From Smittium mucronatum (Eukaryota > Kickxellomycota > Harpellomycetes > Harpellales > Legeriomycetaceae), in the NCBI GenBank assembly GCA_001953115.1, contig LSSL01002426.1:1-49512 (forward strand): a DNA stretch of 49,512 nt. The letters are read 5' to 3'. The notes below the pieces were generated by a model. It did not search any database and was not told the origin of the DNA. It saw nothing but the letters and a program-made list of their open reading frames with translations. Positions 1 to 49,512 of the stretch are shown piece by piece. Numbering within the stretch: position 1 is the stretch's first letter; each line of letters starts with the position of its first letter. The position numbers and the translations under genes were made by a program.

Positions 1-124
1 TACATACATACATACATACATACATACATACATACATACATACATACATACATACATACATACATACATACATACATACATACATACATACATACATACA
101 TACATACATACATACATACATACA

Positions 125-153
<29 letters not shown>
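1..153. repeat. (TACA)n microsatellite
   Basis: An uninterrupted 4-bp tandem repeat (TACA/CATA) fills the first 150 or so bases and decays into TATG/TATA variants just after. It runs off the left edge, so its true length is unknown. No coding or structural role is visible. Confidence 0.98.
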
Positions 154-157
<4 letters not shown>

Positions 158-3100
158 GTATGTATATTTATAAATCTATAAAAATATAAAAATAAAAAGG
201 CTGTTGATACAAATATTTGTATAATAAAAGAGTGTATGATATAACATTGAAAAGTTAAATATATATATCGATTTTCTTTCCAAAGAAAGACGTCGATGGT
301 TTTGGCACTCGAGATTTCTATTAATACAATTTTCGGATTCAATGGTATAAAACAATCTATTAGGTGCGAAAATGAATAATATTCTTTGCAAAATCAGATT
401 TTTTTTTGAAACTAATACTCTTTCTATAAAATTAAGAGGGTTTTGAAGAAAAGAAAAATTCTTACTTGCATAAATTTTTTAATTTTCAAAAATAGTGATT
501 TTCCACAAATATTTTTTAGCGCATAATTTGTTGTTAGCATAGCATCCAGTAGTATTGTTTTTATGGGGGAAAATACTGTTCTATTTAAAAACCATCATAG
601 TTTAAAAAATAAAATTTTGATTTTCCCGAAATTTGGTCAAAAATTTTAATGCTTATGTAAATCTTATGATTTTTAAAAAAAAATAAGAAATAAATAAGTG
701 ATTCAATTAATAAATTTAAAAAAAACATCGGCGAAAATGGCTTTAATTTTGCTAAGATAGAGCTTGCGATTTAAGTGTAAATGATGAAAATAGGCTTGGG
801 TTTACCTAATGCATCCTGTGGATTAATAAATCGGCTTTAATGTGATTATTAAATCCTCTTAATTAATAAAATGGCATGTTTTTAATAGCTAGCTATTCTA
901 AATAATCTGGTTTATGCAGTTATAAATTTGTGTATATAATTTTGGTTTTTATAAGTACCGACTAAACATGATTAAACGGGATTAAATTTTGTTTTTTACA
1001 TCAATTTTATCAACTTTTATACAAAAAATTTTTTATTCTCTGTTCTATATTTAAGTTTATTTATTTTATGGATATTTTAATATTTATCGGAAATAAATTA
1101 GTCGATATTCATCTTGTATTTTCTTATTTTTAATGGATAATTTTCGGACCAGAAAAGGCTTACTTCTATCATACTTGTTAAAAATTAAATATCAATATAC
1201 GCGTGAAATTTTTTATCGGAAAAAAATTATAATGATCTAGAATAATTTTTTAGAGCATATTTCTTTGGTATTATTTAGGAAAGATAATTTAACAATATAA
1301 AGAGACGTTAAAACCCATTTTTAATGCAGTAGTTTTTTATTAATAAAAAATTAACCAATTAAAAAAGTTAAAACACCATTTATAAACCATAGACACTATA
1401 AAAGGTTCATATTTAAAAAATTATTTCTATCTACAGCGCAATTTCATTTTAATTATGTCAATAGATCTTTATTTTTTAAGTTTCATTGAATAAAAGATGA
1501 AAAATTTTGAGTTCTTTTATTTATACATTGATATTTCGAGTTTCGATCGACTTTATAACGATATAAAACTTTAAAAATTTCTAATTCAGAACAAAACACA
1601 TTTTATTTTTGAAATTTATAATCTCCATTCCAACAAGAGAAAGATTTTTGAATCCAAAACCGTTTTATGCCAATATAATATGATTACATAAAATTATCAA
1701 AAATTCATTCTAGTAAAATTTAAAAACATTTCATTTTTTATGAAAGCTTCTTTTTTACAATTTTTTTTTATATGAAGCCCTTTTTTAAATTGTTTATTTC
1801 ATTTTTACCGAATGGAACAGCCCAATAATTTGTGTCCATTTTTTTTCCAGAATAATTTGATAATTTCAGTAATTTTTTTCAATTTTTATAAGTTATGTTA
1901 AAAAAAAAAAAAAGTTTAAATTCATGGTATTTTTTTTGATATCATTATCAAGAGAAAAATCTTAAGAAAAAAAGAAATGGATTTTTTTTTTATTAATTAA
2001 AAATACTTTATAATATACTATTTTTTATTAAAAGTAATTTTAGTACACATTATCTATAAAAAATATATATTTAGAGAATATATTAATTGGTATTTAAGTT
2101 TTGAATTCGAAAAAAAGAGCTCTAACTAAAATAAGAGCATAAAATTCCATAAAAAATCTTTAAATTTAGACAATTAAGTTAATAAATCCACTTTATAGGT
2201 ACATACTTCTGTAAAAAATATTATTTATGCTTTGGTATATACTAAAAAGTAATATAATGAGGGTAATGTGTGTAAAATTCAATTTTGAAAATACCAAATA
2301 AAATTCTTAAATTAAATTTCTTTGGTTCAAAATCTGGGATATTAATTCATAATTTAAATTATTGATAAGCCCTCTGTTTTAAAATAATGATTAAGTTATA
2401 CAAAAAACTTTGATAGTTAAAAATACTCAATTTTCTTACGAACTCTAAACTAAAAAAATTTATTGGTGATTATTATTAAAAAAATTCCACAGAATTTTTT
2501 TTTTCAAAACAGATTGTTTCTTTATAAATTTTTTGATTAAATGAAATCTCTACTGTAAAACCATTACCAATATTTACCAAATTTTCTCATAGAAAAACAT
2601 TTTTGGGGGGTTTTTCTTATATAAACTTTTTCGAAAGATATTTTTGGAGTTTAATGAGAAAAACTAAATATTACTTAAAAAGTTAAAGCATATTTCTCTA
2701 GTTATTTTTCCCCTAAAACATATGATTTTAAGATTTTAAGAAAATAAATTTAAAATTTTACCTTAAAATAAAGTAAATAATACTAAGATATACTTAGAAT
2801 AAAAAATTAAAGGATAATTTTTTCATAATAGATGCTTTTTTAACTAGAATTATATTTATAATTGAGAAAAACCCTTTATTTTATAGCAAAATTTTAATAA
2901 TATTATATATAATACTCTTTTTTAATTTAAAAAAATATCCACTACATAAAAAAAATTATAATTTTTTGATAGGGCATATCAAGCCTATCTTTTTATAATT
3001 TTTTTGTATAATAAAAGAACTTATATTATGTAAAAACCAATTTTAATAATTCAGATTTTGAATTTTGTTCTAATTTTATTCATCAAGGTATATTTATAGA

Positions 3101-5155
3101 TGCTTTCATAAGATTAATTTCTTTTTTAAATCCTGTGTATAGTTTTTAGGTGAAAATGGAAAAAAAAAAATTCATTGATTTATTGAACCAATCTGTAGAA
3201 AAAAATTATCAAAAGCTACTAAAAATTTCATTTTAGCTGATAATTACAAAATTATTTTTGAATCATAGAAGTGAGCTTATTTAAAAAAGAATAAATACAA
3301 AGTTCTAGAAAAAAAAGCTTTATCAAAATAAAAAAATATTATTTCTGCAAAATAATTAGTCCATTTTAAATTTAAAAACTGTCACTTTTCTATTAAATCC
3401 CATGATATAACTGGGATTTTATTCCTATAAAAATATTCATCATATCTGAATTCAATGAAATTCGCATAATTTTTGGCAACTGTTTGTCGGAAAAGGGTTG
3501 AAAAGAGGAATAAAATCACTTAAAATAACTAAAGATAAGCATTTTTTGTTATTTTTTTATATTATATCCATAAAAAATATTATGGAATATCAAAAGATTT
3601 TTTCGTCTATATGTATTAAATCTACACTATATTAAAAGAAAACACTAATTAAATTAGAGATAATATAAAGAAAAAATTACTCGCACCTATAAGAAAGTTC
3701 GAAATTTCGAATTAAAGAATTTTTTCCAAAAGTTAGAAATTTTTTTCCCCATTTTTTTCCATATTTTTTTTAGTATCAACAGTTAAAAATCTATAACCAG
3801 GTGGAGAAATACAAATGATGAGTAAAAAAAATAAATATGAGTGATTAATGGCGTAAGATAAAATTTTGAAAGATAAAATCTTGCTGTGTTTTTTACATGT
3901 ATGACACTTTTTACTTTTATGAGATCTAAATTTAAAAATACTGTTTCGAAAAATATACCTGAATACAAAATAAAATATCCCAATTTTGGAAAAAAGGGCA
4001 GGTTATTTAATGGTAAATTATAATTAAGACTTTATAAGGAATTTGAAATGATAATAAAAAAAATTGCATTATTGGAGGTATTCAAATATAATAAGGCTAT
4101 CAGAAGCCCAAATATGATATTCTAAATAAATTATATAAGAAAACTAAGAAAAATTAAACCGAATATTTTTAGAGTGTTATCTAATAAAGTTAATTTAGGA
4201 AAATAAATTATTTCTTCTAATTTACTCGTGATCATAATATTACCCTTTAATATTTATGAAACATTAGCTTTTTTATGATTAGAGTTAGCTAATTTTTGAA
4301 TAACATTTCATCCTAATAAATTTGAAGATTTTAATATGTAAATTCCTAAAATAAAGAGCGAAAATAAGTTAATTATGAAAAAAATAGTTGAATAAATAAG
4401 ATTTAGAGAAATAAATTATGAAAAAACGACCTTTTATTTTTTTCCTAATAGAAACCGTAAAAGTTTTTTTAAATAAAATAATGTTTTTTCTGCACCATAA
4501 ATACATTATATTACTGATATTATTCCTTAAATTTTACATTATAAGTATAATAAAACAATATATTTTTAATTATAAATTTTCAGTATAACTAATCTACTGT
4601 GGGATACCTTAATCTCAATAAAAAAATGCCATTTTTTTCATAAAAACATGCTTTTATTTTCATTTTTTTAAAATGCGAAATGATTTTATTCGAAAAATAT
4701 TTTTTTTTGTTTAAGTAATAACATTTAATGGTTTTAATTACCTTTTTTTAATTTTTTTTTAAAAATAGTAATTATTGATATTTTTTTTATATTAACTGGG
4801 ATTTAATGGTACGAAATTCATTTATCACCCATTTAGTTGACACTTTATTTTTATATTTTATAGTTATTTTACAAAATCAGAATATATTTCAACATTTTTA
4901 GTATGAAAGTACTTATTTTTTACTGGATATAAAAGTGAAGTAATCTAAGAACCGCCGAAAATTTCACACAGTTTTTTCTCAATAAAATTCAATGTTGAAA
5001 AATTAAAAAAAATACTTATTTTTTGATGACATAATTTGTTCTTAAAGAATGATATTTATTAACTTAGATATTTGATTGGTTTAAAATTAGGTGAAATTAA
5101 TTTAGGTATTTATTACTGAGGCCGAATTTAAATCAAATATATACTTTATTATTTG
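154..5155. other. AT-rich intergenic desert
   Basis: About 5 kb of A/T homopolymer-rich sequence. I find no convincing gene. The longest open frames (around 176-391 and 3783-3983, minus strand) begin at TTG, have no upstream ATG and resemble no family I know. A lone motif near 3493-3514 (GTCGGAAAAGGGTTGA) resembles one end of the MITE family described below, but I cannot find its partner. Confidence 0.7.
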
Positions 5156-5760
5156 TTAATTTATTTTAAAAAATTTAATTAAAAACTATACCAAAAAAAT
5201 ATGAAAAAAAGAAAAAATCGTATAGAAAAGATTATTATCCTGACTAAAATAAGCTTCTCTGTCGGTCTACCAGCTGCGTACCTTCGGGAAATGAATTCAT
5301 TCTACCAACCAAAAGACCCCCCCTGGCATTGCTTCAAGTAGGCTGGATGACTGAGGTTACGTTAAGTCAAGAATTAAGCTCTTTTTCAATGAAAAATAGT
5401 TCATTGAAGCTACTGAGCTCCTATTCGAGCCTATTTCTAACAGAATTAATAAAATTAGGCTCCTAACCAAACGTGGGATTGATCGACATGGTTTTCCTAC
5501 AAATAGCTGTTAGACGCTGAGATCCGTCTGACTGTCGAAAGCTGAACTTTTTCAATAAACTATGTCTCAGCTGTGCTAAAATATTGGTTCCTCCTGTTTC
5601 TAGATGGTCCTCCTCTGTAATCGCTGTCCTCCGAATATCTGTGCGCTGTCTCCACTACTCCGAACCAAGAATAGTACAACGCTGTGTGAAATTTTGGTCT
5701 AGTGTACTTCGAAAAGTACACTATTAAGCTCCTAAACCACGGCAAGGTATTTCACTCTTA
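5156..5760 (-). mobile_element. Poly(A)-ended dispersed repeat, copy A
   Basis: This roughly 605-bp block aligns along its length with 6926-7545 and 48892-49512 and stands out from the AT desert by its higher GC. Read on the minus strand it begins near TAAGAGTGAAATACC. It then has a TGGTTTAGGAG stretch that fits a pol III A-box pattern, and a perfect 10-bp hairpin (5700-5723: stem TAGTGTACTT, loop CGAA). It ends in an A-rich tail region that is decayed in this copy. A 61-codon open frame starts only at TTG, right after a stop codon. It differs from the same frame in copy C mainly at amino-acid-changing sites, so I do not call it a gene. The common 5' end and A-rich 3' end suggest a SINE-like retroposon. 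A solo LTR or a short pol II transcript copied back is also possible. Confidence 0.7.
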
Positions 5761-6925
5761 GGGGATCTTGAGAAATTGAAGTGCATTAATAATTGATTGT
5801 GACCATTTTTGCCTCCACTATATCAAAAAAAAAATTGATTATATAATAATAGTTTCAATTTTTACTAGAAAATTTTAATGTGATCTAAAAGTTTTTATAT
5901 TATGATAAAATTAATAAACAAAAAACATAAGGCACATAAAAAATAATTATGGATTTTTTTGAATTTCCCAGTTAAAATATCAAACTCGTAACATCAAATA
6001 TTATAGGTTTTTAAAATTGCAATACCAAGATTTTATTTATTATTTTTTACTTTTAAAGGAGTTAGATTTGAATTATTATTTTTTATGTTAATTTAATTTT
6101 ATGTATGAAAATGAAAATTAACCCTGGGTTAATATCCGAGATTTTTATTTTTTTTTTAAAAAAAATATCCAAAGTCTACTGAAATTTTCTAAAAATTTGG
6201 AGAGAAAAATATTAACTAGCCTCAAAAAATCATATCATTTATTTTGAGAATTCCTTTCAATATCTTTATATATAAAAATGGACATGTTGGCATTTTTTAA
6301 TTTAAAATTTTGAATAACGCGCACTTGAATATATATTTTTCAAATTTAAGATTTAAATATCTTATATCGCTTAGGTTTCTATTTCGTAAAAGAAAATCTA
6401 CCACAATTTTATAAGAGCAAATTTAGTTTTTATTTAATGACTAAAATTATTTTTTTTGTTTAAATTTGTATTTCCAGATTTATAAATCATCAAAATTTAT
6501 ATATTTAGAAAGTCTCAAAAAATAAATTTAAAAGGATTCGGGTTTGAATCTTATGTCTAATAATTTTTCAAATTTAAATTTGGGTTAAAATTAAATATGA
6601 AAAATAAATAAAGTTTATTTATTTATCTTTGATGTTTTTTTAAATTTATATATATATATATATATATATTAGCCTTTAAAACCTCAAAAGTACTTGAAAA
6701 TTAGGTTTTATCCGCATCACTTAGATAATTTAAAAAAAATTATATTAATTATATTTTTTAAAATTTTTTTTAAATTAAAATAATTCAGAAATCACAAAAA
6801 TATTTTTTGAATATATTTATCTAAAACCAAATAAAAAAAATAATTGTTAATAATTAAAATCCAATCTAAGCCATGTACTTTTTTTTTTTTGAGATATTAA
6901 TCATTTTTTGATCTTTTATTGTAAA
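5761..6925. other. AT-rich intergenic spacer
   Basis: No gene is visible. It holds a (TA)n run of about 11 units at 6647-6668 and long A or T homopolymers. It separates two same-orientation copies of the poly(A)-ended repeat. Confidence 0.75.
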
Positions 6926-7545
6926 TTTTTTTTGTACCACGTAATTATATTGTAAGATAACGTCATTAAAAACTAAACTAAAAAAATATGAAAAAAAGAA
7001 AAAGCGTGTAGAAAAGAATATTATCCTAACTACAATAAGCTCCTCTGCCGGACTACCGGCTGTGTGCCTACAGGAAAAGGGCGCAATATACCAACCGAAA
7101 GACCCCCCCTGGCATTGCTTCAAGTAGGTGTATAACTGAGTTTACTTGCAGTCAAGAATTAAGCTCTTTGTCAACAAAAAATAGTTCATTGAAGCTATTG
7201 AGCTCCTAATCAGCCTAATACTAACAGGATTAATAGAACTAGGCTCTTATCCAAACGTGGGATTGATCAAAATGACTTTGATACAAAAAGCTGTTAGACG
7301 CTAAGATCCGTCTGACCGTCGAACGCTGGACTTGTTCACTAGAAAATGTATCGTTTGAGCTAAAAGATAGGTTCCTCCTGTTTTGATACGTTCCTACTCA
7401 TGGATCACTGTACTCCGAATAACTGTGTGTTGTCTCCACTAATCGCAACCAGGAATAGTACAACGTGGGGTGGAGTTTTGGCGTAGTGTACTTAGAAAAG
7501 TACGCAACTTGCACCCTAAATCGCGACAAGATATTTCACTCTTAG
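6926..7545 (-). mobile_element. Poly(A)-ended dispersed repeat, copy B
   Basis: The most diverged of the three copies, but alignable over its whole length. On the minus strand it starts at the same CTAAGAGTGAAATA end as copy A, after which the flanks differ, so this is a true element boundary. It ends in GTGGTACAAAAAAAA, a poly(A) tail written as T8 at 6926-6933 on the plus strand. The hairpin at 7484-7507 keeps most of its stem despite substitutions: one pair has become a G-T wobble and one is mismatched. The AATAAA seen near the tail of copy C is mutated here. No open frame of note is shared with the other copies. Confidence 0.7.
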
Positions 7546-9614
7546 AAAATTATGTGTGTCATGGCTTTTTTTATACTATCATTTTGTCTACCTTTTCTTC
7601 CTAACAATTTAAATAATTAAGATAGGGTTAACAAATTTATTTATTTATTTTTTAAAATTGTTCATGAAAAAAATTAAATATTAGTATTTTAATTTATTGA
7701 TAAAAAAGTATACAAATTGTCCAGTATGTCAATTGGTAGTATACTAATAATTCTGAAATCCAAATTTTTAGAATATATTTTTAGTGGATTGTGATATTTA
7801 AAGCAACCGGAATATTGATAGTCAATTCAATTAAAGAATAAATATCAATATATCTGTGTTTGCTATCTTATAAAGCCACAAGATCAATATTCGCATATTA
7901 TTTATTAGTTATTATAGGTAAAGGGGTACATATTCAAACATTTTTAATGGGATAAAGTAAAATCAAATTCTCTAAATTAACTTTTTGCATGTTAGAGGTT
8001 TTTTGTTAATGTCTTGGGTTGTTTTGCTTAAAACGAAGTTTAAAATCTTTCTATCATTTTTAAAAATAAGCCAAAGAACTTCGCATTTTGAAAGATGAAA
8101 AATAAAAACACGTCAAAGAAATCTTAGGAAATGTTGATAATTATTAACATGTAGCTTATCAAAGAAAAAAAGTCACCAAGAGTATTTAAAATTTGATTTC
8201 AAAAAAGATATGAATATTTAATTAAGTTACTTAATCTTTTTTATTTATAATGGAAATATTAAAGAAAAGTATAAATTTACATTAAGTTAATGCGAGCAAT
8301 GGTGAATTTCAATGGATAGTAAGCATAATCAAAATTTTATCCAATGATTAAAATTTTCAAAAGCAAAAAAAAAATCCGCAATATCTTTGAGTGGTAGAGT
8401 TAAAAAAGCTCTTGTTAAATTAAAAAAATAAGATATATATCTGTGTATACAGTTGCAAAAAAGAATCTAATATATTTTGAATATTCACATTTTTCATTCG
8501 AGTTTTGGAACTAAAAAAGATTAAAAGCTAATATTCAAAGATAATCAGAAATTTAATTCAGGCAGGATTTTCAAGTACATTTGCCCACCCTTTTTTTGAA
8601 TATCCAGTATGTCAGTTTTTTTTAGTGAATTTATGTGATAATTGCATTTCACTTAATTTTTGTGCTCGATCTAGAAGGAATTTTTATTAGAAAAAAGTCA
8701 AAGGTAAAAAAATTATAGAAAGCATGAGTATAAGTTATTGTTATTTCAAGGCGATATATTTCTTCTAAAGCCCTGGACAATAAATTTAAAAAAATGTGCG
8801 CAGGGGTTTTTTTTTTGAATTAGGGATGAAAGTATTAAAATGTTTAGGATAAAATACAAAGGGGGGGGGGGGGATTTCAACAAAAAAAAAATCCGGGAGA
8901 TGGAGCTATTAGAAATGTGTTTTTATTAGTTTTTTGGTGGGTGGGGATATAGATGACGATATATTGAGCGCAATATCTTCCAACTTTTGAAAATGAACGC
9001 ATAAAGGAATTTCTATAAGCAGTATCTAGTACAGAACATTTTAATTACATAATAAGAGTTTTTTATGGCACTAATTTTAGAGGTTATAGAGCTTAGAAAT
9101 TTGCGGATGCAATATTTATTACGAATATTACCAACATCACAAAATTCAGACTCCTCTATTTTTGTGATTTTTTGTTACATATTTTATACATGTAAACAAA
9201 GAATTACGAAAAAATAAAAGGCTAATTAAAAAAAACATTAAGGTAATTATTACAAATATTTGTTAATATTAAAGATAGCTAAAGAGTACAAATAAACAAA
9301 TAGCTTTTGAGATATATTCATTTGTATATACTAAACGCACTAATTAGCATAAGTGGATTTTTTAGCGCCGATTTATAAATTATTGTAGCGTACAGGACTC
9401 TAAACTATAAGATTGATATCCCTTTCGTGATTGGAAGAAATTGTTTATCTCGATTTCATAGTGTCTAGATTTAACCGAAATGGGGTTTCAGAGCTCTATA
9501 TTTTTTTGGTTTCATCATGCCAGATAGGCTGATTAATTGGTATACGCTTGTTCCACAGAAGGGATAAATTAGTTTGATTTCTAGGCAATTTATAGGAAAT
9601 ATATAAGCGATGTT
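7546..9614. other. Intergenic, no gene seen
   Basis: AT-rich sequence with no open frame I would defend. It contains a pure G13 run at 8861-8873, striking in this base composition. Base composition becomes more balanced from about 9.3 kb rightward. Confidence 0.7.
8861..8873. repeat. Poly(G) run, 13 G
   Basis: Thirteen consecutive G bases within an otherwise A/T-dominated spacer. A second run of 12 G lies at 45780-45791. Function unknown; an assembly or sequencing artefact is possible because homopolymers are error-prone. Confidence 0.9.
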
Positions 9615-9618
9615 TTAA

Positions 9619-9787
9619 CCCTTTCCGAGACTAAAAAATTAATTTACAATATATTTGTGGAATATTAAATATCCATGCTTCATTTGTTTAAAAGTATATT
9701 TAAACCAATTGTAGGTGTGTTTTTCAAATTGTTATTATTTATTGGTCTAAAATAATGAGACATATTTGTATCACCTTTCTGAAAGTG
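9619..9787 (-). mobile_element. TTAA-flanked MITE, piggyBac-like, copy 1
   Basis: A 169-bp non-coding element flanked on both sides by TTAA (9615-9618 and 9788-9791). The left end begins CCCTTTCCGAGACTAAAA. The right end, read inward, begins CACTTTCAGAAAGGTGATAC. These match the two end types of the family: type A, CCCTTTCAGGGCCGATGGTAC followed by AAAAATGG; and type B, CCCTTTACAGGCCCAAAT. TTAA target sites and CCC/CCY ends are hallmarks of the piggyBac superfamily. No transposase is encoded. I call the type A end the left end, so this copy is inverted. Confidence 0.6.
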
Positions 9788-10358
9788 TTAAAGCACCTTT
9801 TTAATGGCGAAGACTATTATTCAGTTATTGGAGAAGATGGCTTGTTATTAATAGGGTAGTAATTCTAAATTATGCCAATTAAAACAAACTAATCCACTCA
9901 ATGAATAAAAATTCTCTGGTAATTGGGATGGTTATAATTATCTGTATGGCGTTATCAGTATTTAATTATTTGGTTTGAGATGACTCAGAGGTTTTTTTGG
10001 GGTTAGGATAGGATGCTCGTTTTTAGAAAGCTGGGGTTAATTAATGTGAATTAGGGGGTTTAGTATTGGAATATTATTAGTTAAATTTGAAATGTAGATG
10101 GGATTTTGTGCCAGGGCATTTTTAGTTAATCTCCCACCTTTTTTTATCACGAAATTTTAATGTAGGATAACGACATTGTAAAACACAGAATAGATACAAA
10201 TGGTGATATAAAAATACTGCCATTGATATGCTTTATTTTCTCATGAAGGTTACTGAAAGAACTTATAAGAAGGTAGAATATCCCCATTCCCCTCTAATAA
10301 TAAGATTAACATTGAAATTGAATAGATTTGCAAAAGCTAAATGACTCCTGTATGTTGA

Positions 10359-10521
10359 CCCTTTTAAGGGCCGAGCGTACAAAAATGGAACTCAGTTTTG
10401 ATTAATACATAGATTTTATCTTATTAAAAGATACATGTTTGGTCTATTTTATTTTATTGCCGTATAGGAAGCGTTGGATTTCACCGATCATTTTCCGATG
10501 CGTTTCAGGATTATAAAGGGG
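10359..10521 (+). mobile_element. TTAA-type MITE, copy 2
   Basis: 163 bp. The left end CCCTTTTAAGGGCCGAGCG followed by TACAAAAATGG is a good type A end; the flank is TTGA (10355-10358). The right end read inward is CCCCTTTATAATCCTGAAAC, a weaker type B end, with flank TTAT (10522-10525). The size agrees with the other family members, which is the main support for pairing these ends. Confidence 0.45.
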
Positions 10522-11149
10522 TTATAGTTAGAGATCAATTCAGATTATTTTTCTTTCAAGCTCCAATTTCTTAATTTATATAAAGTTCAATTTGAAATTT
10601 TGTTTCAATGTTTATTTTAATGTTGATATTATAGTAATGAGTAGTGGTTATAAATATGGGTTTCAAAATATTTTTTTCAATAAGTTTTAGGAAATTTCGT
10701 GGATGGTGTTTTGAACAAATATGAACCCCATAACTGGGACTATAATATAGAAAACCCTCTATTCACAACGCTCTTCACAGATGTATTTTTGAAAATGGAG
10801 TAGAATTTTAAGTTAGCGTCGTACGCTTAATTTTTGAGCTTTTTTTTTATCAACAAATATACGAGTAATAATCCCTTAAAAAAAATATCTTTGGAAGATT
10901 GCAAATTTTGCTTTTATAAAGAAATTGTAACAAAAAGAACCAATAGTTAATGTTAAGAGTCATTGGGAACGCCTCAAAATAAAAAAAATCGGCGATGAGT
11001 CACCATACATGACTGTACCTGAAACCAAGAAAAATGCGATCCCTAGAAATTTTTTTAAAAAATAATAGGTAGCGAATTGGAAAAACTATTCATTGATGCA
11101 ACTCGGAATTTGAAAAGGATCTCTTATAAATGGACCAATTTGGTTTTAA

Positions 11150-11313
11150 CCTTATCAGGGCCGATGATACAAAAATTAGCTTTCATTTTTCATTCAATGT
11201 TAGCATTAAATAATTAATATTCGAACATTATTGGATAAATCAATAAATCGATAAATTTTAAATAGTTAATATACACAAATGGGAGTTAGGCACAAATTTG
11301 GGCCTGTAAAGGG
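11150..11313 (+). mobile_element. TTAA-type MITE, copy 3
   Basis: 164 bp, flanked by TTAA (11146-11149) and TTAG (11314-11317). The left end is CCTTATCAGGGCCGATGATA. The right end read inward is CCCTTTACAGGCCCAAATTT and continues into TGTGCCTAACTCCCATTTG. Its interior aligns with copy 4 in the opposite orientation, including an ATTATTGG core, so both derive from one parent element. Confidence 0.65.
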
Positions 11314-11717
11314 TTAGATAATGAAAGCAGACTCTGTCGCTCGTAAATTCTAATTAAATCTAAAGTAAACAGCTTGGTTTCATTTTTCGGAGCTTCAAAA
11401 TGTCAAAATCTATACATATTGTGAATTAGCATTAATTACATTTTTTATTGTCATCAATTCATATCAGGCCACATAATGGGAGAAAAAAATGGTGAGGGAA
11501 TTAGCTGCAATTGTACGGAGTCTAAAAATCATATAAAATTTACTGAATAAAATAAACCAATTTTAGCTAGTTCGAGTTTCAACGAATAGTCTCTCTTAGG
11601 GGAAGGTAAAAAGAAAAGCATTTCCTCACTTGGATTATTGAAAATCCTGTGGATATCTTTTAAAAAATCGTTTTCGGATTATCAATATGCAATAAAGCCC
11701 ATTTTAAAGGCGTTTAA

Positions 11718-11878
11718 CATTTTCTCCCCAAAATTGTGCCTCGCTTCTATTTGTGTATATTAGCTATTCCAGTTGGCCAAATCTTTCAGTTTACCCAATA
11801 ATGCATAGATGTTTTCAATTTAGTCATAGCATCGAATAAAACATATAAGCTACTTTTGTACCATCGGATCTGAAAGGA
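11718..11878 (-). mobile_element. TTAA-type MITE, copy 4
   Basis: 161 bp, flanked by TTAA (11714-11717) and TTAG (11879-11882), inverted relative to copy 3. The left end, CATTTTCTCCCCAAAATTGT, continues with GCCT and ATTTGTGTATATTAGCTATT, matching the type B side of copy 3. The right end read inward is CCTTTCAGATCCGATGGTAC, a clear type A end. Non-coding. Confidence 0.65.
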
Positions 11879-13363
11879 TTAGCTCAAAGTTAATTGTACA
11901 AATCGTAGAAAAGTGAGGCTTTTTTATAAGTGGGTATCACTGAATTTTCACTTAAATACCCATTTTTTCGGTAGTTCAGTGAGTCCCATCCAAAATGTAA
12001 ACATTCCATAGCCCAGAAAATACGTGTTGTTCCATTTAACCAAGATTTAAAAATAAATAAAACAGAGAGTTAGATTATTAATCATATTTTTATCCCGAAT
12101 TGAAGTGAAATGGCATTGTTGTTGTTTATTAGACATCACTTTTGAGTTGATTAAAGTTATATGACTCCAACATACACATACTAAATACAACTTATCAATT
12201 TATAAGCATCAATGTTCATTATCATTAATGATTTTGAGTTTTAAGTAACAAATGTCATTATATTTTTTATTATAAGATTTATTAATAAAACACAAAAGAT
12301 TTACTTAATATAGCTTTAAAAAAATAAAAAAAAACTATTCAGGTTCGTAACAGCCCACTGATATATTATATATAGTTATATATGTCCGGCTTTACTTTTT
12401 GAAGATTCACGCAATCAACCAAATAGTTTATACAAATTATTCTAAATCCAAATTTACACATAATATATATATATAATGTACTATGATAAACATGAACTTG
12501 AGTGAAAGAAATGTTATCTTTTATAGAAGATGTATTTTGATTGTTAAAAATAATTCCCGTCGATAGTAAGTCAGATATCAAAATAGCTCATTAAACCCCT
12601 ACAATAATTTAATCAAAGAACCGTCTTTTATTGAATCCCATCATTTCTAGAATTAAATATTTCAAAGATAATGATCCTAACCAGTAGTTATTGATATGAT
12701 TTCGAATGTACTACAAATATCTCAAACATGTGATAACCCAACTTCAAAGATATAACAAGTTTTCAAAGGTTATGGTTAACTAGCACGAATGTTATAACTG
12801 ATCAACCTTCTCAATTTAGTAAAAATCTTTATAAAAATCCAATACAATTCACTTAAATTAAAGGGTACAATATACAAACAATAGATTCTTTAGAACAATT
12901 AAAGATAAAATTTCTTCTAGTACCTTGCTCTTACATCCATTTCGCTCAAAAATTTGTACATGAGCAGGCTTCCACAAATACATTCTGTTTTAAAACAATA
13001 AAGAGACGCTCTTTGTTTTGTTTTGTTTTTTTCAATAAGTTTTATTATGTGCTTTTTAATTGATTTTTTTGAAAAAGTCTCACGACTGTAGATAACCTAA
13101 AAAATAAAACAAACAACATTTAATCAATTTATAATAAAAATTATTAGAAGAATATCAGCCATTCTCGTTTAGAAATCTTTTTAAACAATTAGAAAAAAAA
13201 CCTTATCTTTTTTCTACAGGCATAGCCAAATATACTGACTACATATACATTGATTCTAACTTATATCAATAGAGCAATAATACTAGCATCGATTTTACGT
13301 CTAAACTATAGAATTGTGAAATTTTCATAAAGAAAATAGTCAAATACTGATTTTTTTAAAATA

Positions 13364-13366
13364 GGG
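13364..13366 (+). promoter_or_regulatory. GGG motif before ATG
   Basis: GGG ends 8 nt before the ATG at 13375 in an otherwise A/T-only leader. As I recall, GGG- or CCC-like motifs just upstream of start codons are a recurrent microsporidian signal. The 723-residue gene and the small ORF at 46150 have CCC at 11 and 10 nt. Three cases are suggestive but not proof. Confidence 0.35.
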
Positions 13367-13374
13367 TTATTAAT

Positions 13375-14279
13375 ATGCTAAAAATGCTCTTACCGTTATT
13401 TACATTCATATTATTATTAAATAACTCTCTGGCTAACACGAAATTTACTATAAAGACTCTCAAACTACGAAATTCCACCAGCTTTGTCTCCCAAAGAACA
13501 AAAGGCCTATACAGGAGACACAAGGTATCTTTATAATTACTATAAATGGAAATTTTTTATATTATTATCAGTTATAGACATATCTATAGAAAAAAACTTC
13601 TCTTTAAAAAAATGTATAAAAAGCCTCTTATTTTCCGAGTAATTTTAGGATAATGAATCTTCGTATCTACCAGTAAACAGTAAACCATACTACACATATA
13701 AATTTATTCTCATCCACGCAAAAAAAAATGTTTAAAAAATATAAATCAAGTTCATAATAAGTATAATAATTCATAAATTTCTGTTTAAAAGGAACCCTTG
13801 GAAGTAGATCATCTGAGATCGGCTCTCCTAAAGAGACTAGCTTTAATTCTACCAGAATTCAAAAACCAGAAGCTCCAAAATCCATTTTACAAAAAAAAAT
13901 AACAGATTTTGAACCCTCTTCATCAACCTCTTCATCATCAGAGATTTATCAAACTAGTCTTAGCAGTTTACCTGGGCCTAAAGTTTCCATAAAATCGACT
14001 GTAACCAAAAGCATAAATTATGATATATTAGAAACAGACTCAGCGGGATCTTCAATAACTCTTGTCACCGTTATCTACGAGGTTCAAACCATTGAGATAG
14101 AACCAGACGATGGGTATACTATAGGATCTGCTTTTGTTAATGGAGAGACGGTTGCCTCTGTAAGTTTTTCTGACGGCTCGATTTCTTTCATCACGAAAAG
14201 TGGATCATTCAAACTACATAAACTTTTTATCCCAGAGTTAATTTTAATCGGGTCATTTAGTTACTTTCTTACGTATTAA
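13375..14279 (+). CDS. Secreted Ser/Thr-rich protein, probably two exons
   Basis: Unrecognised protein of about 203 residues if spliced. Exon 1 (13375-13524, 50 codons) has a textbook signal peptide: MLKMLLPLFTFILLL, then NNSLA with a likely cleavage after Ala, followed by a basic stretch ending GLYRRHK. The frame then meets GTATCT and stops at 13534. From 13770 to 14279 another frame is open for 169 codons without any Met. It has clear codon structure, a Ser/Thr run (PSSSTSSSSE), a beta-rich stretch (ITLVTVIYEVQTIEIEP) and a hydrophobic C-terminus (LFIPELILIGSFSYFLTY) after a small-residue site (SGS), like a GPI-anchor signal. GT at 13525 and AG at 13816-13817 join the two in frame, and no other AG in the available stretch does so. 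The product would be a cell-wall or surface protein. It ends in two tandem TAA stops. A frameshifted pseudogene is the alternative. Confidence 0.6.
13525..13817 (+). other. Putative 293-bp intron
   Basis: Begins GTATCT and ends CTGAG. It is far more AT-rich than both flanking open frames and contains stops in every frame. Removing it leaves the reading frame intact (phase 0). TACTAT shortly after the donor is the only branch-site-like sequence, and it lies oddly near the 5' end. An alternative acceptor at 13790-13791 would give a different frame that stops at 13900-13902, leaving an 86-residue product. If the organism is a microsporidian, this intron would be long for the group. Confidence 0.45.
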
Positions 14280-14638
14280 TAAACCATTATTTTTTTAGAA
14301 TAACCCCATTACAAGTTAGAGATGGCTATTTTTCTCCATTTTAATAACCGAAAAACAACTCATATTCAATTTGAATCTATAATTCATCCCATACCTAAAA
14401 AAATAGGTCTAAAATTTATAAAAAAAAAATCAATGCCTATTAAAAATTTTATAAATATAACTTGAAAACTTGTACAAAAATTTTAACTAGTAAGTATTAT
14501 AACTTTTTACATACTTTTAATTTTTATTCACTACCAAATTATTAATAACAGTTGGTTTTATTTTAAAACAAAAAATAGGCTCTATTACCAAAAAATCTGA
14601 TATATTGTGATAAATTATGCAACTAATCACCCAAGATT
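14280..14638. other. Convergent intergenic spacer
   Basis: 359 bp between the 3' ends of two converging genes. It is AT-rich and holds no open frame of interest. A minus-strand AATAAA-like signal (plus-strand TTTTTATT around 14520) could serve the 723-residue gene. Confidence 0.6.
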
Positions 14639-16810
14639 TTAAGGCATTTTTGAAGGAATATTAGTTATCCTTGATTTAAGATTTCTCCTTTCTGAAGGTT
14701 CATCAGATCTATTATAGTGTACATATAACATAGTCTTCTCAGAGTTGTACTTAGCCGCTTCGTTAGCAGCCTCTTTTTGCACATACACAAATTGAAGTTT
14801 TTTCTTGCTAGGTTTTTTACAATCAGTATCTACAGAATTACAAAAGACCCCATTTGAATCCATTTCTTTCAATAGGGAGCCATTTTCGCATCTATTATTC
14901 CCCCCAATATCATTAGCAGCAGAACAATTGTTGGTGGTCTTGATCCCGTTAGCTATACACGATTTTGTGGAAATGACGAATTTTATTGCTCTTGTTTTCT
15001 TTATCTTTTTGGATATTTTCCTAGAGACAACATATTTGGTACCAAGAATCCCTTTTTTATTTTCCCCTTTAGATCTTCCTTGGAAATTACCAAATTCTGA
15101 TTTTTTTCTCAGAAAAAAGTTGTTTTGAATTAGATACTTTTCAAAGAATCTTCCTTTTAATTCATCCTCTAGAGTGTTTTTTATACCTTGGTTTGAATAG
15201 AAGATAAAATCTTTCAACAGATCAGAATTGGATGATTCAGGCAAAATGTAGATATAATTGTCATCACCAAACAAAGACACAGGTTTGTATATCAAATCTG
15301 GGATTTCAAATGGCTTCAAGGATGGGAGTACATGATCAGCTATAACCCGAGTAAAATCTTGCTTAATTAAATCACTCATGTCACAAGTCTTTAATAAATC
15401 GTACCAATAAGCATTTTTTCCGACAATAGAAATCTCAGACTCAAGTTTATTTCTACTTAAACTTTCTTCTGGATTGGTAAAACCAATTTGACTTCTATTG
15501 GTGTATATACAGCACTTTGGAATGCTCCATGAGTTTAGTTGATAGAAATCCATAGTTTTAGAGACAGGTTTAATGTTTAAATAAACACTAGAATTAAACT
15601 CCATTATAATTCTTTTCTTAATGTCATACATGGCTTTGATCAGCTTCCTATGAACAACATTTGTTCTTCTTTTAAAGAGGGATTTACTGGTTGTGGATAA
15701 GGATAAAAGGCCTGGTTTTTTAATATAGCCATTTTTTAGATTCGATTTTCGACCCAATTCTTTTTTAAAGCCATTAGGCGAATTAACTGATGATCTCCTC
15801 TGAAAATATTGATTATCCTGTAAATTTTGAGTGCAACCCGAAAGAATATTTTCGGTAAACTGCTCCAAAGACATATCTTGGTAAATAGCAGTGTTCGACA
15901 TAGTTTGAAGAGTATGACTATCCAGTGAGTTGTTTCTGAAATAGGAGCGATATTTATTTTGGCCAGAAAGGGTTTGTTGAGGAAAAAATTCTGAATTGAC
16001 CCCTAAACTCTTTTTTAAAGCAAGTCCGGAGCCATAAGCCGATCCACCTGAATCAAATGATCTCCTTTCTTTAAATCTCAGAGAATCCGCCCTATCATTA
16101 AAAACAGTAGCTTTGTTAGAAACACTAATCTTTGGAAATAGTTCAGGTGACGAGTTGCATTGGTCAAGAGGATAAGGATAGTTTCCCTCGTGTAAAACAG
16201 GCTCAAAAGATGGGAAAACATTTTCTACAATTCGGTAATCTTTATAGAGACTATCATCAAAAAGATTCGATTTGGGCACAGGATGGCTATTGAAGTGGTG
16301 GAAATCATCCCCTAATTGAAAATTGGTGAAAGGATTGCCATGAGTTAACGGATCCAAGTAATCTGGAATACAAAAGTCACTATGCGATGTCATGATACCA
16401 TTCTTATCCCAAAAATGATTGAAAGATTGATCAGTTATATATTTATCAGGGTTTTCGGTATAGTCAGAAACAACAACGGGTGATCTTTTAATGTAATCTG
16501 CCCCTAGAAAATTCTCAGAATTATCAGCGACGTCAAAACGAGAACATAGGCCATCAACTCTAAGGGCTTCGTATTCAGTATTTAGATAGTTTCCGACAAG
16601 GCTTTCATTTTTATACAAGGATTCTTCAGCTGAGCCTATGGTCCTAATATTGGCATCTGATGTAAATGATTTAGTTTTGTTGGAGTTTGGACTTTGTGTT
16701 TGATTTAAAGAAACACTTGATTGGATCCCTAAAAGCTCTTCAAATGAATCGAATACATTGAAATATATGTTTTCACTGGGATGCTGTATAGAATTTGATT
16801 TCCTCTCCAT
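14639..16810 (-). CDS. Hypothetical 723-residue basic, low-complexity protein
   Basis: One uninterrupted ORF from a true ATG (16808-16810) to TAA, by far the longest host frame here. I do not recognise the family. Residues 1-340 are Ser/Asn/Asp-rich and look disordered. They contain two RRxS-type motifs (ERRSFDS about 249, QRRSSVNS about 338) that could be basophilic kinase sites. A basic stretch at about 378-400 (KSLFKRRTNVVHRKLIKAMY) leads into a more ordered block, about 400-570, with mixed hydrophobic segments (YWYDLLKTCDMSDLIKQDF; FGDDNYIYILPES). The tail has lysine clusters at about 597-610 and 665-672 that could be nuclear-localisation signals. There is no signal peptide or membrane segment. 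A regulatory or nuclear role is only a guess. CCC lies 11 nt before the ATG. The retrotransposon inserted about 290 bp upstream may have displaced promoter sequence. Confidence 0.85.
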   Translation of the reverse strand: MERKSNSIQHPSENIYFNVFDSFEELLGIQSSVSLNQTQSPNSNKTKSFTSDANIRTIGSAEESLYKNESLVGNYLNTEYEALRVDGLCSRFDVADNSENFLGADYIKRSPVVVSDYTENPDKYITDQSFNHFWDKNGIMTSHSDFCIPDYLDPLTHGNPFTNFQLGDDFHHFNSHPVPKSNLFDDSLYKDYRIVENVFPSFEPVLHEGNYPYPLDQCNSSPELFPKISVSNKATVFNDRADSLRFKERRSFDSGGSAYGSGLALKKSLGVNSEFFPQQTLSGQNKYRSYFRNNSLDSHTLQTMSNTAIYQDMSLEQFTENILSGCTQNLQDNQYFQRRSSVNSPNGFKKELGRKSNLKNGYIKKPGLLSLSTTSKSLFKRRTNVVHRKLIKAMYDIKKRIIMEFNSSVYLNIKPVSKTMDFYQLNSWSIPKCCIYTNRSQIGFTNPEESLSRNKLESEISIVGKNAYWYDLLKTCDMSDLIKQDFTRVIADHVLPSLKPFEIPDLIYKPVSLFGDDNYIYILPESSNSDLLKDFIFYSNQGIKNTLEDELKGRFFEKYLIQNNFFLRKKSEFGNFQGRSKGENKKGILGTKYVVSRKISKKIKKTRAIKFVISTKSCIANGIKTTNNCSAANDIGGNNRCENGSLLKEMDSNGVFCNSVDTDCKKPSKKKLQFVYVQKEAANEAAKYNSEKTMLYVHYNRSDEPSERRNLKSRITNIPSKMP

Positions 16811-17099
16811 ATTAGCAAAAAGGGCTTAGAATTTGATTAGTGACTTAAATGGTTGAAAAAATAAATAAATATTAAACTAGACTATCTTTTAAAAAAAGTG
16901 GAGAAAAAGCATTGCCAAGTAGAGAAATCTTTGCAAGAGGTAATTCATGAGGGCTTATTATTCTTATATACTTAAAATTACAGTTCTTCCGAATGCATAT
17001 AAATAACAATTTTTTCTTGATCTGTCTTTCATTTATACCTCCAATCGACTAAATTGGCGATGAGCCGATTTTCCGACAATATTTTTTCTTTATAGGCGA
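16811..17099. other. Upstream region of the 723-residue gene
   Basis: 289 bp of AT-rich sequence between the host start codon and the retrotransposon target duplication. Apart from the CCC motif I see no recognisable site. The pre-insertion upstream sequence would continue at 22559. Confidence 0.5.
16822..16824 (-). promoter_or_regulatory. CCC motif before ATG
   Basis: On the minus strand CCC lies 11 nt before the ATG at 16810, within AAGCCCTTTTTGCTAAT. Same logic as the GGG at 13364: compatible with a microsporidian start signal, weak by itself. Confidence 0.35.
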
Positions 17100-17104
17100 A
17101 AAGT
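17100..17104. repeat. Target-site duplication AAAGT (left)
   Basis: AAAGT directly abuts the left LTR and is repeated exactly at 22554-22558 after the right LTR. A 5-bp duplication is normal for Ty3/gypsy integrases and fixes the element ends. Confidence 0.9.
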
Positions 17105-17639
17105 AATAAAATCCTTACTCTTACTTGCTGTTGGATTTATGAAAATTTATTAAATATCTTAAGTAGTGAATGAATATCCAAAATAAAAGATCTAAATTTA
17201 GAATTTGATTTCTATTCTTCGTCGGATGCTCGATGATCTCTCCCGATCTTTTCTCGTGCTTTAAATAAAGTTTTGAAAGCCTTCCAAACACAAAATGGTC
17301 AGAAATATATCCTTATGGGTCCTACTCGTTACAGGATCCTTTATAATAATAATCATTCCTTAATAATGCACCTTTATGTTTTGGTGCAGATTTTCCCAAC
17401 AACTGATGCCAAACTACTGGGAAATGGCTAAAATAGGTCTACATGCATGTTCAGCGTTAGTCTCATAGGTCTATCCAGTGATGTAACATCCCCCTGCATT
17501 AAACATCCTCTCGTTGTAAATAATAATGTGTAAAGTAAATAAATAAATAAAAAGTAACCAATAATAAATGTGTTTATGTATCCATAGACCAATGGCTTCT
17601 GTTACAAAAAAAATAGCCTATGCATATGGATATTTTACT
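17105..17639 (-). repeat. 3' LTR (535 bp)
   Basis: Identical to 22019-22553 except at one base. Read in element sense it starts AGTAAAATATCC and ends GGATTTTATT. The ends form a short imperfect inverted repeat but lack TG...CA. A minus-strand AATAAA (plus 17146-17151) about 40 nt before the LTR end is a candidate poly(A) signal. I cannot place U3, R and U5 from sequence alone. Confidence 0.97.
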
Positions 17640-17648
17640 CTCCCCCAC
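17640..17648 (-). other. Polypurine tract (plus-strand primer)
   Basis: In element sense GTGGGGGAG lies directly between the TAA stop codon and the first base of the 3' LTR, the position expected for the polypurine tract that primes plus-strand synthesis. One T interrupts the purines. Confidence 0.85.
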
Positions 17649-20600
17649 TTAAATTTGCCTTATGCGAAATGGCTTGAGCCGACTTAAATGAACTTTTATG
17701 ACTTTTCCATCCTCATTTTGGACTCCGTAGGTATTGCTTTTGCAGCACCTGATAACCCGAAAAGGACCCTCATATCTTGGATTTTGTTTTGGAGAAAAAT
17801 TTCCTTTTCGCAACTGATGGTTTAAGACCATAACTAGATCACCAATTCTGTAAACTTCTTTCGTCAAAGATGAAATCTTATCTCTTTCAAGTGAGACTCT
17901 ATCCCCCGAAACTCCTAAAATTTCTATAATTCTTTCAGTATTTCTCTCCACTTCCTCTGTTTCGTTTATTGGGTGGCTTCCTGTGTTTCCAAACATCAGT
18001 GAATATGGAGCCATATTCGTGGTATTGTTCTTTTTCGTTCTCAAGCCCCATAAGATTCTTGGAAGGTATTTATCCCAATTTTTCCAATCTTTTCCAACAC
18101 TTTTATTTAACGAATATCTGATAGTACGATTTAGTCGTTCTACTTGACCATTCCACTCAGGCTGGTACGCGGGCAATATATTAACCCTGATTTTCTGTGA
18201 TTTACAATATTCTTGGAATATTCGAGACATATAACAGCTTCCCTGGTCAACTGTGATTTCCTGTGGTGGCCCAAAAATTGAAACTATGTTTTCGAACCTA
18301 TCTTTTACCACAGATCCTGTTGCATTTCGGATAGACTCTACAATAGGAAACCTAGTAAGATGTTCTATGAAACAGCTGATATATGTGTTTCCTTCTTCCG
18401 ACATCGGAAAGGGGCCTAAAATATCCGCGCTCCACTTCTCGAAAATGGAAGATATTCCACTCCTTCCACTAAATTTATACTTTGGTTTTCTCAGGTCAAA
18501 TTTTTGACACTCTATGCAGCTTTTGACATATTCAGATATTTCTTTATACAAAAAAGGTCTCCATACCTTTTCTCTCAGCCAATTATAGACCGCTTTCGCT
18601 TCGAAATGTCCCCCGTTGTCGTGAAGAGCCTTGTAAAAGGTAGCTGCTTCTTTATACCTCATTACAACCCGTAAAAGTTTACCCCCATTGATTCTGTACA
18701 ATTTTGAATCTCTAATAATAAAGTTTTTTATGTATTGCCTCCATGCCTTGTTTTTGTTCCCTTCGTCAGATCCTTCGAGAAATTCTTTGACCTTCTTCAG
18801 CTTCATATCCTTTGAATCTCCGTCACCATAATAGTAGCATTCTTGAGGTCTTGAAAGATAATCTGCTGCTGCATTATCCTTCCCTTTCCGGTGTAAGATC
18901 AAACAGTCGAATTCAGCTAGCATCTGCTTCCATCTAACTATCCTCCCTGTCATATCTTTGGCTCGATATAAACTAGCCACCGCAGAGTTATCTGTATACA
19001 CTGTAAATTTTCTTCCTAACAAATACGATCGGAAATGTTTTAGAGCTGAGACCACGGCCAATGCTTCTCTCTCGTAGTTTTGGTAATTCCTTTCAGCCGA
19101 ACTCAACTTTCTAGAGTAGTATGCTATCGGTTGTTCTTGCTGTTCTAAAACCGCTCCTACTGCCACTGTAGATGCATCTGTCGATAATATGAACTGAAAT
19201 TCGTCTTTTGGCATAACCAGAACAGGAGCATTCGAGAGTAGTTGCTTCATCAAATCGAAGCTTGCCTGGCATTCTTCCGTCCAATCAAATCGCTTAGATT
19301 TTTTTATTAACCCCTGTATTGGCTCCATTTTTTGAGTAAAATTTGGTACAAACTTCCTAAAATATGAACAAAATCCCACAAATGACCTTGCTTCTTTTAA
19401 ATTCTTTGGACGAGATCGTACTAGTAAACTATCTATTTTTGCAGGATCAGGCTTAATTCCTGATTTTGTAACTAAATGTCCCAGATATTTGAACTCATCC
19501 TGAGTGAAAGAACATTTTTTTAAGTTTAGACCCACATTCCACTTCCTACAACGCTCAAATATCAGATTAAGGTCCACTATGTGCTGTTCTAATGTTTCTG
19601 ATGCCAGACATATATCATCCAAGTAAATTATTATTCCTTTAACTAATAAATCAGCAAATATCCTTTCCATAGTCTTTTGGAAAAATGATGGTGCATTGGT
19701 TAAACCAAAAGGCAATCTTGTAAACTGGAAGACCCCTACGGGTGATATGAATCCGCAATATTTTTTTGTAGACTCGGACAATGGTATCTGCCAATATCCA
19801 CTGAAGCAATCTAGTGTTGTAAAGTATCTTTTCCCAGACAAGCGATCCAAGCAGTCATCGATTCTAGGTAATGGAAAATAATCCTTTTCGCATAAGAGAT
19901 TTAATTCCCTAAAGTTGACACAAAATCTCACTGATCCATTAGCCTTCTTTGCTAAAACGATAGGGAAACACCACTGTGAGCTAGACTCCTCGATTATGTT
20001 AGCAGAGATCATTTTCTTGATTTCTTCTTTTATTGTTGAATGTTCATCTTTTGAAAATCTACGAAGCCTGCTTACTATTGGTTGTTGTTCCAATGGTACA
20101 TTAATACTATACTCAACTCCATGCATTCCTTTCAATTTGAGAATATTGTCAACAAATACATCTGAATATGATGAAACCAATTCTTTTATCTGTTTCGGAG
20201 CCTCAAACTCTCCTTTCTCTCCATAACCAGTAACCTCTGTTTCCTGACTCCCGGTCAACTCACTCAATAAAATTTCCTTCTCAAGCTCAAGCTCAATTTC
20301 ACTGTCACTACTGTATTCACTGGCTTCTGATTCTTCATTGGAGCTACTTTCATCATCCGAATTCCAAACTTGGAATTTTCCTTTAATAATTTCTTTTTTT
20401 GGATACATTTGCAATTCTATTGTTTTATCTCCATCCTTAAATTTGTAAACGTCTTTGGAATAGTCTATTATTCCTCTCATTCCGACTATTGCATCTCTAC
20501 CTAAAATTAGTGGAACCGCGCAGTCTTCTAATACTAAAAATTCTATTATGCGAGATGTATCTCTCGTGAATTGCACGCATAGACTAACTTTGCTCAGTAT

Positions 20601-21980
20601 TGATAGTTCTTTGCCTCCTACCGGAACTATCGACGTTTCGTTTGCCACTTTTTGAGGTACTGCGCCCAATTTCTTAAGCAATTTTCCTCCTACCAGGCTG
20701 CAAGACGCCCCTGAGTCTATTACTATCATTGAGTCAACTCCTCCTATTTTAACGGGAACATACGCACCTGTTTCGTTTTGATTATGTTGGGTCACCACCT
20801 CGCCTAGATTAACCTTATTTTTCATTCCAGAAATCTTACTGGCTATACTCCTTATCTCGGATTTTCGGCCTTTCAAGTAGTCTCTAATAGGAACTTGTAT
20901 AATCATATCCAAAAATTCGTCTCCTTTTTTTGCATCCTCAACTACTTTTTTTTTTACTAATTTCTTTTTGCGCAATGTTTTTTTCGAATCCTTGGACTTG
21001 GTAGTATTTTTAGGAGGGATAAAAACAATCTCAGAGCTCTCGGGGTTCATCAATTCTTCCACTCTCATTCGTTTTTGTGCTCCAAGTATTTCCTGTTTAT
21101 TAGACGAAACTTCCACAAACATTCCCGATTGTACGGAATTATGGTTTTCTACAGAGCTCCCGCCTTCATATTTTGGCCTACATTCGTTAGCGTAGTGTCC
21201 CGTTTTGTTACAATTATAGCATATCACAGAGCTACGATCCTTTTTTGCTCTACCTCCATTTTTCACCAAAAGTGTCAATTCAGATAGCTGTCTTGTTAAA
21301 TCTCTGATTACATCTTCGTCATTTCCCTGATTTCTTCCACCATCCAAACTATTTTTCCCAAGAGAATAGGGTTTCACTTCTCTTCTCTCAAAGTTGACTT
21401 TGATCGATTTATCCTTTGTATCTTCCAATGTTTTATCGATTTCACTTCTAATTGAATACAGCTTCAGAAAAATATCCATCATCCTTCCAAGTTTTGGTAT
21501 AGCCTTTTCGCTTCTAGAAAAGACTTCAAACGCCATCCTGGGATCAGATTTTGTGACGATTTCCTTATAAATTCTTTGAACCTGTTCCTCAGTCTTCATA
21601 TTTCCTGCTACTAATTTTTCTATCCTTCTAAACTCTTGGTTAAAGTAAGAAAAATCAGAAAAATCCTCAGGTTTTAGCTTCTCCAAATCCTTTAGGGTAA
21701 ATTCTATTCTCTTTTTCGTCACCGGAATTTTTTCCGGAAAGTTATCCTGCAATTTCTTTGTCCATTCTTCAAAGGTCCATTCTTCGCTTTCCGGAGTCGT
21801 TTCCTCTGTGCTCATTAACCATAAATAAGCATCTCCATCAAGCCATTCCTTAAAGACATCCAAACGTGTGGTTTCCTCCCATCCCTTTAGATTACTAATT
21901 TTAGAGAATCTTCGTATCCATACTGAGGTGTTTTCCCCTGCGAACTTTGTTGGCAATCCTTCAAACGATATTCCTGACAT
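17649..21980 (-). CDS. Gag-Pol polyprotein, Ty3/gypsy
   Basis: 1443 residues from the first ATG (21978-21980). The frame is open a few codons further to TTG at 21989, but no ATG precedes, so I start here. Residue numbers below count from that TTG; subtract 3 for the ATG start. Gag about 1-250, then a zinc knuckle C257-x2-C-x4-H-x4-C270. The aspartic protease active site is DSGA 425-428. An acidic Ser/Glu linker spans 544-572. The RT has D727 and YLDD 789-792. RNase H shows D938 (STDAS), E973/E975 and D1000 (YTDN). Integrase has H1123-x4-H1128, C1158-x2-C1161 and a D1189-x58-D1248-x35-E1284 triad, then a GPF motif at 1408-1410. There is no chromodomain and no frameshift between gag and pol, so the Gag:Pol ratio must be set some other way. 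It carries out reverse transcription in cytoplasmic particles and nuclear integration. All motifs are intact. Confidence 0.97.
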   Translation of the reverse strand: MSGISFEGLPTKFAGENTSVWIRRFSKISNLKGWEETTRLDVFKEWLDGDAYLWLMSTEETTPESEEWTFEEWTKKLQDNFPEKIPVTKKRIEFTLKDLEKLKPEDFSDFSYFNQEFRRIEKLVAGNMKTEEQVQRIYKEIVTKSDPRMAFEVFSRSEKAIPKLGRMMDIFLKLYSIRSEIDKTLEDTKDKSIKVNFERREVKPYSLGKNSLDGGRNQGNDEDVIRDLTRQLSELTLLVKNGGRAKKDRSSVICYNCNKTGHYANECRPKYEGGSSVENHNSVQSGMFVEVSSNKQEILGAQKRMRVEELMNPESSEIVFIPPKNTTKSKDSKKTLRKKKLVKKKVVEDAKKGDEFLDMIIQVPIRDYLKGRKSEIRSIASKISGMKNKVNLGEVVTQHNQNETGAYVPVKIGGVDSMIVIDSGASCSLVGGKLLKKLGAVPQKVANETSIVPVGGKELSILSKVSLCVQFTRDTSRIIEFLVLEDCAVPLILGRDAIVGMRGIIDYSKDVYKFKDGDKTIELQMYPKKEIIKGKFQVWNSDDESSSNEESEASEYSSDSEIELELEKEILLSELTGSQETEVTGYGEKGEFEAPKQIKELVSSYSDVFVDNILKLKGMHGVEYSINVPLEQQPIVSRLRRFSKDEHSTIKEEIKKMISANIIEESSSQWCFPIVLAKKANGSVRFCVNFRELNLLCEKDYFPLPRIDDCLDRLSGKRYFTTLDCFSGYWQIPLSESTKKYCGFISPVGVFQFTRLPFGLTNAPSFFQKTMERIFADLLVKGIIIYLDDICLASETLEQHIVDLNLIFERCRKWNVGLNLKKCSFTQDEFKYLGHLVTKSGIKPDPAKIDSLLVRSRPKNLKEARSFVGFCSYFRKFVPNFTQKMEPIQGLIKKSKRFDWTEECQASFDLMKQLLSNAPVLVMPKDEFQFILSTDASTVAVGAVLEQQEQPIAYYSRKLSSAERNYQNYEREALAVVSALKHFRSYLLGRKFTVYTDNSAVASLYRAKDMTGRIVRWKQMLAEFDCLILHRKGKDNAAADYLSRPQECYYYGDGDSKDMKLKKVKEFLEGSDEGNKNKAWRQYIKNFIIRDSKLYRINGGKLLRVVMRYKEAATFYKALHDNGGHFEAKAVYNWLREKVWRPFLYKEISEYVKSCIECQKFDLRKPKYKFSGRSGISSIFEKWSADILGPFPMSEEGNTYISCFIEHLTRFPIVESIRNATGSVVKDRFENIVSIFGPPQEITVDQGSCYMSRIFQEYCKSQKIRVNILPAYQPEWNGQVERLNRTIRYSLNKSVGKDWKNWDKYLPRILWGLRTKKNNTTNMAPYSLMFGNTGSHPINETEEVERNTERIIEILGVSGDRVSLERDKISSLTKEVYRIGDLVMVLNHQLRKGNFSPKQNPRYEGPFRVIRCCKSNTYGVQNEDGKVIKVHLSRLKPFRIRQI

Positions 21981-22001
21981 ATTATCCAAAAGTAAATCCC
22001 T

Positions 22002-22018
22002 GTGGTGCTGATAACGCC
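22002..22018 (-). other. Primer-binding site, tRNA-Ile anticodon-arm type
   Basis: It directly follows the 5' LTR. In element sense it reads GGCGTTATCAGCACCAC. The plus strand at 22003-22019 folds exactly like a tRNA anticodon arm: stem TGGTG, loop CTGATAA (U33 and purine 37 in place), stem CGCCA. As I recall eukaryotic tRNA-Ile(AAU), this arm is the same except for the wobble base: A, modified to inosine, there and G here. Read conventionally as a tRNA ending in CGCCA, the required C61 and T-loop are missing. So a fragment of tRNA-Ile may be the primer. Self-priming by the hairpin is an alternative. Confidence 0.55.
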
Positions 22019-22553
22019 AATAAAATCCTTACTCTTACTTGCTGTTGGATTTATGAAAATTTATTAAATATCTTAAGTAGTGAATGAATATCCAAAATAA
22101 AAGATCTAAATTTAGAATTTGATTTCTATTCTTCGTCGGATGCTCCATGATCTCTCCCGATCTTTTCTCGTGCTTTAAATAAAGTTTTGAAAGCCTTCCA
22201 AACACAAAATGGTCAGAAATATATCCTTATGGGTCCTACTCGTTACAGGATCCTTTATAATAATAATCATTCCTTAATAATGCACCTTTATGTTTTGGTG
22301 CAGATTTTCCCAACAACTGATGCCAAACTACTGGGAAATGGCTAAAATAGGTCTACATGCATGTTCAGCGTTAGTCTCATAGGTCTATCCAGTGATGTAA
22401 CATCCCCCTGCATTAAACATCCTCTCGTTGTAAATAATAATGTGTAAAGTAAATAAATAAATAAAAAGTAACCAATAATAAATGTGTTTATGTATCCATA
22501 GACCAATGGCTTCTGTTACAAAAAAAATAGCCTATGCATATGGATATTTTACT
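22019..22553 (-). repeat. 5' LTR (535 bp)
   Basis: Promoter-bearing LTR in element sense, 534 of 535 bases shared with the 3' LTR (C at 22146 versus G at 17232). It contains TATTTATTTATTTAC and ATTGG stretches that could be promoter elements, not assignable with confidence. Same AG...TT termini as its partner. Confidence 0.97.
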
Positions 22554-22558
22554 AAAGT
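22554..22558. repeat. Target-site duplication AAAGT (right)
   Basis: Exact copy of 17100-17104 immediately after the right LTR. The uninterrupted target would read through AAAGT into GACTCAATTC. Confidence 0.9.
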
Positions 22559-24053
22559 GACTCAATTCAACGCGAAATTTACCACCATCCCCACCCCCCC
22601 CTTTTTTTTGAGATGTCATATGCTTGATATCAAATTTGAAATAAAAAAAACGTGCCATGATTTTTTTCCTAGCAGTTTACGCATTCAATGCCAAAACTAT
22701 TTACCCATTTTTATTCTGTCTTAATCTATAAATACGCTTATTCATTGATTATATCTAAATTGGCATTATTATCGACATTTCTAATCTGTTTCACTTTAAT
22801 TCCATCAATTTATTTTTTTGGCTAATTATAAATATCTACTAAATTTAATATTACTAAATTCTTTGTGAAAACTTCTCATTCAAATCATTCAATATTAGCT
22901 ACCATGCAAATTTATGAAATTTAATGAAAGATCTTATGTAAATCTCACGGAGGTTTCCTAAACTCATCTCCATTCCATTATTAATTTCTGGATTTTGAAA
23001 AACGTTGGATTTTCCGTCAGAGGCTCAAAGGTCCCCGAATAATTCCTAGTTCATCTAGTCAATACATTTTTCGCATGATTCGCATGATTATACATCAGTA
23101 TAATTGGACTGGTGTTATATTGGTACTATTTCCTGAATAGGTGTGAAATAGGCAATTTAGACTTTTTCGGTGTAATTAAATCTATTAATTTGTCCTCCCT
23201 CTTTTCACATTATCCTTTGATTAGTATCCTTCATCCTTACCCATTGTGACACGAAACTAGGATTTCTTATCATGTAAACAAAAAAAAAAGGCAATGGGCT
23301 CAATACCCAATATCTTTTTGTAATTACTAATGGGTAAATGGATTGGCGAAAAATACATCTGAGTGGATTGATTCGCATCTTAATAAATCAAGGGGAGTTT
23401 TCAACAGATAAAATTCTTGAGAATTCTACGCTTTTTTATGTAAAAAAATAGAGTACTCAAATATAAAATAATTCAAAAATGATTTGTTCCTGAATATTTC
23501 AGGACCTGTGAGTTCAAAATTGGTCTATTATTTTATTTTGGCAAAAGCCTAAAGAGAACAGTAAGTCCCGAATAAATACTAATCATTCGCAGTAACATTA
23601 ACATTTTCAAATTTGAATAGCCATCCTATAGCTAATAAGGGCTGAAATACAAAAAGAAATTCGACTTAACAAATAATAAATATTGAAATATTACTTGAAA
23701 AAGAGCAGACCTTACTTAGGGGCATTTGGAGATTTACTCAATAGGCCTATTTATCGATTGTATTTAATGCAAAAATGTTTTTCATAGATTCACAGAGCAG
23801 CTTTCTTATTTATAACACAGAACAAGCTTTGTTCTTGGAAAAGGAAATATAGCTGTTTCACAAAGTTGATGGAACTTTAATCTAGAGGTTCTTAGTACAT
23901 TTGAAAAAGGGGAAACAACATTTCTTTATATCCCTTTTAACAAGAAATAGTATGATTTGAAATCATTTCACTTTTTTCCAGAACAAATAATGCAGTGAAG
24001 TTGGAGGCGTGTTCATGGTTGTGTCGATCAATACATTCGAAATGGGAATATGA
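22559..24053. other. Intergenic, no gene seen
   Basis: Moderately AT-rich. A C-run followed by a T-run occurs near 22590-22609. I find no frame with a credible start or family resemblance. The first part was, before the retrotransposon arrived, adjacent to the upstream region of the 723-residue gene. Confidence 0.6.
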
Positions 24054-24057
24054 TTAA

Positions 24058-24227
24058 CCCAACAGCCAGATATCTTAAATGTGCCATCATCATTAGCCAA
24101 AATGCATACTACCTTGATTTACTCTACATAAGCTATACATTTAATTGGCTACTTAATTTTTATTCCCAGACTAGGTTACTTTTTTCTAACAAATGGGAGT
24201 CCACATTGAGCCCTGGTCGAAAAAGAG
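24058..24227 (+). mobile_element. TTAA-flanked MITE, copy 5
   Basis: 170 bp with TTAA on both sides (24054-24057 and 24228-24231). The right end read inward is CTCTTTTTCGACCAGGGCTC, followed by GACTCCCATTTGTTAG, matching the type B side of copy 3 (ACTCCCATTTGT). The left end CCCAACAGCCAGATATCTTA is a degenerate type A end. An apparent 64-codon frame across it is a by-product. Confidence 0.5.
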
Positions 24228-24231
24228 TTAA

Positions 24232-27200
24232 AAGGAATTCCTAGATTAACTATAAAAGTAAAAACTAATTCTTTAGCTTTTAATGCGCAAACGACACATT
24301 TTTTTTAAACTAATATTTTCATTTTGTCAAAGGCTATATTGTGCAGAAATGAGAGAGTATTAGAGTAGTTTATTACGAGTATATTTTTTTGTTGTATAGA
24401 TAATGAAACTTGACTATCAAAAGATAGTTTATTAGTGAATTATATAAAAAAAAAAGACCGCTTACAATTATCTGTGTAATGGCTAAATGTATATTTAACG
24501 GGGTTAGAGATGGTTGGATTGAGATATAAAACAGCTATATACTTATTTCAGTGACCTACGCAGCAAAAATATGTTTGTTTATGATTTTTTTTTAGAATAA
24601 AAATGTTTGTAGTTATCATGTATTTATTTTTTAAAAATAAAAATGGGCAAATTTATTTAAATTGGATTTATCTTATACTATTTGAAATTTCAAAAATTCG
24701 TGTCTAAATTAGGCCTGACTTCTTGGAGGAGCAGTTTTTTCTTGATAATTTATTCTAATAATGTAAGCTGGATAAAAAAAAACATCTTCTCATACTGCTT
24801 AATTTTAGATAAATTGGTTATATTTATAAAAAACACAACTTTTTTTTTAAATCCCCAATTTATATACACGATGTACAAATTCAAGATATTTCATAATAAT
24901 CAATACCCAACATAAGTCTGCTTTCTCACACAGGACACGTGTATTATAGTGGTATACTTAGGGGTTATGGTATAGAGTCTTTAGCCAATGGTTACTTACT
25001 GTATTATATTTCACATTAACATCACTAAAAGGTTTCCCGATGAGTTGTCCTAATTGAAGGGGATGTTTTGAAAAATTAAAAAGTAAATTAATAGATAAAT
25101 AAATAAAAATAGTGCAAAAATCTCTATATTTCTTTAAAAGAAAAATAAATCAAATCTGAGCAATTGTTTCGAAAAAAATATCATTTAATTTTCGCTTTTA
25201 TCTCCAATTTTTGAGTTTTAGCTATAAATTACAAAGTTTGGGGGGTGTGGTTGATTTCACTATTTTTTTTGACAAGGATGGTTAATTTTATGCAATTTAG
25301 TGCGTATAAAAGGATAAGAAATTCACCAGGTATACCAAAAATCAAATTACTATCATCCTTAAAAATTTAAGCTATGGCGGGTAGTGGATTTGAATAGAAA
25401 TAAAATAGAGGTCCAAGCTTTCCTTCTTTTTTTTTCAAGCAGAATTACCAAAATGTCATCAAATCAAAAAAGCGCTTAATAAAAGTTAAATAATCAATGC
25501 AGTACTTTTTCACCAAGTTTAAATATATCGACTAAAATAAATAAATAAAGCAACTACTAGAATACCAGCCCCTATTAGAATTTATCTAGATGAACTAGAC
25601 ATTTTGGATTAAGATATTTTCAAAAAAGAAAAGTTTTCTATTTCATTTAAAAAAAAGATCAAGATAATTACAATTAAAATTGGCTGTAATAGAACATTGT
25701 CTCCACTTTACTTAAATTAGTAAGCTATAATTGAGATTGGTGATTGATTTTTTTGGTAGATCAAAATAATGGGGGGTTTTATTGTATTAAATCGAATTTA
25801 GAAGGTGCTCAAACATAAACCACAAAAAAATGGTGCCATAGCCTGTTTATTTGAACCGAGATGTCATTATATTTCTTAATTACCAAAAAGTGACCCATAT
25901 AGATATTTTTGAGATCAAATATTCATTTTTACTTATATAGGCATTTCAAAAATACTATTAAACCTAAATATATAAAGAGGATCAAATATTGGTATTTAAA
26001 TGGCTATTGATAAAAGTTTTTAAATTAAAAGTAATATATTTTATCGTAAAGGTCTGTATTTAAAAGGGATTTGCGATTAGACGGTGCGACTCTGGTTATA
26101 TTTGTTACTCAGTATTTTGGGAATTGTACTAGTTGCATTTTCAATAGAGTTATAAAAGGAAATATTTTCATAAATACACCTTTAATAAGTCTATAAACAT
26201 GCAGCACTACGTTTCTCTAGAATAAGGTGTAAGTTTTTTCGTAAAATATGTTTGTATTGCCTCTGGTTAATTAAATCAAGCATTACCATCTTTATCAAAC
26301 CAAAAAATAAAAAAAGCGGAAATATGATGTATTTTTTAAAATGCAACCTCAGTTCCTTAAGGCGAGTCTGTATTCGGCAATATTATTCATCGTAAATTAG
26401 CAATAGGTCTATCCTAGGAACAATTTTATCATTTCATTGGTAAAAATTGGTCTGATTCAGAAAAAAAATGTAGTGTTTTTAATAAATCAGTTATAGATAA
26501 ATTATTTACACAATTTGGTTTTCAATCTCGTTTTGAAATTTGGTTTTTAGAAGAAATTCATGTTTAGGTGTAACATTAAAAAGTTTTAAGATCATTCTCT
26601 ATAATTATGATCTGATATTCTAAATTAACCGCTTGCCTCATTCCTCCCGCTGCATTTCGTATTTTTTACAGAGTATCAGATAGACATGAATAAATCAATG
26701 AATTATTTGTACTAAAATCAATTAAATAAGAAAATTTAATCAACCCTACACAAAAAAATTCACTTTTTATTCTATCCATCAGCTGGCTGTATTAAGAGCT
26801 TAAACAAAAGGTAAATTTCAATGATAAGACTGCCTAGTCCAAAAACGAAAACCATCTTTCATAACAGGAAATAATTAATTTTTCCAATATAATTATGGTA
26901 TCAATGGCTTATGTCAATCTCTTGAGGGCCACAAATCGTTTGTAGTTACGATATGCCATGAATCTATCTTTTATATTTAAAACGGTGGCTAATGGCTAAT
27001 GGCTAATGGGATTACATTGCAATAAAAACTAACTTTGGTTTCAAAGTTTTATCTAGTCTACATTTTATCCACTTTCGCACTTTGATCAGGTAAGAGCCAT
27101 CTGGCCAACCAAATATAATTAGAAATAATTTTTAACATGTCTATATCGAATTCGTTTCGCCGTGATTACAATATACCCATAATAATATTAAAATTATGCG

Positions 27201-27520
27201 AAAAAATAATGATTAAATATAACATGAAAAGATTAACTTATTTAGTTCAAATTATAAATTTGATTAATCCTTTTAGGATAATGTTTTTTTTACACAAAGA
27301 TTGTTTGGTATAATTAGATGGTAGATTTCACTTTCAGGTTTCAATAAAGGCCCTCTATTCCTATACCGCTCAAGATGTTCAATGTGCCCTAATTTAATAA
27401 AGTTAAAATACATTTGTAAAATGTAAACAAACATCCAATTAAATGCATAATTATTATAAAATACCCCAAAGTAGTGCAAATATTGGATGTTGGTAGTAGT
27501 ACATTCAAGCTATCTGACCT
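24232..27520. other. Intergenic, no gene seen
   Basis: About 3.3 kb without a defensible ORF. It contains three tandem GGCTAAT units (26987-27007). The 68-codon minus frame at 27273-27479 starts at TTG. Base composition is intermediate, suggesting decayed mobile DNA, but I cannot name further elements. Confidence 0.55.
26987..27007. repeat. (GGCTAAT)3 tandem repeat
   Basis: Three perfect copies of a 7-bp unit, followed by a partial GG. Short minisatellite of no evident function. Confidence 0.9.
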
Positions 27521-27524
27521 TTAG

Positions 27525-27687
27525 CTCCTTCAGGGAATGGTGTACAAAAATGGCCTCTATTTTTCATTCAATAAAAATATTTTATTAAAAATAGAGGTTT
27601 ACTATTGGTGTTATTACATTTATTTGCAAATAGCACAGGTTTATTTTGGCGAGTAGAAATTCGATGTTTTTTTGAGTCTGGAAAGGG
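27525..27687 (+). mobile_element. TTAA-type MITE, copy 6
   Basis: 163 bp between TTAG (27521-27524) and TTAA (27688-27691). The left end CTCCTTCAGGGAATGGTGTA leads into CAAAAATGG, a type A end. The right end read inward is CCCTTTCCAGACTCAAAAAA, almost the type B end of copy 1. The interior has an AT-rich inverted repeat (CCTCTATTTTT... / ...AAAAATAGAGG, 27554-27598) that would form a strong hairpin. Confidence 0.65.
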
Positions 27688-28027
27688 TTAAAGAGCCACA
27701 AACACTCAAATACCCTAACCATTTAACTTCAAAAATATTTTACTAAATTTGATTATTAATTTTTGAAGAAATTCACCAGTAAATTCAATCCATTTAGTCA
27801 ATAGAATGTTAATTTATCTCAATTTATAGCGAAATAGAAGTAGCAGCTGCTCGTGATTGCGCGATAGTTTATCAACTGTATAAAAGTTTTTGAATTATTG
27901 ATAATTGAAAAAAAAATTTAATCCAAGATTCAATCAGAAAAATATAAAAATGAGGCATTCTCTTAAAATTCCGTGTTACAAAAAAAAATAGATACATTCT
28001 CTTTAAGAACGGATGCTCTCCTACTAA

Positions 28028-28246
28028 ATTTTCAAGACTTTCCTAATTTGGATAGATGGCGCTAAGATCAAGCGCAAATTTATTGGGTAGTTCAAAATAT
28101 GACTTTTATAGGCTAATTTTCTATTGGTATAACGTTGAAATTCTATTAGGGACAACATGTTTTTCTATTTTAATTGGTCTGATTTTAGACAAATTCAAAT
28201 TTAGCCAATCATTTACACAGATAAAAAAGTCTGGCCTTGGAAAGAG
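28028..28246 (-). mobile_element. MITE relative, intermediate size, copy a
   Basis: About 219 bp, aligning with 29827-30041. Shared stretches include TTTCCTAATTTGG near the left end, ATTAGGG...ATGTTTTTCTAT in the middle, and GGCCTTG followed by GAAA at the right. The right end resembles an inverted type A end. Flanks are CTAA and TTTC. An ATG-initiated 68-codon frame inside is not preserved in the other copy, so I do not call a gene. Confidence 0.45.
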
Positions 28247-28498
28247 TTTCCCAAATAGGTAATTTTTTATTTTTTATTTATACTATAATTTTATTAGTTA
28301 ATAATTAACTAAAAGTTGTGTGAGAAAAACGACCCGGGACTGAGCTTAATTTTGTGTTTTAATTTATACATCATTCTCAGATTTTCCGGTCTATTAACTA
28401 TTTCTCAATAATAAAGTAAGTTATGAATCACAATTCCGTTACTGGTATTTTCTGACATTAAACCCCGGTGATAAAAAAAACTTATACGAAACTATTAG

Positions 28499-28653
28499 CT
28501 CATTCAGGACCCGAGGCGAAAATAGAAATTTACTAATCAATAAAATAATATTCAGCCCCAAATATCTGACTATGTTGGTTAAATATTTGCTAAAAAGCTG
28601 CGTGATATTTTATCAGTATATTATAGGTCTGATAGAAATGGCAGCCAAAAGGC
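28499..28653 (+). mobile_element. TTAA-type MITE, copy 7
   Basis: 155 bp. The left end CTCATTCAGGACCCGAGGCG, continuing AAAATAG, is a type A end after TTAG (28495-28498). The right end read inward is GCCTTTTGGCTGCCATTTCT, next to TTAA 28654-28657. That TTAA also serves as the left flank of copy 8, so the two elements abut. Confidence 0.4.
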
Positions 28654-28657
28654 TTAA

Positions 28658-28801
28658 CCCACTCCGAGTCTGAAAATTACTGAGCTCCTATTTGAAAAGA
28701 TTTAAATTTTCTATTCGATGGTTATAAAAAACAAGCCGGTAAAAGATGTTTTTATTTAATGAAAAAGGAAAATCACTTTTGTACCACCTGTTCTAAAAAG
28801 A
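28658..28801 (-). mobile_element. TTAA-type MITE, copy 8
   Basis: 144 bp. The left end CCCACTCCGAGTCTGAAAAT is type B; the right end read inward is CTTTTTAGAACAGGTGGTAC followed by AAAAGTG, type A. Flanks are TTAA (28654-28657) and TCAA (28802-28805). Inverted relative to copy 7 and directly joined to it. Confidence 0.5.
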
Positions 28802-29238
28802 TCAAGAGCTAATTTAGAAACTAATGAAGTTTTAGTTCTTTTACGATCTGTAGACTAAACCGTGTCAATGTCTTTTAGATAATACTCATTACAAACAAAA
28901 CTTTGATCCTCTCCACTTCTAAAAATACATGAACCCCTATTCGAGGAAACCAAAAATTTATATTATGCGGCACACACTAATAAGCAGACTATAAAGACTG
29001 AATTTTGGCAAATATTTTGTGCTGCCTAAAATTTTTCGACATTTTGTGTCATCAGCCTGAAAGAGTCAGCAGTGACAAAAAATTTAAGGTCAAATTTTCA
29101 AAATGATCAAATATGATTAAGATTGGTCTAAAATCTATGAATTATTGCAAATTTATTGAGTTCAAGTTTGCTACAGTAATAAGTTGAAATATAAATTGAT
29201 TATCTAGTAAATGAAAATTATTACAGTCTTAAAATTAA

Positions 29239-29563
29239 CCCTCTAGGAATTAAGTCTATTTGTGTCTTCAATTTTCTTCTTAATTTTGATTTTTAACTGA
29301 ATAAATCGACTCGAAATACATATCCCTCTAGCAAATAGTCAGAGAAATTACCAATGGCTATTTTATGAGACCTAAACGTCTACTTGAATCGTTCGTAGTC
29401 GGCAGACCAAATTGTGCATTTATTTTATGCCCAATAATGGTTTCTAATTGGGATTCATATTACAAGAAGTGTTTTTTGATAGGACAATCTGTATATTTTA
29501 TCAAACCGAATCAATAAATTTACAGCTAATCGGAGAGTAAAAAGGTCCCTAGACGCTAAAGAG
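29239..29563. mobile_element. Possible long-class MITE, 325 bp
   Basis: Between two TTAA sites (29235-29238, 29564-29567). The left end CCCTCTAGGAATTAAGTCTA and the right end read inward CTCTTTAGCGTCTAGGGACC show the CCC/CTCTTT pattern only loosely. TTAA is common in such AT-rich DNA, so the pairing is uncertain. The size agrees with 30710-31029. Confidence 0.3.
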
Positions 29564-29826
29564 TTAATTTTCTATTGGGCTCTAAATACAATAGTTTGTT
29601 TTTGCACTACAGCAGAAAGATGGACAATTTTTCCCAAAAATTTAGGTGAAAAATTGTATGTATTTCCCTTTAGAATTTTTTTTTCATTTATAGCCTATTT
29701 TCTTTAACTCAGAATTCCTTTTTAGCATATCATATACAAAAAGCCATGGCAAATAGGAATCATATAATTTTCTAGACAATGCTTCATATGGGAGGTTCGC
29801 TAATATAGCGGACACTTCTGTTTTAA

Positions 29827-30041
29827 CATTTTACTCTTTCCTAATTTGGGATTTTTTACAAAGTCAAAGAATACATTTATTGGCTAATTAAGATCCATTG
29901 TTGCAAGAATGAATGTTCTATTAGATAGACTTTGAAAAATTATTAGGGCTAGTATGTTTTTCTATATTTATTGGATTAATTAAAATTAACATTATTATAT
30001 TTAATGGCTTACATGTAAAAAAAGTATGGCCTTGAAAAGAA
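29827..30041 (-). mobile_element. MITE relative, intermediate size, copy b
   Basis: About 215 bp, homologous to 28028-28246. It follows TTAA (29823-29826). The left end CATTTTACTCTTTCCTAATT resembles the type B end of copy 4. The right end AAAAGTATGGCCTTGAAAAG resembles an inverted type A end. No coding capacity. Confidence 0.45.
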
Positions 30042-30709
30042 TCTCTAATAATAAACCTCAAATTCTTAAAATTCAATGCTCAGATTTTTTACATACACCG
30101 ATTCGTCATAGCACTGAGATACCTATTATGAAAGACCTTGCAAAGAAGTTTTTCTAATTTGTGCCATATTTTTATACCCTTATTATTCATTTGTTAATAA
30201 CTTTAGATAAAATTAAGGGATTCTTTTTTTTACTAGACTTTTTTTTACCTATTTAAATTATCAGCTAAACTCTAGATACAATCATTTAGGGATTCAATCT
30301 TCAAATTAATGAACGAGTGTTAAAAAAAGTATATTTAATTCGACATTCTTATTGTTTTTTTTTTTATTAAAAAGCGCCATTTTGGGATTTGCGTTTTTTT
30401 ATTTCACTATAAGTCGTTAAATTGTAGCATTGCCTTATTTACAAATTAAAAAAGAGGCAAAAAATTAATAGATAAGCGACCATTCCAAATTAGAATATCC
30501 TAATTATACTAGATTGATAATGCTAATTTTCCTGATAAATATACCTCTCTAAATTACAGAAAATTGAAGAATGTGGACCGCCCCAAGGGAAAAAGGAGCT
30601 AATCTGAAACTCGTTTAAGAAATCTAAAAACAATTCAATTTTAGAAACGAATATGTTATTGGCTGTGTTATAATATTCAATTTAGTTTGCCAAGAACTCA
30701 GCGTTTTAA

Positions 30710-31029
30710 CTTTTCAGGGCGATGGCCAAAAATGGAAATGGCTTTCGCTTAAATCTTTCCGGATTCAAATTATTGCCTATATTAAATTTGCAGCATTATC
30801 AAACTCGATTAGTTTAATTGTTTGGGTTTTTCATGTGTTTATTGATTTTTTCCTCCTAAAGAAACATAATTAAAAAAATGATGCCATTTTCTTGCTCATT
30901 GTTTTGAAAGTTGAAATTCAAGCAAATAATTTGGCTTATGGGAACATGATTGAATGAAAGTTATTAGCTATCAAATAAGAAACTACATTTAGTAATCAAA
31001 GACTCAGTATATTTTTTATCCAGAAAGGG
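30710..31029 (+). mobile_element. TTAA-flanked MITE, long class (320 bp)
   Basis: Perfect TTAA on both sides (30706-30709, 31030-31033). The left end CTTTTCAGGGCGATGGCCAA continues AAATGG, a clear type A end. The right end read inward is CCCTTTCTGGATAAAAAATA. It is about twice the length of the common 160-170 bp class but uses the same ends, and may be nearer the parent element. Confidence 0.6.
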
Positions 31030-31324
31030 TTAAAAAGCAATCAGCTCTTGAGGTGATAGCACAGAGAAATTCTTTTCGAAACCAGGCTATTTTTCACTCC
31101 TCGCTCAATTGGTCAAATAGGAATTTATCTCTCATATGAGCCAATAATATTAAAAAACTCTAGACAAATTAATTTTATAAATTTCACCAATGGAAAATGT
31201 ATTAGAGTTTAGATTTAATAATATTCAATAAATTTATATATTCCATAAAAATTGTTTTCCAAATTAGGTAGACTTTAAAAACTTGCAAGCATATCTATTC
31301 TCAAAAAGAATATCCTATGTTTAA

Positions 31325-31355
31325 CCCTTTCAGGATTGAATGTATCAAAATAGCC
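31325..31355 (+). mobile_element. Unpaired type A element end
   Basis: TTAA (31321-31324) followed by CCCTTTCAGGATTGAATGTA and TCAAAATAGCC is an excellent type A end, but no partner lies at the usual distance. A type B-like end occurs near 32500-32528 (read inward CCCTTTGCGTCCAATGTGCG). If paired, the element would be about 1.2 kb and would have been invaded by the inverted-repeat element at 31437-31965. Confidence 0.4.
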
Positions 31356-31436
31356 ACCATTTTTAGGATTAATCAAACGCTTTAGTTACAAAAAACATGC
31401 ATAATGGGCCAATTTATAAATAATCTATTAGAAAAG

Positions 31437-31965
31437 GTTGTACGACATTTCACCCAAAGACGTTTGGTCCAATTAATTTGGCCAAATGGACATTTCATCC
31501 AAAAACATTTGGCTAATTCCACCCATAGTAAAAATTTGTGTTTATACGAATTCTTTATTAAATCTAGCACTTATGTATTCAGGATCCGATAATTTGAGTT
31601 AGAAACTCAAATATTTGTTGTCTTCTATCATAATGTTTATATAAACAAACGTATTCGCTCTAATAGAGTGCTTTTAGCAGCTTTTCAAGATTTTATATGG
31701 ATTTTCATTCTTAAAAAGCCATGATATTATTTACAATTCATATTGTTAAAAATCTTATTATGTTTTGAAAAGATTGTTTTGATCGCGAAGTGAGTTATAG
31801 AAAGAAAAAAAATCACCAATTTTCATTGCGTGATTTCTTCATTTGATGAAATGTCCATTGGGCGATATCTCCATTTGGTGAATTGTCCATTGAATCAAAG
31901 TATATTTGATGAAATGAGATTTGGGTCAAAAAATTGGATCAAATGTCGCGGCACCATTAGAAAAT
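31437..31965. mobile_element. Inverted-repeat element with repeated subterminal motifs
   Basis: The roughly 90-bp left arm (to about 31525) and right arm (from about 31845) are inverted copies. Both carry several variants of a TTTGGATGAAATGTCCATT unit. The outer ends match when read inward: GGTTGTACGACATTTCACCC on the left, GGTGCCGCGACATTTGATCC on the right. The 320 bp between the arms is non-coding. This looks like a non-autonomous DNA transposon of a family other than the TTAA MITEs. I cannot assign a superfamily or define target duplications. Frames of 62-115 codons across it start at alternative codons and are not counted as genes. Confidence 0.55.
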
Positions 31966-31966
31966 G

Positions 31967-34900
31967 CAAGATTTCACAAATAAGAATTCAAATATTTTTT
32001 TGGCTCGAACAGAGAAAATTGAAACGTGATGATTACCTACTATTAGTTAGCTTTTTAGACATCTCACCATTGATTTTCAAAAAAAGAAGTGGTTTTATAA
32101 CTTTGTGTGATCGCTACAGCCTTATAGATATACCCAATATTACCTATAATTATAATAGTCAAAAATATAATAGGTGAGGTGTAAGTGAATAATCCTTATA
32201 TGGTATTTATAATCGTAGCCCAACTTGAATCTAATGCATCATGTTTAATGAAAGGAACTATTTATTTATACTGCGTAGTCATGAATTCAAGACTCCTAAT
32301 TACCGTCTTTTGAAAGCCGTGTAAAATGTATTTGATTATGTGGTCTTTTTTATTGAATCTTTAAATTTAAGTTATGTTTAATTTTGTCATATTTAGTAGC
32401 CAATATCTACGCTACTATGATTTTTTCAACGATGGAATTATATCATCTGGACACCTATTATTAATTTCAAAATGCGACTCTTTAATTTTATTAAATTGGA
32501 GTATATGGCGCACATTGGACGCAAAGGGTTTAACATGTGTTAAAAATAAATATCCAACTCTTTCTTTAATTTCTATATTATCAATGAAAAGGTGATTATG
32601 TGTCTAATATTGGCGACTGAAATTAGAATTCTGAAATTTTGTATCAATTTTAACTGAGCACTCCACATCACTCCTAGGGAAATTGGGAATATGGGAATTT
32701 GTCATTTTCTTGAGAATATGATTCGTCTCTTTTAATCATCCTTTTGATAAATACTTATTGTTGATGGAAGTATGAAAATCCACCAATTAATTCTTTAAAC
32801 ATGTCGGACCGGGGCCTATTGTTATTTTTTTTAAAAATCCTATTTTTAATATCAGTCATTTAGTGTAAATGCACAATTTATAATTAAAGAAAAAAAACAC
32901 GGGAGCACACTATTCCTGAATATAACTTTTTTCGGCCTGGGGATTAAATTAAATTATTCATCATTCTTTTAAAAAATATAACTTTATTATTATTCATATC
33001 CTTTTTTCTGTTAAAATAGGATACTTTGATTGGAATTTAGAATTAATATAAATATTTGTTTGACTTATCTCTTTTCAGACATGTTGACGTGTTGATTTAT
33101 TTATGAACTATAAATTATTAAATAAATACATGAATTTTAATATGTTTTGAAATGATTATAAATATTTAGGCTATAGGCATTGATGATAATGAAAAATATT
33201 AGAATTTATAATTTCGCTTGAATAAGAGTGTGACAATATTTTCCCTTTTTCTTTTCAAGAAATTTAAAAAAAATATTGGGATTTTTAATAATCAACCTAT
33301 AGAAAAGCAAATAAGTACGCTCTTCAAAAAAACATGTTTCTGCTTCAATAAGGTGTAAAATCATTGTTTTTTTGGTGACATCATTTAAAAATGCACAAAA
33401 CTTCCCGCTCCACATATGTCAAAAGACTTCTAGGAGCATCTGAGTTTGAAAATATGCCAAATTGCAAATGTGCTCGGCTATTGCAATATCTTATAGGCAT
33501 GCTTCCGGAATCTAAACACCTAACACTATTATAGACATAGATGACTATAATTAAATTTTTGTGCTAATAAGTACGGTAAAAAACGCCTTTATCTCATCAA
33601 AATTTAGCTAAATATGAAAATTCATAGGATTTTACACTTTAACTATGACATAAGCTTTTTTTAATTAAAAATTATAACCACGTCATCCAAGTTAAACCCA
33701 TCAACCTTGCCCCATGCTTTTTTATATAAAAGGGAATAATACAGCTGAAAAAGTTACCGCCCAGTCTGGTAAAATACTTGTCATCATATCTCTTTTCTTA
33801 ATTATTAATTATTGTATGACTCACGTTGAATAAATTCGCCTTACATAAACTTCTCATGTATTCTGTTTTTAGTAAGAATGTAAAGAAACATTCCCGTGTG
33901 ATCATATTAAGATATTCTATTCGTGGAAAGAAAATAGTGCCAATCCATCCCATTTGGTAAATCTCTTTAAATCGATAATAAAAGCGTTGAGTCATGTGCA
34001 CACTATAAAATTGTTTTTTTTTTATCGCAGAATTTTGTTGGAAAGTCTGGAGTACTCCGCTCCTACTAGCATAAAAGTGCAAGACTAGTGACGCCAGTGT
34101 CCAAGTTAAGAGATCTGCAAACAGATTTTAGACTACTAAAAAAAAAGTCAAAAAATAATATGAAAACTGTTTTTTTCATATTACAAGTCTTAGTGGTCAA
34201 ACTAAGAAGAACATATATTACACACCGATAATATAAATATAGACCATAGTGAAATTCTTTAAAATTAGTTATAAGGCTAGATGATTCCCTATAGTAATAG
34301 AATATTTTATTTTGGTAGTGAATACATTTATAAAAAAGTAAAAATGTGATTTTTTTTTATGATTGCGATAAAAAAAACTTTATTCATTTCACCTATATTT
34401 TATAAAGTAAACATTTAATTTGTTTAGTGAGCATTAGAGGTGAATTGAAAGGTTTTAAGCATATAGAAAAATTCCTAAATATCATAAATAAGATTATTAT
34501 TATAGGAAATTAATAAGATTTCGATTAATTCTATACAGGAAATCAAGGAATTTTTTTTGAAAAATGATAAATCTAAAAAACAATATCTGAAATTAGGGAT
34601 TATGTTCTATTTTTTTTTCTATTCACAATATAGCCTTTTATTCATAGATTATACGTAAGCACATATTTTTCCTGCTGCTTTATTTTACATCCTTTAATTA
34701 TAAAAATATTATATGATTTGAAACTTTCAAATAGATTCTCACAACATTATTTTTTCATATTTAGGGTCGAAATACACCAATACAATGAAACTCAAAAAGC
34801 CTAAATTATATTGTAATTTAAAACCGATGTATTTATTCCCATTTTTGTATATTTTAATAAAAGGTGGGGTTCATAAATTCATCTGTGCAATGTGTTAGAA

Positions 34901-37900
34901 TTTTTTTATGAATAATTGCCCCAAAATTATTGAAGCTCATTTAGGATTTATTATAATCGTTTATAAATTTTCACGTGCAAATTATCTAGATTTTGGGTTT
35001 TTTGTGAGGTTCATGGAATCTATTGTATCAAAATACACTTCATTATTAGAATTTTTGTTTCAAAAAATGTTTTATAAACTAGTTCTATTAATTTCAGTTT
35101 TTTTATAAATAAAAACTTCTTGTTGTATTCAAAGGAAAAAAAACTATAAAAAAAAAAGATGTCAGCCCCTATGCACTTTTTAAAACTAGAGAAAGTCTTT
35201 TAATTTTAAATTTACCAGTGTAAAACTTAATACAATAGCCTAAAAGATATCTTTCCATAATTTTTTTTTTCGAATTGATTTATAAGTCAATTTAAATTGT
35301 GAGGATTATTCCTTTCCAAGATTGAAACAATATATATATATATATAAGAATACTATATTAGTAGAAACGAAAGTTATTAAAAATTTGGTGCAGTCATCCA
35401 AAAATACGTTTTTTTTCTACATAAGTTATTCAAATTTTGATAAATTGAGCAGAATTTCGGCTAAATGAGGTATTTCTGCGTGGGAGATATTAAATTAAAC
35501 ATCTGTAATAATTAGGAGCTTCTTGGTAAAAAAAAAGTAATATAAACCAAACCCCAAAAAACCCGCGGATTTTTTATATCAAACCTTTCAGGTGTGGAAA
35601 CTATAAAATCGTATAATACCAAATTTTTCATAACTGAAACTCAATATCGAAATAAGTTAATAGGATATCTTAATTATAAAATTACAATCATTATTGGTTT
35701 AAAAGAGAAATGACTACTATAGAAGATTTTTTTTGTATTTTTTTTGGAACTATCGCATATATTAGTTAAATAAATACAAATTTTATTTTTTGTTTGATAT
35801 TAAAAAAAAAGGAAGTATTATAAAAAAAGGAGCAGAAATCAGAATTATTAGCCATAGCGCAGCCTAGAGATATATATTAAATTTCTTATCTTAAGAATAA
35901 AGTGGATTTAAATTTTTTTGGGGATTAGAATAATAATAAATTGAGATTTTAAATTTTTTCGGGTTTTTGGATTATTAATATTAAAAAAATCTGGAATGAA
36001 ATCGAAATACTATACCCCCTATTTGAAGAAATAATATCTAATTTAAGATTAAATTTTGATAAAAAATCGGTATATAATATGTATTAAATTTAAAATTACA
36101 TTTTAAAAGTGACTCCCAAGTCACTAAAGGATAATTTTATGATTCTAAATTAATCAAAAAGTATGCAAAAGAAATTTCGGTGTTTAATCTTAAATTCGAG
36201 TTCTTAATCTTGATAGAATTTTGTCTTATTTATTAGTAAGCAATATCCATTAATAATTATTAAATTAGTGATTATTAATATGTATAAACGAAATGTCAAA
36301 AAGCGATAATTAATTTTAGTTTTTTTCAAAAAGCTTTAAAGATTTTGTTCAGAAATTTAATTTATCCTATTTTCTGTCAAGATTTAAATTTTATGGTTGA
36401 TTTATCAGTTTTTTTTAAACATTCCATAGATTATTAAAACTGTAATTTATAATTAAAATATTATAAGCTGCCATTTATTTACATTTTTTTTAATATTTCA
36501 TTAGCAGTGGTTTTTGAAGGCGTGCTACAGACTAATTTAAAATTTTGGAATTATATTACTAAGTCTTGATTAAAACCCTCGAAAAAAATTCATAAACCAC
36601 TACTAATATTTCCGTCATATAGATCTGATTAAGATTAAAAGAAACATAAAATATAAAATAAACAATTGGGATTTATATATTGAAATTATAGGTAAGATAT
36701 AATAAAATATAAATGAATTAAATACACACTCTATTTATATATTGCATATTATGAATTTTATTTTTTTGGAAATAAAAAATTTTACTTAATTATTATGAAA
36801 TTTATTTTAAAGTCGATAAAAAACTATGAAATCCAATCTAAAAAAAATTAAAAAAGTGATATTTTTTTCAAATAATTGCTATCCATCTGCTCTCTTTCAC
36901 TTTAGGAGCACAATAAACCGGTGCTATTGGCTCTAAGGAAAAAAAAACTGTTTTAATTAATAGATAAGATGATTATAATTGATATTTTTTAGCCAAATCC
37001 AGATATATAGTATTTAGATTTAGATTAAATATTTAATTAATATTTTTATTTGTATATTTCTAAAATATCTAGATCAATAGACTAATACTAAAATAAAACC
37101 ACTATAAAAGGGGGGAAATAAGATAAAAATTATTTGATTACAATATATATTTTAAAAAAAATTCAAAAATCATCGATATGTAAGCTTTTTTTATTTTTAT
37201 TAAATATTAAAGGTTATTCATAAAGTAAAATCGCTAAACTATACAACATATTATTTTAAAAAAACTAATCCAAAAATTAAAGTTAGATTTTTTTAGAAAT
37301 AAAAGATATATATTAGTAAATATGAAATTTATTGCATTAAACATTATCAGATATATTTTTCATATTTAATGAAAAAACTGGCTTATTAGTCTTAATTAAT
37401 AATTTAATATTCTATAAAAAATTTCGTTATATGTTAAATATTATCGGGAAAATATTCAAATATAATAAGCTATATCTATAATCCATATCTTTTTAGCTCT
37501 ATTGCATATACAATAAAAACTAATATAAAATATAAAAAAAACATTAATTTGATTATACGTAATGAATATTCTACTTCTATTGGAAATATGTTCAGTTATC
37601 ATTTTAAAAAAAATCATCAAAAAAATATATATATAAAAATAGTAACAAAATTTTATTTTTTTTAGTTATTTAAATTAGAAAAATATCAAATTTATATAAC
37701 TAATGATATAATAAATTTTAATATTAATAAAACACTAATTTTAAAAAAAGATAAAAATGAATAACTGAACATTATATCTTGAGTAAAATTTCTCGAGGTA
37801 TAAAGCTGTTAGAACTGCTAGAGGAGTTGGGCGAAAAAAAATTAAATTATTTTTACAACTTTTTATTAACTTGCAAATTTATTTCGCGTAAAAAAAATAG

Positions 37901-39163
37901 TTTTACAAGTTAAAATATTATAAATAAAAATTAGAAAATTTAGCATTACGCTTTTTTTTACTGTTAATTAACCAAATATTAATAATCAGATGTTATGTTA
38001 TTTTAATTTTAGCTATAAAATATAATTATAAATAAAATAAACCTTCCATTAAGTATTATTTTCTGATAATAATGTATCTTAAATTCATAAAAACCTTATA
38101 TTTTAAGAATGGTAAATTTTTTGATTAGTTCTCGAGAAAGCTTCCTTAAAAAACTAATGCTAATATTTACTCTTTATAACCATTTTTTAAACCTTGAATA
38201 GTTTTTCGGATATATTTTTATATATTAATGAACCAAAATACTTAATCTAAATAGCAAAAAATTTATGTAATTGATTATCCACCCCTACTAAATATATAAC
38301 TATTCTAAACAATTGATACGAGATATTATAAATCCAAAATATTATATTATTATATATGATAATAATATATATTAACTTTTTTATGAGTTCAGCCCATAAA
38401 ATGAGTATAAAACTATATTATAAGCAATCAAGTATTTGATTAATTTATTAATATAAAATAAAACTTTTTGCCCTTAGTCTTAGGAATTTTTTTTACTAAC
38501 TCTTATTATTAAACAGATTTTTTAATATGACTCTGGTTTTAATAAATAAAAATATGGAAAATGGAAAATGGAAATATTTATTTATAATTTCCATCAAAAA
38601 TCAGTTTATAACTGGTATTTTTTCTCTCAGATACTTGTGAACTATTTCATAAATATAGAGATAATTTGAAAATTTTATAACAAAAATTACTAAAATATTG
38701 GTTATTATCTATCGACTGTAATACATTACTTATTTAAAAAGTTTTAGGACTTACAAAAAATCATTAAAAAATAAAAAATAATTTTTTTTTATCAAATTAT
38801 GGCTAAAAAATCTAATAAATTAGCCATAGAATTAAAAAAAAAATTCTAATATGAATTTTTTTGCTAAATTACTTAAAATAAAGAAAGATCACCTTTTTTT
38901 TGAAAAATAATGTTCACTTGGGAATACAATTAAAAATAATATATATATAAGTTTTATTATTAAAATTTTGGCATAAAAAAAGAAAGATACTTTTGAAATT
39001 TTTCTACAAATAAATTAAAGAAAATACGTATTTAAATTAGATTAATTAATATTTTTCTTGAAGAAAATTTTTCTACAGCCTTATTTTTTTTTCACTCAAG
39101 AAATAGCGCTAATTACTATAAATTTAAAATGGTTAGAATTATCCATCTTAAAAGTAGTTCGCT
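31967..39163. other. Intergenic, no gene seen
   Basis: Composition drops into extreme AT richness after about 34.1 kb. A minus-strand open stretch of about 110 codons around 33798-34110 has some protein-like character but no start codon. A 66-codon ATG frame at 34908 and a 73-codon ATG frame at 32374 lack the upstream GGG/CCC motif and resemble nothing. Simple TA runs occur near 35329-35345. Confidence 0.55.
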
Positions 39164-39167
39164 TTAG

Positions 39168-39328
39168 CCTTTTTAGGTCCCAAATTTAAGTATCACTATT
39201 TTTATACCATTTTAAAAATCTTAATATCTATAAATTATCTATAGATAATATATATAAAATAGTATTAGTCTAATGGAAAAATTGAGCAATAAGTGAGCGT
39301 ATTTTTTGTATCATCGGCTCTGAAATGG
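39168..39328 (-). mobile_element. TTAA-type MITE, copy 9
   Basis: 161 bp isolated in the right-hand AT desert. The left end CCTTTTTAGGTCCCAAATTT is type B; the right end read inward is CCATTTCAGAGCCGATGATA followed by CAAAAAAT, type A. Flanks are TTAG (39164-39167) and CTAA (39329-39332). It shows the family is not confined to the central island. Confidence 0.6.
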
Positions 39329-42300
39329 CTAAAGAGTAATTTTTATCTGACTTTAAAAATAAAAAATGATATATATATTATTTATAAATAAGAATAATGC
39401 TAAAATTAATAAATATAAATAAGTAACTTAATGAGAATAAAAAATAAAATTACCTATTTTGATTTAAATTTAAATTTTAAAAATTTATAAAAAACAGCAT
39501 TATATTACCAATATAAACTTTATTAGTTTTAGGCCTATTAAAAGGATTTTTTCTGATTTTTTTTTTTTTTAATTTCAGATATAATTAGTCGTAGTAATTT
39601 AATTTTTAATTTTTTTACAGAAAATGATAAATTAAACATTATGTTTCTGCAAAAAATAAAATCGCTACCTTAATCATATGAAAAAAATATATATTATTGT
39701 TTTTTTTTTGAAGAGAAGCCAAATAATTTAAAACTTTTTGTTGTTTATAACAATTAATTAAATAGTTAATATTGTATGATTATTATAAAACTAAACTTTA
39801 ATATTCACAGTTTTTTTGGACTAAAAGTGAAATATGAATATTTTGATAAAGAGTTCTTATATTAAATTAACTTTTTTATTTCTAATTTCTAAAATACCAT
39901 AAATTTTTTTTATATTAATTGGTAATTTTATCCGAATAGGTTTTATTTTTGTAATTTAAAATTTTTATTTTTGCTAAAATTTACGCAAAGCTTTAGTACC
40001 CCGAAAATCCGACTATCTATATAAATTAACGTAAATACAGTATATTTTTATTTTAAAATTTACACAATAATTATTCTATATCATTTAAAAAAAATTTTAA
40101 AAATTTAATATACATTGTATTTATATACGATAAAAAAAAATTATTATTTCGATTAGAATTTGGGTTTTTCTTTTTATATAAATATTTTATTTTTGCACTT
40201 GTAAAAGTTCTAAAATATCAAAATTATTTTATTATTAAAATGGGTTTAAAATATTTATAGTATAATTAGAAACTATTTTTTCTATTTTTTTTTCGTATAT
40301 AAAAAAATAGTGGGAAAAAAATAAATATTATCGAAGACTTTTTTTAAATAGAAGCTAGGTATGTATAAAAATAATAAAAAAGATCCATATTTAAAAAAAA
40401 AATTATAAGTTTTTCGCAACTGTTAAAATAAATAATAGCAAGTTTAACTAATGGAAAATTCAATGAAAATATTACATAAGTAAATAAAATAAAATTAATA
40501 CATACAATTGCGCTTAATTTAAGATGTTTATATTTATGTTAAATAAATCCAAACTTGAAATAAGGTCGAGATGTGTCGTTTAAAAACAATAATACATATT
40601 AATATTTATTTATTTTTTACGATTGTGATATCTAAATTTTATTCCAAAATTTCATTTTAGATAAATAATTAACAAACCTTATAAGTTATCGGCTGATGGA
40701 GATAAGAAAATTATAGAATGTTTTTTTGCAAATTTTTATGTTTTTTAACTAACTGTAATTATTGTAGAAGAAATTAGTTCGAAAGAAAATAAAAAAATTA
40801 ATTATTTTATTTATTTATGAAAATATTATAAATCTACTTGTTTTTTTAAATAAATTCTAGTCCCTAAAAAATCAATTTAATTGATAGAAAAAAATAAAAA
40901 AAAATTATCTCATTTCAATAAAAATAAATCTCAATTTAAAAATCCATAAAATTAGAACCAATAATTTTATTCAAAAATTAAGTAACCCGGTGTAGAGTAT
41001 ATAATAAGAATATAATTTTTTTTTTTTGTTTAATTTTGATCATAAACTTTTTTCTATTTTTAAATTAATTAAATTCATTTTTACTTATATTTATGAATAA
41101 AGAGGAATAAATAATATTGTTATTTTTTAAACTATAGATGTTAGAATAATTTAGATATAATAAATAGAATGATTGTATCAGATTTCTAATTTTTTGTATT
41201 AAATAAACACAGCTTTTTAAAATCTAAATTATCAACAAAAATGAAAATTAGCTAACTTTTTTTTTTTGTGATTATAGATTTATTTATTTGAAATCACCGT
41301 GATTTTTTTTAAAAATTTTTAGTTACAATTAATGATATTTTTTAGTTCAAATTTTTAAATCTACGAATACTATGGTTTTTGTAAAAAAAACAATTTATTA
41401 TTAAATTTTCATCTATATCAACCTATCAAATGAAGTATAATTTTAAATTTAAGAAAAATGTTAAACCGCCGATAATATAACCAATTGATTTTAAGCTAAA
41501 ATTTCTAACTATTGTATATTTTTCTTTTTTTGGGATAAAATTATTTTATCTATTATCAAAATATTTTCTTATTCTAAAATTTAACCATAAATTTAAAATA
41601 AATAATTGAAAAATACATAAAATGATGAATTTTTGTCTTATTTTCTACTTTACATGTGTCGTATGGATTAAAAATTAAGCTTCAGGCAATTTATTCTATG
41701 AAAAATCATATTTTATTATTTTTATCTATGTTTTAATATGAACTTCGGTTAAATAAAATTTAACAATAGCCTCTAACAGCCCCTTAATATATTTTTTCCT
41801 GAACTCATAAACATTTAATTCATTTTTTTTATTTTTCTTGTAATTTATATTGAAAAAAATATGCTTTTTTAGTAAATTTTTATCGTATTTATTTTTTTTA
41901 CTGTTCTATTAAATCGATACATAAATGAATTTTATTAAAACTTTAAAATACCATATTTTGCAAAATAAACACAAAAATTATTTTTTATTTTTTATCTCTT
42001 TTATAAAATCAAAACATTTTTTGCAGATAATTTCGATAATTTCTGGACATTGATAATTTATTAATATTTTTGAAAGAGCAAAAAAATAACTTCAGATTTG
42101 TTAAAAAAATTGTTAAAATATTATTTTAACTAATTGAAATCATAAACAAACAATTTTTTTCAATTAAAATGATTTATGTTTATATAGTTAACTTTTTAGA
42201 AAAATACAAACTGTCTGACTTTTATTTTATTTAAATTTTGCATATTTAGTTGTTATTTCTATAAATAATTTAAAATATATTCCATCCACAAAACTTTTAA

Positions 42301-42550
42301 AAATATTAAAATGCTAAGCGTAACTATTTAATTAGCAGTTATACAATAAAAATTTTTATTTATTATTATTAAATTTTTATTAATGATTGATTTGTATTAA
42401 ATATAAGAATTTTCATCATTTTGGATATTTTAAAACATATTTTATGGGGAATTTTTGCTATATTTATTTATAATTTTCAAAAAAAAAAAAAAAAAGAAGT
42501 TATTTATTATTTATTATTAAGAGCCTTTAATAAAAAAATATATGTATAAT

Positions 42551-42571
42551 GTTACTGTTACTGTTACTGTT
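42551..42571. repeat. (GTTACT)3 tandem repeat
   Basis: Three perfect hexamer units plus a partial GTT, in AT-rich spacer. No evident function. Confidence 0.9.
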
Positions 42572-45500
42572 GATCTTATTTTTTTTTTAAAGAGCTTCAG
42601 TTATTAAGAAACTTTTAATCTTTTATATCAATTTGTTTTCCATACTTCGAATATTTATGCTATTAGTATGAAAAAAAATGATAAAATCAATAAAATCTTT
42701 TGATTTATAACCATATACAACTTGATCAGATATTTCTACATAATTAAGTCTACGTATTTTATAAAAATTTTGCATAAAATTGAAAAATAAATATTTTCTA
42801 ATAATTTTACTATATAAAAAGATTCAATAGAATATTTTTTATTAAAAATCCAAATAAAAGATTTCAGCTACTCTTAAGTAATAACATCAGAGAAAAGGGT
42901 AAAAAAAAATTCGGGGGTTATTATTCTCAATAATAAAAAAACTCCATTTCTCTCTCGAAAAAATTTTATTCGCGTATTTTAAGAATTGATTTTTCATCAA
43001 GATAATTTTTAAGCTTTTTATTTATGAAAATGCGATTATAATCGATTAATCCACTCGTTTGATTTACAAAACTTGAAACATTCGAAAATTTGATACTAAA
43101 GCTAATACCCCCCTTCCAATTTTAAATAAAAATTACGCAAGCTAATAAATTTAGGATTATTTAGTACCTCTTAAAATTAATCTAATAATAACGCTTTATG
43201 TACCAAAAATTCTATTTATATTTTTAATACTAATATTTTATTGTACGGCTATATAATAAGAATATCAAAGTAGAATTTATATGGATCATTTAGCCAGACT
43301 TCTTATTTAAAAAGATCTGAAAATATTTTAGTATTAATAAAAAAATTCATTCGTTAAATATTAACTAAAGAAGCATTATAATACTAAATTTCTGATTATG
43401 AACCAATTTTGAAAAAAAATAAGGTTTTTTGTTCAACTATAACCTTTTTAGCTTTTAAATTTTATGGGTTTTATATATTAGATATACATAGAAAGAGTAT
43501 CAGTTATTTTTATAGGCTAAGAAAGATTAATAAAATCAAAAAATGAAAATTTATTATCGATACTTCATATGAACACAAAAAAATTTCTTAGCTCTTCCTT
43601 TCAATATTAAATTTAAATTATTAGACCATAAGCTTACCATAGATTTACATAATATTTTTTTCTTAAAAACACTTTAAATTTTTAAAAATTATTCCATTAA
43701 TATCAAATAATTTAAAGCAGATATTCCCTTTTGATTTTTAATTCCTATTATTTAAATAATTCTTAGAAAATAATATTGAAGCTCAGTCACTTTAAAAGTT
43801 GATTACTTCGATGAAGCCCAAATTCCATCTATTTTATTTGGCACTATATTTACTTTTTATTTGAAGAAATTCTCGAGAAAAACTCTAAATAAACATTTCA
43901 TTTTTTCATAATTTATTCAAGTGATAAAATAGTGTAAATTTTTAATCTGATTTAAAAATTTTATGCTCTATTTTATTTATGTTGATGTAGCAAGATCTTC
44001 CAGAAAAAAATATCAATTTCAACCGAAATTCTTCTTTATAGATATCGAATTTGGACTCTTTTAAAATTTATTCATTCTAATGAAAATTCTTTAAAAAATA
44101 CATAAAATCATTATTATTTTGCAATATTTATCTTAAAGCCTTTAATAATTTTTTTTTCACAACCCCATATTCTTCATGGATATTTTTATACGACCCGTTA
44201 TTTAAATCGAACTGTTCTATGTTTATATCCATTTTAATTGTATATGAATGGATTTAAATATTCTCATTAAAAATTTAGAAACACTTGAATTTGATTTTAT
44301 TGCATATTTATTCTGTATTTTACCTAACTTTTTTTTAAATAATTTTTGTAGTTGATTTATTAAATAATTTTAATTTTATTTGAAATGAGTTTGGGATTAG
44401 GTTTTAATCCTCAAATATTTAAAAAATTGGTGTATTAATCGCATCATCGATGCGATTTGGGTATTTTTAAATTTCATCGAATTTAGGATTAATTACTTTT
44501 TTTCAATTTTCAAAATATAAGTATCGCATTTATAATTTTATAATTTTAAGAATTTAAGCAATTTCGCGCTGTTTCAAAATAAATAAATATCTATGTATAT
44601 GATATCGAAATTATTATTTTTAATAAATTTATATTCAAACTAAGTCTTTATTTCTGCTAAAGTTTATTCAAGTATATTTTAAAATTTTGAATAGGCAATT
44701 AATTACCTTTTATGATCACGAGAGATTTTATTAGGCGATTAAATAAATTAAAAGAAGAGATTTTCGGTGAAAACAAGAGATTGGGTGTTTTTGAAAGATG
44801 ATTGCGTTTCTAAATTCATTTCATAAAAAGTGAAGAGATCTCCAAAAAACCTAAGATTGAACTTAATTATGGAATTTAATGACTCACTTCGAATGGAGAG
44901 GTGGGTTGAAAACTGTTATTGATAGGGTAAATACCGTATATTCGTTAAGAAAAAAGTATCTTTTTGTCCTTTATTTTTGATTTAAAGGGGGGTGGAGTGA
45001 AGATGTAGCAAGTATATCCCAATAAAAATCAAAAAAAACTTATATTATAATCTGAATAATGAGTTTAGTTATGGAAGGATTTGTGAAAGCTGAGCCATTG
45101 ATGAAATAGGGTAGCAGGAAAGGGGGATTTGATAAAAGATATTTAAAAACTGGTATTGAGAATTATAAACCAAAATAACTGGTTTGAAATAGGGTGAAAG
45201 TTGTTTATGAACTGAGTAATTCTTATTTTATTTTAAATTTTAATTTCTTATATTAAAAAATAAATACAATCAATAAGCAGATAAAGAAGAAATTTTATGT
45301 GTAAATTAATAATATGAGCTTTCTATGTTTGAATATTTAACCCTTAAGTTACTCGATATAATATAAAAATTATACCCAAGGAGGATAATTAGCAAGAGAA
45401 AAATGATGGAGATTTTACGCTATTAATAATTTCAATTAATTAACATATTTTAACTTCTTTATATTCAAATAATATAAAAAAAATGTATTTTTAAGTTTAA

Positions 45501-45779
45501 TAGCCTTTTCAATTACAAAAAAAATCAATAAGGTGCAGAAATTTTTTTTAAATGTGAGATATGACAAAATATTATAGCAAAAGTATTAATAAATTTTCTA
45601 CAGAATTTATTTTTTTGCCGTTGATTATATCTTTTTGACAGTTTATGCCAAAATAAAAAAAAATCATCTAAAAAAAATCATCCAGAATTTATTTTAAAGA
45701 AAACAGCGTTTAGAGATATTTTATTTCTATTTATTATTGTTAAAGCGGATTTACTTTCATCAAACATACTGAATCCTAC

Positions 45780-45791
45780 GGGGGGGGGGGG
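45780..45791. repeat. Poly(G) run, 12 G
   Basis: Second long G homopolymer of the window, preceded by CCTAC. It could be genuine or a homopolymer sequencing error. Confidence 0.85.
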
Positions 45792-46136
45792 TATTAAATA
45801 ATCATGAAATAATTGCATTTTTTTTATAATATTGAGTAATTTTTGCAAATAAATGATTAAGAACAGATTAAAATCTCTTCTCTAGGCGCTTTATTTTTTA
45901 TATAACACGGAATAAAGAAAATAGATTTTTAGGTTGTGGAAAAAAGAAAAAAAAATAATGAAATGACGCGACTTTGGAATTTGTGCAAAAAAGATGTTGT
46001 GAAAATTTTTGGAGAGGTTGAATCACATAATAGAATCAAGATGATAAAATTTAGTGAATAAAAAAAAATAAGCCTCAAAAAATGGGATTTCAATTTGTTT
46101 GTTATTTGTGATGTTTAAATTAATTTTTTTTATTAG

Positions 46137-46139
46137 CCC
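46137..46139 (+). promoter_or_regulatory. CCC motif before ATG
   Basis: CCC lies 10 nt before the ATG at 46150 (AGCCCTGAAATTATT), the same arrangement as for the two larger host genes. It favours this ATG over the in-frame ATG at 46111. Confidence 0.3.
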
Positions 46140-46149
46140 TGAAATTATT

Positions 46150-46341
46150 ATGAGTAAAAATTTTTTTAACAGTAAAAAATTAGGCGCAATTGATAAAAAC
46201 CCCTTTAAATCAGTACCATTAATAGATATAACATACCTTATTTCTACCGAACGAGAAAAAGTCGTATTTTTTTATGTTTATTTTATGCAAAATTTGGTGC
46301 TTTTCTTGATTTTTACAGTTTTTTTTCTAATTCGTTACTAA
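46150..46341 (+). CDS. Candidate small tail-anchored protein (63 residues)
   Basis: ATG to TAA. It begins MSKNFFNSKKLGAIDKNPFK, with a polar, basic first half, a short charged step (STEREK), and a C-terminal hydrophobic segment of about 20 residues (about 43-61) ending IRY. That plan fits a tail-anchored membrane protein, such as a small ER or translocon component, but I recognise no family. In its favour are the CCC motif 10 nt upstream and base composition well above the surrounding desert. Against it are its short length and the number of frames examined. An in-frame ATG at 46111 would add 13 mostly hydrophobic residues. Confidence 0.35.
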   Translation: MSKNFFNSKKLGAIDKNPFKSVPLIDITYLISTEREKVVFFYVYFMQNLVLFLIFTVFFLIRY

Positions 46342-48891
46342 TGCAACAAAGAACGGTACAAGTACACAGAAGACATATAAAATTTTTAAAAATTTATGGG
46401 AAATGCAATATAAAAGGAATCATGACAAAACGTGACAAAATATTGCCTAAGTAAAACGCAGTTATATTTTATTTTTAAAAGAATCAAAATTTTAATTATA
46501 TTAGTCAAGATAAGATGAGTTCTTAATATCAAAAATATCAGATACAAACGCATCTTCAAAATGTCAGAATTTGATGATAGATGTGAATATGTAACACTAA
46601 ATATGGTTTTGAAGGTTCTCAGTTCAACTTTTCTATAAATTTTTAAAATGTTAAAAGAGCATTTAATTAATTATTATTTTTTCTTTAAATTGATGAAAAA
46701 TTCATAATAGGGAGAAATATTCATAATATACCAAGATAAATATAAAAAAAATATGGCCTTATTTTGTCATATGATTCTAATTTCAGCAAATATAGACTTA
46801 AAACTGGTAAAATAAAGAATCTAAAAATGGGATGACTACATATCAATCATCATCACATTACCCATAAATAAATATTAAATATGCTCCATATAGTTATAAT
46901 AACTATCTTGGGTGTTTGATGTTAAATGTGTGAAAAGATAAGCTAAAAGGGGATTTGTGTCATTTTATTCACGAGAGAAAAATGATATTAAAATAAATAA
47001 ATTCTACAATCAAAACCTTTATAACTAAATAAAAATACTTTCTAAACTTTAAATAGAATAAGAAAGATATAAATTATATCTTTTGCTCCAAAAAATTCAT
47101 AATTTATTTTTTTACCACCCGAAAATTATTCGCATATAAGAAGAAAAAACATTATAGCTGAATAATTTTTTTAAATGATTGGATATACTCACATTGACTC
47201 TGGAGTATTAATTTTCATTTAAAAAATGCAAAAAAACATCTAAATTTAATGTTTTGAATTAAAAATTGCATGTGAATTATTATTATTATTATTATTATTA
47301 TTTTAACCTATTTTATAGGAAAAAAAAATATAAACACAGCTGAGAAAATTATATTTATGGCTTTTATTGGCTTAATTTATTATTTAACTAAATTGATATA
47401 TATTTTTTTCAGGTAAAAAAATGGATTTAATCTTATACCAGTATTTAACGTGAATTTATTTTTCATGGGTTATATCAAATAGAAAAAAGGATAACGTTTT
47501 ATCTTTTTTACCTCAAAGATATAGTATATAACTTAGCATAAATGTAGTATAAGTGACTTTTTTTCAATATTTTTATGTAAAATAGTTTAAAAATATTAAT
47601 CCTAAATCATTAAAACCATTCTTTTAAAAAAATATCAAATATTACACCATTAATTCGATTTGAAATTACTAAAACGTATCAATGGTAATATATAGAAATA
47701 AAAAATCGAGATTATATTTATTTATGTAAAATAAAAAAAAGTTTCAATGATTCAAAATGGAGCTTAAGGGTTGGTAAAAAACCCATATATTTTTTTCTCA
47801 TAAAAATTTCGCCGAATTTTACAAGTCTTCACAAAATTTTCTAAACTTTCCCAATCAATTAATACCAAAAAAATAACAATAAACGCTATCATTATTACTG
47901 ATTATTAAGTCGAAAAAGTGGTATCCTATACAGCTAAATACATAATTAAATTTGAGACTAATATCAATGTACCGATAAACGTCTTCTACAATTATTTGCA
48001 ACTGATTTTTTTTCTCGGGGAAAATTAAATTCATCTAAATTACCTCGAAAATTAGAGGATACCTGTATTTTATTTTTAATATTCTTTTTTTATAAAAATC
48101 TTTTTATGTACAACTCTGTTTTCATGTTATCTTGGAAAATGAAATATTATAACTTTATTTATCGCTTTCATTTATTTTATTGGAAATTATCATATTTTAA
48201 AATAGTGGTTTTCTAATTTCATCATAAATATCTTTTATTTTCTCTAATTTAGACAATGAAAATTTATTTTATAAACACCTACCACTGTGAAATTTGAGTA
48301 TTTTTTATATTTTTTTAATTTAAATATCTAACTTTGAAGATTAAATAATAACATGCACCTTTTTTTTCAAATGAATAATAAAAAAATTGTAATTTTTTAG
48401 AGTTTTTTTTTACTATGTTTCAGTGGTTCAGTTTTGGTTAATATTTTTTTGATAAATATTATCAAAAATAAATTTTTAAATCTCAAAAAAGTAAAGAGGT
48501 ATTATTTTGAAAATTAAATATATTATAAGAATTCAGTATTTAAAAAATTCGTAAATAAATAGAATTAATTGATTTTAAAAAAACTCCAAAGGTGAGAAAA
48601 ATGCAATCCACCTTATAAATCATTTTTTTTTCCATTATCATCTTTTTCTGTATTTTTTTTGGATTTTAAATTTCGTGCTGCGTATTAGCCCAATAAATTT
48701 TTAAAATACATAATACAGATATCACTCGATTTAATAGATTTTTTTTTGTAAAAAAATCGCATAAAATTAATATATATTTATGTGATATTCACTGCATATG
48801 TGATAAGAAAATAGGAGGATTTAATTCTGAAATAATGATTAACTTTTTGTAATTTTCATGGGATTTTCATTAAAAAATTTAGACATATCAC
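46342..48891. other. AT-rich spacer
   Basis: No gene seen. It contains nine ATT units at 47276-47302. The first 250 bases after the small ORF are somewhat less AT-rich, but no frame continues through them. Confidence 0.6.
47276..47302. repeat. (ATT)9 microsatellite
   Basis: Nine perfect trinucleotide units in AT-rich spacer. Confidence 0.95.
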
Positions 48892-49512
48892 TTTTTTTTT
48901 GTATCACGGAATTTTATTGTAAGATAAAGTCATTAAAAAATATACTAAAAAAATATGAAAAAAGGAAAAAGTCTTATAGAAAAGACTATTATCCTAACTA
49001 AAATAAGCTCCTCTGCCGGACTACCTGTTGCGTACCTACAGGAAAAGGGTTCAATCTACCAACCAAAATACCCCCTTTCCTGGAATTACTTCAAGTAGGC
49101 TGTATGACTGAGGTTACGTGCAGTCAAGAATTAAGCTCTTTTTCAATGAAAAATAGTTCATTGAATCTACTGAGCTCCTGGTCAGAGCCTACTTCTAACA
49201 TGATTAATGAAATTAGGCTCCTATCCAAACGTGAGATTGATCGACATGGCTTTCCTACAAATAGCTGTTAGACGCTGAGATCCGTCTGGCTGTCGAGCGC
49301 TGGACTTGTGCACTAGACTATGTCTCAGCTGTTCTAAACGATCGGTTCTTCCTGTTTCTAGATGGTCCTCTTCTGGAATCGCTGTCCTCCGAATCGCTGT
49401 GCGCTGTCTCCACTATTCCCAACCAAGAATAGTACAACGCTGTGTGAAATTTTGGTCTAGTGTACTTCGAAAAGTACACTATTAAGCCCCTAAACCACTG
49501 CAAGGTATTTCA
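48892..49512 (-). mobile_element. Poly(A)-ended dispersed repeat, copy C (cut by window edge)
   Basis: Best preserved copy at its 3' end. On the minus strand it closes with ACAATAAAATTCCGTGATAC and A9 (T9 at 48892-48900), so an AATAAA signal sits about 12 nt before the tail, as in a polyadenylated pol II transcript copied back into the genome. The hairpin at 49458-49481 is perfect (stem TAGTGTACTT, loop CGAA). The A-box-like TGGTTTAGGGG lies at 49487-49497. The 5' end is missing only a few bases at the window boundary. The TTG-initiated 61-codon frame parallels that of copy A but with many replacement differences. Confidence 0.75.

Follow-up and report, generated by a model that had tools for sequence, protein, structure and literature searches.

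In this study, we describe a complete LTR retrotransposon from the Harpellales gut fungus Smittium mucronatum whose minus-strand primer-binding site (PBS) is very probably served by a cut tRNA-Ile(IAU), and which nevertheless belongs to the Ty3/gypsy superfamily, for which tRNA 3′ ends are the primers described (PMC7879559). A candidate PBS that lies directly after the LTR and is complementary to the anticodon arm of a tRNA is found in four families with LTR pairs in this genome.

The element and its predicted primer-binding site

The element occupies positions 17105-22553 on the minus strand of the window, by which we mean the whole analysed contig of 49,512 bases, and has the following features:

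22554..22558, minus strand: 5′ copy of the target-site duplication, ACTTT (element sense)
22019..22553, minus strand: 5′ LTR, 535 bp, flanked by the target-site duplication and identical (100%) to the 3′ LTR
22002..22018, minus strand: predicted PBS, complementary to tRNA-Ile(AAU) positions 26-42 in the arm alignment with host genes
22010..22010, plus strand: base opposite position 34, G on the plus strand (A in the tRNA gene) and C in the element
17649..21980, minus strand: gag-pol open frame from the first ATG, with CCHC knuckle, protease, RT, RNase H and integrase (P0001)
17640..17648, minus strand: polypurine tract GTGGGGGAG, directly before the 3′ LTR
17105..17639, minus strand: 3′ LTR, 535 bp, identical to the 5′ LTR
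17100..17104, minus strand: 3′ copy of the target-site duplication, ACTTT (element sense)

In line with the earlier note, which had called it Ty3/gypsy, the element is placed in this superfamily (Metaviridae) by its domain order and by its closest match, Ty3. The gag-pol frame is intact and single, running for 1,446 codons from a TTG with the first ATG 3 codons later, and encodes an Asp protease (411-499), RT (681-838), RNase H (903-1027) and integrase (1118-1277); the best PDB match of its Pol is Ty3-G Gag-Pol, with 330.7 bits over 647-1426. Paired LTRs, a short target duplication and a polypurine tract, as looked for in Ty3/gypsy elements, are all present, and the target duplication of Ty3 is likewise 5 bp long. 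Membership of Ty1/copia (genus Hemivirus) is contradicted by the position of the integrase, which follows RNase H. The window element therefore resembles Ty3 and other Metaviridae in domain order, RT and integrase and differs from them in the primer region. Since its placement rests on the proteins, a poor match to the 3′ end of a tRNA represents a variant trait and gives no ground for exclusion.

The LTRs of the window element start with AG and end with TT, not TG..CA, and their outer ends (AGTAAAATATCC / GGATTTTATT) form an imperfect inverted repeat. Relatives of these LTRs elsewhere in the genome (L057-L081) are solo or partial copies with 68-100% identity, and in 12 of the 14 related copies that align to the LTR end, ..TTTTATT is followed by unrelated flanks. 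One viral-contig scan with alignment confirmed no relatives of the element outside this genome. Beside the element, the window holds a 723-codon open frame (14639-16810, minus strand) with no Pfam match at E 0.001. The assembly searched comprises 73.8 Mb in 2,957 contigs and is incomplete, as the published S. mucronatum assembly is given as 102 Mb (PMC5954228).

The predicted PBS falls within GTGGTGCTGATAACGCCAA (22002-22020, plus strand), which occurs a single time in the assembly. In element sense, the 5′ LTR ends in ..TTTTATT and is followed directly by GGCGTTATCAGCACCAC. The site had first been described as lying next to the 5′ LTR; it does adjoin it, but is not wholly outside, because the LTR spans 22019-22553 and the last two bases of the site (22019-22020) are thus LTR and not internal. 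These are the final TT of the LTR in element sense, which stand opposite tRNA positions 43-44. The stem within the site, TGGTG/CGCCA, has the five base pairs first ascribed to it, four of them Watson-Crick and one G.U, and can be called perfect only if wobble counts.

Host tRNA-Ile(AAU) reads GTGGTGCTAATAACGCCAA at positions 26-44. Nine genes for it were found, with a tRNA-Asp called alongside eight and a tRNA-Glu also alongside five. When these genes were aligned with 22002-22020, the 17 nt after the 5′ LTR together with the last two LTR bases matched positions 26-44 at 18 of 19 places. The sole difference is at position 34, which is A in all nine tRNA-Ile genes and G in the element, just as would follow from the earlier proposal that tRNA-Ile(AAU) carries the same arm with A34. 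The chance of at least 18/19 matches to any stretch of ~45 tRNAs in five registers is ~3e-6, a figure computed before other loci with the same site were counted.

Ile-type and Lys-type sites across the genome

We searched the whole assembly for the Ile arm with position 34 left open. At up to one mismatch, 15 places were identified, namely nine tRNA genes, one tRNA relic and five others; the ten tRNA genes or relic all have A34, and the five element or remnant places all have G34. Four of the five non-tRNA places (the window, C798, C1690 and C2111) have paired LTRs, with the site following immediately on the 5′ LTR. The loci beyond the window are as follows:

C798: LTR ~305 bp, target-site duplication AAGGA, Ile-type site after the 5′ LTR
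C1690: LTR 294, target-site duplication GACAC, Ile-type site after the 5′ LTR
C2111: LTR 352 with an identical pair, target-site duplication ACTAT, Ile-type site after the 5′ LTR
C15: remnant with an Ile-type site, without LTR pair or 150-codon frame
C581:7355: older copy with a two-mismatch Ile-type site, 4 nt past the point where the alignment of an LTR-like pair (82% identity) ends

All five of these additional loci have G34, although some sites are slightly changed. C798, C1690 and C2111 share 33-40% Pol identity with the window element, which makes them separate families. At up to two mismatches, the search returned 36 places (21 of them with two) against nine in a reversed control, so that the two-mismatch places are mostly background. 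Of these 21, C581:7355 alone was counted, since it is flanked by LTR-like repeats and by matches to gypsy proteins, with gypsy fragments downstream of the site; the other 20 include some with A34-type letters. Two further candidates were set aside: L018 (C581:13323) carries A34 and is a degraded tRNA-Ile-like relic, not an element site, and L019/L087 (C895) resembles the site, with no LTR pair found, and was left out of the count. Under a slightly different pattern, C705:7673-7690 shows one mismatch to the arm and T at position 34, and is neither called as a tRNA gene nor part of a known element.

What had been presented as one element using tRNA-Ile has to be widened to several families, with tRNA-Lys(CUU) fitting others in the same register as the Ile-type sites. 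In a related gypsy copy, C2004, no Ile site is seen even with two mismatches allowed. Between a T-run and the gag ATG, the 5′ end of this copy (13209-13225) reads TGAAATTAAGAGTCTCA, which is complementary to positions 27-43 of tRNA-Lys(CUU), its anticodon arm, with one mismatch, at 40; the LTR end of this copy was inferred and not taken from an LTR pair. Searching for the Lys arm at up to one mismatch, with position 40 left open, gave 32 places against four in a reversed control. These are 13 tRNA genes (judged by context), five gypsy 5′ ends and 14 that were not placed. At extrapolated gypsy 5′ ends, the Lys arm is found at C773:59064, C1028:9996, C2149:5475 and C2888:32275 (one mismatch).

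The 14 unplaced Lys-arm places comprise a second one in C1028, one each in C428, C2234 and C2373, and ten with one mismatch. The two in C1028 (9996-10012 and 10601-10617) are exact matches on the same strand, 605 bp apart, as if the 5′ end had been duplicated or two elements nested. Those at C428:147, C2234:692 and C2373:7273 are also exact and, by the context test, are not tRNA genes; among the matches listed, no RT match falls on these three contigs.

To define the bounds of the match, we tabulated seven sites position by position, six of Ile type and the Lys-type site of C2004. Site and tRNA agree in 7/7 at positions 44, 43, 42, 41, 39-35, 33-30 and 27, in 6/7 at 29 and 28, and in 5/7 at 40, and beyond the arm in 2/7 at both 26 and 45. 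At position 34, the tRNA gene is matched in none of the six Ile sites and in the one Lys site. The match consists of the anticodon arm and little else, with a sharp start at 27 and end at 44. Opposite the LTR end lies position 43 in two cases (the window and C798) and position 44 in two others (C1690 and C2111), which would put the 3′ end of the primer at C42 or A43; alternatively, one base kept or lost at primer removal could cause this difference. The LTR ends themselves vary by one base among families, with either TT followed by GGCG or CT followed by TGGCG. The distance from site to RT is 2036-2111 nt in the eight copies, Ile and Lys taken together, with an RT match that begins at profile position 16 or earlier; in C773, where the RT match starts at profile position 115, it is 2274 nt.

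Half-tRNA sites mark a subset of gypsy copies. Scoring 32 of 502 first-look candidates yielded 31 gypsy copies, four with the Ile site, five with the Lys site and 22 with neither within the allowed mismatches. Many of these 22 arm-less copies matched over only part of the protein. Six of them, two in C1333 and one each in C2512, C2488, C1051 and C2181, have stop-free frames of 1,192-1,468 codons, and so other primers are probably also in use. Two other 17-nt likenesses to tRNAs (tRNA-Ser in L052 and mitochondrial tRNA-Tyr in L075), from a scan of the retrieved loci in which four window copies were left out and tRNA genes masked, are at chance level, with 3.7 expected.

A proposed priming scheme, position 34 and other primers

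Considering these sites together, we infer a scheme that involves tRNA cutting, priming, editing of A34 and a stop at position 26. tRNA-Ile(IAU) would be cut 3′ of the anticodon stem to leave a 3′ end near C42 or A43, and the anticodon arm of the fragment (27-43) would pair with the 17 nt after the 5′ LTR, inosine-34 standing opposite C. Reverse transcriptase would then extend the tRNA-Ile fragment into U5. During plus-strand synthesis, the arm would be copied back into DNA, with inosine recorded as G, until copying halts at G26 of the tRNA. G26 is commonly modified in eukaryotic tRNAs, and the 5′ bound of the site, beside position 26, fits a stop at modified G26. Related families in the same genome would follow the same scheme with tRNA-Lys(CUU). 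Counted against this mechanism is the predicted cut site at 42/43, which differs from that of copia, whose tRNA is cut near 39/40. As a wider and frankly tentative proposal from these sequence comparisons, half-tRNA priming may extend across a whole Ty3/gypsy lineage here, with Ile(IAU) and Lys(CUU) interchanged in the register 27-43; this would entail that hosts provide a specific pool of tRNA pieces ending near 43, that unrelated retrotransposons have converged on this pool, and that inosine is written into the element in each copying round.

The inosine footprint proposed from the window alone has a counterpart in every Ile-type site compared across the genome, all six of which read G at position 34, where inosine-34 would be read. 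In the Lys site read, where the tRNA has C34, gene and site agree. Only A34 was found among the nuclear tRNA-Ile genes with this arm. The genome also contains four deaminase-like places, assigned at the level of PF00383 and not more finely, to ADAT2 or ADAT3. Pairing between the window site and the arm is calculated at -31.3 kcal/mol with I34 treated as G, versus -24.9 kcal/mol with A34, and a site matched to the gene would pair at -29.0 kcal/mol with A34. G34 is predicted both by inosine copying and by selection for pairing, and the C opposite I34 may have been kept by such selection rather than copied.

It is conceivable, if in our view somewhat short of probable, that a half tRNA-Ile does prime, but that an ancestor acquired the C opposite position 34 a single time and pairing or descent has since preserved it; the base would then not document repeated copying of inosine. 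The families are homologous, and the six G34 sites may therefore share one ancestral site and not represent six independent events; moreover, C pairs best with inosine treated as G. Nothing counts against this reading, and with or without it site and gene differ at precisely the position at which the mature tRNA should differ from its gene.

The earlier note considered a conventional tRNA 3′ end unlikely, and our results agree. Were the 3′ end of another tRNA (..TGATAACG-CCA) the primer, the likeness to the Ile arm would be due to chance, which we regard as very improbable. Although the site starts with TGG in element sense, like conventional sites, the best tRNA 3′ end, that of tRNA-Ser(UGA), matches at only 12/17 (13 in C2111, 11 in C581), whereas at the six Ile sites this comparison gives the Ile arm 14-16/17, with 16/17 in the window. 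The Lys-type site has no TGG, and its best tRNA 3′ end matches at 8/17. This test covered ~15 nuclear tRNA species from the incomplete assembly. A search for a T-loop with TGATAACG at up to one mismatch produced 24 matches (one exact, at C2008:15557) against 30 in the reversed control, and a search for the paired acceptor, covering stems free of G.U pairs, produced three against four, none coinciding with the T-loop matches. Two one-mismatch T-loop matches near the 5′ ends of the C1333 copies lie in element sense and hence are not tRNA-sense sites. No tRNA combining a T-loop with a paired TGATAAC acceptor strand emerged from the incomplete assembly.

We attach hardly any weight to a mitochondrial or other tRNA-Ile with a true GAU anticodon, for which inosine would be uninvolved. 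CTGATAA is indeed the tRNA-Ile(GAU) loop, and the mitochondrial-type tRNA genes clustered on C2957 (L025) include one for this tRNA; however, the stem of its arm (TTTTGTTTGATAAGCAAAA) mismatches the site, and no G34 tRNA gene with the stem of the site was seen at up to two mismatches in the incomplete assembly. Self-priming as in Tf1/sushi, in which the 5′ end of the element RNA folds back on the site, occurs in some fungal Ty3/gypsy elements (PMC7175516) but is most unlikely here, as no long complement of the PBS exists anywhere in the LTR in four families, the longest being 5-7 nt, which shuffled LTRs equal in 98, 75, 70 and 16.5% of trials.

Relation to known half-tRNA systems

Priming by a cut tRNA-Ile(IAU) can be set beside several known systems. 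In Drosophila copia and yeast Ty5, a cut tRNA primes internally, by its anticodon region (PMC5371799), and half-tRNA priming is described as marking hemiviruses (PMC8515867). Copia and Ty5 use initiator tRNA-Met and are Ty1/copia elements, in contrast to the Ile and Lys tRNAs that would serve Ty3/gypsy elements here. In plants, the Ty1/copia lineage Bianca has a PBS complementary to a half tRNA-Ile in which A34 is edited to inosine, and the same plant survey found half-tRNA use in Ty1/copia only (Neumann et al. 2019, PMC6317226). Bianca and the Smittium gypsy elements would thus have in common a half tRNA-Ile with I34, although Bianca is from the other superfamily and another kingdom. The novelty claimed at the outset consequently appears to stand for use in Ty3/gypsy and falls for the edited half tRNA-Ile itself. 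A fungal Ty1/copia element, FunCo1, has the PBS ATTAAGAGTCT, called an internal region of tRNA-Lys, with no mention of halves in the account consulted (PMC5445492). By our own reading, this site would be the CUU arm: it falls inside the stretch complementary to the anticodon arm of tRNA-Lys(CUU), like the Lys-type sites here, whereas FunCo1 itself belongs to Ty1/copia.

Other gypsy elements with unassigned primers are on record. DGLT-A, a Ty3/gypsy element of Dictyostelium, has a TGG-type site, as does the window element, and no matching tRNA was found for it in the account consulted (PMC5006619); Cryptococcus Tcn2-5 are gypsy elements reported without a known primer (PMC7175516). In our partial coverage of the literature, we found no report of half-tRNA priming in Ty3/gypsy, although gypsy elements of Candida or Yarrowia may have been so described elsewhere, and a word search for transpos- and gypsy in the accessible text of the S. 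mucronatum genome paper returned nothing (PMC5954228). Inosine-tolerant half-tRNA sites are known, then, and it is their use in Ty3/gypsy, in several families and with two tRNAs, that looks new.

A search for PBSs by the 3′ ends of tRNA genes alone would miss sites of this kind, and DGLT-A and Tcn2-5 therefore merit a second look. If our reading is true, the switch to half-tRNA priming would not be peculiar to Ty1/copia, and the tRNA would be exchangeable while the register stays, the Ile and Lys arms being the same two as in some plant and fungal Ty1/copia lineages. Through position 34, tRNA editing would then become legible in genomic DNA.
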